A model generated the notes under the pieces. That model did not search any database, was not told the DNA's origin, and worked only from the letters and a program-made list of their open reading frames with translations. Below are positions 1 through 64,000 of a DNA stretch of 64,000 nt, piece after piece. How positions within the stretch are numbered: the stretch's first letter is position 1; each line of letters opens with the position of its first letter. Source of the stretch: Fibrobacter sp. UWH6 (GTDB taxonomy: Bacteria > Fibrobacterota > Fibrobacteria > Fibrobacterales > Fibrobacteraceae); assembly GCF_900142465.1 (NCBI RefSeq), contig NZ_FRAX01000013.1, positions 1 through 64,000 on the forward strand. Reading direction: 5' to 3'. Position numbers and translations under genes: made by a program.

Positions 1-22
1 TTGCAATTTAGTTATCCTAGCT

Positions 23-46
23 GGCTCCCATCTGGGGGCCTTTTTT
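23..46 (+). terminator. Rho-independent terminator of a gene to the left of the window
   Basis: GGCTCCC, ATCT loop, GGGGGCC, then six T. The T run lies on the plus strand, so it would end a plus-strand transcript coming from outside the window. The minus-strand DUF1016 fragment stops next to it. Confidence 0.7.
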
Positions 47-53
47 GCATCCT

Positions 54-902
54 TCAGATTCCGCTCGGATTATGCATTTGCAAATAGAATTCGGGGTTCC
101 TCTTGCCTACATATTCCGGCTTAAATTCACCCACTTTCAAATCAATTGCCACCAAACATTTCAGTTGCCTATGGAAGAAAAGCATATCTACCCTGCTTGC
201 TTTCCCGTTGAATTCCAGCTCATGCTGATTTCCAATAAAGGCAAAGCCCTTTCCAAGTTCCAAAAGGAACTGTCTAACCTTTTCAACAAGTTTTCGTTCC
301 AGTTCCAACTCCATTACCGGCTCTGTAATTCCAAGGAAACCCAAGTTATAAGTGCTGCGAAATGCTTCGTTCGCAAATTCCGCCTGACCTTCGGGCAACG
401 TGTCCTTGAAGTTGTTTTGAGGGCGGTTAAGAGCAGCACGTTCATACATTTGCATTTTCACGGCGTTTATCAGCAAATCACGCGTCCATCCCTTGGCAAC
501 GCACTCCGAGGCGTAAAAAAGGATTTGGTTGTCGTCATCTGTAGTCCGCATCAATTGCAAAATATGTCCCCATGGCAAAAGTGCAACAGCCTGTTGCACT
601 TTTGAATTGCTTTTAGAAAAACGTTCGTAAAATTTTTTCATATTCCAAAGGTTTCTCGGGGCCACCCCCATATCCGGAAAATGTTCCTTTAAATCTACAG
701 AAAGGCGGCGAACAACGGAATTTCCATGCTTACTATCGAGCTTGCGCTCATGTAGCATTTTCCCAATTTCCCAGTAAGCAGCATTTTCACCAACATTTAG
801 TTGACGTGCAACATTTACACGAGCCTGTTTAATTACTGCAACAGCCTGTTGCAGAATTTCACCATATTCAGATTCTACCTGCAAAACAATCTTTTTTGTC
901 AT
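54..902 (-). pseudogene. DUF1016 / YhcG-type PD-(D/E)XK nuclease, C-terminally truncated
   Basis: About 282 residues from an ATG at 902 preceded by GGAG; a longer upstream start is possible but has no such site. The N-terminal helical DUF1016 domain shows the family pattern of an NVGENAAYWEIGKML stretch, and the C-terminal nuclease half contains RVDMLFF and AIDLKVGEFKPEYVGK. Full-length relatives continue past this point with the rest of the nuclease fold (usually 330-380 residues). Here the family sequence ends at EYVGK and is followed by about 17 unrelated residues and a stop beside a terminator, so the end of the nuclease domain is missing. Family members sit in restriction and defence islands, as this one does. 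What is seen: a truncated reading frame. What is inferred: probable loss of function. Confidence 0.75.
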
Positions 903-1257
903 AATATTCTCCGTACGTTTAAACCACCATTTCCCCACGCCGGGAAAATGGTCGATAGCATTCTTTTTGATTATAAAGATGTTCCCTACATTGCGTAGAG
1001 ATTGGAGGTTCTAGCCACATTGTTGGCGAGGGTCTTCCTCGGCGTTACCTGGCGCGATGCACATTTCGGCGATCTCACGCTCTTGAGCAGGCTGCGTCTC
1101 CTGCCAGCTATCCAACAACATCAACCAGATGGTTAATGAACCTTGCCGCGAATGCACGTACGGACTTTTGCAAGTCTATGTCGACTGTCGCAAGGAGTGA
1201 TGAATCATGGAATAAATATAATTAAAGATTTTGACAGTAAAGTGTCAAAAACTTTCT

Positions 1258-1393
1258 TCGGGCGGCCCGGCGCAGAAAGCGCCGTCACGCTCTATTTTAT
1301 GGGGCTATTACATAGCCCTCATAAAACGGAGCCTCCCCGCCTACCGCATACCAGTAATGCAAAAAAGGCGGATGAGTCTCCGCCCCAAGGGGC
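1258..1393. repeat. Dispersed hairpin repeat, copy A
   Basis: About 135 bp related to 13400-13538. Both copies begin GGGCGGCCCGGC, then a small hairpin (GGCGC/GCGCC here, GGCAC/GTGCC in copy B), then GCTCTATTT, a second inverted repeat (TTTTATG/CATAAAA here, TTTCATG/CATGAAA in B), then ACGGAGCC and finally GTCTCCGCCCCAAGG. Stem changes are compensated in both hairpins. Read on the minus strand, GGCGGA-TCCGCC followed by T7 in this copy looks like a terminator. It could be a small mobile or structured-RNA element; its orientation is unknown. Confidence 0.6.
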
Positions 1394-1602
1394 CACGATC
1401 GTTGCCGCGATGCGGGAAGAGAACGCAACAACATGGAAAATGAATTCTTTGAGAGAAAAAACACACCCCTTGCACAGGCAAAAAGTTTTGTGTATCTTTT
1501 AGGGTGAATGAGTAATCCCCATGCGTGGGGCAAGTAAAACTCTCTGCTTGACGTCGTCGCCTTAGTTCATGACCTGACGATCAACGTAGGGCACTTGATA
1601 TT

Positions 1603-1618
1603 ATGTCAAAAATGACAT
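1603..1618. promoter_or_regulatory. Palindromic operator candidate ATGTCA-N4-TGACAT
   Basis: Perfect 6-bp arms with a 4-bp AAAA spacer, just upstream of the toxin remnant and antitoxin. Xre/HigA-type antitoxins usually repress their own operon through such dyads, so this is a natural candidate site. That role is inferred from position. Confidence 0.45.
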
Positions 1619-1625
1619 ATATTTA

Positions 1626-1780
1626 ATGAGTTCCAAACATAAACCTTTGGCATGGCTGATTGTTCAGCCAAAATCTCCACCATTGTCACAAAAGGCGAGA
1701 ATTACAAGAAAACGAATAAAACTCCACAGGACGTGATAAATCTCTGCAAGAAGAGGCTTGCTGCATACGACGCAAAGTGA
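1626..1780 (+). pseudogene. RelE/HigB-type toxin remnant
   Basis: Two pieces of a type II toxin survive in different frames. From the ATG at 1626 the first codons read KPLAWL, a typical N-terminal stretch of phage-type HigB toxins. From the ATG at 1652, in another frame, 42 residues end in KKTNKTPQDVINLCKKRL and AAYDAK, the usual RelE/HigB C-terminal helix. Most of the RNase core between them is gone (family length about 100-120 residues). The stop at 1778 overlaps the antitoxin start, preserving the usual toxin-then-antitoxin coupling. I infer that an internal deletion killed the toxin and left the antitoxin. Confidence 0.65.
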
Positions 1781-2097
1781 GGCTATATGAAAAGGCGAAA
1801 AAAGAAAGACTTGAAAAAAAAGGCTGGAAGGTCGGTGATATAGATGAAATTCTAGACCTAAACGAAGCTGAAATGGCCATTATCGAAATGAAAGTTGCAC
1901 TTGCTAAGGCCCTGGTAGAAAAACGGAAGAAGAACGGTCTATCTCAAGAAGAAGTGGCAAGGATATCAGGAACAAGCCAATCGCGCTTGGCAAAAATGGA
2001 AAAAGCGAACGCCAGCGTCTCCCTAGAGCTGATGATACGTGTGCTGTTTTCAATGGGTTCCAGCAAGAAAGAACTCCTAAAAACCATGGCCGGATAG
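1777..2097 (+). CDS. Xre-family antitoxin (HigA-like helix-turn-helix protein)
   Basis: 106 residues from a GTG at 1777 that overlaps the stop of the toxin remnant (GTGA). The N-terminal part (KKGWKVGDIDEILDL, then EMAIIEMKVALAKAL) is the pattern of antitoxins that pair with RelE/HigB toxins. The HTH spans roughly residues 50-85, with GLSQEEVARISGTSQSRLAK as the recognition unit and a conserved SVSLELMIRVL helix. Such proteins neutralise the toxin and repress the operon; the dyad at 1603-1618 is a likely site. The partner is broken, so this is now an orphan antitoxin. Family and fold are clear; present role is uncertain. Confidence 0.85.
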   Translation: MRLYEKAKKERLEKKGWKVGDIDEILDLNEAEMAIIEMKVALAKALVEKRKKNGLSQEEVARISGTSQSRLAKMEKANASVSLELMIRVLFSMGSSKKELLKTMAG

Positions 2098-2112
2098 TAT
2101 GTCGACAGTGTT

Positions 2113-2168
2113 GAAAAAAAGACCCACCGTGGTCCGCTCTTATCGCTAAGATCGCGTGGTGGGCTTGC
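2113..2168 (-). terminator. Terminator of the exonuclease gene
   Basis: On the minus strand GCCCACC and GGTGGG arms enclose a long loop and are followed by seven T, right after the stop of the gene at 2208. Confidence 0.6.
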
Positions 2169-2207
2169 AAACAGTTTTACGAGGCTTATTCCTTGGCTGA
2201 TGAAATC

Positions 2208-3236
2208 CTAATGACGAGCAGCCAATTCAGCCTTTATTCCTCTTAAAGAAGATGATTTCGGCTCAATAAATTTTTTCGTATCAATATCAGGAATATTGCG
2301 GCCTTGTTTTTCCAGCGAGAAAGAGTCTAAACCCCGATCCTTCAACAACTCATTTAAATGAACATTCTTTCGTTGTGGCGCACCGTCATCTGGATTAATA
2401 AAAGTTTCGCCATCGGGATAAACAACGATTACATCCGAACCATTCTCCAAACAAAGTTTTGCTCCGTTCTCGTAGAATAGCTTTGTCAAGGCAAAACACC
2501 GATCAATATCATATTCAGCACTGATTATGAAACGAAAGGACCCCTCTAGTTTATTGGATTTAGGGCGTTCACAGATTTTACCATAATAATCCAACATCTT
2601 AACTAACACGTGCTTCCGATAAACTCGAAGTCTTCTTTCAAAACAGGCTGTTTTTACGGATTCAATACAATCATGCATTCCTGCTGCAGAATTGGCCTTT
2701 TTCTGCGTTTTTTCGAAACAGGCCTTGAACAGTCGCATGGTGGCCATGGCATCATCGCAGCTCTTATGCCATGTGAGATCAGAAACATCTACACCCATTT
2801 GAGATAGGGATCCTTCCAAGCTTGCAGAAATCCCCATATAAGTTTTTAAAAAACTACGAATATCAAAAGTTTCAAACCTTATTGAAGCAAGATCATATCG
2901 TTTACACGTGTTTAGCAGATAATCAATATCATGGGCTACAGCAAAGCCAACCACCAGGGCTTTGGGTGTCAAAAGGATTTTCTTAATAATTTCGTACTGC
3001 TTGGGGAAATTAGGCTGTCTTTTAAACTCATTCTTCGAATAACCCAACCTGCAGTCAGAATCTTCCCAAAAAAGTTTTTTATTGAATCCGGCCTCTGGAT
3101 TAATCAAAATGTCCCTAGATTCCAACACATTGAACTTTAAGTCCGTAATGACATAACCAAAAGAACAAATGGCGCTATAATCGCGCGTGCGCTTGGCACA
3201 TTCAATATCAAAGAAAACAAGTTTTTCAAGAGCCAT
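2208..3236 (-). CDS. DEDDh 3'-5' exonuclease (DnaQ-like) with extra C-terminal region
   Basis: 342 residues from the ATG at 3236 (residues MALEKLVFFDIEC); a TTG start further upstream is less likely. The exonuclease fold covers about residues 1-180: FFDIEC gives the DxE metal ligands, VGFAVAHDIDYLL gives the second Asp, and WHKSCDDAMATMRLF gives the His...Asp of the DEDDh class. About 160 residues follow with an INPDDGAP segment that I do not recognise as a named domain. These enzymes trim DNA or RNA from the 3' end. The gene stands alone between two terminators next to an SMC-like ATPase, which suggests a defence or repair job, but the substrate cannot be told from sequence. Confidence 0.8.
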   Translation of the reverse strand: MALEKLVFFDIECAKRTRDYSAICSFGYVITDLKFNVLESRDILINPEAGFNKKLFWEDSDCRLGYSKNEFKRQPNFPKQYEIIKKILLTPKALVVGFAVAHDIDYLLNTCKRYDLASIRFETFDIRSFLKTYMGISASLEGSLSQMGVDVSDLTWHKSCDDAMATMRLFKACFEKTQKKANSAAGMHDCIESVKTACFERRLRVYRKHVLVKMLDYYGKICERPKSNKLEGSFRFIISAEYDIDRCFALTKLFYENGAKLCLENGSDVIVVYPDGETFINPDDGAPQRKNVHLNELLKDRGLDSFSLEKQGRNIPDIDTKKFIEPKSSSLRGIKAELAARH

Positions 3237-3297
3237 GGGGAAAGAACCTAAACTGTACAAAAAATAGATATTGCGAATCGTTTGCAATTATTTCAAA

Positions 3298-3333
3298 TAA
3301 AAAGCAACTCTTATATGAGAGTTACTTTTTATT
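3298..3333. terminator. Bidirectional terminator
   Basis: AACTCT-TATATG-AGAGTT hairpin flanked by A-rich and T-rich sides, directly after the stop of the ATPase gene at 3350. It separates that gene from the exonuclease gene. Confidence 0.7.
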
Positions 3334-3349
3334 ATTCATTACAGAGGCG

Positions 3350-4948
3350 CTAGATCGTTGTCACTACTAAACCACGAGCAATGGAAACGAGTTTATCCAA
3401 AGATTGTTTAAGTTCTTCTTTGGTGAAAGGGATGTTATAATTATTTTCTGGATGATGTATGCAATTTCTAACATACGTCTGCAATGTCACAGGACAAGCA
3501 GGTTGAACATTACCCCTATAAATTCGAATCCAATTCTTATTTTTGATGCAACCTTTATTCTCTAACCACGCTTCAAAATTTTTCTCCTGTTCATATTTAG
3601 CATCCTCCGTCATTGCCTGCGCCTGCAGATATCCATAAAGTTCATTATGAAATTCCGTTGATATATCCCCAAAAGCGTTATAGTTCGCCTCATTCAAAGA
3701 TGGTGTCGGAAGACAATTGGAAACAAAAGGAATAACATCTAAATTTCCCTCAACCTTCGCTATCATTCTTAAATTCGAAAAATCTAGGTTTTTGACAATT
3801 TCTGAACTATGCGTGGTAATTAGCACCTGAGTCCTTGATTCATTCGCAAGCTGTTTTAAAGCTTGTACAAGCATTACTTGATGCTCTTTGTGCTGAGACG
3901 TTTCTGGTTCTTCTATTGCATAGATAACATCAGTATAATGATTCTCAACTTTTCTTCGTTCCGCTTCAGCTCTGAAGAAATTAAGAAGAACTAACCTTTT
4001 AACCCCACTTCCTCGTTTATTAATAGAAATATCGTTATCTCCAGAAATAGACAATCCCTTATACACATCAGTCCATTTCAAACTATCTACAGATGGTATT
4101 TTAGGATGCAAGCTTTCAGAAATTTCTTCTGACATTTCTCTCAGTTTAGCCAACGTCAAATTTGCGACACTCTGTACTTTAGCACGGACTCTTTCGTCAA
4201 TTTCAGCTAACGCATTTTGAATAGAAGGTTCTCTAAAAATTTCACGAATTGCAGCTTTTAATGGATCCTGAACTTCATCGTCACTGTCACTATTTTTTCT
4301 ATCTGATTGGAACAAAGAGTATAAAGGCAAATAATCATGCAATCTGTCCCAGACACCCTTTATATCACCATCTTTAGACGAAACATCAATTGGAGTATAT
4401 TGACATCTTAAATCATTTGCATAATAGGTCCAAATAGCGGCACGCATTTCCGCATTTATAGACTTATTGCATTCAATACCCAATTTTTCAATTATTTTCT
4501 TTAAACCCTCATTTTTTCGTTGTAATAAGTCACGGCATTCTGGATTACTTGGATGATTCGCATTTATAAAGACTTTGATTGAAGTCGCCTTTGAATCCCC
4601 ATTCTTGAACACTTTCAATACATCTAAATTACCATCTTCGTCCAATAAATATTCTTCACTAAGTTTTGTTTCAAAGGTTCCGTCCAAAACAACTGTTTCC
4701 GGCAATTCAGTAAAGATCGCCCCTATTTTAACATCTGTATCGCCGTTTTGTAAATTTTCAACATTCACATCCGTTTTATCAATCTTTATCACGCCTTTGC
4801 CATCATTAAAAAATATGTCCAAGGCTTCCATAATTGTTGATTTACCAATGTCATTTTTACCAACAAGCGCTGTCAAATCTGAAACATCAATGGAGACCCT
4901 GTTTTTATAGCCTCGAAAATTTTCAATGTAGACAGTTTTCAACCTCAT
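3350..4948 (-). CDS. SMC/OLD-like AAA ATPase (AAA_15 type)
   Basis: 532 residues, ATG preceded by GGAG at good spacing. The N terminus reads MRLKTVYIENFRGYKN with Walker A GKNDIGKST at about 30-38. An ABC-type signature (RGSGVKRLVLLN, about 315-326), Walker B (VIYAIEEPE) and H-loop (TTHSSE) follow, so this is a RecF/SMC-class head. No TOPRIM nuclease motif is visible, unlike classic OLD proteins. The last 80 residues carry RNCIHHPEN, a pattern seen at the end of several defence-associated ATPases. In known systems such ATPases work with a separate effector nuclease. Here no obvious partner follows, because a terminator separates it from the exonuclease. Fold confident, system unnamed. Confidence 0.85.
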   Translation of the reverse strand: MRLKTVYIENFRGYKNRVSIDVSDLTALVGKNDIGKSTIMEALDIFFNDGKGVIKIDKTDVNVENLQNGDTDVKIGAIFTELPETVVLDGTFETKLSEEYLLDEDGNLDVLKVFKNGDSKATSIKVFINANHPSNPECRDLLQRKNEGLKKIIEKLGIECNKSINAEMRAAIWTYYANDLRCQYTPIDVSSKDGDIKGVWDRLHDYLPLYSLFQSDRKNSDSDDEVQDPLKAAIREIFREPSIQNALAEIDERVRAKVQSVANLTLAKLREMSEEISESLHPKIPSVDSLKWTDVYKGLSISGDNDISINKRGSGVKRLVLLNFFRAEAERRKVENHYTDVIYAIEEPETSQHKEHQVMLVQALKQLANESRTQVLITTHSSEIVKNLDFSNLRMIAKVEGNLDVIPFVSNCLPTPSLNEANYNAFGDISTEFHNELYGYLQAQAMTEDAKYEQEKNFEAWLENKGCIKNKNWIRIYRGNVQPACPVTLQTYVRNCIHHPENNYNIPFTKEELKQSLDKLVSIARGLVVTTI

Positions 4949-5108
4949 TTTAGTCTCCTTTTTTTACATATCCCAAACACCGGATCGTTCAATCCGTTTC
5001 AAAACAAATTCAGAAATTTTAATTGAATTTAAAATCCCCCAAAAATGTTTCCTAACTTGGGAGAAAAGATAACACTTTTTTATGTAATCCAACACAAATG
5101 GGGCGTAA

Positions 5109-5130
5109 ACACTCGTAAAAAAGTGTAACT
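5109..5130. promoter_or_regulatory. ACACTCGT...AGTGT dyad, copy 1
   Basis: AACACTCGTAAAAAAGTGTA with 5-bp arms, about 40 bp before the start at 5168. The same arms and loop start recur at 10127-10150. Could be an operator shared by two island genes; function inferred only from recurrence and position. Confidence 0.3.
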
Positions 5131-5167
5131 TTTAAGTGTATTTGATTATGTAGGTGAAAGGGTTGTA

Positions 5168-6592
5168 ATGCGATTATCATACGATTTTAGCGGACTGTTT
5201 GATTGCTCTGCCGATAAGACACGTGATTTGCCGGAAGAATTCAAGGTAAAAGCCAAGAAATTCTTTTGGACTTTCGATAAGGTTTCCGTTTTTCCGGAAT
5301 TGGAAATTCCTGTATTTTTCAATGACTTTTTTGAATACTTACAATCACCAGATGTCTTGCCGAGCCTAAAGCGTTACCAAAAGGTATTCGTCTTCCCATT
5401 TTATTATCAAAAATTCAAAGAGAAAGCTGCTGACGAAGTAAATCGCAGAAGCCTGTATATGGGTTTTGAAGGCTGCATTCCTGAGTTCAATACAGAACAA
5501 ATGACGGATCGTCGCCGTAGAGAATATGTGCAGGAGTTTCGAAAAGGGGAATGGCCGGATATCAAAAATCCCCTAGACATTTTTGGCGACGCGGAGTCCG
5601 ACAACATATTCAAAAGGATATTTCAGTTCATTTATGCAGCATCTGTTTTTATTCGGTATTGCGACGAATCTCGCATCGATTTTGACCTTCTTGGAAGCAT
5701 CAGCTTTTCAAAGGATCCCGAGCAATCGTCCAATCGGTTCAAGAATGTACCATTTGCAGTGAATGAAGCAAACACTCCACTGATTATTGATTTTTTCTTC
5801 CCCATAATACAGGAAAAATCTTTTGACCATCTCGGAATAGATGCCCAGTTAAATTTATTATTTACTCGTAAGTTGGCAAGCAACTTTACGAAATGCGAGC
5901 GAAGCCATATTTTCCAAGAATGTATAGCAAAGGTGTTCTTGCCAGCCTGGAACCAGAAGAAGAAAATATTTCACGAGCGAAAGGGCTTTAAGACAAAACT
6001 ATCTACGCTGTTTAAGGAACTATTATTTAGAGCACGTTTTTACGGAATAATTGCGACACCCTACATTGACTTGGTGGATGACGAGTCCTCTTATCCTGAC
6101 GCAGTCATGGCAAAGCTGGAATTGTCCCATTTGAGCTACCGCAATAATTCCCTCCTCGATACAAATAAGTTCATCAAGAGATCTAGATCAACGTATTCCA
6201 TGCGTTTAAAAGGAACTCCCCTAAAAAACGACCAGAATGATGAGGAAAAAAATATTTTGTCACTTGTAAAGATGCCCAAAATCTTACAATTTTTGAGCTA
6301 CATCTCTGAGCAACGTTCCTTTATAGAAAATCAGATTTCATTAGAAAATGCAAATCGTGAGGAAGTGTATAATTTTTTGTATAACACCCTTACAGAAAAT
6401 TTCCAAGACGTAAGGGAATTTCTGCAAACGAACAAGGCAAAGTTCACTAATATGAATTCGGAAAGATGGATGTTCCCTACGTTAATGGACAGACTCATGT
6501 ATTTTAGATTCCTAACTTATGGTGATTTTGTAGAAGTATCAAAAATCAACCTGGATGTTCCGGAATTCATCAATTGGGCGCTAAAAAAGTAA
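5168..6592 (+). CDS. Unknown 474-residue protein of the defence island
   Basis: Starts at an ATG with AAGGG eight bases upstream, the only long plus-strand gene in the first 24 kb. I do not recognise a domain. The protein is rich in Phe, Lys and Asn, has no signal peptide or clear membrane segment, and looks soluble and mostly helical. Notable stretches are FFWTFDKVSVFPE near residue 35, RRRREYVQEF near 115, and a C-terminal DRLMYFRFLTYGDFVEV. No nuclease, helicase or transferase motif is obvious. It is followed by a terminator at 6649-6682 and sits between an SMC-like ATPase and an McrC-like nuclease on the opposite strand, so a defence role is a guess from neighbourhood only. Confidence 0.75.
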   Translation: MRLSYDFSGLFDCSADKTRDLPEEFKVKAKKFFWTFDKVSVFPELEIPVFFNDFFEYLQSPDVLPSLKRYQKVFVFPFYYQKFKEKAADEVNRRSLYMGFEGCIPEFNTEQMTDRRRREYVQEFRKGEWPDIKNPLDIFGDAESDNIFKRIFQFIYAASVFIRYCDESRIDFDLLGSISFSKDPEQSSNRFKNVPFAVNEANTPLIIDFFFPIIQEKSFDHLGIDAQLNLLFTRKLASNFTKCERSHIFQECIAKVFLPAWNQKKKIFHERKGFKTKLSTLFKELLFRARFYGIIATPYIDLVDDESSYPDAVMAKLELSHLSYRNNSLLDTNKFIKRSRSTYSMRLKGTPLKNDQNDEEKNILSLVKMPKILQFLSYISEQRSFIENQISLENANREEVYNFLYNTLTENFQDVREFLQTNKAKFTNMNSERWMFPTLMDRLMYFRFLTYGDFVEVSKINLDVPEFINWALKK

Positions 6593-6634
6593 CGACCACA
6601 AAATCTTTGCTATTTTGTTAACGACCACAAAATT
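6590..6634. repeat. Short direct repeat TAACGACCACAAAAT
   Basis: Two copies of the 15-mer TAACGACCACAAAAT lie about 30 bp apart right at and after the stop codon of the preceding gene. No function can be assigned. Confidence 0.6.
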
Positions 6635-6648
6635 GGTTCTGATTTGAA

Positions 6649-6682
6649 ACCCATCTTCCCTAGAAGATGGGGTTTTCTTAAT
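6649..6682. terminator. Terminator after the 5168-6592 gene
   Basis: CCCATCTTC and GAAGATGGG arms around CCTA, followed by GTTTTCTT. The A-rich 5' side could allow it to work in both directions. Confidence 0.65.
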
Positions 6683-6747
6683 CTACATTACTCCTTGCGC
6701 AAAGCTTTGGCAATTAAAACATACAACATGCTTTATAGGAGTAAAAC

Positions 6748-6894
6748 ATGCCTAACAAAACTCAAGCAAATCTCGACCATCATGCAAACCAGATGAATCC
6801 TAATAACCAAGCTTATCAGGACCGCATGAACAATCATTCCAATCAGTTGAATCCCAATAATTGGCGTTACCAGCCGCCTAAGGGAGGAAAGTAA
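6748..6894 (+). CDS. 48-residue protein with tandem HxNQxNPNN motifs
   Basis: Too short for routine gene finding but well supported: ATG at 6748 with AGGAG at 6738-6742, and a second small gene follows one base after the stop. The peptide contains the same motif twice: HANQMNPNNQAYQDRM and HSNQLNPNNWRYQPPK. Small bacterial proteins with an ANQMNPNN..AY pattern are widespread and mostly uncharacterised. The C terminus is PPKGGK. The next peptide ends PPGGGK, so the two share their tail. Lys, Asn and Gln dominate and there is no hydrophobic core, so it is probably unstructured or nucleic-acid binding. Function unknown. Confidence 0.7.
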   Translation: MPNKTQANLDHHANQMNPNNQAYQDRMNNHSNQLNPNNWRYQPPKGGK

Positions 6895-6895
6895 T

Positions 6896-6979
6896 ATGAA
6901 TCTCGAAAACGGACCTTCTACAACAGGCAAAAAATCAGGTGGCGGTCGCGGAAACAACCCGCCTGGTGGAGGTAAATAA
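6896..6979 (+). CDS. 27-residue Gly-rich peptide ending PPGGGK
   Basis: ATG at 6896 lies one base after the stop of the 48-residue gene, and its ribosome site GGAGG is inside the last codons of that gene, so the pair should be translated together. The peptide is Gly/Asn/Lys-rich with a Ser-Gly-Gly-Gly run and ends NPPGGGK, echoing the PPKGGK end of its neighbour. It is followed by a hairpin. No known family is recognised. The overlap of signals and shared tail argue that it is real, but conservation cannot be tested here. Confidence 0.5.
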   Translation: MNLENGPSTTGKKSGGGRGNNPPGGGK

Positions 6980-7002
6980 AAAATCTCGCAGCATCCCTCA
7001 AT

Positions 7003-7038
7003 GATGGGGCGGAGCCTTTCATAGGCTTCGTCCTATTT
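7003..7038 (+). terminator. Probable terminator after the two small genes
   Basis: GGCGGAGCC and GGCTTCGTCC can pair imperfectly around TTTCATA, followed by TATTTT. Confidence 0.4.
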
Positions 7039-7050
7039 TACACAACCGTT

Positions 7051-8991
7051 TTACTTTATATCATTCACCACTTTCGGTGAATATTCATGGGTAATGTCAT
7101 TACCCGGATATGCATTTATGGCATCTTGGTAATAGGATTTATTTCTTCCGGCAATAGTTCTTACATCTTCAATTTCAATCACATAATAAGACTGTGCAGA
7201 AAAATTGCTCTTTTCAATGCCGCATCCAGCAAGCTTTTCAGCAAGAGCACTTGCATTGCAAATCTGCAGTTTCCCAACTACGTTGCCAACAATAACGCCT
7301 TCGCCATCCGTGTAGCCGGCAAAGGTTTTGCAATTGATCAAATGCGGATGTACCGGATACACAAATCCGTTTCTTGTATGGTAGAAATAGAATATCATTT
7401 TAGAATAGCCGCGATGCAAAAACTCCACATAATCAGGTTTCAAGTAACCGACCATGGTTAATTGCTGTGCGGAGTAACCTGCCCTAACTTCAGCAACCTG
7501 CAACAAACTAGGAATTATGGCATCATAGCTATAGTCTTTTGACTTCTGAATTTCAGCCACACATAGTTCTAATTCAGTCTTACGATTTCTACCACCTACG
7601 TAAGATTTCCACAATTCATCTGGATTCACATAAGCCAAATGAATAGGCGGCAAACGATTCAAGCCCCATTCCATAAGGGGTTTCATATCCACCGTTCCAA
7701 AAGCCTTGATAAAGTCAGTTGTTTTCTTTGATGACTGCATCGGGAATAAAAATGCGTTAAACACATTTTGAATTCCATTCTTTATCAAATACTCAAGAAA
7801 CGCCTTGTGATAAACAAACTGTTTTACAACATCTTGTACACCGGGATTATTTGAAAGAACTTTCTTTGTCCATTTAGGCAAATAGTATTTTCCATCAAGA
7901 ATACAGAATGTATTATCCGAAGCCTTGCAAACAATATCGGGAATCAATGTTTCCTTGGAAATAGGATCTTCATTATCTTCAAATTTCCATTCAAGGCAAT
8001 CGATATACTTTTTAAAGGACTCGTATTCGTTCTTAAACACTTCCCCGCATGCATATTCCCAGACGAGGTTCAGGGAATTCGTTCCCCAGAGGCTGAAGGA
8101 ATCTTCCTGTTCGTCCGTTTTCTTTTCGGCCACATAAGTGTAGAGAGTCTTGAGAAGCATTTGCTTGCGAGTCACGAACTGCGAGGCAATTTCTCGTTCT
8201 AGACGATACTTGATGTAGTCTGTATCTCCAAAATCATTAAGAGCCGCTTCGGTCAACTGAACAAACGGAACATCATCAAACAATTCCGTCAAGCCAAGAT
8301 CTTCTAGATACTTGGAACATTCCGTAACAATGCATTCATGGAGTCGCTTGAAATAGTCGAAATCATCCGTTTGGTTTGCAATCGTCTTCAGTTCCAAATA
8401 ATACGGACGATTATTCTTGAGGTATGCAAAAGTTTCATTGATGGTTCTGTCCCAATCAATCTCGCCTTCGCCATTAGTCTCTATAACTTCCTGATAGTTG
8501 GTGTAAATTCCATTCTCGTAATAATCATGGAGAATATGGAGAACCAAGCCAAGCATATTGAAGGTGCTACGTTCCTCGCCATTATACAAATGGATGGACT
8601 GCACTTTATCATTATGCTTTTGGATTGCCTTAAGGACAGACCTTAATTCTTTTACTAACCCTGATTCATCCTTCGGATCGTCGGGAAAATTATCAATATA
8701 CTTGGGGTAGCATTTCAGAACACAATTTTCTGTATAGACCACACCCACATAATTCATTACATAGGCGATATCGGAATTTTCAGAAATTTCTTCGGCAATG
8801 ACTTCGCTTTCTTCAGTAAGTCGGTCCAGATCAAAATTTTTTCTATTAACAGCCTTAGCAACACCGGAACGCTTAAGAGCAAATATCACCTTCTTGCCAG
8901 AATCTATATCCAAGCCAAGAATATCCTTAAACTCCTCCAGGGAGTAGGGGTGCATTTCTCTGAAATAGGCTGATTTCGGTATCTTTGGCAT
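7051..8991 (-). CDS. LlaJI/McrC-type restriction endonuclease, solitary
   Basis: 646 residues. The family's N-terminal region (YVMNYVGVVYTENCVLKCYPKYI near 77-99) and the EIDWDRTINE block near 177 match McrC-like LlaJI nucleases. The PD-(D/E)XK site is LIPDIVC (Asp352) with ILDGKYY (Asp366, Lys368), followed by QDVVKQFVYHKAF. Such proteins cut DNA when driven by an McrB-type GTPase. None is adjacent; the nearest McrB is about 10 kb away in its own operon. About 190 C-terminal residues are extra and contain a stretch (SYYVIEIEDVRTI) that could belong to a PUA/EVE-like fold; this is inference. It starts 12 bases after the DUF1016 gene stop, so the two are probably one operon. Confidence 0.8.
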   Translation of the reverse strand: MPKIPKSAYFREMHPYSLEEFKDILGLDIDSGKKVIFALKRSGVAKAVNRKNFDLDRLTEESEVIAEEISENSDIAYVMNYVGVVYTENCVLKCYPKYIDNFPDDPKDESGLVKELRSVLKAIQKHNDKVQSIHLYNGEERSTFNMLGLVLHILHDYYENGIYTNYQEVIETNGEGEIDWDRTINETFAYLKNNRPYYLELKTIANQTDDFDYFKRLHECIVTECSKYLEDLGLTELFDDVPFVQLTEAALNDFGDTDYIKYRLEREIASQFVTRKQMLLKTLYTYVAEKKTDEQEDSFSLWGTNSLNLVWEYACGEVFKNEYESFKKYIDCLEWKFEDNEDPISKETLIPDIVCKASDNTFCILDGKYYLPKWTKKVLSNNPGVQDVVKQFVYHKAFLEYLIKNGIQNVFNAFLFPMQSSKKTTDFIKAFGTVDMKPLMEWGLNRLPPIHLAYVNPDELWKSYVGGRNRKTELELCVAEIQKSKDYSYDAIIPSLLQVAEVRAGYSAQQLTMVGYLKPDYVEFLHRGYSKMIFYFYHTRNGFVYPVHPHLINCKTFAGYTDGEGVIVGNVVGKLQICNASALAEKLAGCGIEKSNFSAQSYYVIEIEDVRTIAGRNKSYYQDAINAYPGNDITHEYSPKVVNDIK

Positions 8992-9003
8992 ATCAGTTTA
9001 ATT

Positions 9004-9978
9004 CTAGGACTTTGCCTTCTTTTCAAAGATTTCCTTTTGCATTTCTATTTCGCGGGCAAGCACCTCTTTGGACGGCATGTAAGTCAAGTATTTGGCTGCG
9101 TACATTCTTTTGTTCGTGGCGAGCGTTGAAAATTTCGCTACGTCTGCATTCGTATCAGAGCAAAGGATTATGCCGATTGTAGGATTGTCCCCTTCGGTAC
9201 GTTTGTAGGAGTCGTACAGTTTCAAGTACATATCCATTTGGCCCACATCCTCGTACGAAATTTTACGGGTCTTAAGATCCACAAGCACAAAGCACTTGAG
9301 CATATAGTTGTAGAAAACGAGATCGATATAATAGTCATCGTCTTCGGTGTGGATGTGTTGCTGACGATTTACAAGAGCGTAGCCCTTGCCCATTTCCATG
9401 AGAAATTTTTGCAGGTGGTTTAGAATGGCGTTTTCAAGAGTCGATTCCGTAAATGCGGCCTCCTGATTCAAGCCAAGAAACTCGACAATCATGGGGTTCT
9501 TGATAAACTGAGATTTTTCCTTTTGGTAATCCGCAGTAAGGGCTTTCATTTCTTTAATTACAGCGGCTTTCTTATTCTTAGGAGTCTGCACCAATCGATA
9601 ATAATACTGCGAAGCGATATTGCGCTTCAAGGTGCGGTAATCCCATTGTTCCGACGCGGCTTCCTGCATGTACCACAGGCGGGCCTTTTCGTCGGCGACT
9701 CGCATTAAGTTCTCATAGTGCATCCAGGATAGCTGAGGAAGCATGGGGGATCCGTTATCCGACTCGTTAAAAAGGGCAACCAATGGTTGCCCTTTTGGGG
9801 CAAGTGTGTTCCTAAAATTCGCTGGTAAGGCGCGAAGAATCTGGAGACTTTTGAAATTAAGGTAAAATTTCCGAAAGCTTTTTATTGTCGCAACCGAAAA
9901 TCCCTTCCCAAATTTTTCTGTCAACGACTCCGATGCCAACTGAATGACATGCTTGCCATACCCGGCGCGGGCATACAT
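9004..9978 (-). CDS. DUF1016 / YhcG-type PD-(D/E)XK nuclease, N-terminus broken
   Basis: 324 residues from ATG 9978. The DUF1016 helical part (GYGKHVIQLASESLTEKFG, then LSWMHYENLMRV and WDYRTLKRNI) and the nuclease half (DYYIDLVFYNYMLKCFVLVD, then LKTRKISYEDVGQMDMYL and NPTIGIILC) are complete. Upstream in a different frame are codons for EIENERRDAL, the stretch that normally precedes the GYGK block, so the gene seems to have lost its first about 50 residues and suffered a frameshift near 9980. The catalytic half is intact. It lies just upstream of the solitary McrC-like gene (12-base gap). Relatives occur as companions of restriction systems; the exact role is not settled. Confidence 0.75.
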   Translation of the reverse strand: MYARAGYGKHVIQLASESLTEKFGKGFSVATIKSFRKFYLNFKSLQILRALPANFRNTLAPKGQPLVALFNESDNGSPMLPQLSWMHYENLMRVADEKARLWYMQEAASEQWDYRTLKRNIASQYYYRLVQTPKNKKAAVIKEMKALTADYQKEKSQFIKNPMIVEFLGLNQEAAFTESTLENAILNHLQKFLMEMGKGYALVNRQQHIHTEDDDYYIDLVFYNYMLKCFVLVDLKTRKISYEDVGQMDMYLKLYDSYKRTEGDNPTIGIILCSDTNADVAKFSTLATNKRMYAAKYLTYMPSKEVLAREIEMQKEIFEKKAKS

Positions 9979-10126
9979 TCAAGCGCATCGCGGCGCTCAT
10001 TTTCAATCTCATTCACTAAAGCCGAACTTTGGATGCTAACATTTTTTTTCAAAAATTGATGAATTTCAAAGATAAAACGACACGAAATTTTTTGAATCGA
10101 CGAGTAAAAAAGAGAAACCGTGTCAG

Positions 10127-10150
10127 AACACTCGTGCAGAAAAGTGTAAA
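10127..10150. promoter_or_regulatory. ACACTCGT...AGTGT dyad, copy 2
   Basis: AACACTCGTGCAGAAAAGTG with the same 5-bp arms and loop start as the copy at 5109-5130. It lies in the 266-bp gap between the DUF1016 gene and the SecB-like gene. No function assigned. Confidence 0.3.
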
Positions 10151-10243
10151 TAAACTAATTTTTAAAAGGTTGAATCAGAATCACTAGTTCAATCTTTCAA
10201 TCAGTATGTAATAGTACATTACTTATGGGAATGAAATTTACAT

Positions 10244-10627
10244 TTAAAGATTGCCAAATTCCGAAAAATCAGGCAAAACAAGTGGTTTAATCCGAGACTG
10301 TTCCATAAAATCTTTTATAAAAAGACGTAATTTTTCATACGCAATAGGACTTCCCTCATCACGCAATAAAGATTCTTTTTTTTCTATTGTCAGCTCATCA
10401 GAAGAAAAATCAAAAACAGCATCAAGAATAACCTTTACAAAAACTTTATCATCTTTTGATTTTGCGTTAAACTCAACTTGAACACGTCCGTCTTTTACTT
10501 TATCATCTTTTGAGACAATGCTAGAAAAGGAAAGACTCAATTGCAATTCATTTTCGCCCTTGTCAATATTCTCTACATCTAAATGCAGACTATTGATTCG
10601 CCATTTTTTTAGCACAACGCCGCACAT
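10244..10627 (-). CDS. SecB-like chaperone-type protein
   Basis: 127 residues, last gene of a three-gene operon (overlaps the gene upstream by 19 bases). The layout resembles SecB: an N-terminal strand region (INSLHLDV, then LQLSLSFSSIV), paired strands (VQVEFNAKS, then KVFVKVILDAVFDF), a helix with IAYEKLRLFIKDFMEQS in the position of SecB's ILFPYARECI helix, and the closing LVLPDFSEF, comparable with the SecB ending. Besides protein export, SecB-like proteins act as antitoxin chaperones in toxin-antitoxin-chaperone loci. The similarity is structural and weak, so the call is tentative. Confidence 0.5.
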   Translation of the reverse strand: MCGVVLKKWRINSLHLDVENIDKGENELQLSLSFSSIVSKDDKVKDGRVQVEFNAKSKDDKVFVKVILDAVFDFSSDELTIEKKESLLRDEGSPIAYEKLRLFIKDFMEQSRIKPLVLPDFSEFGNL

Positions 10628-11214
10628 ATGAGATCCTCCTTTTTATAGGATAGTTTTGTAGTCATCGTTGATTTCTCTTTACTTCGAATATTTTCCTTAC
10701 GATAGTAAATAGAATACTCGACAATATCACTATCATTATTGAAACGAAAATTTTTTCTTTGAATTCTTTGGCATGTGGCGTTCAAAATAAATTGTGCATT
10801 CAAAATGTGTTTCACTTCAAAAGAATTGTTGAATTTTATTTGATGCAAAAATTTCTCCACCTCAGGATCAAGGGATCCATATATAGCCCCTTTCTTGGGC
10901 AAATTATCCTCTTCAAAACATTCAATTGACTCTGCAGTGCAAGCTTGATCAAATAAAATAACGTTTGCATTCCATTTTTTTGAAGCTTTTTTGAACAACG
11001 AATCCATAGATATTTCATTGTCCAACATTTGAATTAACGATTGTTTTTCAACTTTTGCAATGGAATATTGCAATTCATCAATGTCAGCACAATACGCCAA
11101 AAAGAACTCACCTATATCATTGTTACACACAAAAAGAACGGGTATTTCATAAAAGAACAATACCTGCTTTGGTGTCAGATGTTTTTCATCAATTATGAAG
11201 TTAGGGAAAATCAT
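10609..11214 (-). CDS. Unknown protein, middle gene of the SecB-like operon
   Basis: 201 residues. Its ATG overlaps the stop of the upstream gene by four bases (ATGA), so translation is coupled. The N-terminal half has the pattern 'PVLFVCNNDIGEFFLAYCAD' followed by ISMDSLFKKA, which recalls DUF6575-type proteins, a family without known function; I am not sure of this. The C-terminal half is Lys/Asn-rich. No catalytic motif or membrane segment is visible. Tight packing with the SecB-like gene suggests a common task, possibly client and chaperone or a toxin-like pair. Confidence 0.6.
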   Translation of the reverse strand: MIFPNFIIDEKHLTPKQVLFFYEIPVLFVCNNDIGEFFLAYCADIDELQYSIAKVEKQSLIQMLDNEISMDSLFKKASKKWNANVILFDQACTAESIECFEEDNLPKKGAIYGSLDPEVEKFLHQIKFNNSFEVKHILNAQFILNATCQRIQRKNFRFNNDSDIVEYSIYYRKENIRSKEKSTMTTKLSYKKEDLICAALC

Positions 11215-11753
11215 TTACAAACCTGAAATTTCTCTTTTATGTTTATACCATTATATAAAAAGCAATGAACGTGCCACGGATTTCCATTTTTATCACTTAT
11301 TATTCCTTGTGAATCTTCTACAATTCCCTGTGCAATGTATTTACCCTTAGACGGTTTTGCAAAAAGACTTTCCAATTTCTCGCGGGAAACAGAAAAAGAA
11401 CAACTGTATAATCCCATATCATCATTTTTAAAATTCTTTCGCCCGTTACTTGAACGAAAAAAATTTACTTGCGCGAGCAAGTCAGGTGGCATTTCAGCCT
11501 TTACAACATCCTCATTCCCCGCAGATTCTAATTTTTTAACCCAATGAAAAAGTTCTGCTTGAGACAGAAAGTCTGAATCATACAATTCAATGTTTCCGTC
11601 TTTAGGTTTACAACGAAGTCCCCTATATAACTGTTTTGGAGCAAACGCTTTTTGAGGATCAAAAGTGTCAAAACTAACAATTTTGTCTTGTAAGGCTTTC
11701 TTCAAGACGCTAGGAAATTTTTCAATCGCTTCATTGAGTTCTTGTTCATTCAT
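11211..11753 (-). CDS. Unknown protein, first gene of the SecB-like operon
   Basis: 180 residues starting at ATG 11753. Recognisable stretches are QLYRGLRCKPKDG, then DSDFLSQAE, and near the end GIISDKNGNPWHVHCFLYNG. The YRG...DF pattern resembles small uncharacterised proteins found beside RES/ADP-ribosyl-type toxins and their relatives, but I cannot place it in a family. It is soluble with no signal peptide. It is the first gene of three that overlap each other, with 263 bp of AT-rich upstream sequence free of genes that should hold the promoter. Confidence 0.6.
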   Translation of the reverse strand: MNEQELNEAIEKFPSVLKKALQDKIVSFDTFDPQKAFAPKQLYRGLRCKPKDGNIELYDSDFLSQAELFHWVKKLESAGNEDVVKAEMPPDLLAQVNFFRSSNGRKNFKNDDMGLYSCSFSVSREKLESLFAKPSKGKYIAQGIVEDSQGIISDKNGNPWHVHCFLYNGINIKEKFQVCK

Positions 11754-12015
11754 TACGATAACAATATATCTAAATATTAAAACATAAACAATAGGCTTAT
11801 CATCCGTATTATACCAAATTTTACCATATTTGCCTTACAAATCATGCTTTTGAAGGGAAAAATACTTTTCAGCATTTATGGATTGCCATAACTACAAGGG
11901 TTTTATTTATTGTACTCTTCCTCTCTTTTCAAGATTACGCAAGTCCTTTTCTGTCATCCATTCCTCTTTTACTCAAGATAGCTCTTTGCTATTGGTTTCT
12001 CTTCTAGACAAATCA

Positions 12016-13398
12016 TTACGGCCGACCAAGTTCCTTTTCGCGTTTGCTTTCGTCCTGGAATTCACCTTCGTCGAAGATGTCTTTTGCATCGGTGAGGAAC
12101 ACTTCGCAATCGCCTTTGATTTCGTCGCGGATTTTGAAAAATTCCTTTTCGGTGGCGGAACTTTCCACAAAATCTTGTTCAAGCGCCAAAATCAGGTAAT
12201 CGGCATCCGCCCTTTGGCGGAACATTTTGCCCTGCAGGGCGCGATAATACTTGTTTGCGAACCATTCAATTTTATTGGTGTATGGTGCGCACGATTGCGG
12301 CTCCCTGACCCAGAGAATCCAGAAATAAAAGCGCTTGTTCAACAGATCAATGAAATTCTTCCTGAACGTTTCGCGGGCGGTGCGCTTGAATTCTTCGCGC
12401 ATGCCGGAGCTTTTGGCGGTGAATGCCTTGAGCACATACAAGAAGTTCACGTCGTAAACTTGCAGCAAAAGCGTGTCGCGGTCGAACAGGCGGTTCTCGA
12501 AATGACGGTTGCGGTGTTGCCACATGTCGGCATCGTCCTTGCGGATGGAATTTTCGACATCCGGAATATCGCACGGACTCCGGTCGGGGACTTCGCCGCG
12601 GACAAAGAAGTTCGGCGTCACGGAATAGCCTTCCGTGAGAGGGTCGCGGTAGCGGAACCCGTCATAATTCTCGGAATTCCCGCCCTTCGAGAAATCGAGC
12701 AAATCGTTGATGTTGTACTGGATGATATTCCTGGCGTAGGTGAACTGCTTGTACACCGATTCGCCCACAATATCGTTCTTGTCGCTGTAGTACTTGCTGT
12801 CGCCAATGAACCAAATCTTTTGCGCGTCGTCGGCAAAAATCAATTGACGGTCCTCGTAAAGATGGTCGACCTCCTTGCCGTCTTTTTGGCTCTTGAGATA
12901 TTCCATATTTGCCGGGAGATCGTCGCCGACCAGTTTGTCGATCATCGCCTCGAAAACGTTGTTGTACTTGCTCGTGAGCAAATACTCGCTTTCGAAACTG
13001 CATGCGCTGAACTTGCCGCCCCATTCGAAGAACGCCTTCATGATGTTGTAGAGGCGCAGGAACTTGTCCGCAAAGTACTTGTGCTTGATGCGGCGCAGCT
13101 CCACCAAACCGCGGTGCCCGAGCAAACGCCGGAAATCGTTCACGCGCATGGGCGCATAGAATTCCGACCTCGGCATCCTGAAGCCGAAAACTTCGCCTAT
13201 GTAGTTCATCGCCGAGAAATACAGCACAATCAGACGGTCGTCCAGATCGAAAACCTTCTTCTTGTTCACCAGCTCCATATAGACGGGAGTTTGCATCCCG
13301 GGCCCGCCAATCGCCAACCCCGCCCCCGAACCGGAATCCCCCTGCAGAATCGGCAGTTTGCGCATCGTGCGCCGCCAATCGATGCCCCCTCGCTTTAT
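12016..13398 (-). pseudogene. LlaJI/McrC-type endonuclease, truncated copy
   Basis: The frame matches the middle of the intact LlaJI-type nuclease at 15869-18067: GGIDWRRT, then TPVYMELVNKKKVFD, the active-site region with KEVDHLY and FIGDSKYY, and ESVYKQFTYARNIIQYN. The catalytic residues remain. Both ends are missing: the first about 165 residues are replaced by the hairpin repeat at 13400-13538, and the C-terminal about 140-residue domain is absent. The in-frame ATG at 13365 falls within the conserved region, so it is not the original start. Base composition is much more GC-rich than neighbouring island genes, which suggests another source. No McrB partner is adjacent. Confidence 0.75.
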
Positions 13399-13399
13399 A

Positions 13400-13538
13400 C
13401 GGGCGGCCCGGCACGACCGTGCCGTCGCGCTCTATTTCATGGGGCCGGATCCTTCGCTGCCTCGCCCCGCCCCTCATGAAACGGAGCCTTGCTCGAAGTA
13501 ACCGCAGACAAAACCGCCCGCAAGTCTCCGCCCCAAGG
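13400..13538. repeat. Dispersed hairpin repeat, copy B
   Basis: Second copy of the element at 1258-1393, ending at the point where homology to the LlaJI nuclease resumes. It carries GGCAC-GACC-GTGCC and TTTCATG...CATGAAA stems, with compensated base changes relative to copy A, and a longer GC-rich loop. It probably inserted in, or recombined with, the nuclease gene. Confidence 0.6.
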
Positions 13539-13656
13539 CTTGCCGAAATACTGCCCGCCGAAAATGAAAACAACTACGATTACCTCTACCAGATAAAAAA
13601 GTTCGCGGAGCAGTGCGGACTGCTCTATTTTTTTCACTAAATGCGAAAATATTTCA

Positions 13657-15696
13657 CTACTCTACCGACCAAAAGCATCCTATTATATTGACATCTTCTA
13701 TTTTTTCATAGCATTTTTCATCTACAAATTTCTGGTGTTTGCAATCCCAATACTCTTTCCCACAAATTGAGCATGATGAAGACTTTGCATTAAACGCAAT
13801 GACGGGGCAAATCCTATACCCTTGGACAATTTCAGAAGCGTCTTTAGACAATTCAATGAAAAGTTTGCCATCCTCATGGTTGATTTTGCATGAAGCGTAT
13901 TGAATTGGTCTTCTATGCAATCTCATGTTGCCATTCAAACCTATTGGGCTGAGCTTATCGAAGGTATTTTCTGTTGCAATGTGCAGGTTGATATTCTTTT
14001 GCAATTCTTCGACAAAGTCCAGAAATTCTTCCTTTGTTTTTGGAAGCCTATTAATTTCCGCAATACAATCTATAACATCCTGGATTCCGCCTATAAAAGA
14101 AAGTTTTGCAATCCGTTTCAAAAAAGGCCAAGCCAACGTAAAAACAATATTCTTTTGGGAATAGTGTTCATTGTACAGTTTCAAAGTTGAACTCAAAGAC
14201 TGGATAACTAAATGCACCTTCTTTTCAAAGTTTTCATTACTAGAAATTTTTATCGTCGGGATGTTTATATAGGAATCATTAATGTCCATTCGCATAACCG
14301 ATTCTGGTATATGCAAATCCAATCCATTCTTTTTTGACTCCTTGACAAACTCAATAACATCGGAATCAACTACAGAATATTGATTTTCTCCATCGTTAAG
14401 GACATCAAACTCAGCAATAGAATCTGATTCAATGGTTCCGTCCACACAGGACAAAAAGGCTCTGACACCATACTCATTTTTATAAAGGCTGTTCGACAAC
14501 CTTTCCCCATAAGCGACTTTTTTTACTTCATCATTTTTTTCAGGAAATTGCTTAACTCCGAAATACTCTGATATCAGTGGATTGCCCTGCATAAAGAGAA
14601 CGCATAGCCTTTTCCAGTCTGAAACCGCAAGTTGCCCGTCTATTCTAAAAAGTTTAGTATATGGAATATTTTTATCCACTTTATCTAGGGACTGATCCAA
14701 ACGTTTTACATATTCTTCCTCATTATACAATTTTATGGCTGCATCAAAATGCACAATTGCTTGCTTACCATGTTCGTATATTGAATGAATATAACGGAAC
14801 CCATAATGTTCATCTGACACACCGACGGACGGCTGCGTTGTAATCTCTTCGCATTCAAACGTATGCGATTGATTATCGTAATACCACGAAAAATCTGTTG
14901 AATCTATCAAGCTATAGAGAGCTTCATCCTCGGATGATTTATGTCTGGCAACTCCTTTTTGTATTTTAGAGACATCACCATTAAATTTAGGCCCATACCA
15001 ATATTCAAGTTCAATAGACCTTTTTACGCCATGTTTCCACCCTAACATGTTTTTATCAATCCGGATTTTTGCATTCCAATCAGGGTTATTGGATTGAATC
15101 AGCTCATTTAAAAAAAGGTTGCAGCAACTATTGTGTATCGAAAGTCTTTTGCGGAAAAATTGATGGGCGAGAACTGCGTAATCGCTGTTTTTTGAACAAA
15201 AGATACCATCACCGTTATAAGTAAAATCTGTCAATATATCAGAAATAGATATCAACCCATCCTTATCACATTTTTCAAATAGTTCAGGAAAGGCATTTAC
15301 CGCAATATTTTCCTCTAAAGCGATACAACATTCCGCATACGTAATTTTAGGAGAATCGGCCCCAAGATTTTTTAAAGATTCAAGGAAAGGTTTTCTTGAA
15401 TCTCGGGTCATTTCATCTACATATTCTTGAAGAGCAATTTTATGTTTTTGGCAAATCAACTTGGCTTCGTCATCATTTTCATAAGCATTGGACACGCCTA
15501 TAAGCGAGCATATATTTTTCTCAAAATGCAATCCTAACAATTCGGCCCAACCTGCAGGGCGATGCATGTCATGCCCCAAGCACTGCGGCAAACCGGATGG
15601 ACAGTCAATAAAAGAACTTGCCAACTCCCTTAAAGGAATTCTTTGCTTGTATTTATTGACGAGGTCTGTATTAAAGATACCGAGGAAGGATTTCAT
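13657..15696 (-). CDS. Unknown 679-residue protein with C-terminal zinc-binding cluster
   Basis: ATG 15696 is chosen because AGGA lies just upstream; a GTG seven codons earlier is possible. I do not recognise a family. The protein is soluble, Asn/Lys/Ser-rich and AT-rich like the island. Near the end it has CSICGKEYWDCKHQ followed by KCYEK, a Cys/His cluster likely to bind zinc. The middle contains FRIDGQLAVSDWKRLCVLFM and the N terminus a PLRELASSFIDCPSGLPQC stretch. No nuclease or ATPase motif is seen. It lies alone between the broken and the intact LlaJI nuclease on the same strand. A part in the restriction system is possible, but there is a 170-base gap to the upstream gene. Confidence 0.7.
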   Translation of the reverse strand: MKSFLGIFNTDLVNKYKQRIPLRELASSFIDCPSGLPQCLGHDMHRPAGWAELLGLHFEKNICSLIGVSNAYENDDEAKLICQKHKIALQEYVDEMTRDSRKPFLESLKNLGADSPKITYAECCIALEENIAVNAFPELFEKCDKDGLISISDILTDFTYNGDGIFCSKNSDYAVLAHQFFRKRLSIHNSCCNLFLNELIQSNNPDWNAKIRIDKNMLGWKHGVKRSIELEYWYGPKFNGDVSKIQKGVARHKSSEDEALYSLIDSTDFSWYYDNQSHTFECEEITTQPSVGVSDEHYGFRYIHSIYEHGKQAIVHFDAAIKLYNEEEYVKRLDQSLDKVDKNIPYTKLFRIDGQLAVSDWKRLCVLFMQGNPLISEYFGVKQFPEKNDEVKKVAYGERLSNSLYKNEYGVRAFLSCVDGTIESDSIAEFDVLNDGENQYSVVDSDVIEFVKESKKNGLDLHIPESVMRMDINDSYINIPTIKISSNENFEKKVHLVIQSLSSTLKLYNEHYSQKNIVFTLAWPFLKRIAKLSFIGGIQDVIDCIAEINRLPKTKEEFLDFVEELQKNINLHIATENTFDKLSPIGLNGNMRLHRRPIQYASCKINHEDGKLFIELSKDASEIVQGYRICPVIAFNAKSSSCSICGKEYWDCKHQKFVDEKCYEKIEDVNIIGCFWSVE

Positions 15697-15868
15697 AAAA
15701 AAATTCCTATAGGACACCCATTTTTCTGTTTTACGTTTGTTGTTCTAGAGCAAAAAGAAATTTGATTATTTTTATAACAATACCTTTAAGCCTAGCTTTT
15801 AAAAAATATCTAGAAGAAATCGTGGGAAAACAAATATAATAAGTTATGAGGACTATATAAAATAGGTT

Positions 15869-18067
15869 TTATCCTCTATACTTTATCATTTCTGCGCCTT
15901 TCACATAAATCGGCGCACCTTTGATGTAGTCTTCTTTTGTACTTCGCTCTTCTATGAATTTGGCCACATCCAACTTTCCTAAGGAAACTTCTTCGTCAAA
16001 GACGTAGCAGAAATAACGGCCTTGCGGATTCGGATATTGAGCCAAGCGCATTCTAGCTTCATCCATAACAGCTGTGTGATGAACTCTAAATACTTGCGGT
16101 TCCTTTGCCACATCCTCAATGTCATACAAGACTACAAACGAAACTTTTCTTTCACGGGTTTGCGTAATCAACTGCGCACCTGCACGATTCTTGTCTAAGC
16201 GGACGTTGTACAGCAATGTTCCTTTGTCATTTTTTCCAAGAATCCAATCAAGATGCTCCTGATTCTTATAACAGCCGACAACAATGTTGGCATCCATGTA
16301 GTTTTCAAGCCAATGCTGCGTAAGGAATCGAGCAGCAGGAGCCACATGCAACTTGCGAGGAATCTTTTCCAAAACAGAACTTGGATCTACTCCAATAGAG
16401 CATTCCTTTACTTCAAAATTCTGCTTCAGCAAGTCAAGCAAGGCTTCATTTTCTTCACGGAATTTTTCATCACGGTCTAAGGCAACGGAGTAATAATCCT
16501 TATCCTTGAAAGGTGTAAATACCTTGCCCAAAACCATCTGGAAATTTTCGCGCAAATATTCATCTGCAACAACATCAGCATGAGCCGTCATTACATAGAA
16601 CTGGAATTTGTCTTCCAGAACCTTCCGGATTTCCTTTCGGAACATTTCGCGAACTTTATTTTTCCATCCATCTTTTTGTGCAGGATTATTTCGACCGTAA
16701 AGTGCGATGATGAACAAGAAGTTGACATTGTAATGTGCAACAATTAAGGTATCGCGATCAAAAAGACGATTTTCAAACTGCTTGTTAACATAAGGTTCAA
16801 CTTTAGCAGAGCTAATATCATCGACTTGTTTCAAATCATTCTGCTGCGCACTGATAAAGAAGTTCGGCACCACATTGTACCCTTCCGTAACATCATCGCG
16901 CAATTTCAAGAGTCCCTGAGCATCCCCCGAATTATTAAATAGGTCAAGATTCCACTGAATCAAATTCCGAGCATAGGTGAACTGCTTATAAACCGATTCC
17001 GCACCCAGAGGCGTTTTTTGCTTGTAGTACTTCGAGTCGCCAATGTAATAAACAGAGTCTTCTCGATCATCATTGGTCAAGTTCTTATAACGGAATAAAT
17101 GGTCAACTCGTTTTCCGTCATCTTGATCCTTCAAACCACTTGGAATCTTGTCGCGAGGGTCGCCAATAAGTTCATCGATAATGGACTCAAAAACAATGTT
17201 AAAATTCGTAACCAGGAGATATTCCTGTTCCGTAGTTTCCACATTGATTTTTTTGCTCTGGTCAAAGAACGCATAGCAAAGTTCCCACAGGTACAGGGCC
17301 TTGTCGCTAAAATACTTGTACTTGATTTGACGCAAACGATTCAAACCAAATCCGTTCATGTATTGGCGGAACTTATTTCCTTTTATCAGTTCAAATCCCA
17401 ATGTAATCTGCACGGGGAAACCATATTCCTCACGCATATAATTCAGGATCGAAAAGAAGATGATCAAAAGTTCTTCGTCAAAATTTATCTGGCGTTTTTT
17501 ATTTACCACCTGAGTGTAAATGGGCGTACCATTTTGCACAATGGCGTCGTTTTTACTGATAGTCTTATTCCAGTTGATTTTATTGAAGCCAGAATGAATA
17601 TTCTTTAAAATAAAGAAGAAGAACTGCTGATTGTCGCGATTAAACTTTTGGAGAGCAAGCAGAATATCCAGGAATGTATTGCTTTGGCGCAACCTCCCCT
17701 TGCTCATTTGCGAAACATACTGACGACGAACTATCGTATTTTCAACGGTATCGTTAAAAACAACAATCGCCCTATAAATCCAAACCGCCAGTTCATAAAT
17801 GAAATCTCGCTCTTCTTGAGAAAGCAAATCGCCAGAACTTTCCAAATGGATTATATCTTCAGGCTTGCAATGTCCAAAGACCATCTCATTTGCATCGATG
17901 AGGACCTTTGGCAAAATAAACACGCAATCCTTTAAAGAAGGATTGTAGTAGTAGCCGACGTAATTTACGCTCACCTTATCCTTAACATCACGCAGCGTAG
18001 AAATTCCGTCAAGAATGTTCTTGACAGAATCCGCTGGGTACTGATATTCTTCGATAAGGATTCGCAC
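15869..18067 (-). CDS. LlaJI/McrC-type restriction endonuclease
   Basis: 732 residues from a GTG that directly follows the McrB stop codon (TAAGTG). The McrC-like N-terminal part spans about 1-180; the PD-(D/E)XK core has VDHLF (Asp322) and GDSKYY (Asp344, Lys346), followed by ESVYKQFTYARN. From about residue 590 a separate C-terminal domain begins (FVVLYDIEDVAKEPQVFRVH, then RYFCYVFDEEVSL), which could be PUA/EVE-like and read modified bases; that is inference. LlaJI is a GTP-dependent restriction system in which the McrC-like subunit cuts DNA under control of the McrB-like motor. Here the motor gene lies immediately upstream, and a methyltransferase and signalling genes lead the same operon. 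Confidence 0.88.
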   Translation of the reverse strand: MRILIEEYQYPADSVKNILDGISTLRDVKDKVSVNYVGYYYNPSLKDCVFILPKVLIDANEMVFGHCKPEDIIHLESSGDLLSQEERDFIYELAVWIYRAIVVFNDTVENTIVRRQYVSQMSKGRLRQSNTFLDILLALQKFNRDNQQFFFFILKNIHSGFNKINWNKTISKNDAIVQNGTPIYTQVVNKKRQINFDEELLIIFFSILNYMREEYGFPVQITLGFELIKGNKFRQYMNGFGLNRLRQIKYKYFSDKALYLWELCYAFFDQSKKINVETTEQEYLLVTNFNIVFESIIDELIGDPRDKIPSGLKDQDDGKRVDHLFRYKNLTNDDREDSVYYIGDSKYYKQKTPLGAESVYKQFTYARNLIQWNLDLFNNSGDAQGLLKLRDDVTEGYNVVPNFFISAQQNDLKQVDDISSAKVEPYVNKQFENRLFDRDTLIVAHYNVNFLFIIALYGRNNPAQKDGWKNKVREMFRKEIRKVLEDKFQFYVMTAHADVVADEYLRENFQMVLGKVFTPFKDKDYYSVALDRDEKFREENEALLDLLKQNFEVKECSIGVDPSSVLEKIPRKLHVAPAARFLTQHWLENYMDANIVVGCYKNQEHLDWILGKNDKGTLLYNVRLDKNRAGAQLITQTRERKVSFVVLYDIEDVAKEPQVFRVHHTAVMDEARMRLAQYPNPQGRYFCYVFDEEVSLGKLDVAKFIEERSTKEDYIKGAPIYVKGAEMIKYRG

Positions 18068-19801
18068 TTACTCGTCTCTGATTATTTCCATTTCGAAATT
18101 CAAATCGCTTTGCAAGTTTTTAAACAACGAATTGCAGGCAACTACATTTACTCCAGTTTTTAAAATATAATAACCAGCATTTTGATAGACATACGCAGCG
18201 TCTCTAGGATCAATCTTACTCAGTAAAGGTTTATTATACCGATGTAATCCATGTTTTTTTACAACATCGATTACATTGTCAATTCCGCATTTTTGAGCAA
18301 TGACATCTAGTGCAGCCGAGTACATGCCAAAATTGGTTTTATAGTCTTCTATTTTTAATTCTTGATCCCACAGCCTAATAAATTTCATTCGCTTTGTTGG
18401 ACTCGGCGTATTTTCATCGTCAAAAGCGCCCTCGTCACCATCTATAGCGCTATCTTTTTTTTTGACACCCAAATTCTTCAGCAAAATATCAACAACGGTT
18501 TCGTTTACAGAACCATCCGTGTTGTAGAAACTCTGGAAAGACATCGCCTTTCCATCATTCTTAAACATGGCATCATCAAAACCGTAATCCTTGAACACAT
18601 CGTTATAGATGTAGAATAGAACCTTGCTTACAAAACGGTCTGCAGAGATTACGGTGTTGTTCGCCTTGCAGAAATAGAAACCTAGTTTCTTATCTTCGCT
18701 GCTTGTTGTTGAGCCAATCTTTTCATTGACCTTTTCAAGGAAATCGCTCCAGCTATAAGCTGACCCGTTGACCTTAATGGACCAATTCTCTTTCTTGGTG
18801 TCAATGGGAATATACTTCCAATCCCAACGGCGCTTAAATGCAGAATCAATGGGGAACAGAGACTGGTCGCTGGTATTCATGGTTGCCCAGATATAAAGAT
18901 TCTTTGGCAACAGCAAAACTTCGCCAGACTTTACCCGTTCTGCAATACTTTTACCATCCTCCGATTTTTCATATTCGCCTTGAATTAAACCATCGTCAAT
19001 GTTCAAGTTTTTAAAAGTCTTTGACAAGAATTTTTTTAGATCGGAATCAGCGATAATCGGGTAATCCGAGAAACCAAAATCATTTCGATCCAAAAGCTGG
19101 AACAGGTCTCCGAAAATCTGGGCACAGTTACCACGATTGATTTCTTCTACAATCAAAAACTGCGGCTTATTTTCGGCAAGCAAAGTCCAAGCATTTACAT
19201 AAGCCTTCAAGAAAGCCTGGTCCACAAACTCATAAACAATCTTGGATTCAATAACCGGATTGCCATTTTCAACTACAACATGGCCAGAAACATCACGCAA
19301 AGGCACGTCGATTGTAGTCGGCTTGTAAGCCCCAACAAAAGTAGAGTAGTCACTATCTGGATGGAATGTTGTACGAACAACGCTCTGGCCTGCAGTCTGT
19401 TTCTTTATTTCATGAGACTTACCAGTGCCAGGGGCACCGAAGAAGATTATTTGTTGTGTCGCGTTTAAATTTCTTTCGGACTCACAAGACATATGTTCAG
19501 TCATAAACATATTTTTCGCTCTTATAAACATAAGGTATGTAGAAAGAGCATTCGAATATTGTTTATTTCCAGCTGAGTCGTATCGGAGAAATAAATCCTG
19601 AGTTTGCAACTGAGAAATGAGAGATTCAACATCACTCACATTATCATAATCAAGAATTGATAGATCTGTTGAATTTTTCAATAAATTTAAACACTCATTT
19701 ATTCGATTAAAATCAGCATAGTTATTAACACTTTTGGGACTTTTTGTACATTTTTCTATAAATTTTTTGTATAAATCAAGTTTCTCTTTTCTCAAATCCA
19801 T
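18068..19801 (-). CDS. McrB-type AAA+ GTPase of the LlaJI-like system
   Basis: 577 residues. An N-terminal helical segment of about 110 residues precedes the motor: Walker A GAPGTGKS at 122-129, Walker B FLIVEEINRGN at about 215-225, and the McrB signature MNTSDQSLFPIDSAFKRRW at about 308-326 with the arginine finger region. In McrBC and LlaJI this subunit binds DNA, assembles into hexamers, hydrolyses GTP and activates the nuclease. The N-terminal part, which usually sets DNA specificity, is short and not a recognised modified-base reader. The gap to the upstream receiver gene is 69 bases and to the nuclease gene zero. Confidence 0.9.
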   Translation of the reverse strand: MDLRKEKLDLYKKFIEKCTKSPKSVNNYADFNRINECLNLLKNSTDLSILDYDNVSDVESLISQLQTQDLFLRYDSAGNKQYSNALSTYLMFIRAKNMFMTEHMSCESERNLNATQQIIFFGAPGTGKSHEIKKQTAGQSVVRTTFHPDSDYSTFVGAYKPTTIDVPLRDVSGHVVVENGNPVIESKIVYEFVDQAFLKAYVNAWTLLAENKPQFLIVEEINRGNCAQIFGDLFQLLDRNDFGFSDYPIIADSDLKKFLSKTFKNLNIDDGLIQGEYEKSEDGKSIAERVKSGEVLLLPKNLYIWATMNTSDQSLFPIDSAFKRRWDWKYIPIDTKKENWSIKVNGSAYSWSDFLEKVNEKIGSTTSSEDKKLGFYFCKANNTVISADRFVSKVLFYIYNDVFKDYGFDDAMFKNDGKAMSFQSFYNTDGSVNETVVDILLKNLGVKKKDSAIDGDEGAFDDENTPSPTKRMKFIRLWDQELKIEDYKTNFGMYSAALDVIAQKCGIDNVIDVVKKHGLHRYNKPLLSKIDPRDAAYVYQNAGYYILKTGVNVVACNSLFKNLQSDLNFEMEIIRDE

Positions 19802-19870
19802 AATTCAAAGAGCCCATTTTTTATCACTAAATATTGTTGACGATTCATTTGTTGCCATGTGAACCAAAGT

Positions 19871-20803
19871 CTATTTAAGACTTTTCGTAATATCATTAAA
19901 AATACCGCTATATTTTTGCAAATTTTTTCTAATACCGGTTATCTTTTCTCGATCAAACTCCACATAAGGATCTTTTTTTGTCTTTAAGATTTCCTTTCCG
20001 TTTTTTTCTTCACTAACACAATGAGCTAAATCATTTCGAACATTAACAACATCTTCTAAAAAATCCTCATAGAAGTTATTTTTTCGGGGAGAATATTCAA
20101 AATTAACTTCATCTATAATAAGCTTAATTGTTCTCGCTTTTTGCGAGGAATCCATGCGGGGAATAATACTGTCAAAGCTTTCGTTTCTCCAACTATGAAC
20201 GCAATCCTTATTACATCCATCTTTTTTCAAACGTTTTTTCAAAGATTCTTCCGAATTTTTCACAATATGATCGTTAAAAGATAATCTTTTTTCTTCAGAC
20301 TCAAATTCTATATAATACTTCGCTACTATATTCTCCATTTTCTCATCGAGTTCGCTAACTTCTGACATTACTAAGCCACGAAGGTTGCTCAAATCATTCA
20401 GTTTTTCAACAGTCAAATCAATAATAGATATCATACTTGTTTTGAGTTGTTCATATGATGTGTCAGAAATCAACTTTAAAAATGTAATTCTGTTCAAACC
20501 TGATTTTGGAAGATCTAGCCCCTTTTGTGCGGAATAAAATAAAATTTCTGTATTTACACTTTTGCTTCGAATGTTTTTTATAAAATCTTCACCATTTTTT
20601 TCATCAATATTATAATCTGAAAAAATCACATCAAATTTCTTTTCAGAAATCTTATTTATAGCATCATCAACGCTCTCGCAAAAATCTAAGCAAGGATCAA
20701 AGAAGATGCTTTTAACATACTCCCTGATGTCATTATCAATTCCTAGTTCTTCGTATTCTTCTTTACGGTCATCAACCCAGAGTATATTATACTTCAAACC
20801 CAT
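19871..20803 (-). CDS. Response-regulator receiver protein with HEPN-like C-terminal domain
   Basis: 310 residues. The first about 125 form a receiver domain: ILWVDDR supplies the acidic pair, DVIFSDYNID the phospho-acceptor Asp, and ILFYSAQK plus FLKLISD the later switch positions. A helical middle follows, and near residue 260 the sequence VNVRNDLAHC matches the HEPN RNase motif R-x4-H. HEPN domains are metal-independent RNases common as effectors in defence. Its ATG overlaps the stop of the kinase-like gene (TAATG), so both are made together. I infer a phosphorylation-controlled RNase or adaptor; catalytic activity is unproven. Confidence 0.72.
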   Translation of the reverse strand: MGLKYNILWVDDRKEEYEELGIDNDIREYVKSIFFDPCLDFCESVDDAINKISEKKFDVIFSDYNIDEKNGEDFIKNIRSKSVNTEILFYSAQKGLDLPKSGLNRITFLKLISDTSYEQLKTSMISIIDLTVEKLNDLSNLRGLVMSEVSELDEKMENIVAKYYIEFESEEKRLSFNDHIVKNSEESLKKRLKKDGCNKDCVHSWRNESFDSIIPRMDSSQKARTIKLIIDEVNFEYSPRKNNFYEDFLEDVVNVRNDLAHCVSEEKNGKEILKTKKDPYVEFDREKITGIRKNLQKYSGIFNDITKSLK

Positions 20804-23226
20804 TACTTTTTCTCCCTCTTAAATCCAAAAGTAAATTCGACGCCTTTTTTCAAATTTTCTACTTGAATTTCCACGCCCATTTTTTTACAAATTTCGTGAA
20901 TATGAAACAAACCTAAGCCACCCCCACCTGTTGTAGAAAATCGGTATTCAAAAATTTTTGACATGATGTCTTCTGGGATACCCTTTCCGTCATCCGCAAA
21001 TGTCAAATTTATAAGGTCTTCATTTTCTATCCATTTTATTGCAATATTTTTTGCTCCTGCCTTTCGTGAATTATCCAAAAGACTATCCAACACAACAATA
21101 AAATCAATTGGAGCAAACTGCATTTCATAAGAAAGTGCCGTCTGTTTCACGCAAATTTGCATATCATCGTTTGCCAATGCATAAACATTCTCCATATACT
21201 CATTTACAAATGCAACGATATCCTTCGTTATTTTTTTTGACATTAAATCAAACTTTGCCTTACTAACAAAGTTCGATAGCGTTGAAATTTTTGTATTCTC
21301 AAATATTATTCTTTGAACAAATTTTACCACGCTCTCCAGATTTTCAGCATTAACAGCATCCAGAGCCTTCAGCGCAAGGGCATGAATAAAACTCGATGTA
21401 TGAGTAATATGGTGCTGCAAAGCACTCAATTGCTTCACATCCTTATTTACATCGGAGGATAAGAAAAGATTTTCTGTTGTGACACGATCATAGTGACCTT
21501 GAAGTTCTTGCTTTTCTGATTCAGCTTTTTGCTGTAGTGATTTTGCAACATTCGCTTCATATTTAGCTTCATCTCGTTCCGATGAAGCTTTTTGAGCCCG
21601 GATTTCAGCTTCTTCTGCTCTACGTACTGCAGCGTCTTTTTCTTTCTGCATTTCCGCAAGCTGTCTTTTTGCATCCTCTACGGAAGCCATCAACGAGCTA
21701 TCATTTGTCTGCTCAGCTATTCGTTCCAAATCACTAATCACTTGCGGATTAGCATTATCAAATAAAGTTGGCTGCGAAAAAATATTCGCAAGATCTCTAT
21801 TGTAATATAGGACCTGAATATTTTTATCGCTTATCAAAGTTTTAACTAATTGAACGAAATCAATCTTACTGCCCAAGCTAGAATTAATCACATAATCTGC
21901 AGAATCTTGATCCTTATCCTTGCCAAGGACCTCTCTATTCTTTTGAACTTCCAAAACATTCTTAAAATATTGCCTTTTTAAGAATCCTTCTCCCCAAAGA
22001 ACGCCAACAACATATCGTTCTAAACGATGATGAACAATCTCAAAAAAACGATATAGTTGCAAAGTCGTTTCAGACTGAATCAGCCCTCCATCTCGACTAG
22101 AAACTTCCTTAAACTCATCAATTAGATCCGTTACGACATCAACTCTACCAAATAAATCACGTGTTCCTAGAAAACGGTTATACCCCTGCTGAGCACGATA
22201 ATCCAACTTCCAACTATCATCACCCGGATTACCAAATGGCAAAATTCTAAAACCATTTCGGAACAAAAATACAGATCCATAATTGACGGGCTGAACGCCC
22301 ATCTGAGTAGAAAACGCTTGTTTCGCAGCCTTATTTAAAAAATAGAGGTTTATTCTTACATTCTCTAATTTTCCAAAGCTGTTTTTTTCGCGAATTCGAT
22401 ATATTTCAGTGCCTCTGTCCACAATTGAAGTTTCAACAAAATCCTTATTCAAGGCCACATCAATTCGCGTAGTCTTCAAGTTGATAACTTGAGCGATACT
22501 ATTTTTTATAACACCATTTACGATCTTTGAATCTAAAGATCCTTTTCTTTGTTCATCGAGATCACGTTTCTTTTCTGACTCGCATTTTATCTCAATATTA
22601 AAACTGATTTTTTCAGAAAAAGGGTTTATAAGTTTTTCGAGAGATCGCTTCAACTCTAATATAGTTTCTCGGCTCCATGCGTCTCTCAAATTTGTTATTT
22701 CAAGAATCGTGCCAGATTTTTGTTTTTTTGAAGAAAACAAGTCATCGTTTAAAACTTCATGATTTACATTAATACTGATGAATTCCTTTTTTTGGTCTTC
22801 TTCAAAATCAGACCAATTAACAGCAAGGTGCTCAACAGAATTTTGTACTTTCGTTTTTGTAAATAAATCTAACTTTGCGCCTAAGCGATCGCAAGAAAAA
22901 CGGCCAACTCCTTTCGCGCCAGCATAATGGCGATTTATCCTATCTCGATACGATTTCTTTTTTTCTTCTTCAATATCTTCAGTGCCATCTTTTTTTGCAG
23001 AATAAGCAAGAAACAACCATTTGTTTTTTAAATCGTCAATAGACATTCCCTTACCATCATCGCTAATGGTAATTTTATCCGGTTCAAAGTCAATAACGAC
23101 CTTCGAGGCGAAGGCATCGTAAGAATTTTTGACCAACTCAAATATGGCGATATTGTTGTTTCGTATTAAATCTTGACCAACAAGATTTTTTAGAGCAGAG
23201 CTAACTTTAAACTGAACCTTATCCAT
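20803..23226 (-). CDS. Dual GHKL ATPase: MORC/HSP90-like module plus histidine-kinase-like module
   Basis: 807 residues with two Bergerat-fold ATPase sites. The first is at the N terminus: ELVKNSYDA (about 30-38), ITISDDGKGMS and GAKGVGRFSCDRLG, the pattern of HSP90/MutL/MORC proteins. A long middle region and a coiled coil (about 515-600) follow. Then comes LSALQHHITHTSSFIHA, which could be a histidine dimerisation helix, and a second ATPase of histidine-kinase type: SLLDNSRKAGAK, FADDGKGIP and STTGGGGLGLFHI. MORC-like ATPases are known in bacterial restriction-modification operons. The gene overlaps the methyltransferase by 8 bases and the receiver-HEPN gene by 1, so sensor and receiver are encoded together. 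Confidence 0.85.
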   Translation of the reverse strand: MDKVQFKVSSALKNLVGQDLIRNNNIAIFELVKNSYDAFASKVVIDFEPDKITISDDGKGMSIDDLKNKWLFLAYSAKKDGTEDIEEEKKKSYRDRINRHYAGAKGVGRFSCDRLGAKLDLFTKTKVQNSVEHLAVNWSDFEEDQKKEFISINVNHEVLNDDLFSSKKQKSGTILEITNLRDAWSRETILELKRSLEKLINPFSEKISFNIEIKCESEKKRDLDEQRKGSLDSKIVNGVIKNSIAQVINLKTTRIDVALNKDFVETSIVDRGTEIYRIREKNSFGKLENVRINLYFLNKAAKQAFSTQMGVQPVNYGSVFLFRNGFRILPFGNPGDDSWKLDYRAQQGYNRFLGTRDLFGRVDVVTDLIDEFKEVSSRDGGLIQSETTLQLYRFFEIVHHRLERYVVGVLWGEGFLKRQYFKNVLEVQKNREVLGKDKDQDSADYVINSSLGSKIDFVQLVKTLISDKNIQVLYYNRDLANIFSQPTLFDNANPQVISDLERIAEQTNDSSLMASVEDAKRQLAEMQKEKDAAVRRAEEAEIRAQKASSERDEAKYEANVAKSLQQKAESEKQELQGHYDRVTTENLFLSSDVNKDVKQLSALQHHITHTSSFIHALALKALDAVNAENLESVVKFVQRIIFENTKISTLSNFVSKAKFDLMSKKITKDIVAFVNEYMENVYALANDDMQICVKQTALSYEMQFAPIDFIVVLDSLLDNSRKAGAKNIAIKWIENEDLINLTFADDGKGIPEDIMSKIFEYRFSTTGGGGLGLFHIHEICKKMGVEIQVENLKKGVEFTFGFKREKK

Positions 23227-24412
23227 TTTGTAAAACCTCCATTACGGCTTTACCAACTTGTTCGGCGAACAACGGGGGTACGGCATTTCCGACCTGAGTA
23301 TAACGAGGAACTTCTTTTTTTCTCAACTTGCCACCAGATGTATACTTCCCCTTAAATTCAAACCAATCGGGAAAACTTTGAATTCGTGCTTGTTCTCTTA
23401 CTGTCAATATGCGGGGTTCTTTGTAATGAACCAATTCATCGGGAATAGATGTAATTGTTGGCGCTTGGGCGTTTGCGTCTAAAACAGTAACACCTCGTCT
23501 CTTTAAATTTTCAACGTAACCATCTGAAGGAATAATTCTTTTCCCCGCAGGAGCTTTCGCCAATAGATCTTCATGCAGCTTCACAATTGTTTTGGAATGG
23601 TTCACGAAACGATGACTATCAACAGCAGTTGATAAATCACTCAAGGATTTTCTCATCAATCTTTGATAACCGGACTCAGCCTTCCCGTATAAACCAGCCT
23701 TAAAATTTTTCGAATCTGGCGAGAGGCATTCTCCGTTCTTTTTTTCGAGATCGCTCAAAGCTTCCCTAATAGTCGTCTTCATACCTATGCCATGTTCCGT
23801 ACAAAACGAAGCTCTGTTTTGTCTTAGTCTTTGAAAAACTAATTCTGGATCTTTATCTCGCATTGCAATTAAAATAAAACGCTTGCGTTTTTGAGGCACC
23901 CCAAATTCAGAAACATCTACTACATAAGAAGCTACTTTATATTCAAGTTCTTCCAACTTTTCTACGACATAGGTGGAATACTTTTTTATAGATCCTCGAT
24001 TACCTTTAAAGTTCACAGTGAATCCATGAACGTTTTCTAAGATTAACGCTTTTGGCTTTACATACTCAATAAATTCCAAATATGACTTAACCAGCTTATT
24101 ACGTTCATCTTTCGTATCTCGTTTCCCCGCTAACGAAAATCCCTGGCACGGTGGACCTCCTGCAACCAAGTCCACAGAACCTTGAAGAGCCTCTAAATCA
24201 TCCTTATTCTTTTTTAGGACCTCTTTAATATCGTGCGAACAAACATCTAGCCATTCCGGCCAATTAAAATGATTTTGCGAATCAATCAAATTGTATTTCA
24301 ATGTTGAAAAAGCATCTCGATTTTTCTCAATAGCAAACAACCCCTGCCAGCCAGCATTTTGCAAACCGACAGATAGGCCACCACATCCTGCAAAAATATC
24401 AATGTAACGCAC
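23219..24412 (-). CDS. DNA (cytosine-5) methyltransferase
   Basis: 397 residues, GTG start. All core motifs of m5C methyltransferases are present: I (DIFAGCGGLS, SAM binding), IV (GGPPCQGFSLAG with nucleophile Cys89), VI (ENVHGF), VIII (QKRKRFIL), IX (RILTVREQARIQSFP) and X (QVGNAVPP). The stretch between VIII and IX, which reads the DNA site, is about 140 residues. It leads the five-gene operon and would protect host DNA from the LlaJI-type nuclease at the end. The original LlaJI system has two methyltransferases; only one is seen here. The target site cannot be deduced. Confidence 0.93.
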   Translation of the reverse strand: MRYIDIFAGCGGLSVGLQNAGWQGLFAIEKNRDAFSTLKYNLIDSQNHFNWPEWLDVCSHDIKEVLKKNKDDLEALQGSVDLVAGGPPCQGFSLAGKRDTKDERNKLVKSYLEFIEYVKPKALILENVHGFTVNFKGNRGSIKKYSTYVVEKLEELEYKVASYVVDVSEFGVPQKRKRFILIAMRDKDPELVFQRLRQNRASFCTEHGIGMKTTIREALSDLEKKNGECLSPDSKNFKAGLYGKAESGYQRLMRKSLSDLSTAVDSHRFVNHSKTIVKLHEDLLAKAPAGKRIIPSDGYVENLKRRGVTVLDANAQAPTITSIPDELVHYKEPRILTVREQARIQSFPDWFEFKGKYTSGGKLRKKEVPRYTQVGNAVPPLFAEQVGKAVMEVLQNG

Positions 24413-24679
24413 TATTGAGCCATTCCCTTTTCAACGATACAAAAAAACAATTACAGCAAGCGTACAACTCACCAAGATGTAATATAGAATTATTCCGTTT
24501 TTTATTTCAAAAAAAACACTAAAACACACTTTTTTCCCCTCTCTATACCCCTCTGTCCTCCTTAACGCCTTTCAATACCCTTCTATACCTTTCCGTCCCG
24601 ATTTGTCCCCAAAAAGTATCTTGCCACTCCTCAAGGATTTCACAATATTAAGTTGTATAAAATTCAAAAAGGAGGAAAT

Positions 24680-25318
24680 ATGTTTTTTGACCCAACTGTT
24701 CTTGCGCCAATCGCAACAATTCTCGCATCTATCGCGACTTTGGCCGTCCCGCTCTATATTGGTATATCGCAAAACAAACTGCAAAAGCGGATGCACAACA
24801 GAGACTGCATGCTGGTGCGTCAAGAAAAATTGCTGGAGATATACAATGTCTTTGCGTCGTGTCTAAACAAGTTGAACATCAATGCCGTGCTGCAAAAAAT
24901 GAAAATGGGACAGCCAGAAAATCTCCCCGTCATCATGCTGGACCACGCGGACAAACTTTACAGATCGCTAGATGAAGCTCGCCTATTATTTGACGATGAA
25001 AAGTTACTCCAGGTTCTAGAAAACATAGCTCACAAATACAGTCGCTTGGTAAATGAATACATCGACTTAATTGCTGTGAGTCAATCTAAATATGCGGAGA
25101 ACCTCCAGAAAGTCTGCGAAAAATTTCCAGGTTTTCAGCCCCTGCCGCTCAGTAACATTCTAAATAACAAAGAGGTTGCTGACTATTTCAACGAGCTAAA
25201 TACAACGGAGCAATCCGCACGATGGGAAAAGGAGATAGAAGCCTTCCAAAAAGAAGATCTTTCCTTCGAAAATTTTGACATCTATTTCAAGAAGCATATC
25301 ATTACTGCGGAGTTGTAA
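24680..25318 (+). CDS. Small membrane-anchored protein of unknown function
   Basis: 212 residues from ATG 24680 with a strong GGAGG upstream; a start nine codons earlier would lack it. One N-terminal membrane segment (about residues 6-28, VLAPIATILASIATLAVPLY) is followed by a Lys/Gln/Arg-rich helical region that is probably cytoplasmic. Single-span proteins of this layout are common beside defence genes, but I recognise no family. It is divergent from the methyltransferase operon with a 268-bp gap in between, in which I see no clear motif. Confidence 0.7.
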   Translation: MFFDPTVLAPIATILASIATLAVPLYIGISQNKLQKRMHNRDCMLVRQEKLLEIYNVFASCLNKLNINAVLQKMKMGQPENLPVIMLDHADKLYRSLDEARLLFDDEKLLQVLENIAHKYSRLVNEYIDLIAVSQSKYAENLQKVCEKFPGFQPLPLSNILNNKEVADYFNELNTTEQSARWEKEIEAFQKEDLSFENFDIYFKKHIITAEL

Positions 25319-25382
25319 AATCCATTTCGACAAGATTCTGCAGGATTCCAAAACAGTTGTTAAATTTTGCAGAAAGTGATAT

Positions 25383-25757
25383 ATGTGTACGATTCTTTTG
25401 TCAATCAAACCCGAGTATTCCAATAGGATTCTTGCAGGAACCAAGAAGTTTGAGTTCCGTCGCCAGGTGGCAAAGCGCCATGTGGATCAAATTCTGATTT
25501 ATTCCACATTTCCCGAAATGAAGGTTGTGGCCTCCGTCGCGGTGCTTGGGGTACTCAAGGAGACTCCATCCAAGCTTTGGCAAAAGACCAAGGAATTCTC
25601 TGGAATATCCCACGAAAAGTATTCAGCATATTTTTCGCAGAAGGAATTTGCTTACGCGTATCAGCTGGGCGAAGTAAAAAAATTCAAGAGAGCCAAGGAT
25701 CTTTCTGAATACGGAATCACTGCAGCACCACAGTCGTTCGTATACATTGATACGTAG
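25383..25757 (+). CDS. ASCH-domain protein
   Basis: 124 residues. The N-terminal LLSIKPEYSNRILAGTKKFE, then FRR, is the typical ASCH start (SIKPEYA..I..G.K..E.R). YSTFPEMKVVASVAVLGV and a C-terminal PQSFVYID complete a small PUA-like beta barrel. ASCH domains bind RNA or modified nucleosides, and some act as nucleases or amidohydrolases; the specific activity is unknown here. It follows the membrane-protein gene on the same strand by 64 bases and closes the defence island. Confidence 0.85.
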   Translation: MCTILLSIKPEYSNRILAGTKKFEFRRQVAKRHVDQILIYSTFPEMKVVASVAVLGVLKETPSKLWQKTKEFSGISHEKYSAYFSQKEFAYAYQLGEVKKFKRAKDLSEYGITAAPQSFVYIDT

Positions 25758-25783
25758 GGGCCGGGGAACTCCCATGCGTCATA

Positions 25784-25845
25784 CCGCTTCTATGGTGAGG
25801 AAGCGCCGACATTTGCAAAAAAGGACCCGCGTGGGGTCCTTATGT
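25784..25845. repeat. Conserved 3' flank of Rpn nuclease genes, copy 1
   Basis: The stretch with CCGCTTCTATGGTGAGGA, then TTTGCAAAAAAGGACCC, is nearly repeated at 28667-28733, again next to the 3' end of an Rpn reading frame. It includes the terminator listed below. Confidence 0.65.
25818..25843 (-). terminator. Terminator of the Rpn nuclease gene
   Basis: On the minus strand GGACCCC-ACGC-GGGTCC followed by T6, just after the stop of the gene at 25847. Confidence 0.8.
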
Positions 25846-25846
25846 T

Positions 25847-26671
25847 CTATTTCTGCATTTCAGCTAGCTTCGCCTTGAGTTCGGCAATCTCGCGTTCTTG
25901 CTTTTCGATGGTTTCGTCCTTTGCGGCGATAATCTTCTGGTTTCGCTCGCGCTCTTTTTCGCGTTCATCTTCCCTGGCGAGCTGGATTTCCTGTTCCCAT
26001 GTCATGTAACGCTCCTGCGTCTGGTTGTCGGTCTGGTACCACTTTACCTTGGTGTCGATTTCCTCGGTCTCCGTGGAGTCAGCAGTGTTGGTTGCGAAAT
26101 ACTTCAGGTACGGCTTGAGGGGATGCTCGTCCGGAAGTTTCTTATACTCGTTAAAGATATAAAAATTCTTGAAGGTGCGGTCGTTCAAAGCGACATCTTT
26201 ATTCTCCACCGCGAAATTCTGGAAACTGTAGATGGGCTGGTCCTTCCCAAAGATGTCATCTGGGCAGATGAAAAGCACGTACTGGTCTTTGAGACTCTTG
26301 TACATGGTGCCCCTGTGCAGCTCGTGAGTGTCGCGAATGGACTGGTAGTAGCGGGCGCGCTTGGGAAGTTCCTTTGTGTCCTTCACCTGCATCTCCAAAT
26401 CAAAAGAACGGATGGTCTTGCCTTTCTCGTCGATCTGCTGGGTGAACACGTCGTAGCGGACGCTCTTGTTGAAGACGCCCACCTGTTCCGTCTTTTCCTG
26501 CTCGGGCTCCTTCAGGTCGTAGATCTTGATGCCGAGGGCGGCCTCGATGAAGGGCTTGGCGATTTCCTTGTGGCTCATGACCAGCGGGAACACGAAACTG
26601 TTGGTGATGGTGAATTTTGAGATGCCTCCGGCTCCAGTGCCAAAGTCCTCCGAAGTCTTGCTTTCGCTCAT
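25847..26671 (-). CDS. Rpn-family PD-(D/E)XK nuclease (putative transposase, TIGR01784-like)
   Basis: 274 residues. Features of the family: N-terminal FTITNSFVFPLVMS, the core with VRYDVFTQQIDEKGKTIRSF, then DLEMQVKDT (D...ExQ-type nuclease site) and YYQSIRDTHELHRGTMY, later YFATNTADS. The C-terminal 60 residues are a charged coiled coil (EKQEREIAELKAKLAEMQK) that is identical to the ends of the broken copies at 28735 and 29056. Rpn proteins are DNA nucleases that promote recombination and appear in many copies per genome. The conserved flanks on both sides suggest that the gene spreads as a unit. It looks intact. Confidence 0.85.
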   Translation of the reverse strand: MSESKTSEDFGTGAGGISKFTITNSFVFPLVMSHKEIAKPFIEAALGIKIYDLKEPEQEKTEQVGVFNKSVRYDVFTQQIDEKGKTIRSFDLEMQVKDTKELPKRARYYQSIRDTHELHRGTMYKSLKDQYVLFICPDDIFGKDQPIYSFQNFAVENKDVALNDRTFKNFYIFNEYKKLPDEHPLKPYLKYFATNTADSTETEEIDTKVKWYQTDNQTQERYMTWEQEIQLAREDEREKERERNQKIIAAKDETIEKQEREIAELKAKLAEMQK

Positions 26672-26685
26672 GAAAAGTTCCTGTA

Positions 26686-26790
26686 CATCCGGCGACGCGG
26701 CCGGTTCGCGGGTAGGACTGTTTCTACCTGCTTATATACACGCAGCAAACTTCCCTTTTGCACAAGAAATCTTTGTAAAAATTACTTTTC
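26686..26790. repeat. Conserved leader upstream of Rpn genes, copy 1
   Basis: About 105 bp nearly identical to 29808-29913, each immediately upstream of an Rpn-type start codon. It contains GCGACGCGGCCGGTTCGC, TATATACACGCAGCAAAC and CACAAGAAATCTTTGTAAAA. It probably holds promoter and 5' untranslated region. Its outer end reaches the last codons of the lipoprotein gene at 26782. Confidence 0.75.
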
Positions 26791-28341
26791 CCATTCTAGC
26801 ACTGGATATCCGTCATTCATTTTTGAATCATACACAAAGTCATCGCCAAGGAGTTCTGCAAATTCCTGGGACTTCATTTCTTCTTCAGTCTTGGGGGTGG
26901 CAACACCACCGCCATTGTTCAGGCCGAAGGGTTCCTGGTCGCCCTGCTTTAAGTAATAGTAGTCAGCCATGGTGGTATTGTAGTTGTAGCCAATCATCAG
27001 GCCCACCAGAGAATCGCCATCAACCTTGCCGGTAGAATATGCGGAGCTGATTACACCTTCAGAATTAGAACCGAATACACCGCCGACACGCAGCGTTCCA
27101 GAAATATCACCCGTATTATACAATGATGTTGTAGAGGACGAAATCAAGCTGCCCACAATTCCTGCAACGAACTCAATACCTTCTACTGAAGCTAGATTTG
27201 CTGCACGAATAATTTTTATTTGGTTACCCGACCCAATTATTCCCCCAACACTTTTTTCACCAACAATATTTCCACCATTCTTTGCAGACTCCAATGTTGT
27301 TATTACACTATTTCCAGATATGTTTGGACTTGCATAACCAGCCACTCCAAAAATGCCGCCAACATTATTAACGCCCACAACTTCAGCATAATTTTCTGCA
27401 TACTTACAAGTCAACAAATAAGAACTCACATAAGTATATCCCGCACGACCCGAAATTCCGCCGACTATATTTCGGCCTTCAACACTACCATAATTGTACA
27501 GGGAATCGATATAAGCGCAATGCGAATTTCCCATTACCCCACCAACTTCATCCCGTCCCTTCACTTCACCATGATTCTTAGAATTTTTGACATACACAGT
27601 CTTAGACGGTGCACACTTTGCTAAACCAGCAATTCCACCTACATAGTCGGAAGTACTCGTAACAGAAGCATAGTTTTCAACCTTAGATACTGATCCAGAA
27701 ACTGCACCAACGATTGCAGCTGTATAATTTCCACCCTGAACCCAAGAATTTTCAACAATAAAATTTTGAATTGTCCCACTGGAATTTCCAAACAATCCGT
27801 TGTGTGTACTGGTGGTGTTAATGAACATTCCACTCACGGAATGACCATCTCCATCGAAGTTTCCGGTAAAGGCGACATTGGAATTACCAATGGGGGTCCA
27901 CTTGTGCAACTTGGTGGAATCAGCCACCAAGGCGCCATTTTCGTCAATGACGTCGCCTTCATTCAAGATGATGTCGGCCCCCAGCTTGAAATACTTGCCG
28001 TCGTAATCCTTATCCTTCGCGCCTACAATAAATGAGAGGTGGGCCAGCTGTTCAGCGGTAAGGATCATATAGGGGCTGAGTTTCGTGCCGGTGCCGCATG
28101 CGAATTTCTTGGCGGTGGTTCCATCCCAGGGATTACCTGTTTCGCCCACGCATTCATTGTCAATGCCGCCGGACTCGCTGCCGGATCCTTCACCCTTCAC
28201 GGAACTACTGGAATTTTTCGTTTTGCTGCTAGAAGAAAACTCATCATCGTCGTCCTCCGTGGCGGGGACTGTACTAGAGGAACAAGCTCCCAGAAGGGAA
28301 CAGCCAAAAATCGCAGACACAAAAAGCGGCAAACAACGCAT
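26782..28341 (-). CDS. GLUG-repeat lipoprotein
   Basis: 519 residues. The signal peptide ends in LLGAC, a lipobox, followed by an acidic/Ser-rich linker (DDDDEFSSSS) typical of Fibrobacter surface proteins. From about residue 90 the protein has a start resembling IQSAEQLAHLSFI motifs and then many repeats of the type VGGIAGLA, VGGISGRAG and VGGIFGVAG, i.e. GLUG-type beta-helix repeats about 25-35 residues long. GLUG proteins are surface proteins with adhesin-like shape. The C terminus (YPVLEWEK) lacks a recognisable sorting domain. Role probably cell-surface binding; ligand unknown. Confidence 0.85.
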   Translation of the reverse strand: MRCLPLFVSAIFGCSLLGACSSSTVPATEDDDDEFSSSSKTKNSSSSVKGEGSGSESGGIDNECVGETGNPWDGTTAKKFACGTGTKLSPYMILTAEQLAHLSFIVGAKDKDYDGKYFKLGADIILNEGDVIDENGALVADSTKLHKWTPIGNSNVAFTGNFDGDGHSVSGMFINTTSTHNGLFGNSSGTIQNFIVENSWVQGGNYTAAIVGAVSGSVSKVENYASVTSTSDYVGGIAGLAKCAPSKTVYVKNSKNHGEVKGRDEVGGVMGNSHCAYIDSLYNYGSVEGRNIVGGISGRAGYTYVSSYLLTCKYAENYAEVVGVNNVGGIFGVAGYASPNISGNSVITTLESAKNGGNIVGEKSVGGIIGSGNQIKIIRAANLASVEGIEFVAGIVGSLISSSTTSLYNTGDISGTLRVGGVFGSNSEGVISSAYSTGKVDGDSLVGLMIGYNYNTTMADYYYLKQGDQEPFGLNNGGGVATPKTEEEMKSQEFAELLGDDFVYDSKMNDGYPVLEWEK

Positions 28342-28417
28342 AAAATTCTCCTTTCAATGAGAAAATAATCTTTTATTTGTGCCTACGGGAAGATGTAACC
28401 AAAAGGGAGTCGCAAAA

Positions 28418-28687
28418 GTGAGGGAAAACACTTTAAGAAGAGCGAAGCGAGTACAGCCGGGCACGGGTGACAACTTGACGCGCGACGATATTGCCGACGG
28501 CTACACGGATTACGTCATCTGGAACAGGCTCGCGCCGGAGTGTCTGGATATCGACGGGGACCTGCCCATGGGATGTATCGACAGCGGGATGATTTTGCTG
28601 AAGGAAGATTCTTTCGATGTCCTGGGAATGGTGATGCGCTACGCCTACGGGGAGAACGCCCCAGGCGCCATCCCGCTTCTATGGTGA
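28418..28687 (+). CDS. Small acidic protein of unknown function
   Basis: About 89 residues from a GTG at 28418 preceded by AAGGGAG. The sequence looks protein-like: TRDDIADGYTDYVIWNRLAP, then CLDIDGDLPMGCIDSGMILL and VLGMVMRYAYGE. It has no match I know. The end of the gene overlaps the conserved 3' flank of the Rpn copy (CCGCTTCTATGGTGAGG), so the last residues may derive from that repeat. Could be a real small gene or the remnant of a larger one. Confidence 0.45.
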   Translation: MRENTLRRAKRVQPGTGDNLTRDDIADGYTDYVIWNRLAPECLDIDGDLPMGCIDSGMILLKEDSFDVLGMVMRYAYGENAPGAIPLLW

Positions 28688-28733
28688 GGATGCGTCGCCA
28701 ATTGCAAAAAAGGACCCACAAGGGTCCTTTCGT
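28667..28733. repeat. Conserved 3' flank of Rpn nuclease genes, copy 2
   Basis: Matches 25784-25845, including CCGCTTCTATGGTGAGGA and a GGACCC terminator (minus-strand GGACCCTTGTGGGTCC then T6). Confidence 0.65.
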
Positions 28734-28734
28734 T

Positions 28735-29030
28735 CTATTTCTGCATTTCAGCGAGCTTCGCCTTGAGTTCGGCAATCTCGCGTTCTTGCTTTTCGATGGT
28801 TTCGTCCTTTTCGGCCAGGGCATTGTCCTTTTCGGCGATTTTCGCATCTTTTGCCTTGCTTGCTGACTCCATCCTGCGAACCTTGCGTTCAAGGGCACGG
28901 TATGCGTCTCCGGCGCTCACAAAGCCAAGCCTTTGTCCGATACTCTGGAATGCCATTTTCAGATCCTCCAACGCCTTGCGGCTGACATACTCATCCAAAT
29001 ATAACTCAATCTTGCTGACAAGGCAAACGA
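28735..29030 (-). pseudogene. Rpn nuclease C-terminal fragment (duplicate)
   Basis: About 98 codons, of which the 87 from the ATG at 28998 read DEYVSRKALEDLKMAFQSIG, then QRLGFVSAGDAYRALERKVR and a coiled coil ending AELKAKLAEMQK. This is the end of an Rpn-family protein without the nuclease domain. It is a near copy of 29056-29372, so the region carries a tandem duplication of about 300 bp including the terminator. Confidence 0.8.
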
Positions 29031-29051
29031 AAGGACCCCCGCGGGGTCCTT
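29030..29051 (-). terminator. Terminator between the duplicated Rpn fragments
   Basis: GGACCCCGCGGGGGTCC hairpin then TTTCGTT on the minus strand, after the stop at 29056. Confidence 0.6.
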
Positions 29052-29055
29052 GTGG

Positions 29056-29790
29056 TTATTTGCTCATTTCTGCCAGCTTTGCCTGAAGAGCGGCGATCAG
29101 CGCGTCCTTCTCAGCGAGGGCATTGTCCTTCTCGGCCAGGGCATTGTCCTTCTCGGCGAGGGCGTTGTCCTTCTCGACCAGTTTGGCATCCTTCGCCTTG
29201 CTTGCCGACTCCATCCTGCGAACCTTGCGTTCAAGAGCGCGTCGTTCGTCGCCTGCACTCACAAAGCCAAGCCTTTGTCCAATACTCTTGAAAGCCATCT
29301 TCAGTTCCTCCAATGCCTTGCGGCTGACATACTCATCCAAATATAACTCAATCTTACTTACAAGGCAAGCGCTTTCGCTGCTGGGTAACGTCCGCAACTT
29401 TTTCTCCATTTCAGGCAGCAACGACTCGTACTTTATCATGTCGAAGGCGTACTTCATGGTGATGGCACCAATGGCCGCCTCAGCGTTGCTGTGAGCCAGG
29501 CAAAGGTCGTCGTCAATTTCCGCCAGGTTCACAAAGGCGAACTCGAAATGCGGAATGCGGCCGTTGTACATGGCATGGATGTTTTTGTATTGCTCTTGTC
29601 AATCCGCTTCGCCCCGCTCGCCAACTTCGTCGAAGGCCTCGGGGATTTCCTCCAATGTGTCCAGGTCCACTTCTGCAAGGATATCGGCCAGGTTCCGGTT
29701 TGTCTTTGACGCAATCTCAAAAAGCGCCTTCGTGTTCACAGGTTTCGAGTAGACGTATTTCAGGAATCCGTCATGTTTCCGTTTGTTCAT
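29056..29790 (-). pseudogene. Rpn-family nuclease with in-frame stop and internal deletion
   Basis: An N-terminal piece (29602-29790: HDGFLKYVYSKPVNTKALFE, then LDTLEEIPEAFDEVGERGEAD) runs into a TGA at 29599-29601. The same frame continues with QEQYKN, YNGRIPHFEFAFVNLAEI and the family C terminus with a coiled coil containing three tandem ALAEKDN units. In intact relatives about 60 residues, including the nuclease site, separate these pieces. So the gene has a deletion plus a nonsense codon and is not functional. Its leader is the conserved 105-bp block. Confidence 0.8.
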
Positions 29791-29807
29791 GTATTGTTCT
29801 TTTTATT

Positions 29808-29913
29808 CCGGCGACGCGGCCGGTTCGCAGGTAGAACGGTTCCTACCTACTTATATACACGCAGCAAACGTCTCTCTTGCACAAGAAATCTTTGTAAAAA
29901 TTACTTTTCCCCT
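29808..29913. repeat. Conserved leader upstream of Rpn genes, copy 2
   Basis: Nearly identical to 26686-26790, including an inverted repeat read on the minus strand as GGTAGGAAC-C-GTTCTACC. It lies 18 bases before the start of the broken Rpn gene. Confidence 0.75.
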
Positions 29914-30146
29914 CTCGCGGGGAATTCCTGGATCCAATCGCAGCTTCGCCTCCATTTGCAAAAAAAAGACCCTTTCGGGTCCTAATGGCAAGAGCGTCCC
30001 GTTTTTAAGATCGTTGCTAAGATTCCGAAACAAGTTCGGAATGACGTTTCGCTACATTCGAAAAGACTTGACTTTCCTCTTGCATTTCTCGACAAATTAA
30101 GTTATCTTTGGCCTCGTTTTTTGGCATAGGGTTTTCGAGGTTCATC
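29914..30146. other. Intergenic region with minus-strand terminator and hairpin repeat
   Basis: Holds a terminator facing left at about 29958-29985 (GGACCC-GAAA-GGGTC then T8 on the minus strand), with no gene feeding it. It also holds a GATTCCGAAACAAGTTCGGA inverted repeat near 30018, of a kind often scattered in Fibrobacter intergenic DNA. The rest should contain the promoter of the protease gene. Confidence 0.5.
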
Positions 30147-31779
30147 ATGAGATTTCTTGCAGTTACGCTTGCAGGGGTGCTTTTTGCCTGTAGCGAAAAT
30201 GTTTCTTCTTTCGAGGTCGGTTTTACAAGGGGCGAGCCCCTAGCCCAAACGGCAGCGGTCAGCTTTCCGGCAGACAAGTATACAGAGGCCTACTCCGGAA
30301 TACTAACAAATTCTCTTACCCCCCCCCCCCCATTTGTGCACTAGTTGTTCCGAAGGTTCGGAATATTGGCTGAACGACTCGGCAATCTCCAAAGACGAAT
30401 ACCTGGCCAGAGTCCAGGATTACGAACAGCGCGACCTTTCCCGCAGCACCTATACCCAGCCGATCGTCGACAGGCCCCCAATGGAGTACCCCTACGATGG
30501 CTGGACCTATCGCTTTTCTTACGGTTCCACAATTCCATTTAGCGATTCCCGCTACACGTCCATCACTACCATAAATTCCCAGAACGGAATGGACCAGATT
30601 CCGGAATCATCCCTTAGGGGGAACGGGGTCAGTGTTTATTGGATGGGCGAAGCACTCCCCCTGCCTTCTGGTTCGCCCAACGTGGTCCAGCCGGACTACA
30701 GGAATTACAGGCGCTTGCCAGAAGATATTTTAAGCTCCACGCGTCAGGTTCAGCTGATCGGGGTCTTGGCGCCAAACGTCTGCATTACGGGAATCGACTT
30801 TATTTTCAATTACGTCAATGGCCATCAGCCGATCCTACCCAATAATCCGATGGTCAACGATATCCGTAGCGGTTGCGGCAGCTACTATCTCGGTGCCCAC
30901 GTTTTCAACGATACCAGCAATCACAATATCGGCTATAATGCCGAAGCCGCCGTTCTCGACGACTACATATACAATACTAGAGTCATAATGCTTGCGTCTA
31001 ACGGAGAACTATACGGAACACGGTTCCATCCTAATTCGGCGGGGAGCAGCCACAACGCCATTTCTGTGGCGGGCATCAGCACCCAGACTTTGTTGCTGGC
31101 AAGTATCGCCACCATGCCCCAGGTAGTAAATGCCGACAAGATCTTTTTGCCTTCGGAATCCCAGATTGTTGTCAAGAGGCATCTGACGGTGGCCAGCGAA
31201 TATACCACCTACATGGTCGACGACCCTATTACGGGGAGCATGCGTTCGGCGGCGGCAACGGCCTATACGGCGGGCATGCTGGCCAACTTGCTTTCGGACC
31301 ATCCCTTTTACCGCTGGCACCCCGAGGTCGTAAAGGCCCTGATGTTGACCACCAACGTTTCAAATGGAGGCACTCCCGATTACGTGGCCATGACCCACAA
31401 CAATGTTTCGCGCTACTGGGTCGGGGGCAACGGCGACCATTTCGTAAAGGCAGATTCCGCCAACGTCGAAGAGATTTACGTACCCGATGCCGGGCCGGTT
31501 CGCGAAGGGGCCACCTGGCGCATGGCCATCGCCTGGCTCACCCGTGGCGATTATCCCCTTAGCCACGAATCGCTACAGCAAGAGATGAGCCTGAGCGTAA
31601 ACGTGCTGAATGCCCGGGGCGAAATTCTGGAATCCTACACCGCCGACAAAGAAGGCCAGGGGCACCAGGTTCTAAACTTCAAGATTCCCGCCGGAGCCAC
31701 CCGCGTCGAGTACGCCATCCGCCGAACCCAAAACAAAGGCGGCCGCACCCTGCTAGGCTTCAACCTGCATATAGAATAA
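30147..31779 (+). CDS. Subtilase-like lipoprotein, frame broken at a poly-C tract (phase-variable candidate)
   Basis: The first part (ATG 30147) encodes a lipoprotein signal (MRFLAVTLAGVLFAC) and about 40 residues, then reaches a run of 13 C at 30319-30331 and stops at 30344. The body continues in another frame to 31779 (about 480 residues). With one C fewer the two join into a protein of about 545 residues. The body resembles a subtilisin-like fold: HNAISVAGIS, then GSMRSAAATAYTAGMLANLL in the place of the GTSxAxPHVAG serine motif, HPEVVKALMLTTN, and a C-terminal beta domain. The active site looks degenerate. There is no competing start with a ribosome site for the body, so this sequence shows the OFF state, or else a sequencing error in the C run. 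Confidence 0.7.
30319..30331 (+). repeat. Poly-C tract (13 C) inside the protease-like gene
   Basis: Homopolymer run exactly at the frame junction of the 30147-31779 gene. Length counted from the reading frames; 12 or 15 C would restore the frame. Confidence 0.85.
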
Positions 31780-31785
31780 AAAAAA

Positions 31786-31814
31786 GGAGGTTGCACCTTG
31801 GCGGGGCAACCTCC
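31786..31814. terminator. Bidirectional terminator between convergent genes
   Basis: GGAGGTTGC and GCAACCTCC arms. The minus strand side continues in a run of T, the plus side in CTCCTTTTA. It serves the convergent genes ending at 31779 and 31835. Confidence 0.8.
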
Positions 31815-31834
31815 ATCTCCTTTTAGGTTAGATG

Positions 31835-32557
31835 TTAGTTATATAGGCTTCCTGAACGGGGTCTTCCTTTTTTACCGAAGGTCCGATGGGTAATCTTGTC
31901 TAGGGCAGTCAGGAACTTGTCACACTGCATGTCGAAATTCAGTCCTGATTGCAAATCCGCATTCCCTGTCAGCACCAAAAAGAGTTTTGTACACTCCTGG
32001 CGTAATTCCGCCTTGGTGCCGTATCCGGCTCTGTCGTGGCGCTTCTGAGCAATTTCATAGGCGGCCATGAAACCTTCTACAAAGACCTCTACACGTTCTA
32101 GGCGCTGCTTGATGTCGCTAGATTCATAGACTTCGGCATTGTTAGGGTCCTCCCCCAAAGTCTTGACATCAAGGATTCTTCTCTTGACTACCACGGTCGC
32201 TTCTGCAGGCACCAAATCTTCGATTACGATCCCATCCTGGATTACGCTACACACCCGTTGCGCAAAGGCAGCCCATTCCTCGTTTGTATTGTTCTGCAGG
32301 GCCCCTACGTATCTTGCGAAGTTTCTGTATAGTCCGAGCTGATTGTCAAAAAGTTCGCCCAAGGTCAGGATAGCGGCAGCGCTCCGTTCGTTGTCAATCA
32401 CAATTTCCAGGTTCGCGACCCTGGCCCTGTAATTGCGGAGCAGCCTTCCAAAAGCTTCCCGCTTAATACAGGAACTGGCTTCCAGGACTTCCTTGTGGAA
32501 CTTCAAGAATTCATCATCACTCATCTTTTGGGGTCTAAAGAAACTCATGCTAGTCAT
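31835..32557 (-). CDS. Unknown 240-residue protein (DUF6261-like?), paralogue of the next gene
   Basis: Helical soluble protein beginning SFFRPQKMSDDEFLKFHKEV; the upstream neighbour has the same pattern LNDNNFIAFHRNVINSASGI, so the two are paralogues. AGGAG lies 12 bases before the first ATG (a second ATG three codons on is an alternative). The layout (defaults to long helices, an E.EVFVEGFMAAYE helix near 150, then DLQSGLNF) recalls uncharacterised DUF6261-type proteins, but I am unsure of this assignment. No catalytic motif. The gap to the upstream gene is 30 bases, so they form an operon. Confidence 0.65.
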   Translation of the reverse strand: MTSMSFFRPQKMSDDEFLKFHKEVLEASSCIKREAFGRLLRNYRARVANLEIVIDNERSAAAILTLGELFDNQLGLYRNFARYVGALQNNTNEEWAAFAQRVCSVIQDGIVIEDLVPAEATVVVKRRILDVKTLGEDPNNAEVYESSDIKQRLERVEVFVEGFMAAYEIAQKRHDRAGYGTKAELRQECTKLFLVLTGNADLQSGLNFDMQCDKFLTALDKITHRTFGKKGRPRSGSLYN

Positions 32558-32587
32558 TCTTTGTTTTTTCTCCTTTTCAAGAGGTTG

Positions 32588-33388
32588 TTACGCCACCTCG
32601 GTCATCACGTCAGACACAACTTCCGTTGTACTTTCAGCAGCCTGTTCTGCAGTCTGATTGGCATTCTGTTCGCCCTTCTGGGCATTGGTCTTGCCACGAT
32701 ACAGATAGCGGATTTCATTTACAGCAGCAGACACATAGCTAACGAATCCCGTACAAGAAACATCTGCCTTGACCGTAGCAATATATTCCGCCAAATGGAA
32801 GGTTCTGTAGAACTGGACCATACATTCTTCACGCAGATCCTTGTTTTTCAGGGGGACACGATTTGCGCGTTCAACACGGCAGTCATTTCTAAGGTCAGAA
32901 TAATTTGTCTGGATTTCTGTAAGAGTATTCACCCACAGTTCCAATTCACTACCGGCATAAATGGCGGCGTATTCTTCCTTAGCGACCACATCTTTCACAT
33001 GATCCAGAGACTTTTTGACCATGCTAGAAATGGCGTCGCGATTGACCGCAGCCGTATAACCGAAGCTCTTGACCAACTTCCAGATTTCGTTACCTAAAGC
33101 ACGCTGGGTTTCGTTGGGGTGAACAGTCAGCACCTTCACATAGTTACGAAAACCACGGAACTGAACAGTACGTTCTACACCCGAAACAGATGCATCATGC
33201 TTCGCCATGATTTCAGAAACATTACGAGTGTAATCAACGAACTTCTGAACTGCGATTTCGTAGCTTGCCACCTGAGCAACCATTTCTTTAAGAGTGATAC
33301 CCGAAGCAGAATTGATCACATTCCTATGGAAAGCGATGAAGTTATTGTCATTAAGTTTGCTTGCATTAATGATATTGTTATTAGACAT
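32588..33388 (-). CDS. Unknown 266-residue protein, first of the paralogous pair
   Basis: Soluble helical protein: LNDNNFIAFHRNVINSASGI at the start, then long helices, then a C-terminal tail rich in Gln, Ala and Glu (NQTAEQAAESTTEV) that looks disordered. It shares its N-terminal pattern and overall size with the 31835-32557 product. Three 21-bp phased repeats lie 150-210 bp upstream and may be part of its control region. Function unknown. Confidence 0.65.
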   Translation of the reverse strand: MSNNNIINASKLNDNNFIAFHRNVINSASGITLKEMVAQVASYEIAVQKFVDYTRNVSEIMAKHDASVSGVERTVQFRGFRNYVKVLTVHPNETQRALGNEIWKLVKSFGYTAAVNRDAISSMVKKSLDHVKDVVAKEEYAAIYAGSELELWVNTLTEIQTNYSDLRNDCRVERANRVPLKNKDLREECMVQFYRTFHLAEYIATVKADVSCTGFVSYVSAAVNEIRYLYRGKTNAQKGEQNANQTAEQAAESTTEVVSDVMTEVA

Positions 33389-33540
33389 ATTAATTTATCC
33401 TTTTTAAGTTGTCTTGTTTATGTTATCAAAATAATCATTCATTTATTCTGACAACGGCCATAAGATACAAAAGTAGAACACCCAAAAACGGGCCCCTCAA
33501 AAAAAATTTTTCCTTCATTTTTTTCCATGAAAACATGGGT

Positions 33541-33600
33541 TGGGTGTATGAACGGGCCATTTTGGTGTATGAACGGCCCGATTTGGCGTATGAACGAGCA
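33541..33600. repeat. Three phased 21-bp repeats (GTGTATGAACG)
   Basis: The core GTGTATGAACG occurs at 33544, 33565 and, as GCGTATGAACG, at 33586: a spacing of exactly 21 bp, two helical turns. It lies upstream of the paralogous pair starting at 33388. It may be an iterated protein-binding site. Confidence 0.55.
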
Positions 33601-33612
33601 CTTTTTTAAAAA

Positions 33613-34161
33613 TCAACTTTTTATCAACAGGATGTCAACACAAGACGTAAAGTTGTCAAAATGGCGAAATTTGCTCAAAAACGCCATTTCCATATATTCC
33701 AACTTGGAATATATGCCTTCTCCAAAAACCCTCAAAATTGACCATTTTTGCATCCAAAATGCACTTGATCCGATAAATTGCCCTCGAAAATTTCTTTTAA
33801 ACCGCTTTATATCCTGCGAATTCGCATCAAAATATCTTTTAATTTCCATCGGCACGATCGATAGCGCATCAAAATATCTTTTGATTGACTTTGTATCCGA
33901 CAAAAGCGAATTAAAAGTTCTTTTAATCCGCTTTGCATCCGTCAAAAGGGCTTTAAAAGTTCCTTTAACCGGCATCTGCCCAATAAAAACCGCTTGAAAA
34001 GTTCTTTTGACCTGCCCTGCATCCGACAAAAGCGGGTTAAAAGTTCTTTCAACCGGCATCTGCATGATAAATACCGCTTGAAAAGTTCTTTTGATCTGCG
34101 TTGCATCCTGCGAATCCGCATCAAAATATCTTTTAATCCCCATCGGTACGATAAATAGCAT
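33613..34161 (-). CDS. 14-residue-repeat protein of unknown function
   Basis: 182 residues, open throughout the 42-bp repeat array on this strand, whereas plus-strand frames are interrupted. The N-terminal 120 residues are about nine 14-residue units such as IKRTFQAVFIMQMP, VERTFNPLLSDAGQ, VKGTFKALLTDAKR and IKRYFDALSIVPME, with the consensus [IV]-K-R-[TY]-F at each unit start. The C-terminal 60 residues are non-repetitive. The start (ATG 34161) has only a weak TGGA upstream. It may be a real repeat protein or an in-frame accident of a DNA repeat; unit length divisible by three and lack of stops favour the first. Confidence 0.4.
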   Translation of the reverse strand: MLFIVPMGIKRYFDADSQDATQIKRTFQAVFIMQMPVERTFNPLLSDAGQVKRTFQAVFIGQMPVKGTFKALLTDAKRIKRTFNSLLSDTKSIKRYFDALSIVPMEIKRYFDANSQDIKRFKRNFRGQFIGSSAFWMQKWSILRVFGEGIYSKLEYMEMAFLSKFRHFDNFTSCVDILLIKS

Positions 34162-34172
34162 TCCAAAAGTTC
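33795..34172. repeat. Array of about nine imperfect 42-bp tandem repeats
   Basis: Units start at 33795 and every 42 bp after (33837, 33879, 33921, 33963, 34005, 34047, 34089, 34131). Each begins TTTT(A/G)A and ends AAAATATC or AAAAGTTC. Units fall into subtypes, for example CATCGGCACGAT, GCATCCGACAAAAGCG and GGCATCTGC. There are no unique spacers, so it is not CRISPR. A decayed tenth unit follows to about 34210. Confidence 0.85.
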
Positions 34173-34210
34173 TTTTTAAGCGCCTTGCATCGGATCAATC
34201 GAATTTCAGC

Positions 34211-34704
34211 AGAAATCATCACCAGCTTAGCAACAGACACGATTTGACATGTAATTTTTCTACATTGCCATAGCTTTTGATGAAAAATTGTGCGAGGGTT
34301 TTCTCAGAAAGAAATTATCGGATTCCTTGTTTTTTTCCTATTCCCCTCAAAATCCATATTCACCAGAAACATAAAAATCAACTTTCAGAAAAGAGGTTTT
34401 TTATGGAAAAGTTCATCGTTTCTTGGTTTGTAACCTAGCGAGGCAAAGAAGTGCTTCTTTAAAAGCTGATTTTGTGAAGTATCTCATATAATCTCTATAT
34501 CTACACTAAAAAAAAGCATTTTCCACCCTATGTAATTCTTTACATTTTGTGTTTTTGATTTCTGCACTTTTTATAAAAAACATGAAGTTTTCTATTGCCA
34601 AATCATAGGGTTTGAGCTACTTTATGAAGGTAATTTAATAAGTCTAATTCGAGTCGAGACGCCAGTCAAAACTGCAGCCGGCCGCATCCTACAAGGAGGC
34701 CGCC
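34211..34704. other. AT-rich intergenic region before allophanate hydrolase
   Basis: No gene seen. The right end holds AAGGAGG before the ATG at 34705. I found no riboswitch pattern and no sigma-54 site here. The left part may hold the promoter of the repeat protein. Confidence 0.5.
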
Positions 34705-36531
34705 ATGGCCCAAAAAAGTTTTAGTGTTCTAGATCTCAGAATTTCAAGTCTCCGCTCCGCCTACGAAAAGGGCGAAACATCGCCGCGAGAAGTTGTCCAA
34801 AAATTGCGCGACGCCATGGAGGCGGCCCCCAAGGAAATCTGGATTGCAAAGACCAGCAGGGAACAGCTGGAAAAATATCTAACCGCATTGGAAAGTGTCG
34901 CCGGCAGCGGCAACGGTTTCAAGATTCCTGCAGATAAGCCTTTGTTCGGTATTCCCTTTGCCATCAAGGATAACATCGACTGCGAAGGCATGGAAAGTAC
35001 TTCGGCCTGCCCCGCCTACGCCTATATGCCCAAGAAGTCCGCGTTCGTGGCGGAACGTTTGATCGAGGCGGGAGCTATTCCCATGGGCAAGACCAACATG
35101 GATCAGTTTGCCACGGGGCTTGTGGGCGTGCGTTCCCCTTACGGATGCATTCCCAACAGGTATGCGCCGGAATATGTTTCGGGCGGAAGCAGCAGCGGTT
35201 CTGCCGCCGCATTGGCCTACGGTCTTTGCAGTTTTTCGCTGGGTACAGATACGGCAGGCTCTGGACGAGTTCCCGCCGCATTCAACAAGCTTGTGGGAGT
35301 AAAGCCTACCCGCGGCTTGCTTAGCACCAGCGGCGTGATTCCCGCTTGCCGCAGTCTGGATTGCGTCAGCATTTTTGCATTGGATAACAGCGACGCCCGC
35401 TATGTATTGAACATCGCCGGGGCCGAAGATAGCGAAGACGCCTACTCACGAGTGGCCCCCTGGAACGAGGCTGCCGTGAATGCAAAGGGGGCTGCCGTGA
35501 ACGCAAGGGGGGCTGCGCCGAGGCTCCCCGAAAATTGGACTTTCGGTGTTCCCGAAGAAAGCGAGCTGAACTTCTTTGGGAATGAGGGTTACAAGGCGGC
35601 CTTCTACCGCGCCGTCGAGGCATTCGAAAAGGCTGGCGGTACCAAGGTGACGATTCATTTTACCCCCTTCCTGGAAGCAGCCCGCCTGCTTTATGAAGGC
35701 CCCTGGGTTTTCGAACGCTACGATGCCGTGGGCAAGTTCATCGAGGAACATCCCGATGAAATCTTCCCCGTTACCAAGCAGATCATTAGCCCCAAGGTAA
35801 CGCCCCACCCCTCCGAAGTTTTCGCCGGGTTCCACGCCTTGCAAGCCAAGAAGAAAATCGCCGACCGTGAATTCGCCAAGGTAGATGTTCTGCTTACGCC
35901 TACGGCCGGCACCATCTACAAGACAGCCGAAGTGAACGCCGACCCCATCAAGCTGAACAGTAACTTGGGTTATTATACCAACTACATGAACTTGCTGGAT
36001 TATTCTGCATTGGCTATCCCCGCAGGCGTGGCCGACAGCACCGACCCCAACGCACCCAAGCTCCCCTTTGGCGTAACCATCGTAGGCCACGCTTTTGATG
36101 ATTTCAAGTTGCTGGATGTCGCCGAAAAGGTAACGCCCTTCCTTAGCGAAAAGATTCCTCTGGCGGTGTGCGGAGCCCACCTGAAGGGTGAACCTTTGCA
36201 TTATCAATTGGAAACCGCAGACTTTTTAGGTGCTGCAGAGACTGCTGCCGAATACAAGATGTACGCCTTCAAGGATGGCACCATCCAGAAGCCTGCCATG
36301 ATCGCCGGCAACAGCAGCTTCTATGTGGAGCTTTACGCCCTTACTCCCGAAGAATTCGGCAAGTTCGTCGCCGCCATCCCAGCCCCTCTCGGCATCGGAA
36401 AGATCAAGCTTTCTGACGGCCGCATGGTCCCCGGATTTATCGGCGACGGAAGCATCTCGGTAATGGCCTTCGAAGGAACCGCCACCGACATCTCCGAATA
36501 CGGCGACTGGCGCAAGTACGTTCATAAATAA
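34705..36531 (+). CDS. atzF: Allophanate hydrolase
   Basis: 608 residues with AAGGAGG upstream. Amidase-signature domain: Lys88 in FAIKDNID, the Ser cluster GGSSSGSAAA (161-169), and the nucleophile Ser186 in GTDTAGSGRVPA. The extra C-terminal domain of about 130 residues (AEYKMYAFKDGTIQKPAMIA, then PAPLGIGKIKLSDG) is that of AtzF/DUR1-type enzymes. It hydrolyses allophanate to ammonia and CO2, the last step after urea or guanidine carboxylation. An odd tandem duplication AAVNAKG/AAVNARG lies near residue 255, outside the active site. It is transcribed toward the carboxylase operon, on the other strand. The family is certain; its substrate source is given by the operon. Confidence 0.93.
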   Translation: MAQKSFSVLDLRISSLRSAYEKGETSPREVVQKLRDAMEAAPKEIWIAKTSREQLEKYLTALESVAGSGNGFKIPADKPLFGIPFAIKDNIDCEGMESTSACPAYAYMPKKSAFVAERLIEAGAIPMGKTNMDQFATGLVGVRSPYGCIPNRYAPEYVSGGSSSGSAAALAYGLCSFSLGTDTAGSGRVPAAFNKLVGVKPTRGLLSTSGVIPACRSLDCVSIFALDNSDARYVLNIAGAEDSEDAYSRVAPWNEAAVNAKGAAVNARGAAPRLPENWTFGVPEESELNFFGNEGYKAAFYRAVEAFEKAGGTKVTIHFTPFLEAARLLYEGPWVFERYDAVGKFIEEHPDEIFPVTKQIISPKVTPHPSEVFAGFHALQAKKKIADREFAKVDVLLTPTAGTIYKTAEVNADPIKLNSNLGYYTNYMNLLDYSALAIPAGVADSTDPNAPKLPFGVTIVGHAFDDFKLLDVAEKVTPFLSEKIPLAVCGAHLKGEPLHYQLETADFLGAAETAAEYKMYAFKDGTIQKPAMIAGNSSFYVELYALTPEEFGKFVAAIPAPLGIGKIKLSDGRMVPGFIGDGSISVMAFEGTATDISEYGDWRKYVHK

Positions 36532-36556
36532 GAACTTTATTCATCTCTACAAAAAA

Positions 36557-36590
36557 AACTGCACCGTTACGGCGCAGTTTTTTTTTGCAA
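36557..36590 (+). terminator. Terminator of allophanate hydrolase
   Basis: ACTGCACC-GTTAC-GGCGCAGT then T9. The same hairpin plus upstream bases recurs at 36980-37018. Confidence 0.85.
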
Positions 36591-36607
36591 TAATATGCCA
36601 AACAGAA

Positions 36608-36892
36608 TTATTTGTCCGCGAGCATTTCCAACATTTTTTTAGCTTCCTCTATTTTATCTTCAGAAACCCCAAGAGAACGCATAACTTGAATGACATCTGC
36701 ATGACCTTTTTCTAACCCTTGTTCAATGCCTTGCTCAATGCCTTTTTTCAAGCCTTCATTGATGGCATCGTCAATGCAGCAATCGATATCATATTGAGTC
36801 ATCATAGAAAAAGCCTGCCTTTCAAGAATCTCTTTTGGAGTCCTGCGGATGCGCAGCCGTTCATAAGCGTCGCGGATGGCGGATGAGAATGC
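36608..36892 (-). pseudogene. Rpn-family nuclease C-terminal fragment
   Basis: Open frame from just after a TAA at 36893-36895 down to 36608. It reads FSSAIRDAYERLRIRRTPKE, then DIDCCIDDAINEGLKKGIEQ and a closing EEAKKMLEML. This is the tail of Rpn/TIGR01784 proteins: a short conserved helix pair and a charged coiled tail. The nuclease domain is absent, so the fragment is a relic. The part from the ATG at 36805 (65 residues) might still be translated. Confidence 0.7.
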
Positions 36893-36936
36893 TTAGAATA
36901 TAAAAACATATAGTTTAACAGGCAATACCCCAAACA

Positions 36937-37018
36937 TTGAACTTGGCACCCACTTCATAAATAAGAACTTTAAACCTCTCTATAAAAAAACTGCACCGTT
37001 ACGGCGCAGTTTTTTGTT
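36937..37018. repeat. Mosaic of two copied pieces: carboxylase 3' end and hydrolase terminator
   Basis: TTGAACTTGGCACCCACTTC here matches the carboxylase gene near 37597-37617, and the following ATAAATAAGAACTTTA plus the ACTGCACC/GGCGCAGT terminator matches the end of the hydrolase gene at 36524-36590. The terminator would end plus-strand transcripts before 37033. Confidence 0.7.
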
Positions 37019-37032
37019 ATTATATTGAGAGT

Positions 37033-37320
37033 ATGGTGAATATTCCTGAAACATTGCTGCAGCAGATAATTCAATTTGCAAAGGTATGCAAGTTGAATCG
37101 TGTTGTGTTGTTTGGATCTCGAGCCCGAGGCTCTCATAGAGATCGTAGCGATGTGGATTTGGCCGTTTTCGGAAAGAATGTCGCTGAATTTCAGTTTATG
37201 CTCGAAGATGAAGCAGATTCCCTTTTATCATTCGACGTTGTTGACATGGGAACCGTTGTCTCTCAGAAACTGAAGCAGAATATAGAGCGAGAAGGAGTTT
37301 GCCTTTATGCAGAAGTTTGA
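37033..37320 (+). CDS. MNT-domain nucleotidyltransferase (antitoxin-type)
   Basis: 95 residues. The motif GSRARGSHRDRSDVDLAVF carries the GSxxxG and DxD of minimal nucleotidyltransferases, with a third acidic position in SFDVVDMG. In MNT/HEPN toxin-antitoxin pairs this protein adds AMP to the HEPN toxin and silences it. The HEPN partner normally follows with a short overlap. Here its start is present (MQKFENRKQ at 37307), but the frame stops after 12 codons. So the antitoxin half is intact and the toxin half lost. Confidence 0.85.
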   Translation: MVNIPETLLQQIIQFAKVCKLNRVVLFGSRARGSHRDRSDVDLAVFGKNVAEFQFMLEDEADSLLSFDVVDMGTVVSQKLKQNIEREGVCLYAEV

Positions 37321-37345
37321 AAATAGAAAACAACGAAGAGAATAA
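37307..37345 (+). pseudogene. HEPN partner remnant (12 codons)
   Basis: ATG 37307 overlaps the end of the nucleotidyltransferase gene and reads MQKFENRKQRRE before a stop. KFENR..N/KQ is the usual beginning of the HI0074/TIGR01987 HEPN partner. Nothing of the remaining about 120 residues is found downstream. Confidence 0.55.
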
Positions 37346-37362
37346 GCTTTAGTTTATAACAA

Positions 37363-37401
37363 AAACCCGTCTCGGCTTTCACCGGGGCGGGCTTCTTGTT
37401 A
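37363..37401 (-). terminator. Terminator of the carboxylase operon
   Basis: On the minus strand CCCGCCCCGG-TGAAAG-CCGAGACGGG followed by TTTTTG. Confidence 0.75.
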
Positions 37402-37418
37402 TGTGGAGTTCAAAGGGA

Positions 37419-37446
37419 GTCCCCGACGGAGTCGGGGATTTTTGTT
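37419..37446 (+). terminator. Second hairpin at the carboxylase gene end
   Basis: CCCCGA-CGGA-GTCGGGG then ATTTTTG on the plus strand, opposite the last codons of the carboxylase gene; suits transcripts arriving from 37033. Confidence 0.6.
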
Positions 37447-40400
37447 AGTTAGCTTTTACAGCGAAGAGGCATTGGCCGGAGCGGATTTCGCCGCCTTGCT
37501 TGCCAAAGACCTGAGTGATGACGCCGTCTTCGTCGGCAACCACCGGGATTTCGGTCTTCATACTTTCGAGGATGGCAAGGGTGTCGCCGGCCTTGAACTT
37601 GGCACCCACTTCAGAAACCACCAGTTTCCAGAGGGAGCCTGCCACAGGGCTGTACACGCCTTCTTCGCCATCGGCCAAGGTGACTTCTGCCGCGGGGGCG
37701 GCATCGGCACTGTGACTTTCGAAAGTAAACTGACCATTTGCAATCCAACGCTGTTTTTCTTCTTCAAAGGCGTTCTTGCGCTTGGTTTCAAAAGCTTCGA
37801 TAGAAGTAGCGTTATCGGCCAGGAACTTTTCGTATTCGGTGATGTCGAAGGAACTTTCCACAATCTTCACGTGGAACTTTCCGGCGATAAAGTCCTTACG
37901 CATCTGCAGGAGTTCATCGGCGCCCACTTCATAATACTTGACCACGTCAAAGAAGCGGAGCAGATAAGGCAAGGTGAAGTCGCTGGTTTTCTTGAAGCGG
38001 TTCCACATCTGCACGGTGCGACCGACGAACTGGTAGCCACCAGGGCCTTCCATGCCGTAGACGCACATGTATGCGCCACCGATACCTACCGCGTTTTCCG
38101 GAGTCCAGGTACGGGCCGGATTGTACTTAGTGGTGACCAGGCGATGGCGAGGATCCAGTGGAGTTGCCACAGGGGCGCCCAGGTAAACGTCGCCAAGGCC
38201 CATGACCAAGTAGTCTGCGTTCAGCACAATGTCCTTCACATCGGATATGGCATCCAGACCGTTGACGCGGCGGATAAATTCGATATTGTTGGGGCAGCAC
38301 CAAGGAGCACCCGGACGAACGGTAGTGACGTACTTTTCAATAGCCACGCGAGTTTGTGGATCGTCCCAAGAAAGTGGCAAGTAAACCGTACGGGTGGGAA
38401 CCTTGGTGACCTTATTCTTCTTCAAGTGTTCTGCAAGGTCTGCCAACTTCTTGAGCATTTCTCCCTGACGGATCTTTGCAATATCGTAATGGATCTGGAT
38501 AGAGCGAATACCCGGAGTAACGTCAATCACTACATCGGCCAGCTGTTCCTTGACAGCGAGCATCCAGGCGTGTGCGGTAAAGCGGAGGCGAAGGTCGATA
38601 ATGGCGGGGCCAAATTCCACCAGCACATAGTTGTCGCCATCGGCACGAACAACGATGTGTTCCATTTCGCTTTCCTTGTGGAATTCCGCAATAATGGGCG
38701 TTACCACGGGAGCGGCAACGAGAGCAGGAATTGCAGCGGATGCAATAGCCACGTTAGCGAGATTTGCTTCACGAGCCAGGCGAATTTCTTCGGCCTTTTC
38801 TGCAGTCAGCGGGATAAACTTTACATGGTCACCGCTACGGAGCTGACCCATCTTCCAGAGTTCAGAAGATACGATGGTGACGGGGCAAGCAAAGCCACCG
38901 AGACTGGGACCATCCACACCCAGGATAATGGGCATGTCACCGGTAAAGTCTACGGTACCTACAGCGTAGGCGTTGTCGTGCAGGTTAGACGGATGAAGGC
39001 CAGCTTCACCACCATCGGGGCGAGCCCACTTCGGCTGAGGTCCAACGAGACGGATACCGGTTCTAGAGGAGTTGTAATGGACTTCCCAGTTGGCGGCAAA
39101 GAATTCGTCGATGTCTTCCTGAGTCAAATAGTCGGGTGCGCCATGGGGACCATACATCACGCCGATTTCCCACTGGGTGGTAATCTGCGGGAGAGCTGCT
39201 TCTGCGGGAACCACAGGTTCCGTTGCAATGGCGTTACCGATGTGGAGGATATCGCCTGCGGCAAGGGCACGACCGCCGTGGCCGCCGAAACCGCCCAAGG
39301 TAAAGGTAGACTTGCTTCCCAGATAATCGGGAACATCGATACCACCGCGAATGGCCAAGTAGGCACGCTGACCCATCTTGGTTATGCCGAACTTCAGAAC
39401 GTCGCCATCATGAACTTCCACAGGAGTGTTCTTGGGGCATGCGGCACCATTCAGCTTTGCAGGAAAATCACCGCCCACCCATGCGATTACGGTATCGGTA
39501 TGGAAAGCGAGAGAGCATCCGGAAAGAGTCATTTCGATGCCGGCAGCGTCTTCGGCGTTACCCACAATCTTGTTGGCCAGGCGGAAGCTGTAGTTATCCA
39601 TAGGACCGCTAGGAGGAATACCTACATCCCACAGTTTCAAACGACCCGGATAATCCTGGACCGTAGTCTGGAGGCCCGGAGCCAGAACTTCGAAAATCTT
39701 GTTTTCGTACTTGTAATCGTTCAGAATCCAGGTGGAAACCTTACCGCTAATAAAGTCGTCCATTTCAAGGACATCCTGAAGGAGCTTGATGTTGGTTTCA
39801 AAACCACAAAGCTTGACCTGTTTCAAAACTTCACGAGCCTTGGCGATGTTATCGTCACGGTCAACGCCCGCAACAATTACCTTTGCCAGCAGAGGATCGT
39901 AGAAGGCGCTGACCTCGGTACCGCGGGAAACCCAAGTATCTACGCGGATGCCTTCCGGGAAGGAAACTTCCGTAAGGAGGCCGCTGGAAGGGCGATAGTT
40001 CTTGCCCGGATCTTCGGCGTAAACGCGGAATTCCATGGCATGGCCCTTGGGAGTAAACTTTGCGCCAATTTCGAAGGGGCGAATTCCTGCAGCCTGCTCA
40101 ATCATCCAGCGAACAAGATCCACGCCAAATACGGTTTCGGTGACGCCATGTTCCACCTGCAAGCGAGTGTTTACTTCCAGGAAGTAGAATTTGTCATCCT
40201 TGGCGTCGTAAATAAATTCTACGGTACCTGCGGAACGGTACTGCACACCTTGTACCAGGCGGAGGGCGGAAGCATGCAAAGCTTCGCGGGTCTTTTCAGG
40301 AAGGCAGGGCGCCGGAGTTTCTTCTACAACCTTCTGGTTACGACGCTGTACAGAACAGTCGCGTTCACCGAGAATGACGGCATTACCTTCGCCATCACCG

Positions 40401-41038
40401 AACACCTGGACTTCTACGTGGCGACCACGTTCCACATACTTTTCGACGAAGAGTCCCGCATTCTTGAAGTTGTTTTCGCTAAGGCGCTTGATGCGGTCGT
40501 AGCTTTCACGAAGTTCTTCTTCGCTGCGGCAGATGGACATGCCAATGCCGCCACCGCCTGCAGTACTTTTCAACATTACAGGATAGCCGATCTTGGCTGC
40601 ACCGGCTGCGGCTTCGTCAACGCTGTTCAAAAGACCTGTGCCCGGAACCAGAGGCACTCCAAATTCTTCAGCAAGTTCCTTACTGCGGTGCTTTAGACCG
40701 AATTCAATCAGCTGCTTGGGAGTGGGGCCAATAAAGGCGATGCCATTTTCTTCCAAGGTCTTTGCAAATTCAGCATTTTCACTTAAGAAGCCATAACCCG
40801 GATGCACCGCTTCGGCACCGGTCTGCTTGATGGCGGCAAGAATTGCATCCACATTCAGGTAGCTATCCTTAGCGGCGGCAGGTCCCACGCGAACGGCTTC
40901 ATCAGCCATCAAGACGTGAGCGGCAGTTTCGTCGGGATCGGAATAAACCGCAACAGACTTGACGCCCATTTCCTTAAGAGAACGAATCACACGGCAAGCA
41001 ATTTCGCCACGGTTCGCAATCAATACTTTCTTAAACAT
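37445..41038 (-). CDS. Biotin-dependent urea/guanidine carboxylase
   Basis: 1197 residues from ATG 41038 with AAGGA upstream; a GTG seven codons earlier is less likely. Domain order: biotin carboxylase (about 1-450; NRGEIACRVIRS, KSTAGGGGIGM, FLEVNTRLQVEHGVTE), KipA-like half (about 465-780), KipI-like half (about 800-1050), and biotin carrier with ESMKTE (Lys about 1161). This is the architecture of urea carboxylase, which makes allophanate from urea. Close relatives prefer guanidine and make carboxyguanidine, and they are found with DUF1989 proteins, as here. The operon context favours guanidine; the sequence alone does not settle it. It is the last gene of a nine-gene transcription unit. 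Confidence 0.92.
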   Translation of the reverse strand: MFKKVLIANRGEIACRVIRSLKEMGVKSVAVYSDPDETAAHVLMADEAVRVGPAAAKDSYLNVDAILAAIKQTGAEAVHPGYGFLSENAEFAKTLEENGIAFIGPTPKQLIEFGLKHRSKELAEEFGVPLVPGTGLLNSVDEAAAGAAKIGYPVMLKSTAGGGGIGMSICRSEEELRESYDRIKRLSENNFKNAGLFVEKYVERGRHVEVQVFGDGEGNAVILGERDCSVQRRNQKVVEETPAPCLPEKTREALHASALRLVQGVQYRSAGTVEFIYDAKDDKFYFLEVNTRLQVEHGVTETVFGVDLVRWMIEQAAGIRPFEIGAKFTPKGHAMEFRVYAEDPGKNYRPSSGLLTEVSFPEGIRVDTWVSRGTEVSAFYDPLLAKVIVAGVDRDDNIAKAREVLKQVKLCGFETNIKLLQDVLEMDDFISGKVSTWILNDYKYENKIFEVLAPGLQTTVQDYPGRLKLWDVGIPPSGPMDNYSFRLANKIVGNAEDAAGIEMTLSGCSLAFHTDTVIAWVGGDFPAKLNGAACPKNTPVEVHDGDVLKFGITKMGQRAYLAIRGGIDVPDYLGSKSTFTLGGFGGHGGRALAAGDILHIGNAIATEPVVPAEAALPQITTQWEIGVMYGPHGAPDYLTQEDIDEFFAANWEVHYNSSRTGIRLVGPQPKWARPDGGEAGLHPSNLHDNAYAVGTVDFTGDMPIILGVDGPSLGGFACPVTIVSSELWKMGQLRSGDHVKFIPLTAEKAEEIRLAREANLANVAIASAAIPALVAAPVVTPIIAEFHKESEMEHIVVRADGDNYVLVEFGPAIIDLRLRFTAHAWMLAVKEQLADVVIDVTPGIRSIQIHYDIAKIRQGEMLKKLADLAEHLKKNKVTKVPTRTVYLPLSWDDPQTRVAIEKYVTTVRPGAPWCCPNNIEFIRRVNGLDAISDVKDIVLNADYLVMGLGDVYLGAPVATPLDPRHRLVTTKYNPARTWTPENAVGIGGAYMCVYGMEGPGGYQFVGRTVQMWNRFKKTSDFTLPYLLRFFDVVKYYEVGADELLQMRKDFIAGKFHVKIVESSFDITEYEKFLADNATSIEAFETKRKNAFEEEKQRWIANGQFTFESHSADAAPAAEVTLADGEEGVYSPVAGSLWKLVVSEVGAKFKAGDTLAILESMKTEIPVVADEDGVITQVFGKQGGEIRSGQCLFAVKAN

Positions 41039-41077
41039 TTTTAGTTCCTTTTTATCCACACAACAATTTTTTGGTTT

Positions 41078-41196
41078 GAGGACGGCCTACGGCCTTTTAG
41101 GTATCAGGCCGCGCTTTCGCGCTCTCAGGTCATATTATTCAACCTCTAGGTGGCAAAGCCACCGACCTCATACCTCAAGCGAAGCGTTCCTCACGC
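41078..41196. repeat. Intergenic hairpin cassette 1
   Basis: Small hairpins in a row: GGCC-TAC-GGCC, GCGC-TTTC-GCGC and GGTGGC-AAA-GCCACC, then ACCTCATACCTCAAGCGAAG. The last 45 bp are nearly identical to the cassette at 46107-46222. It sits between the alpha/beta hydrolase and the carboxylase gene, inside the operon. Confidence 0.65.
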
Positions 41197-41197
41197 C

Positions 41198-42028
41198 TTA
41201 CTTCCCTGCCATGATGTTTAGTAGCCGGGAAAGAGCGCCATTGGGATTTTCCAGTTCCGTAAGGATTGAAAAATGGTCATGGCCATCTAGCAGGGAATAG
41301 CTTCCCGGTATACGTTCCGCAGCTCGAAGAGCCGCAAATTCAAGACTCTGACGGCGCAGTTCCGGAAGTTCCTTGCTTCCAGAAACAACGATTACAGGTT
41401 TTCTCACAAGGGGGGCGCGAGCAGGACTCAGGCGAAGAATCTCTTCGGCAGTCAACTGCAATTTTTTATTCAGGTAGCTCTTGGAAATAGGCTCCAAATC
41501 ATATATGCCGCTAATGGCCAAGGCTCCCTGCACACCCGTTTCGTCGAGAACAGAAGTGCAAAGGTGACCGCCGGCAGACCAGCCAGACACATAAATACGA
41601 TCAGCATCAAAGCCCAGTTCGTCGGCACGGCTGCGTAGAACCTTTATGGCCAAACGGATTTCGTAGACGATTCCCGTCAAGGGCATTTCGGGAGCCAAAG
41701 TGTAGCCTATGTTCGCTACGTTAAATCCGTTGGCCAAAGGGCCCTGTGCAAGAAAGCGGAAAGTTTCCTTGCAACGCATCTGCCAATAGCCACCATGAAT
41801 AAAGACAAACAGGGGGGCCTTTCGATTACCACAGCTAAAAAAGTCGAACTTGTTCCGAGGGTGAACATCGTAGGTCATGTCTAGGGAAGAAGCGAATCTT
41901 CTGGCCAAGGCATCGCTACGCAGGTCGAACCCCTTCAGCTGAATGGCGCTATCGGCAACGGCATTGGTATTGTCGTAACCGGCGTCCAACTCGGCCTGGG
42001 TAAATCCACGGTAAACAAGTTCACTCAT
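41198..42028 (-). CDS. Alpha/beta hydrolase, kynurenine-formamidase-like
   Basis: 276 residues. The oxyanion-hole motif HGGYWQ (about 79-84) and the nucleophile elbow SGWSAGGH (Ser about 150) are those of esterases related to kynurenine formamidase. Asp (SGSKELPE region) and His in DGHDHFS complete the triad. Its stop and start are packed between the DUF1989 gene (8-base gap) and the carboxylase. It probably cleaves an amide or ester linked to the guanidine/urea route, but the substrate is unknown. Similar hydrolases are not obligatory for the pathway, so its presence is of interest. Confidence 0.82.
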   Translation of the reverse strand: MSELVYRGFTQAELDAGYDNTNAVADSAIQLKGFDLRSDALARRFASSLDMTYDVHPRNKFDFFSCGNRKAPLFVFIHGGYWQMRCKETFRFLAQGPLANGFNVANIGYTLAPEMPLTGIVYEIRLAIKVLRSRADELGFDADRIYVSGWSAGGHLCTSVLDETGVQGALAISGIYDLEPISKSYLNKKLQLTAEEILRLSPARAPLVRKPVIVVSGSKELPELRRQSLEFAALRAAERIPGSYSLLDGHDHFSILTELENPNGALSRLLNIMAGK

Positions 42029-42036
42029 TTTACACC

Positions 42037-42678
42037 CTACTTGTCAAACACCACCATGCGAATGGGAGTGGGGTTGTAATCGTTACAGGGGTTGTTCAGC
42101 TGGGAGCAATCCGAAAGCAAGAACAGGATATCCATATCCACGCGCATTTCGATGTACTTGCCCGGGCCAGAAATGCCGTCGGCAAATTCAAGGCGGCCAG
42201 CATCATCCAGAATCACCTTGGTAAAGAAATTCAGGTTGCAAGTCTGATCGCGCTTACTCATGCCAAAGTTTTCCAGCGTACGCACGAAGGTGTCGCGGCA
42301 ACTATGCATATAGCGGGTCTTGTCCGTATAGCGAACGCAGTTGCCTTCTGCAGAGCATCCACTGCCAAGAGTATCGTGCTCGCCGCAGGTATCCGCAATC
42401 ACCGTCAGCATGGGGTTGTTGCGGTTGCTGCGAATCACCGTACCCAATTCAATCATGGTGTTGGCCTGGGCGGTAATGGTGTTGTTGGCATTATAGCGTT
42501 CAGTCTTGTCGTGCTGATTATAAATCTGCACGTCGCCAGACTGGTTTCCGCAAACGTCGATCATGCGAAGAATCTGTCCCTTCTTCAGAGGCAGCATGTA
42601 GCCGTCGCCCGCATTCACCGTTACATCGAAGACGGCGTCTTCAATCTTTCGAGAACTTTCAAGAAGTTTGGAATTCAT
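42037..42678 (-). CDS. DUF1989 protein (urea-carboxylase-associated / carboxyguanidine deiminase type), paralogue 1
   Basis: 213 residues. DUF1989 pattern: LKKGQILRMIDVCGNQSGDV, ERYNANNT, the Cys/His/Asp-rich DTCGEHDTLGSGCSAEGNC, then RYMHSCRDTF and SGPGKYIEMRVDMDILFLLS. Two DUF1989 proteins together form carboxyguanidine deiminase (CgdAB), which converts carboxyguanidine to allophanate with release of ammonia. They were earlier called urea-carboxylase-associated proteins. This copy is about 45% similar by eye to the next gene, so it seems to be a recent duplicate. Starts 28 bases after its paralogue. Confidence 0.85.
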   Translation of the reverse strand: MNSKLLESSRKIEDAVFDVTVNAGDGYMLPLKKGQILRMIDVCGNQSGDVQIYNQHDKTERYNANNTITAQANTMIELGTVIRSNRNNPMLTVIADTCGEHDTLGSGCSAEGNCVRYTDKTRYMHSCRDTFVRTLENFGMSKRDQTCNLNFFTKVILDDAGRLEFADGISGPGKYIEMRVDMDILFLLSDCSQLNNPCNDYNPTPIRMVVFDK

Positions 42679-42705
42679 AATTCATTCTCCAAAAAATTGC
42701 AAGAA

Positions 42706-43347
42706 CTAGTCCCAAATCAGCATGCGGACGGGGGTCGGATCGTAAGCATTGCAGGGGTTGTTGAGCTGCGGGCAGTTGCTAACGACTGCAAGCACATCCA
42801 TTTCGGCACGCATTTCCACATACTTGCCCGGGCTAGAAATACCGTCGGCAAAGTTCAGGTTGCCCTGTTCATCGAAGGGCACGTACATGAAGAAGTTCAG
42901 GTTGTTGACCTGATCGCGCTTATCCAGATTTTCGGTTTCCAGAAGGACCTTCAAAAAGGATTCGCGGCAGGCGTGCATATAACGCTTGTCCAAAGCGTAA
43001 CGGCAAGTATTGCTTTCGCAGGAGCAGGCGGAACCCAAAGTGTCATGGTCACCACAAGTGTCGGCAACAACAGTGAGCATGGGATTGTCATCGTTGGAGT
43101 AAAGCTTGGTGCCAACGCCTACGAGACAGTTGGCCTGACGCTGCACGGTCTGCTGAACGCTATAACGTTCAGAAGGATCGTTTGCGTTAATGAACAGAGT
43201 ATCTACAGCCTGGTTCCCCTTCAGGTCCAGAATGCGGAAGGTCTGACCTTTTTTAATCAGATGGAGCCAGCCAGCACCAGCCTGCACATCTTCAGAATAA
43301 ACGGCATCTTCTTCTTTCAGCGAACTTTCAACATATTTTGTATACAT
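42706..43347 (-). CDS. DUF1989 protein (carboxyguanidine deiminase type), paralogue 2
   Basis: 213 residues with the same motifs as the downstream gene: [72 protein letters not shown]. The family likely binds a metal through the Cys/His cluster. Together with the longer DUF1989 protein upstream it would form the hetero-oligomeric deiminase. It is preceded by a short hairpin cassette at 43376-43431. Which of the two small paralogues is the true partner of the long subunit cannot be told from sequence. Confidence 0.85.
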
Positions 43348-43375
43348 CTTATAAACCCTTTTTTTTTTTTTACTT

Positions 43376-43431
43376 TCCGCTCATACCTCAGAGCGAAGCG
43401 ACCTCATAGCTCAAAGCACCGCAGGTGCGCC
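43376..43431. repeat. Intergenic hairpin cassette 2
   Basis: CTCATACCTCAGAGCGAAGC, then ACCTCATAGCTCAAA and a GCACC-GCA-GGTGC hairpin: a shorter relative of the cassettes at 41078 and 46107. Confidence 0.55.
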
Positions 43432-44148
43432 CTACAAGTTGTAGTTTGCAGTGTTGATGTAGCCGCGGCCATTTTCCGGGCACCAGGTAAAGCAAGGATC
43501 GTCTGCGGGAGCTTCATCGCAAGTGAGGAGTTCAACCTTCACGGGCTTGCGCAGATATTCCTTGGTGGGATTCAGGGGATGCATACCGGTATCGATTACA
43601 ACGAGAGTGTCCATTTCGGCGCGGAGTTCTACGTAGTCGCCGGCCTTGGAGTTATTTTCGACGAAAGTCATCTTGCCGTCGGAAGTAACCACAACCTTGC
43701 TGAAGAAGTTTACCAGTTCGGTAAAGTCGCGCTTGGTCATGCCATGCTTGCCGATTTCAACCAGCAGGGAATCGTAACCGTTGCGGAAGAAGTCGTTGTG
43801 GGCAGCCTGATAGGACTTTTCGCCAAAACGTTCCTTGATGAGGCTTGCGTGGGTGCAGCCGCACAGAGGATCGTGCCAGCCAACGGTATCTTCGACAACA
43901 CTGAGGAGGATGCGGCCCATGTCGCTATAGAGGCAGCAGTTCTTGGCGATGCGGCAGATGTGTTGAATTTTAAGGGTATCGCCCAGGTTAAAGCGTTCAG
44001 TGAAGTTCTTGGCGTTGTAGCACATGATGCTAGCGTTTGCGCCACCTTCAATATCGGTAAGGCGGATCTTCTGGCCCTTCTTTACGATGCGGGAATAGTT
44101 CCAGCCGCCAGCAATTACTTGTTCACACAGTACTTTAGATTCAGACAT
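43432..44148 (-). CDS. DUF1989 protein, long subunit (urea-carboxylase-associated 1 type)
   Basis: 238 residues. Motifs: IVKKGQKIRLTDIEGGANAS, ERFNLGDT, VEDTVGWHDPLCGCTHAS, NDFFRNGYDSLLVEIGKHGM, DYVELRAEMDTLVVIDTGMH, and an extra C-terminal tail (CFTWCPENGRGYINTANYNL) absent from the short paralogues. This matches the longer of the two classic partners next to urea/guanidine carboxylases. It follows the ABC ATPase gene by 38 bases and leads the three DUF1989 genes. Confidence 0.87.
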   Translation of the reverse strand: MSESKVLCEQVIAGGWNYSRIVKKGQKIRLTDIEGGANASIMCYNAKNFTERFNLGDTLKIQHICRIAKNCCLYSDMGRILLSVVEDTVGWHDPLCGCTHASLIKERFGEKSYQAAHNDFFRNGYDSLLVEIGKHGMTKRDFTELVNFFSKVVVTSDGKMTFVENNSKAGDYVELRAEMDTLVVIDTGMHPLNPTKEYLRKPVKVELLTCDEAPADDPCFTWCPENGRGYINTANYNL

Positions 44149-44186
44149 TTTTGGACTCCTGTAAAAATGGTTTTAGGTCGCACTCA

Positions 44187-45038
44187 TTACTTCTTGGCGA
44201 TCATGTTTACAATCTTGAATTCTTCTTCGGGTTCTTCTACCAGCTTGGGCGGGTGAATCAGACCTTCGATATGCTTGCGCTTTTCGATGAATTCCGGCAG
44301 CAAGAAGCTATCCTTGTTGCGGGGGCGCGGCACAGAATGGACATCCACCATTTCCTTGACCTTGCCGGGGTTGGCCTGCAGCGTAAGGATTCGATCCGAA
44401 AGGAATACCGCTTCGTCAAGGTCGTGGGTCACGAAGATGATGGTGATATCGATGTTCTTCCAGACTTCCAGCAGGTACTTCTGCATCTGGGAACGAGTCT
44501 GGGCATCCAAAGCGCCGAAGGGTTCATCCATCAAGAGTACGCGGGGCTGCGGGGCCAGGGCGCGTGCAATAGCCACACGCTGCTGCATACCGCCCGAAAG
44601 TTGCTTGGGGAAGTACTCACCATACTTTTCCAAGCCCACAATCTGCAGCCACTGTTCCGCAATTTCTTCAGCCTCACTTCCGTGGCCAATGGATTCCAGT
44701 CCGAACATCACGTTCTTCTTCACGGACATCCAGGGGAACAAAGTGTATTTCTGGAACACCATGCCGCGTTCTGCGCTGGTACCCTTCACCTTCTTTCCAT
44801 CCAGGTAGAATTCGCCGGAGGTTGCGGTTTCGAGGCCTGCGGCAATGCGGATCAAGGTAGACTTACCGCAACCAGAGGGGCCGATAATCGAAAGGAACTC
44901 GCGACGGCGAACGCCAAAGGAAACATCATCCAATACGCGATGGGTGCCGGAACCGTTAGTCTCCTCGAAGTCCTTTACAATGTGGCGGGCTTCCAGGATA
45001 ATATCTTCGGCGGGTGAAATAATCTTAGAGTCTGCCAT
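44187..45038 (-). CDS. ABC transporter ATP-binding protein (nitrate/taurine/guanidine import type)
   Basis: 283 residues. Walker [10 protein letters not shown] (about 53-61), Q-loop [10 protein letters not shown], signature LSGGMQQR, Walker [14 protein letters not shown] and H-loop VTHDLDEA are complete. It belongs to the SsuB/TauB/NrtD group. It overlaps the permease gene by 14 bases. The C-terminal 60 residues ([18 protein letters not shown]) extend beyond the core. It would power import of the nitrogen compound broken down by the genes downstream. Confidence 0.93.
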
Positions 45039-46086
45039 TGTAACGATCCCTCATAGTTTTTTCTTCTGCAGTCAGGCGGAAGCTAAACACATCATCCTTA
45101 GAACCAACGACCTGCTTGAACTTGGCGGCCACACCGACGCGGCCATCTTCCCAGGCAAAGATCTTCTTGCCCAGCCAGGCGAGAATCAAGTCGCAGCCGA
45201 GACCGATAATTCCAAGAATCACGATGGCAGCATAAACATTATCGAAGTTACGGTACTTGGCCTGCTGATTAATGAACCAGGTAATGCCGGAACTTGTGCC
45301 CACCACTTCGGCCACAATCAGGTAAGTCCAGGCCCAGCCCAAAAGGATTCGCATATCCTTGTACATCTTGGGAGCGATTTCAGGGAGGATCACCTTGAAA
45401 AGGATGCGCTTGGGAGAGGCCCCCAGAGTGCGGGCGGCTTCAATCAGGGCACCGTCGGCACGGCGGGTGGTGGCATTAATCATGGGCACCTGCTGGAAGA
45501 AAGTACCGATGATAATGATGGCGATTTTCGGAGCATCGTTAATGCCAAGAACAGCAACCGCCAGGGCACCAAAAACAGGGGCCGGGAAATAGCGGAAGAA
45601 TTCGATAAACGGTCCAGTCAGCTTTTCAAAAAATGGAATAGCACCGGACAGCATACCCATGGGAACACCCACAAGGCTAGAAAGCAGGAAGGCCAGGAAC
45701 ACGATCTTTACAGAGTGAAGGATGCTCTGGTAGAACCATACATCGCCATCGCGCTTGGGTTCCGTAGTGAATGCGGTAACCAGGGCCTTGGCCACTTCGT
45801 GGGGTGCGGGCAAGTAAGCGGGATTGGCGCGCACACCGGTCATGGGCTTTGCGCCAGATTCCAGAAGGTTCTTGTTTTCTTCTGCAAAGTTGGCGCGATC
45901 GATTTCGTCTCCCGGCATACAGAACATGCTGTCGCCAGCATCTACCACGCGCATCAGCGGATGATAGACAAAAGGCACATAGCTGATCACGCTCCAGGTC
46001 GCCAGGGGAATTACGAAGGAAAGAATAGCCAGGACCATAGTCCACTTCTTTCCAACAGTCTTTTGAATTCCAATAGGATTAGTCAT
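45025..46086 (-). CDS. ABC transporter permease
   Basis: 353 residues from ATG 46086. It has the BPD_transp_1 fold with an EAA loop ([28 protein letters not shown]) and about six membrane segments, e.g. [20 protein letters not shown] and [19 protein letters not shown]. Between the first and second segment lies an unusual periplasmic loop of about 80 residues ([28 protein letters not shown]). Members of this group import nitrate, taurine or sulfonates; those beside urea-carboxylase-type operons are thought to import guanidine or urea. The leader TTTTATCCACACAACAATT is shared with the carboxylase gene. Confidence 0.9.
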
Positions 46087-46106
46087 TTTATCCACACAAC
46101 AATTAA

Positions 46107-46222
46107 GGTTTTAGGGCGCACTCTTTGAGTGCTTTGAGGTTTTAAGGTCGGCCATCGGCCTTTTAGTTTTTTCCTCTAGGCGGCAACGCCACCGACCTCA
46201 TACCTCAAGCGAAGCGTACCTG
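46107..46222. repeat. Intergenic hairpin cassette 3
   Basis: GCACT-CTTTG-AGTGC, GGCC-ATC-GGCC, then GGCGGCAACGCCACC and ACCTCATACCTCAAGCGAAG. It lies between the binding-protein and permease genes, where it could lower downstream expression, as is common between binding protein and membrane subunits. Confidence 0.6.
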
Positions 46223-46223
46223 A

Positions 46224-47201
46224 TTACTTCTTCAAGGCGTCTTCGGTGAACTTGGGCATGATGAAGCGGTTTACGTCCACGTTCTTGTCGTACACCTTGT
46301 TCTCTACAAAGAACTTGTCGACGATCTTGCTGGAACCAAAGACGGAGTTATAACCTTCGCCCTTCTTGAAGTACTTCACCGATTCGCTCAGGCGCAGGAA
46401 CTTGGTACCGTTCATGAACTTTGCATACTGGGATTCAGAAATGCCTACGCGAGCGGCAAGAATCTTGACGGCCTCATCCTTGTTTGCGGGGTCATTCAGA
46501 TAAGCCACCACATCATCCCAGGCTGCAACAACCTTGGCCCATTCAGCCTTGTTCTTCATGAGGGATTCCTGAGACACCACCAGCAAGTCGTAAATGATGC
46601 CCGGTTCGTTGGCGCTGGTGTAAAGTTCCTTGGAACCCTTCACCTTTTCAAGGGCGTTCACGGAATGGGGAACCCAGGCCACCACGGCGGAAACTTCGCC
46701 GGATTCAAGAGTCTGTACCGCCTGATGGGTCGGCATATTCACCAGAGTCACATCAGAAGGCTTCAGGCCATTCTTGGTAAGAGCGTTAATCAGCAAGGCA
46801 TGAGAAAGACAGCCAATTTCTACACCCACCTTCTTGCCCTTCAGATCCTTGATGGAGTTGATTCCCGGAGCGCCGATAATCTTGTCGTTACCGTTGCTGT
46901 AGTCGTTAATCAAGATGGTCACGTTGCGGGCGCCGGTAGCGTTCAGCACCATGGCATCACCGTTGGCGACACCTACGGCATCCACCTTCTTGGCGGCAAA
47001 GGCATCCATAGACGGGCCGTAATCAAACCATTCCAGCTTTACATCCACATCGTGCTTCTTGAAGAAGCCCTTCTTTTCGGCAATTTCCCAGGCAGTCCAA
47101 CCCGGCCAATCGCTATAGGCGATCTTCAGTACCGGCTTTTGTGCGTAAACGGTTGCGGCAAGGGCCATCACACCAGCAATTAAAAACTTGGAAATATTCA
47201 T
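46224..47201 (-). CDS. Periplasmic substrate-binding protein (NMT1/TauA type)
   Basis: 325 residues from ATG 47201 with GAGGTG upstream; a longer open frame upstream is not translated. The signal peptide MNISKFLIAGVMALAATVYA is followed by the mature LKIAYSDWPGWTAWEIAEKK. The bilobed fold of NMT1-like proteins is visible in VDAVGVANGDAM, LKGKKVGVEIGCLSHALLIN and SGEVSAVVAWVPH. It delivers the substrate to the permease/ATPase pair encoded next. It is the first gene behind the sigma-54 promoter, with a leader of about 30 bases. Ligand probably guanidine or a related nitrogen compound by context. Confidence 0.9.
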   Translation of the reverse strand: MNISKFLIAGVMALAATVYAQKPVLKIAYSDWPGWTAWEIAEKKGFFKKHDVDVKLEWFDYGPSMDAFAAKKVDAVGVANGDAMVLNATGARNVTILINDYSNGNDKIIGAPGINSIKDLKGKKVGVEIGCLSHALLINALTKNGLKPSDVTLVNMPTHQAVQTLESGEVSAVVAWVPHSVNALEKVKGSKELYTSANEPGIIYDLLVVSQESLMKNKAEWAKVVAAWDDVVAYLNDPANKDEAVKILAARVGISESQYAKFMNGTKFLRLSESVKYFKKGEGYNSVFGSSKIVDKFFVENKVYDKNVDVNRFIMPKFTEDALKK

Positions 47202-47240
47202 AAACACCTCGTGGGTAAATTGTTTTACGCCCCTTTTTAC

Positions 47241-47256
47241 GCAAAGGCCGTGCCAA
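47241..47256 (-). promoter_or_regulatory. Sigma-54 (RpoN) promoter of the importer/carboxylase operon
   Basis: On the minus strand TTGGCACGGCCTTTGC fits the sigma-54 consensus TGGCACG-N4-TTGC: GG of the -24 and GC of the -12 box are at the right spacing. A transcript would begin near 47229, about 30 bases before the binding-protein ATG. RpoN control by an NtrC-type activator fits a nitrogen-scavenging operon. Confidence 0.75.
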
Positions 47257-47304
47257 CTTTTCAGAAACCCACGATTTTTACAAATTTTACCGGTTTTACA
47301 TAAC

Positions 47305-47364
47305 CGTAGCAGCACGGTAGCATTTTGGTAGGTACATCATTTGTAAAACGACTTTATAAAGTCG
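47305..47364. promoter_or_regulatory. Two palindromes in the divergent control region
   Basis: A perfect 16-bp palindrome CGACTTTATAAAGTCG at 47349-47364 and an ACCGT-N6-ACGGT inverted repeat near 47303-47318 lie upstream of the sigma-54 promoter and upstream of the ROK gene. They may bind the ROK regulator or the RpoN activator. Confidence 0.5.
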
Positions 47365-47459
47365 GCAGTTTATTTTCAACTTCTGTAAAAACAACAAATT
47401 TTTATAAACGGCATATTTTTTGCTGCATTCATTGTTAGTTTTACTCACGGAAAAAGAGA

Positions 47460-48485
47460 ATGAACATGGCAAAAGAAATTCGCTCCGCAGCAGAGATCAA
47501 GAAGCAGAACGTGGCTAGCATCAAGCGAGTCATTCTAGAGATGGGTTCCGTCACAAAACCCGAGGTGGCCGAAAAGACAGGCCTCAGCGTAGTCACCTGC
47601 GGAAGCATCCTCAACGAGATGACCGCAGAAGGCTCCATCGTAGAAGAACGGCTCCGCTCGTCTAGCGGCGGCCGCCGGGCCATGAGCTATCGCATCAGCG
47701 AAGGCGTGGGCAACACCCTCTGCCTTTATGCCTTTACCGAAAGCACTGGATCATTCATTCGCTACCAGGTCCGCGACCTGATCGGCAACGTAAAAGACGC
47801 CGGCTTCACTCAGGAGCCCGTCATCAACGTCACCACCCTCAGCGAAGCCATCAAGAGAATTTGCAAGCCCGAACAGAATGTCAAAATCGTAGTCCTTGGA
47901 ATCCAGGGCTGCATCAACAACAACATCCTGGAATATTCAGACCTTACAGAACTCAGCGGACTTAACGTGGCCGCCGAACTGGAAAACGCCACCGGCTTCC
48001 CCGTCCGCGTCGAAAACGACATGAACACCATCGCCGTGGGCTACCGCAAGAACTGCGAAAAGAAGCTGGATTCAAAATCCGGCAGGAACGTGGCCATCCT
48101 GTTCTTCCCCAAGGGGCAAACTCCTGCAGGAGGATTCATCGTAGACGGAAACATTCTGCGAGGAGCCTCCAACCTGGCAGGGGAACTCTCCTTCTTCCCC
48201 TACAACTTCAAAAAGGAAGACCAGCGAGTCGTCTTCAGTTCCATCGAAAAGGCCCAGCCCACCATCAACCGCATGATCCTGGCCACCACCGTGTTCCTGG
48301 ACCCGGCCGTAGTCGTCATTACCGGCGGTCTCTCTAGAGAAGTGGATTGCGACGCCATGACCAAGTATCTGCAAGACAACCTGAAGCGCCCCCAGATTCC
48401 AAGAATTGAGGCCCGCCCCGTCATCGAGAGAGACTACTTTACCGGCCTCCACAGCATCGCCGTGGACTACATAATCGACGGTTAA
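47460..48485 (+). CDS. ROK-family transcriptional regulator
   Basis: 341 residues. An N-terminal winged helix (about 10-75: NVASIKRVILEMGSVTKPEV, AEKTGLSVVTCGSILNEM, GGRRAMSYRISE) precedes a ROK sugar-kinase-like domain (VVLGIQGCINNN, VENDMNTIAVGY, GGFIVDGNILRGASNLAGEL, VVITGGLS). The zinc motif CxCGxxGC of typical ROK proteins is missing, as is common in regulators. It is divergent from the importer/carboxylase operon with 258 bp in between that hold two palindromes and the sigma-54 promoter. Control of that operon is plausible, but not proven; ROK proteins usually respond to sugars. Confidence 0.88.
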   Translation: MNMAKEIRSAAEIKKQNVASIKRVILEMGSVTKPEVAEKTGLSVVTCGSILNEMTAEGSIVEERLRSSSGGRRAMSYRISEGVGNTLCLYAFTESTGSFIRYQVRDLIGNVKDAGFTQEPVINVTTLSEAIKRICKPEQNVKIVVLGIQGCINNNILEYSDLTELSGLNVAAELENATGFPVRVENDMNTIAVGYRKNCEKKLDSKSGRNVAILFFPKGQTPAGGFIVDGNILRGASNLAGELSFFPYNFKKEDQRVVFSSIEKAQPTINRMILATTVFLDPAVVVITGGLSREVDCDAMTKYLQDNLKRPQIPRIEARPVIERDYFTGLHSIAVDYIIDG

Positions 48486-48495
48486 ATTTTACAGG

Positions 48496-49515
48496 TTACA
48501 AATAAAAGTCCGGACGGATTCCCAGTTCGAGTTCATCTACCAGCAATTCCGCGGCAGGTTCATTTCGGCCCACAACCAGGGCACTGTCAAAGCCAGCCAC
48601 GCGGGCCCCAAGAACATCCGTTCCCAGGGTATCGCCAATCATGACCACCCGGGGCTTGCGCCCATTAAAAAGGGACTCGGGCAAAGAAGCGCTAACCTTT
48701 TTCCAGATCGCCGGGAAGGGCTTTCCCAAATAGTAAGTGGTACAGCCCTTGCCGCCATTACCGCAGTTACCGCCATTGCCGCCGTTAGATTCGTCTACGG
48801 ATTCGCGACGAAGGCGTTCACAAAGGGCCCCAGAGACAGGCTCACGGGAACCGTCAATTTTCGGAGCCCAGGCATCGGAATTCAGCACCAGCAAAATAGC
48901 ACCGGGACGTCTTAGAATTTCTACAGCGCGGGCATAAGTTTCATCGGTATCCTTCGCCGAAGAAATGGCCACCACGGGCTCTTCGGGGAATTCGTCGGGC
49001 GCAACCGCCGTCATGCCACATTCCGCCAAGACGTTCTTACCGGTTTCCCGCCCGATGTAGTAAACCTCACGCAATTTCAGAGGGCCGCAGGCCTGATTTG
49101 CATTGGCGGCGGTTCCGGCCCGCAATTCCTTCACCAGGTCCTTCAGCAAACTTCCCGACGAAATCGTCTCCGCTTCAGAAAAGTCAAACCCACGCTTTGC
49201 GGCATCCGCCGCCAGCACGCGGTCTACATCGCTGGCCGCATTGGTAATCAGGCGCACCTGCTTGCCCGCAGAACGCAAGGCCGCAAACCAGTCCCGGGCT
49301 CCCGGGTAAACAAAGGCTCCGCGGTTATACAAGGTCCCATAGCCATCAAAGCAGAATGCGTCATACTTCTCCAGCAGTTCGCCAAAGGATACCGCCTGCG
49401 GTTCAGCCGCACCGAGGCCCTGAGCGCCAAGGCCATCGCGTTTTTGGGGCAGACAGCCATCCCGATTCAATATTTCCAGATAGCGCTTGTAAATCTCAGT
49501 CTCAAAAAATTCCAT
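48496..49515 (-). CDS. HAD-superfamily phosphatase (NagD-like, class IIA)
   Basis: 339 residues. Motif I is DAFCFDGYGTLYNRG (Asp57 region), motif II RLITNAAS, a Lys in YYLGKPFP for motif III and the acidic motif IV MIGDTLGTDVLGA. The cap between motifs II and III is of the NagD/phosphoglycolate type. An unusual Gly/Asn-rich loop, SNGGNGGNCGNGGKG, encoded by a GCC/ATT-type trinucleotide repeat (near 48755-48790), interrupts the cap shortly before motif III. The likely substrate is a small sugar phosphate or nucleotide; it cannot be specified. Confidence 0.88.
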   Translation of the reverse strand: MEFFETEIYKRYLEILNRDGCLPQKRDGLGAQGLGAAEPQAVSFGELLEKYDAFCFDGYGTLYNRGAFVYPGARDWFAALRSAGKQVRLITNAASDVDRVLAADAAKRGFDFSEAETISSGSLLKDLVKELRAGTAANANQACGPLKLREVYYIGRETGKNVLAECGMTAVAPDEFPEEPVVAISSAKDTDETYARAVEILRRPGAILLVLNSDAWAPKIDGSREPVSGALCERLRRESVDESNGGNGGNCGNGGKGCTTYYLGKPFPAIWKKVSASLPESLFNGRKPRVVMIGDTLGTDVLGARVAGFDSALVVGRNEPAAELLVDELELGIRPDFYL

Positions 49516-49627
49516 TTAAAGCTCAAAAAAATGCGCCGGTTCTTTCAAAGCCGACGCAGTTCAACAACGAGTTTTCCGCAGCAGTTTGCCGAAGCAATTT
49601 GCCCCCAGCAGTTTGCCGCCTAAAAAA

Positions 49628-50272
49628 TTAAGCGTCGCTTCTCAGAATGCCGTAGTCGCGGCCTTCTACGGGAATCACCAGCTGCAGGCGGGAAAGCACG
49701 TCGATATGCTTGTCGAATTCCGCCTTGAAATCTTCGCCCAGAACTTCTTCGTCGTCGTGGGCCAAGTTGTAGGCGATGTAGCTGCCATCGGGGAAAATGG
49801 AAATGCAGCAATCCCAGGTAATGTCGCCTTCCTGTTCCTCTTCGTCGTCATCGCGGTCCTTGCTTTCAAGCATCAGCATGGGCTGGGGAGCGGGAATGGC
49901 GTCGGCATGGCCGTTCTCGAAAATGAAGTAGTTGCGGCTGATCAGCTCATGTTCCAGGGCCATGGTGCTGGGGGTACGTTCGAACTCGTTGCGCAGACGG
50001 TGGATATTGCCCAGGTCATCTTCGTAAGGGTCCTGGAAATCTTGGGGCAGCACCACCTGATAGTAGTCAAATTCCTTGCCCTTGGCGGCATAGGTATCGG
50101 ACCATTCCTTGGGAGGTTCGGGGCGGGTCGTCAAGAAATCTTCAAAAGCATCCAGGATGTCGGACAAGCGGGAACTCCACTGTTCGCCCTTCTGCTTCTG
50201 CACCAGTTCCATGAAATTCTTAAGGCGTTCTTCGCCATTCACTTCTTTCAGTTCTTCGTTTTCTTCAGCCAT
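49628..50272 (-). CDS. Unknown acidic cytoplasmic protein
   Basis: 214 residues from ATG 50272; the open frame upstream to 50392 encodes repeat-like sequence (PRHPERSEG) and belongs to an intergenic repeat. The protein is very acidic: AEENEELKEVNGEERL at the start, a KDRDDDEEEQEGD stretch near 145, then WDCCISIFPDGSYIAYNLAH and DYGILRSDA. No family recognised. It lies between the HAD phosphatase and the aspartoacylase-like gene on the same strand, with about 110-bp gaps on each side. Confidence 0.75.
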   Translation of the reverse strand: MAEENEELKEVNGEERLKNFMELVQKQKGEQWSSRLSDILDAFEDFLTTRPEPPKEWSDTYAAKGKEFDYYQVVLPQDFQDPYEDDLGNIHRLRNEFERTPSTMALEHELISRNYFIFENGHADAIPAPQPMLMLESKDRDDDEEEQEGDITWDCCISIFPDGSYIAYNLAHDDEEVLGEDFKAEFDKHIDVLSRLQLVIPVEGRDYGILRSDA

Positions 50273-50276
50273 ACAA

Positions 50277-50372
50277 TCGTTCTCTTGTTCTAAATAAATT
50301 CTAGTTCCTTCGCTCCGCTCAGGATGACGCGGAAGGGGTTCAGGATGACACGGAAGGGAGGTCAGGATGACA
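50277..50372. repeat. Short intergenic repeats (CAGGATGACNCGGAAGGG)
   Basis: Three copies of a TCAGGATGAC-type word within 80 bp, with CTTCGCTCCGCTCAGGATGA at the start. Of the dispersed intergenic repeat kind; the open frame through it is not a gene. Confidence 0.5.
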
Positions 50373-50396
50373 TCGCTTTCAAGATGTTCCAAGTTT

Positions 50397-51296
50397 TTAC
50401 CACTCTTCCACGGTCTTTGTGGTGAGGCTCATGGCGATGTCTTTTTCGTAATAGGCGGGTTCGCTGATAAAGATGGGGTACACCGGGCTTTCACCATGGT
50501 ACAGTATATCCTTACCGTCAAACGTTCTGAACAGCTTATCCCCATCCTTCAATTCACAATAGTCGTGTCCCATGAGATTGGGGTGGATCATGGCCTGGAT
50601 CGCTCCGCCGCCCTGGGGCTTGGGGTAGCCGATATCCTTGAACTGGGTGTACACATCCACCTTGATGGGCGGGCGTTTCTGCAGTTCGCCGCGGTTCCAT
50701 TCTTCGGCCAGTTCCAGGTAGCGCTGGACCAGCTTTTCGGAGCGCTCAAAAATGGCGGCGTCCAGAGTCCCGTGCTGCTGGGGGCCAATCTCTATGCAGA
50801 TGTCCGCCTTGGCCACCGTACCGAAGTAGGGCGAGGCGCTGCGTTCCTCGGGCTGGTAATAAATCCAGGCGTCAGAAAATTCCTGAGTCAAAACCGCAGA
50901 GGCTCTCATGCAGAAGGGATCCCTGTCAGAAAGGATCAGGCACATGCCCATGTTGGATCCGGTGTTGTGGACATCCAGAATCAGGTCGGTTTTGGTATCG
51001 GGGCCCTTGGGTCCGTAAATTTCGTTCAGCTCCTTAGACCGGCGGAACTCATACTGCTGGGGAGTCCCATTCATATCCAGGCAGGTCTGGGAGAAGGCGC
51101 GGTTCAGGTCGTGGTCCCGATAGCGGCGGTTCAACCTTATGGCTTCGGGATTGGCAAGTACCAGTTCGACCTTTGCACTTTTACATAAATTGTTATAACA
51201 TTCAGGATTATCCATCCACTTCTGAACCAGACGCACACCAGTACGCTCGTTACCGTGGGTGCCCCCCGAAACAACAATCGTATTTATCAAGCTCAT
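50397..51296 (-). CDS. Aspartoacylase-like zinc hydrolase (AstE/AspA family)
   Basis: 299 residues. The metal site is given by GGTHGNERTG (His14, Glu17) and DVHNTGSN (His about 109). DLNRAFSQ supplies the substrate Arg/Asn and IEIGPQQHG a conserved Glu region. This is the layout of aspartoacylase, which splits N-acetylaspartate, and of succinylglutamate desuccinylase. Length fits aspartoacylase. Context gives no pathway clue. Confidence 0.85.
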   Translation of the reverse strand: MSLINTIVVSGGTHGNERTGVRLVQKWMDNPECYNNLCKSAKVELVLANPEAIRLNRRYRDHDLNRAFSQTCLDMNGTPQQYEFRRSKELNEIYGPKGPDTKTDLILDVHNTGSNMGMCLILSDRDPFCMRASAVLTQEFSDAWIYYQPEERSASPYFGTVAKADICIEIGPQQHGTLDAAIFERSEKLVQRYLELAEEWNRGELQKRPPIKVDVYTQFKDIGYPKPQGGGAIQAMIHPNLMGHDYCELKDGDKLFRTFDGKDILYHGESPVYPIFISEPAYYEKDIAMSLTTKTVEEW

Positions 51297-51463
51297 ATTT
51301 CAAATATAAATATTCTCTACCTAGTCCGTTTTGAGGTTTATGATTGTAAAAAGTATCGTTAGACCTAATTTAGGTTCAACACGGGCCTACCACATTTATT
51401 ATATTCATCGGCGTATTTTATTGAATTAATACACACGGGGTTATAAGCCCCATAGGAAGACAC

Positions 51464-53032
51464 ATGAAAAAGATCAAGTTCCAGGATACCTCCTTCCGTG
51501 ATGGTTTCCAGTCTATTTTCGGTGCCCGCGTGTTCGCAAAGGACTTCATGCCGGCTGTTGAAGCTGCATGCCACGCAGGTATCACCCACTTTGAAGCAGG
51601 TGGCGGCGCCCGTTTCCAGGCCCTCTACCAGAACTGCGGCGAAGACGCATTCGACATGATGGACGAATTCCGCCGCGTCGTTGGCCCCAAGGCTCGTCTG
51701 CAGACCCTGGCCCGCGGTATTAACGTTGTGGCTCTGGCACCCCAGCCCCGCGACATGATCAAGCTCCATGCCGACATGTTCAAGAAGCACGGCATGACCC
51801 GTATCCGTAACTTCGACGCTCTCAACGACGTGAACAACCTGATCTACTCCGGTAAGTGCATTACCGAAGCCGGTCTGGAACACGAAGTCGTGGTTACCAT
51901 GATGGAACTTCCTCCGGGATGCGAAGGCGCACACGATGCCGCTTTCTACGAACGCATCCTCAAGAACATCCTGGACGCAGGCGTTCCGTTTGCTTCCGTT
52001 TGCTTCAAGGACGCTTCCGGTACCGCCAACCCCACCAAGGTTTACGAAACCTTCAAGCGCGCTCGTAAGCTCCTGGGCGACGATGTCGAACTCCGCATCC
52101 ACAGCCATGATACCTGCGGTACTGGTGTTGCTCAGTACAAGGCAGCTATCGAAGGTGGCGCAGACGGCGTTGACCTGGCTCGCAAGCCCCTTTCCGGTGG
52201 TACTTCCCAGCCCGACCTGTTCTCCATGTTCCACGCTCTCAAGGGCACCGACTACAAGCTGGCTCTCGGCGAAGACGGTATCGTTGACGATCACATCAAG
52301 GAACTCATGGACGCAAACAACGTCGCCGTTGAATGCCTCAAGGACTACAACTTCCCGCCCGAAGCTCGTCAGATCTCTCCGGACGTGATCTTCTCCCCCA
52401 TGCCGGGTGGCGCACTTACCGCCAACACCCTCATGATGCGCGAAACCAAGACCTTCCACCTGTACGACAAGGTGATCAAGAACATGAGCGAATGCGTGGC
52501 TCGCGGCGGCTTTGCTTCTTCCGTGACCCCGGTTTCTCAGTTCTACTTCCAGCAGGCCTACATGAACACCATCAACGAAAACGCTGGTCGTGATCGTTGG
52601 TTCAAGATGACTGAAGGCTACGGCAAGATGCTCCTTGGCTACCAGGGTAAGACTCCTTGCGAACCGGATCCGGAACTCGTGAAGATCGCAGCAGACCAGT
52701 TCAAGATGGAACCGTTCTCTGTGGCTCATCCGGGCGTTCAGTGCGCAGAAGAAATCCTTGAACCGGGTATTCCGGCTGCAAAGAAGCAGCTTGAAGAAAA
52801 CGGTCTTCCTGTTACCGACGAAAACATCTTCATCGTCGGCTGTCTCCAGACCAAGGCTGGCAATAAGGGTATCGAATTCCTCAAGGGTAACCGCCACATT
52901 GGCGTTCCCAAGAAGGACCCGAACGCAGCACCGGCTGTGGACACCAAGAACATGAAGGCTGGTCAGGCTTCTACTTACCGTATCGCCCTCGGCAACCAGA
53001 GCTGGGACGTTCAGGTAAGCACCCTTAAGTAA
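51464..53032 (+). CDS. Oxaloacetate decarboxylase / pyruvate carboxylase carboxyltransferase subunit
   Basis: 522 residues, AGGAAG before the ATG. HMGL-like TIM barrel: FQDTSFRDGFQSIFGAR at the N terminus, ELRIHSHDTCGTG with metal His, CFKDASGTANP with the catalytic Lys/Asp region and DLARKPLSGGTSQPD. It is followed by the PYC_OADA domain (TEGYGKMLLGYQGKTPCEPD) and a short tail. The biotin-carrier domain present in many relatives is absent, so biotin must sit on another protein. In Fibrobacter such an enzyme would serve oxaloacetate/pyruvate interconversion linked to succinate production. Codon use is very biased, which suggests high expression. Confidence 0.9.
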   Translation: MKKIKFQDTSFRDGFQSIFGARVFAKDFMPAVEAACHAGITHFEAGGGARFQALYQNCGEDAFDMMDEFRRVVGPKARLQTLARGINVVALAPQPRDMIKLHADMFKKHGMTRIRNFDALNDVNNLIYSGKCITEAGLEHEVVVTMMELPPGCEGAHDAAFYERILKNILDAGVPFASVCFKDASGTANPTKVYETFKRARKLLGDDVELRIHSHDTCGTGVAQYKAAIEGGADGVDLARKPLSGGTSQPDLFSMFHALKGTDYKLALGEDGIVDDHIKELMDANNVAVECLKDYNFPPEARQISPDVIFSPMPGGALTANTLMMRETKTFHLYDKVIKNMSECVARGGFASSVTPVSQFYFQQAYMNTINENAGRDRWFKMTEGYGKMLLGYQGKTPCEPDPELVKIAADQFKMEPFSVAHPGVQCAEEILEPGIPAAKKQLEENGLPVTDENIFIVGCLQTKAGNKGIEFLKGNRHIGVPKKDPNAAPAVDTKNMKAGQASTYRIALGNQSWDVQVSTLK

Positions 53033-53091
53033 TAGCCGCAGACTGCTGCTCGCCAAGCCGACGCAAGTCGGCTACGGCAGTTCTAACAAGA

Positions 53092-53122
53092 AGCCCCGCG
53101 ATTCAACTCGCGGGGTTTCTTG
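53092..53122 (+). terminator. Terminator after the carboxyltransferase gene
   Basis: CCCCGCGA-TTCAAC-TCGCGGGG then TTTCTTGTTTTTT. It may also serve the convergent gene ending at 53157. Confidence 0.85.
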
Positions 53123-53156
53123 TTTTTTATTCTTGTTTTTGTTCTTGTTAATTATT

Positions 53157-53960
53157 CTAGAACGTGAAGGTTTTACCCGCATACAGGGTAAGGCCCAGCA
53201 GGTCTTCGTAGGCGGCGCCACCAAAGAATCCAGTGGGGTGGCTGTAGGTCAGCTTAACGCTACCAAGCCAGTCTTCCGGGTCGCCCTTGAAATAGGTATC
53301 CACTTCGGCCACCACGTTGCCGTACTGCCCCTGCTTGCCCAGGTGGGCGCCAAGCCAGACCGCAGAGACAACTCCAAAGCCCACATTCCGATCGACGTCA
53401 TCCATGATCTTTTTCTCACTGAGCTTATCGCGGAGATCGTCGTAGTCAGAGCTACCCTGGTAGAACTGCATTCCGGCACCAAGCCCCATGATCATCAAGG
53501 AACCGGGGTTAAAGTCAGCACCTACAAGAACTCGTTCCTGAACATTCCAGAAGCTGTAGTCCTTCTGGCCTTCCTTAGTAGAGAGCCACTGCCTGTACTT
53601 TTCGTTTTCGCCGTGATTCTTGCAATCACTCTCTGTGCAGGACATGGAAAGGGAACCGCCAAAGGCCCCTGCCGCGGCATTCACAAACAGCGGAGACAAA
53701 GAACCGCCAAAGCGATAAGTCAGGCCCAGGTCGCCACCACCAGACATCACCTTATCCAAGTTGCGGTCTTCTGAATTACGGTTCCAGAAACCGCTAGCAG
53801 ACAAAGTCACCTTCTGGGAGTCGTCATTTCCATCGACTCGATGATCCAGGGGGACTGGCATCAGGGAAGCCCCCATAGAGCGAGCCTTGGGAAGAAGGCA
53901 GCCGGTCAAGTTCAACGACAGTGCAGCCATGGTAACCATGGCGATGGTACTCTTATTCAT
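53157..53960 (-). CDS. Lipoprotein of the cell envelope, unknown
   Basis: 267 residues. Signal peptide with lipobox LNLTGC (Cys about 21). The mature part alternates Gly-rich strands (GGGDLGLTYRFGGSL, LMIMGLGAGMQFYQ, GFFGGAAYEDLLGLTLYAGK) and ends in Phe, the pattern of outer-membrane beta-barrel proteins, which is unusual for a lipoprotein. Function unknown; probably outer membrane. Confidence 0.75.
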   Translation of the reverse strand: MNKSTIAMVTMAALSLNLTGCLLPKARSMGASLMPVPLDHRVDGNDDSQKVTLSASGFWNRNSEDRNLDKVMSGGGDLGLTYRFGGSLSPLFVNAAAGAFGGSLSMSCTESDCKNHGENEKYRQWLSTKEGQKDYSFWNVQERVLVGADFNPGSLMIMGLGAGMQFYQGSSDYDDLRDKLSEKKIMDDVDRNVGFGVVSAVWLGAHLGKQGQYGNVVAEVDTYFKGDPEDWLGSVKLTYSHPTGFFGGAAYEDLLGLTLYAGKTFTF

Positions 53961-54050
53961 TTTTATCTCCTTTTTACATCCCTACGCAATCAAAATCTTG
54001 CCTGTAAAAAAGCATATAAATTTTACATAATTTTATATGCAACACACAAG

Positions 54051-56558
54051 TTATTCTAACAAAATATCCTGGATAACGCAAGATTCCGAAGTTTTCATAC
54101 CTAAAATGGACAATCGGCTTGCAGACAATCCAAAATTAGGCGTAACGCGGGTATCCACAATCAAATCCAGGGGAATCAGGGCCGCACTTGTACCCGCCGG
54201 GGCAAAGTCCCTAAGGCGACGAGCGCCCCCTCGATAGGAATCGAAATACACGGCCGTTTCACTACAAGTACCCTGCTTAAAGGACACCCGCAAGTTTGAA
54301 AATCCCCTCAAGGACTTTGCACTATCAAAGATGATATGGACTCCCCTTTCCGCAGCATCGAAATCAATCTGCAAAGCCTTTTGACCTTGAGCCGTCGGCA
54401 TATAGCGCACCCGGGTAGAAGACAGCCACGGTGTCACCTTGTAAGACGAGTTGGGGTAAATTATGTTGGACTTGATCTGATCCGGTTCAGGCATTTCTAC
54501 ACCGGTCACCACAAGCCTTGGATTCGACAACGCCACACGGCCTCCATCGGAATTCAGCACAAGGCGAATCCACCTGTAGGTGCTGGGGGCATTCCTGCTA
54601 AAGGGCATTTTCCAGCGCAAGGTATGTTTCTTGCCATCGACAGGGACCTTCACTTCGGTCAGCTGAAGCTGGTTGGAATTGTTCTTGCCCTTATGCAGAA
54701 GGAGTTCTGCACGCATCCAGTCATTCTTTGCGTTCTCCACCTTTACATCAACTTCAAAGGAACTCCCTTCCGGAATGTTTTCGCCGTAGTCAAACCAGGC
54801 CACACGATGCCAGCCTGCAGCCAAGTCAAACTTGACGGTACCGCTCTTTTCGGTGGCAGAAGTCTTGTAGTCATACCTGGCATAAGGGAATTTCTTCGTC
54901 TGGGTAAGGCCGGCATTCTTCACGATTGCAGGGATATTGGCATTATCCATGCAGCTGGCCTTCGGAGTAAAATGTTCCGCCAGATAGGCATTACGATATT
55001 CCTTGCGGGCCGTATCATAATCCGCCTTGGCCAATTCACACAGAACCCTCCAAATGTCCGTCTGAATACCCCGGAGAACCGTCGTATCCAACTCGCCCTT
55101 ACTTACAGGAAGTTCAATATGATGGGGTCCCTTTGAATCCTTATAGCGGGGATGTGTCGGATCGACGCCGTAAAAGGCTGTCGCGGTGCTATGGCTACCC
55201 GGCTTTTCAAAATTCAATCCGCTAGACGACTGGCTAAAGGCACACCCCTGGTTCATGGCCATCTTGCCATTACACTTTAAATCCATGGCACTAGCCGTAG
55301 GAATGAAAGTACTCTGGGTCTGATATAGGGTATCAGCATCCCACCCTGTGCTCAAGGAGAAATGAGCCCCGAGGATTTTCATCTTCATACCGCTGGGCAT
55401 GGCATTCAGCATTCCCTTTCTCAGGTTATTATACATCACCTTAGAAAAAGGGTAAGTACTCCCCTGTACGAAATCATATTTGGAATAGCGGACTTCATCT
55501 CTTTTGAAATCTTCGCTAATCTTACGATAAATTCGATTGTAGGAAAGACTCAAAGAATCGCTCCCCGGCGCATACAGGTAACTTTCGGCACGGCCCATTA
55601 CGGTACCCGCCTTCTTAGCCCTGCGATTCAACTTGAAGTAAGTCTTGGAATGGGAAATTTCCTTACCCTTCAGCAGCCCCTGGGCCACAAGAACAGAAGG
55701 GAAGCCCTTGTATTCCGCAGCCTTGCGGTAATCCCCGAAAAGGAATCTGTTCGAAGAGAAATCCTCCTTTACCACCGTAGGCGTAAAAAAGAGGTGCTGA
55801 CTTCGCTTCTCTAGCCTGGCCAACAGCAAGTCCTGGGCACCATCCCCCTGAATTAAATCCCTGAAGGCTTCAGCTTCACTGCTTCCGCCCCTTTCGGCCC
55901 AGAAGTCAATCGTGTAAAGCAGGCTTTTAGGAATTACGGCCCCTTGATGGGGCGAATCCAGCGAGGCAAACAGGCGCACAGGAGCATCAGACGAAGAGCG
56001 GGCAGAATCATACTTGTAGGCACCATAGCGGCCGATAATTCCCCCTTGGCTAATGCCCATAACTACAAAGCCGTCGACAGAACGGTTGGCAAAGCCGAAC
56101 AACTTATTCCTGTTCATGAATTTCATGAGGTCCGTAAAATGTTCGGCATTTTTCTGCAGGGACTGCAGAACCGTTTCCGAGAACTGCACCAGCACAGGGG
56201 TATATCCCAGATCAGAAAGTAGGCTAGAAAGCCCCATCTGACTGGCATCATCCTGAAAACTGGAGAGGGTCCTTTGGTTACCGGGGTCCAGATTGATTCC
56301 GTCGATAATCAGGAAGGGGCGAACCAGATTAAAGCCCAGCTTCTGCCCCGAATTCTGTTCGGCATTGATCACACGGATGCGAACATCGTGCCTAGAGGAA
56401 CTACTGCAGCTTTTTCCGTCGGCATCCACAGGCGCCATGCCATAGGAATCCTTTACGCAAGTACGGCTGCCGTCTTTATAGAAGAACAGGTCCTTTACCG
56501 AGGCAAAAGAAGAGGCCGCGGCAAACAGAAGTGTCGCCATCAACAAGAAGAAACGCAT
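54051..56558 (-). CDS. Secreted alpha/beta-hydrolase-like protein with C-terminal carbohydrate-binding-like region
   Basis: 835 residues with a signal peptide (MRFFLLMATLLFAAASSFA). Residues about 80-260 show a lipase-like fold: FLIIDGINLDPGN, VDGFVVMGISQGGIIGRYG with the nucleophile elbow GISQGG and LFASLDSPHQG. About residues 590-835 are beta-rich (HRVAWFDYGENIPEGSSFEV, TYRWIRLVLNSDGGRV), as in galactose-binding or carbohydrate-binding folds. Its ATG overlaps the upstream stop codon (TAATG), with GGAGGTG before it, so the two secreted proteins are made together. Substrate unknown; the genus lives on plant cell walls. Confidence 0.75.
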   Translation of the reverse strand: MRFFLLMATLLFAAASSFASVKDLFFYKDGSRTCVKDSYGMAPVDADGKSCSSSSRHDVRIRVINAEQNSGQKLGFNLVRPFLIIDGINLDPGNQRTLSSFQDDASQMGLSSLLSDLGYTPVLVQFSETVLQSLQKNAEHFTDLMKFMNRNKLFGFANRSVDGFVVMGISQGGIIGRYGAYKYDSARSSSDAPVRLFASLDSPHQGAVIPKSLLYTIDFWAERGGSSEAEAFRDLIQGDGAQDLLLARLEKRSQHLFFTPTVVKEDFSSNRFLFGDYRKAAEYKGFPSVLVAQGLLKGKEISHSKTYFKLNRRAKKAGTVMGRAESYLYAPGSDSLSLSYNRIYRKISEDFKRDEVRYSKYDFVQGSTYPFSKVMYNNLRKGMLNAMPSGMKMKILGAHFSLSTGWDADTLYQTQSTFIPTASAMDLKCNGKMAMNQGCAFSQSSSGLNFEKPGSHSTATAFYGVDPTHPRYKDSKGPHHIELPVSKGELDTTVLRGIQTDIWRVLCELAKADYDTARKEYRNAYLAEHFTPKASCMDNANIPAIVKNAGLTQTKKFPYARYDYKTSATEKSGTVKFDLAAGWHRVAWFDYGENIPEGSSFEVDVKVENAKNDWMRAELLLHKGKNNSNQLQLTEVKVPVDGKKHTLRWKMPFSRNAPSTYRWIRLVLNSDGGRVALSNPRLVVTGVEMPEPDQIKSNIIYPNSSYKVTPWLSSTRVRYMPTAQGQKALQIDFDAAERGVHIIFDSAKSLRGFSNLRVSFKQGTCSETAVYFDSYRGGARRLRDFAPAGTSAALIPLDLIVDTRVTPNFGLSASRLSILGMKTSESCVIQDILLE

Positions 56559-57826
56559 TATTTCACCTCCACTGCAATATTCTGAGTAACCGTCATATCA
56601 CCATCTGCAAGGCGGACACTCACGCTGTTTTTACCGGCAGAATCGAATTCTACGCGGACCTTTGATTTCAGGGGAACATTCACCCATCTTTTGCCATCGT
56701 GGATTTCTAGAGTCGGAATAGAACTGCGGTTAGTGGCAATAAAATAGGGGTCATAGTAAATTTCAAGTACAGACCCAGAAACCTCTGACGAAGGCACCCC
56801 TGCCAGCAGCGCCCTGCCCGACTCAAAATCAGAAACTTCGCAGGAAGTATCGGCACAGACGCGGTAGGCATAGTCCACATTACCGACGAGGACAGGCATG
56901 ACGCGATTATCATACCCCGCCGTAAATTCCGCCGCCTCGTAGAACAGCGCCTTCGGATTCGCCATGGCGCTATCCCGCAAACGGTTCCGTTCAATCAGAT
57001 ACATACTGTTAAACCAACCTCGGCGAGATTCCTCGGGAGTAAGCTCCGCAGATTCCATAAAGTTCTGGATTTGCAGATGTTCCTGTTCAGCCAATACAAA
57101 GTCGGCGTTGGTGGAGTCGGCGATCTTTACGCGGGATACAGAATCGTAGGCGGCAGAAGTTTCTGTAGCCGCAACGCTCCTGAACCGGGTTTCGCGACGG
57201 GGACTTGCAGGAACCACATCGCTAAAGGAATAGTCCACCACCAATTCCCGGGATTCCTCGTCGGAGTCGCCATCGACCATACCATCAACACCCACGGCAC
57301 AGCTAAAGGCGATGTTATCCAGAACGAGAGTCTCATAGCTGTTGGCGGGAACGTCATAAAGTCCAACGCCAAGCCTCTGGACAAGTCCACCGGCAGAACC
57401 CACAATCGAGGCGACGGGAATTTCCAGGTGGTTCGGCACACCGGCAGACACATTCACATAATGTACCGCGCTAACGCCGAAATCACCCTCCAGCCAGACG
57501 CCCACCTTCCCCGCCCGGGAAGCCGACAGGTCCAAAGACAGGTTGCCTCCAGGAACGTTTACCGGCATGCGATCCAGGACCATGGTTCCGCTCCAGTCGC
57601 CCGCAGAAGCCTTCGCTCCAGAAATGCGGATATACGGCGGGACCAAAGTTCCCATGTTTCCCCAGTTAGCCTTCCACTCCGGAGATTCCGGAAATGTATT
57701 TCCGGCCTCCATCACACCAGATTCGCCACCCTTGTACAAGATGACCTCGTTACAAACCTGCGCAAAGCTCGAAAGAGACAATACGGTCCCAATCAAGGCT
57801 GCGCACCTTGATACCCTATTTTTCAT
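56558..57826 (-). CDS. Secreted protein of unknown function, partner of the hydrolase
   Basis: 422 residues from ATG 57826 with GGAG upstream; 34 extra codons before it are not used. The signal peptide MKNRVSRCAALIGTVLSLSSFA is followed by QVCNEVILYKGG. Residues about 40-180 look like a jelly-roll binding domain (LSLDLSASRAGKVGVWLEGD, VPNHLEIPVASIVGSAGGLV), and the end is beta-rich (WVNVPLKSKVRVEFDSAGKN). No catalytic motif. It is coupled to the downstream hydrolase gene by a one-base overlap, which suggests joint action at the cell surface. Confidence 0.72.
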   Translation of the reverse strand: MKNRVSRCAALIGTVLSLSSFAQVCNEVILYKGGESGVMEAGNTFPESPEWKANWGNMGTLVPPYIRISGAKASAGDWSGTMVLDRMPVNVPGGNLSLDLSASRAGKVGVWLEGDFGVSAVHYVNVSAGVPNHLEIPVASIVGSAGGLVQRLGVGLYDVPANSYETLVLDNIAFSCAVGVDGMVDGDSDEESRELVVDYSFSDVVPASPRRETRFRSVAATETSAAYDSVSRVKIADSTNADFVLAEQEHLQIQNFMESAELTPEESRRGWFNSMYLIERNRLRDSAMANPKALFYEAAEFTAGYDNRVMPVLVGNVDYAYRVCADTSCEVSDFESGRALLAGVPSSEVSGSVLEIYYDPYFIATNRSSIPTLEIHDGKRWVNVPLKSKVRVEFDSAGKNSVSVRLADGDMTVTQNIAVEVK

Positions 57827-58022
57827 GATTTCTCCAAAAGAGAAGTTTTTATCTAGTAGATATAAAGGGTCCGTAAATGAGGCCCAAAAAAAGTCACTCG
57901 GAGTGAACTTGTGTGCAAAGTTAAACAAACAAGATGGAATTGTAAAGAGGATGAGATTGTATTCACAGAAAAAGCAACCGGCTCTCCCAAAAAAAATTTA
58001 TCTTTCTCTGCAGGAGTTTAAC

Positions 58023-59939
58023 ATGAAGAGTGCATTCGGGTTAATTTTATTCAGCGGCATCGTTTCTGCACTTTGGGCTCGCCCTGCAGCCCCTAACGTC
58101 TACAACACTGTAGACAACGGAGATTCCAAGCTCACCCTTGTCAACCATGGTGACGAGCATTATCATTATGCCACCACCCAGGATGGCTACCTGGTGCTCC
58201 CCGACCAATCCGGGACTTACGTTTACGCCGACACCAACGGCAAACCGTCTAACGTTATCGCCCACGACAAGGATTTGAGGCTGCCCTCCGAAAATGAATT
58301 TCTGGAACAGTTAGACGAATCCCAGAAGCAGAATATCCTAAAAAAGCATGAGGCCATTTACGGGGGCCGATTTCCCGACGAAAGTGAACAGCCCGGCGCA
58401 TTGATACTAAGGAGCTCTTCTAGCCCCCAGCCCCTAAACCGCCCTACCCCGCAAAAGTGGGTCTCGGGGGAACGTTACATCCCAACCCTCCTGGTCGGAA
58501 CCACAGACATTCCCCACGCCGACTCCGCCGCCGTCTATGACCTGCTCAACAAGGAAGGCTACAACAAGAACGGCAACATCGGCAGCCTCCGCGATTACTA
58601 CCTCCATTCATCCAACGGTAACCTGGACATTCATTTTGACATCTACCCCCTACCGCTAAACGTGGCACAGACCAGTTTCGGCAGCGGCAGTAATTTCAGC
58701 GAAGGGAATTACACCAAGGCAGGTATTGACGCTTTGGTCAAGCACCCGAACTTCAAGGCCAACGCAAACAAGTACTGCGCCGAAGGCACCACCGTCGACG
58801 GGTTCCTCTTCCTGTTCCCCGGCGAAGAACAAAACGCCCTTAAGCAAAGCGACTACTTCTGGGGGCACAAATACCAGATGATCTACAACGGCGCCGCCAG
58901 CCAGTGGAGCAAGGGTTATACCGCCGGCGGATATACATTCGACGCCTACCTGTTCATCGCCCAGTACCGCGACAATTCCAACAATTCGAAATTGAACGCC
59001 ATGGGAATTTTCGCCCACGAGTTTAGCCATGTGCTGGGTCTCCCCGACATGTACTCCGGCTCCGGAACGAACTTTGTATCGGGCCCCACTCCCTACGATG
59101 TCATGACCCAGGGCATGTACAACGGCAACTGGGAAACGCCGCCCTCGTTCTCCGCCTTCGAACGCGAAGCCATGGGTTGGATGACCATCAAGGAAATGTC
59201 TCCCAATTCCTCGTACGTCATGAGGGACATTTCAAAGATGGAAGCCTTTTCTGTCAGCAACCCAAACCAGAACGACGAATATTACATTGTTGAATACCGC
59301 CCCGCCGTAAAGTACGACGCCTACATCCAAAACAACGGCGTATATGTGTGGTACATCGATTACGATGCATACGCTTTCGAAAACGCAGCGGTCAACAGCA
59401 ACAAGAGCCACCAGCGTGTGGCCATGAACAAGGTCGTTCAAAAGGGCGGTTACTATGCCGACTTCACCTTCGTCAACAAGAGCGGCAGGGCAGGCATTCC
59501 GGGCGTATACAACTTCGTTCTAGAAGGAGACACCCTGGCCTGCTTTACCACCAACTCCGCCATGCCTCTTTCCAAGTGCCCCACGCCGGAGCCCCTTTCC
59601 AGCAGCAGCGGGATTTCTTCTAGCAGTGAGAATCCTTCTGACAGTGAAGTTTCTTCTAGCAGTCAGCAGGCCGAGCCTACTACATCTACAACAGGATTCG
59701 CTCCCACCGTCGCCTCTAGGCTTAAGCTCCACGTAGAAGGTTCTACCCTGCACATCAATACAGCAAGCGCCTCCCCGAAGGAAGTTGCCATTTTCGATAT
59801 GCTGGGGAACAAGATTCTTGCGGAACGTTTCGCAGGAAGGGATTATAGTTTGAACCTTGGAAATCTGGATCACAAGGTCTATATGGTCAGGGTTACCGAA
59901 AACGGAAAGTCCCTCACACAAAAGACATTCGCCTTTTAA
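58023..59939 (+). CDS. M6-family metalloprotease with Ser-rich linker and C-terminal sorting-like tail
   Basis: 638 residues from ATG 58023 with AGGAG upstream; the much longer open frame upstream is not the gene. Signal peptide MKSAFGLILFSGIVSALWA; propeptide-like region to about 130; catalytic motif HEFSHVLGLPDMY (332-344) with the HExxHxxGxxD zinc site of immune-inhibitor-A-type M6 proteases. A Ser-rich linker (about 535-570) leads to a C-terminal domain ending LDHKVYMVRVTENGKSLTQK, similar in layout to type IX secretion sorting domains. Extracellular or surface protease. Confidence 0.9.
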   Translation: MKSAFGLILFSGIVSALWARPAAPNVYNTVDNGDSKLTLVNHGDEHYHYATTQDGYLVLPDQSGTYVYADTNGKPSNVIAHDKDLRLPSENEFLEQLDESQKQNILKKHEAIYGGRFPDESEQPGALILRSSSSPQPLNRPTPQKWVSGERYIPTLLVGTTDIPHADSAAVYDLLNKEGYNKNGNIGSLRDYYLHSSNGNLDIHFDIYPLPLNVAQTSFGSGSNFSEGNYTKAGIDALVKHPNFKANANKYCAEGTTVDGFLFLFPGEEQNALKQSDYFWGHKYQMIYNGAASQWSKGYTAGGYTFDAYLFIAQYRDNSNNSKLNAMGIFAHEFSHVLGLPDMYSGSGTNFVSGPTPYDVMTQGMYNGNWETPPSFSAFEREAMGWMTIKEMSPNSSYVMRDISKMEAFSVSNPNQNDEYYIVEYRPAVKYDAYIQNNGVYVWYIDYDAYAFENAAVNSNKSHQRVAMNKVVQKGGYYADFTFVNKSGRAGIPGVYNFVLEGDTLACFTTNSAMPLSKCPTPEPLSSSSGISSSSENPSDSEVSSSSQQAEPTTSTTGFAPTVASRLKLHVEGSTLHINTASASPKEVAIFDMLGNKILAERFAGRDYSLNLGNLDHKVYMVRVTENGKSLTQKTFAF

Positions 59940-59940
59940 G

Positions 59941-60798
59941 CTAGCTTTCCGATTTTCCGCCCACCTGGAACAACGCAAATTCCATCTGGAACACCTTATC
60001 ACTGCCCTCATCCTCTTCGGCGATGAGGGCAATTTCTTTACGGAAGGCATTGATACGTTCTACGATGCGGTCGTAGCCTTCCTTGCTGATGCCCAGGGTC
60101 AGGCCAGAAATGTGGCGCTTGCCCGGCGGGTCACGGTCGATGGATTCCGCCCCCATCTTGAGGCAATTCTGATGGTAACCGCGAAGGGCCAGCTTTGACG
60201 TACGATCCCCTGTGGTAATGGCGCTTTCTGTAAGCACATACTTGCCGTTCTCATCCTTCTTTATGAGTTGGCATTCTTCCAGCAGCTTTACGGATTGCTT
60301 CGCCTCGTCGGCGGTAATTTTTGGATTCACCTGTTTTGCCAGGGCGGCATAATCCCCGTCGAATCCGAACATGCCGATCAGGCTACGGATAAACAGATGA
60401 CGGGGGTGGGAATAGATCATATACTGGGCATGCCCCAGCATGTGCTGCTTTTCGGCAAAGCGGACCACCTTCATGGCGGCCTGCATCTTTTCGAAAGCCG
60501 CATTGCGGTCGTCAGTGGTTTCGGCCTGGTTGAATTCCACCAGGGCCACGAAAAATTCCGTCTCGTGCTTGCCCAACCGCAGCCCAGACGCCACCTTGGG
60601 AATGCTTTGCTGGCTCAGGTTCTTTTCGCCGTTCATGACGCGGCTAATAAAGTCCTTGGCCTTGAAACCGATCCTGTCAGAAAATACACGCAGGGAGAAG
60701 GCCGGGTTTGCAGCCTTCTTCTGACTGTAATAGTCCCTCAAAAATTCCCGGTAATCCAGGTATTCGAAGACTTTTTTCTGTTTTTGCGGTTCAACCAT
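59941..60798 (-). CDS. TIGR02147-family protein
   Basis: 285 residues from ATG 60798. The family start is VFEYLDYREFLRDYYSQKKA, then NPAFSLRVFSDRIGFKAKDF and ISRVMNGEKNLSQQS, resembling an HTH, followed by the all-helical region with EFFVALVEFNQAETTDDRNA. This paralogous family is described from Fibrobacter and relatives, and function is unknown, possibly regulatory because of the HTH-like N terminus. Its stop lies one base from the convergent M6 protease stop, without a terminator between. Confidence 0.88.
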   Translation of the reverse strand: MVEPQKQKKVFEYLDYREFLRDYYSQKKAANPAFSLRVFSDRIGFKAKDFISRVMNGEKNLSQQSIPKVASGLRLGKHETEFFVALVEFNQAETTDDRNAAFEKMQAAMKVVRFAEKQHMLGHAQYMIYSHPRHLFIRSLIGMFGFDGDYAALAKQVNPKITADEAKQSVKLLEECQLIKKDENGKYVLTESAITTGDRTSKLALRGYHQNCLKMGAESIDRDPPGKRHISGLTLGISKEGYDRIVERINAFRKEIALIAEEDEGSDKVFQMEFALFQVGGKSES

Positions 60799-61014
60799 GC
60801 CCAAAATGTAAGAAAAAGGGGGCAAATGGGGGTATCGGCCAGCGCATTGCCGTTGTCCAGAAACAACGCTAAATGAGGTTCAGTCATAAAACAAGTAGGA
60901 ATATTCCCGCTTTTTGGGTAGATTTATCAATGGTTCAGAGCCGACGAGGTTGGGATGCCCGTTGTCTAGGAACCAGGGATATTTGGGATTTCATAAAAAG
61001 AAAGGTTTAACTTT

Positions 61015-63357
61015 ATGAAAAAAGGTGTTTTGGGTAAAATTATCGCAGGCATGGTTATGGCTGGTACGTGTGGTGTATCGCTGGCCGCCACGCCTGCAAA
61101 TGAAGTGGTGACGCTTCCTGCAGACAAAAACTATGGAGGTGGAGACAAGGTGGGCTCTCAGCTCATCGCCGCCACCTACAACGCAGGAAAGGGTCCGGGA
61201 GTGTGGATTGTGGCAGATGGCGGCTACCGCCTTTACCACAATGGCGCCCTGCTGGCCGAAGACAATCAGGCCGGTCGCGTCCGCTTCATTCCTATGACTT
61301 TGCTCCCCGGCGAGAACGCATTCTCCGTGGTGGGTGTCAACGGCGCGGGAGCCCCCGGCGTATTGGTCCAGATTGACGATCTTGACCGTTCCTATTACAG
61401 CGGCAGCGACTGGAAATCCAAGCCGTCTGTAGGAAACGCCTCCTGGAAGGAAAAGGGCCGCGACTTGAGCATGTGGGGCGGAGCTACAGCCCTGAGCTAT
61501 TCCAACACAAAGATGCCTAGCGGCGGCGACCTGAAGGGCTTTGCCGCAAATACCCAGTCCAAGTGGATCTGGACCAGCAGCGAAAGCGATTCCGTCGCAG
61601 TCCTCCTGTTTACCCTGAATGTAAGGGCGGAAGGTTTCGGTGCCTCTACAACAGGCGGCGACGCAGGCAAAATCGTTATCGCAAAGGATTCCGCAGAAGT
61701 CCGCAAGTACCTGCAGTCTTCTGACGCCTTGACTATTCTCGTTCCCGAAGGAACCTACGATTTCCGCCAGTTCCGCAATGCGGTAACCGAAGCCAAGGCC
61801 AAGGGACGCACCTGGTGCAAGACTACCTGCTCCGAAAAGAATGCGGTCACCGGAAAGACCAATACTTTCTACCGCATCACCTTCAAGGCCAATAGCTGCA
61901 GCGACCTGACCGAAGCCGGCGTGCAGATTGTCCAGGAAAGCGAAAATCTGATGGCATGGTCCAACTGGATTACCACCAAGGCCAACAAGAGCCTGGTGGG
62001 CATGGGCCGCGGCGCCAATCTGCGTGGAGCCTCTATTGCAGTCCGCAGTAACGAAGGCAGCGGCAACCACATTTATCGCAACCTGGCCATCTACGACGTG
62101 AACCCCCACCTGATCGAAGGTGGCGACGGTCTCGAAACGGTAGGAACCTCTTCGAAGCATGTGGACAAGTTCTGGGCCGACCATATTAGCTACAAGTGGA
62201 TTAGCGACGGTTTCGACATGGAATTCGTAGACAACGCTACCATCAGCTACCTGGATTTTGACGGCGCCAACGATTTCAACTGCTGGGGAACCGACCCTTA
62301 CATGGCACTGGTAGAAGACGCCCAGCTGACTTACGCCAACTCCTATTGGCATAATACCTACGGCCGCGTTCCCAAGGTAACGGGCGAAAACGACGGTTCC
62401 AAGGTTCACCTTTACAACCAGCTGGTAGACGGCAACCGCTTCTTCATTGCAGGCGCCAGCGGCCACAGTGCCACAGCCAAGGCCTATGTCCACTACGAAA
62501 ATAGCTACATCAAGAACGGCAAGGGCTACCTGGCAGAATGGGGCGACAACGGCTATGTCTACTTTAGCGGCATCACCTATAGCAACACCACCCAGCAGCA
62601 CCGCTACAATGGTACTGTAACCATGGGTGCCCCTCAGGCAGAAACTTTCAACCCCAGCTACAGCTGGGAAAAGCGAGACGTAAACAGCCTTCCCACCGAC
62701 CTGCCCTCTCTCTCAGGCGTGGGAGGCCGCTACGGATCCATGCCCGCCTACGACCAGGCCTTTGGCGTAAGCAACAAGGCAGCCACCGTCGCCATGACGG
62801 CACCCGCCGCCAACAAGGCCTTTGATGCAGGCTCCAGCGTAACACTTTCCGCCTCCGCAAGCGATGCCGACGGTTCCGTAAAGAGCGTAAGCTTCTACAT
62901 CGGAACAGAGCTGGTGGGAACCGCAACTTCTGCCCCCTATAGCGTCACCGTAAACGACCTGGCTGCAGGAACCTACTCCGCCGTGGCCGTAGCTACCGAC
63001 AATTCCGGATTGACCCAGATGTCTGAATTCGTGACTTTCGAAGTGGCTGCAGAAGAAATCGAAGACCCGGCCAGCAGTTCCTCTGAAGAAATCGCGTCTA
63101 GCGGTTCCGAAGAAGAAATTGAATCCAGCAATTCTTCCGAAGAAATTGAATCCAGCGATTCCGAAGAATCTGCCATCCGAACCATCGCAGATGCGGCTAC
63201 CGAGGCCGAAGCCAGCTACTACCGCGTTTTCGATATGCAGGGCCGCCCCCTCTACACCGGCAACACCAAGCCGAACAAGATGGTCGCCACCCGCGCCATC
63301 GTCGTAGAGTACAGCAAGTCCGGTACCGCCATCAGACGCTACATCCAGACGAAATAA
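61015..63357 (+). CDS. Secreted pectate lyase (PL1-like) with Ig-like and sorting-like C-terminal domains
   Basis: 780 residues. Signal peptide MKKGVLGKIIAGMVMAGTCG, then VSLAATPAN. The first about 200 residues form an Ig/CBM-like region. The parallel beta-helix of pectate lyases spans about 220-560: ILVPEGTYDFRQFR, KSLVGMGRGANLRGASIAVR, HIYRNLAIYDVNPHLIEGGD, DHISYKWISDGFDMEFVDNA and NSYWHNTYGRVPKV. A PKD/Big-like domain follows (about 590-680), an acidic Ser/Glu linker (SSSSEEIASSGSEEEIESS) and a final 50-residue domain (YYRVFDMQGRPLYTG) typical of Fibrobacter secreted enzymes. It cleaves homogalacturonan by beta-elimination. Confidence 0.9.
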   Translation: MKKGVLGKIIAGMVMAGTCGVSLAATPANEVVTLPADKNYGGGDKVGSQLIAATYNAGKGPGVWIVADGGYRLYHNGALLAEDNQAGRVRFIPMTLLPGENAFSVVGVNGAGAPGVLVQIDDLDRSYYSGSDWKSKPSVGNASWKEKGRDLSMWGGATALSYSNTKMPSGGDLKGFAANTQSKWIWTSSESDSVAVLLFTLNVRAEGFGASTTGGDAGKIVIAKDSAEVRKYLQSSDALTILVPEGTYDFRQFRNAVTEAKAKGRTWCKTTCSEKNAVTGKTNTFYRITFKANSCSDLTEAGVQIVQESENLMAWSNWITTKANKSLVGMGRGANLRGASIAVRSNEGSGNHIYRNLAIYDVNPHLIEGGDGLETVGTSSKHVDKFWADHISYKWISDGFDMEFVDNATISYLDFDGANDFNCWGTDPYMALVEDAQLTYANSYWHNTYGRVPKVTGENDGSKVHLYNQLVDGNRFFIAGASGHSATAKAYVHYENSYIKNGKGYLAEWGDNGYVYFSGITYSNTTQQHRYNGTVTMGAPQAETFNPSYSWEKRDVNSLPTDLPSLSGVGGRYGSMPAYDQAFGVSNKAATVAMTAPAANKAFDAGSSVTLSASASDADGSVKSVSFYIGTELVGTATSAPYSVTVNDLAAGTYSAVAVATDNSGLTQMSEFVTFEVAAEEIEDPASSSSEEIASSGSEEEIESSNSSEEIESSDSEESAIRTIADAATEAEASYYRVFDMQGRPLYTGNTKPNKMVATRAIVVEYSKSGTAIRRYIQTK

Positions 63358-63389
63358 GAAATTCCTCCTCCAATACCAACCAACAAAAA

Positions 63390-63422
63390 AAACTGGCCCC
63401 CACCCGGGAGCCAGTTTTTCTA
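63390..63422. terminator. Terminator after the pectate lyase gene
   Basis: ACTGGC-CCCCACCCGGGA-GCCAGT then TTTTTC, with an A run on the other side, so it can serve both convergent genes. Confidence 0.8.
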
Positions 63423-63438
63423 TTAAAAGTTAGACGTT

Positions 63439-64000
63439 CTATTCTCCGACTACAAACCTTATATAAAGTTCAAGGAAGGTTTCGCCCCAAAGGTACACGA
63501 TAGGGGCCGCCAGGGCCAGAAACGGACCAAAGGGAATCTGGCCAGAAACATCTTCGGAATCATCCACCACGGCCTTTTCTGCAATCTTGCGCTGGATACG
63601 GGCGTAGGGGATCATCACCAGCAGGCCCACCACGGCGGCAACCACCAGGATCATGGCCGCAGACTGCCAACCCATGAGGGCTCCGTAGCCGGCCAAAAGC
63701 TTCACGTCGCCAAAGCCCATGGCTTCTTTCTTGAAGACCTTGCTTGCCACAAGTCCAAGCAAATAGAGGCCGCCACCGGCGGCAACCGCGCCGACCAGGC
63801 TCTGCAGCGGGGTAATGCCCCCGGGAATAAGCGAAATCAGGAGGCCAGCCACAATGCCGCCAACGCTCATGGAATCGGGAATTAATTTATACTTAAAATC
63901 CACCGCACAGACGGGGTAAGCTCCCAGCAGGAGCCAGAACATGGCCAGGGCATCGGCCCACACGCTGGGCTGCATCACGGGCGATACAAAAAGTTCCGGC
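63439..64000 (-). CDS. Prepilin peptidase (A24), partial at the right edge
   Basis: At least 187 residues, and the frame stays open to the window edge, so the start is outside. The aspartic-protease half of PilD/GspO is present: VDFKYKLIPDSMS with the first Asp and KEAMGFGDVKLLAGYGALMG with the second (GxGD motif), in a setting of about six membrane segments. It cleaves leader peptides of type IV pilin-like proteins. A cytoplasmic loop of about 25 residues (RKIAEKAVVDDSEDVSGQ) before the last helices is longer than usual. The N-terminal methyltransferase domain, if present, is off the window. Confidence 0.9.
   Translation of the reverse strand, partial: PELFVSPVMQPSVWADALAMFWLLLGAYPVCAVDFKYKLIPDSMSVGGIVAGLLISLIPGGITPLQSLVGAVAAGGGLYLLGLVASKVFKKEAMGFGDVKLLAGYGALMGWQSAAMILVVAAVVGLLVMIPYARIQRKIAEKAVVDDSEDVSGQIPFGPFLALAAPIVYLWGETFLELYIRFVVGE

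Follow-up and report, generated by a model that had tools for sequence, protein, structure and literature searches.

Phase variation through homopolymer slippage is known mainly from pathogens. In Neisseria, phase-variable surface genes carry poly-C/G runs, and their switching has been shown. Twenty-nine slipped-strand poly-G/poly-C contingency loci have been described in Campylobacter jejuni NCTC11168, and the poly-G/C tracts of Campylobacter undergo about 1e-3 mutations per division (PMC4965091). According to a review, G/C tracts act as switches in both intragenic and intergenic positions (PMC8355987). In the 64,000-nucleotide stretch of DNA analysed here (the window), we found a gene that resembles the C. 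jejuni contingency genes, which mostly concern surface features, in that it contains a long C/G run within a reading frame, at which a one-base change would turn the frame on or off. It differs from them in its gene family, and in that many loci and measured switching are known there, whereas here a single in-gene tract was seen in the genome. Like the Neisseria genes, it encodes an exported protein and has its poly-C run close to the 5' end; the demonstrated switching is a difference, and no homology to the window protein is claimed. We propose, with about even confidence, that the window gene is a slipped-strand phase-variable (contingency) gene, a single locus captured in the OFF state.

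In the preliminary description of this DNA, a signal peptide and a protein body had been placed in different frames, with the break at a run of 13 C, and the present analysis bore this out. The features of the locus are collected in Table 1. The signal-peptide frame, with the sequence MRFLAVTLAGVLFAC..., starts at the ATG at position 30147 and reaches a TAG stop at 30342-30344, ending after 65 codons as sequenced. The body frame comprises 490 open codons (30307 to 31776) and is closed by a stop at 31777-31779. Because both frames are open together only within 38 nt, the break must fall there, and the only homopolymer in this interval is the run of exactly 13 C (C13), a long simple repeat inside a reading frame. 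All 490 body codons were inspected, and neither a second stop nor a frameshift was found; decay elsewhere in the gene, which had been named as a possible objection, is absent across these codons, and a change in the length of C13 would restore or disrupt a frame that is otherwise intact. The body frame was also considered as a separate exported protein, and this was rejected, as its first candidate start has no signal peptide. A promoter scan of the region 5' of the gene gave nothing beyond the shuffled level.

Table 1. Features of the split gene and its C13 tract in the window.
Feature	Position	Strand	Description
Likely ribosome-binding site	30132..30146	+	GAGG a few bases 5' of ATG 30147, read from the sequence
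5' part of the gene	30147..30344	+	Signal peptide with candidate lipobox, then mature N-terminus
Sole interval with both frames open	30307..30344	+	The frame must break here
C13 homopolymer at the frame break	30319..30331	+	
Body frame	30334..31779	+	481 codons from TTG 30334; subtilisin-fold domain with degenerate catalytic positions and C-terminal beta domain

Judged by alignment, the signal-peptide and body pieces are one gene, since both align in order to a single intact frame, L028, of another Fibrobacter genome. Relatives were searched in 61 genomes (36 of the same genus besides its own, and the others from the same order, class and phylum), and the best relative of the body was L028 (E 4.5e-66, 41%), one open frame of 564 codons in a MAG named as Fibrobacter succinogenes (G001; the locus is also labelled L123). 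The body aligns with residues 60-560 of L028, and the N-terminal 55 residues of the window gene align with its first 53 residues with a score of 48, against a shuffle mean of 22; this score was reached by 2 of 5000 shuffles, in which the signal and mature parts were shuffled apart. None of the other family N-termini scored above 29 against the window gene. Additionally, testing the N-terminus against a family profile gave a weak result (277.8 bits, reached by 7 of 300 shuffles), so that it is the closest relative, L028, only, that carries the N-terminal homology. The claim that a change in tract length would fuse the two frames thus stands at the level of the sequence, the frames being collinear with intact L028 and free of any other lesion. 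This collinearity, together with the C13 in the break interval and the undamaged body, favours phase variation. In the alignment, the tract falls in a turn between the conserved ..SGILTN and SEGSEYWLND, where the loops of the relatives are short and variable, and its position in a loop that tolerates length change favours the same reading. The phase of the tract is no evidence, because a third of all lengths would preserve the frame by chance. No same-species copies with which to compare tract length were found in the genus genomes, genome contigs or viral contigs, each species being represented by one genome.

Export of the product is predicted, in agreement with the signal peptide proposed initially, and its N-terminus matches that of L028. 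A candidate lipobox, LFAC with Cys15 (VLFAC by eye), is acceptable yet non-canonical, with an atypical F at -2. L028 has GAC where the window gene has the lipobox Cys, and the signals of most family members are signal-peptidase-I-like, without Cys at this position; a lipoprotein assignment of the window gene product is plausible. In Pfam, the body matches Peptidase_S8 (PF00082) weakly, under the curated cut-off, and no sequence match to it was returned from NCBIfam or the PDB. A structure model built from an alignment of 11 sequences (A1) had a mean pLDDT of 74.5 and a pTM of 0.84 for the body, and its best Foldseek matches in the PDB were the subtilases 1wmd (E 1.2e-15) and 5fax; the model and these matches indicate a subtilisin fold. 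Of the original "protease-like" designation, the fold was therefore retained and catalysis was not. In the alignment, the Asp/His/Ser set of catalytic residues is incomplete: the GTSAATP of the paralogues L031 and L026 aligns to RSAAATA in the window gene (Ser to Ala), and the catalytic His position is likewise not conserved, neither position being kept in the closest relatives. The GTS motif is kept in paralogues such as L031, L026 and L032, and is missing in the window gene, L028, L022, L024 and L053. With neither the catalytic His nor the catalytic Ser conserved, the product is most likely a pseudo-protease, for which binding or scaffolding would be a natural guess. It thus shares its fold with the subtilase family PF00082, and differs from it in the lack of the conserved catalytic His/Ser and in a Pfam score under the cut-off.

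By sequence comparison, the window gene belongs, as a diverged member, to a family of exported subtilisin-fold proteins of Fibrobacter (members labelled L022-L174), with several paralogues in the window genome. It is collinear with the paralogues over its whole length, and has a signal peptide and the same C-terminal domain; it differs from them in carrying C13 and in lacking, like L028, a DVLGR motif close to the N-terminus. A conserved-motif search found the family nearly confined to Fibrobacter, and the few loci labelled outside the genus are on short rumen or reticulum MAG contigs and may reflect misbinning. Intact reading frames were seen in 79 distinct members, so that a full-length gene is the normal state in this family. 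Besides the window gene, the members broken or truncated away from contig edges were L023 (in the window genome), L034 (at an A10 run), L036 (with an in-frame stop) and L038, and because the broken share of the family is about 6%, ordinary decay is a serious rival to phase variation. In such a case, a one-off slippage at a mutable run would have inactivated a dispensable, already non-catalytic paralogue that is now decaying. The at least four other broken or truncated members and the redundancy of the family, with its several paralogues in this genome, are in line with a pseudogene, whereas the 490 codons without a second lesion and a break that coincides exactly with the genome's longest in-gene C/G run are not, and we consider this explanation rather doubtful. 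In L093 (G016 C1, about 5779-5818), an A10 run interrupts a family member a few dozen residues 3' of the break point of the window gene.

The draft assembly of the window genome (G000) comprises 3,921,019 bases (3.92 Mb) in 50 contigs. It contains 14 C/G runs of at least 9 bases versus 14-21 expected, and 2 of at least 13 bases versus 0.05-0.08 expected, under a base-composition or first-order (dinucleotide) model with the composition taken from the window; only the longest runs therefore exceed chance. When the 14 runs were assigned by eye, using stop-to-stop frames and the neighbouring sequence, C13 alone appeared to lie within a gene. None of the other 13, among them the intergenic 14-base run on contig 38, falls in a likely gene, and they were therefore rejected as further switches. 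That C13 is the sole in-gene C/G run of at least 9 bases, and that the 13- and 14-base runs exceed chance, favours phase variation. A sequencing or assembly error, that is, a one-base consensus error at a tract that in truth keeps the frame of an ordinary, intact gene, would fit a draft assembly of 50 contigs and the proneness of most sequencing chemistries to errors at long C runs. We regard it as unlikely, and whatever the true length, so long an in-gene C run would still be exceptional in this genome and prone to slippage. It is important to mention that other observations argue against phase variation: the window genome has one in-gene tract, where many would be typical of a phase-variable genome; it also carries a full-length mutL; and the tract is not conserved, being absent from the closest relative L028.

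Should the gene be phase-variable, slipped-strand mispairing at replication would add or remove C bases in the tract, whose length would then be expected to vary among cells, and the presence of mutL may lower the rate of slippage. At a frame-keeping length, the gene would yield a pseudo-subtilisin of about 543 residues, full-length, exported and probably anchored at the surface, and at C13 translation would end after 65 codons, leaving the gene OFF, possibly with a slight leak where ribosomes slip by +1 on the CCC run. With the product presumably at the cell surface, the benefit could lie in a varied phage receptor or antigen, or in bet-hedging of an adhesin or scaffold. A further reading is recoding, whereby a gene fixed at C13 gives both short and full-length products through slippage of ribosomes (or RNA polymerase) on the CCC run. 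Such runs tend to shift by +1, as would be needed here. The tract and the break, unlike programmed frameshifts, are conserved in no relative, and we regard recoding as very improbable. For RNA polymerase, transcriptional slippage has been described at homopolymers of eight or more, usually of A or T (PMC3711429), which would also be in its favour.

Among 80 genomes, 34 C/G tracts of at least 12 bases were found, most of them intergenic by codon scores and reading frames, and a few of them touching genes; the latter, together with the normally intact state of the family, favour phase variation of the window gene. In L110 (G017 contig 6), a lipoprotein gene whose product has a Fib_succ_major domain, a C14 tract (locus 1502-1515) begins at the fourth codon, shortly behind the ATG, and is in frame as sequenced; this gene is, on its sequence, a second candidate for phase variation. 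Additionally, a G12 lies in frame within a glycerophosphodiester phosphodiesterase-like (GDPD) gene (L104, G080 C2), another G12 lies near the C-terminus of a gene that resembles Fib_succ_major by eye (L089), and a G13 lies directly 5' of a Fib_succ_major-like gene (L114). Two tracts, a G14 (L178, G078 C10:62925-62951) and a G15 (L179, G069 C3:223967-223993), are each located near a lipoprotein gene, between TTTACA and TAAAC boxes 16 bases apart, and a pattern search for tracts of the form TTTACA-16-TAAAC returned these two cases only. By pattern match, they resemble phase-variable promoter spacers. It is possible, and we suggest it tentatively, that Fibrobacter switches individual surface proteins by C/G slippage, with the pseudo-subtilisin here and, in other species, L110-type lipoproteins and promoter-spacer-like G14/G15 tracts. 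If so, no slipped-strand contingency loci would have been reported for the phylum before these, as far as the literature searched shows.

The mechanism itself is already known; phase variation of such a gene is unreported for Fibrobacter in the literature searched, where, among the open publications mentioning both Fibrobacter and phase variation, no title or beginning of an abstract concerned phase variation in Fibrobacter. If the proposal is true, a plant-fibre degrader of the gut randomly varies an exported protein, which would suggest pressure from phages or competitors, or a division of labour on fibre.

Other features were observed on both sides of the gene. On the minus strand, at 29056-29790 of the window, a gene is seemingly split in two frames of 63 and 171 codons, and its C-terminal part resembles that of a PD-(D/E)XK transposase-like protein at 25847-26671. 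A DUF6261 protein is encoded at 32588-33388 on the minus strand, and a neighbouring gene of 240 codons at 31835-32557, which has no Pfam match, reads as similar to it.
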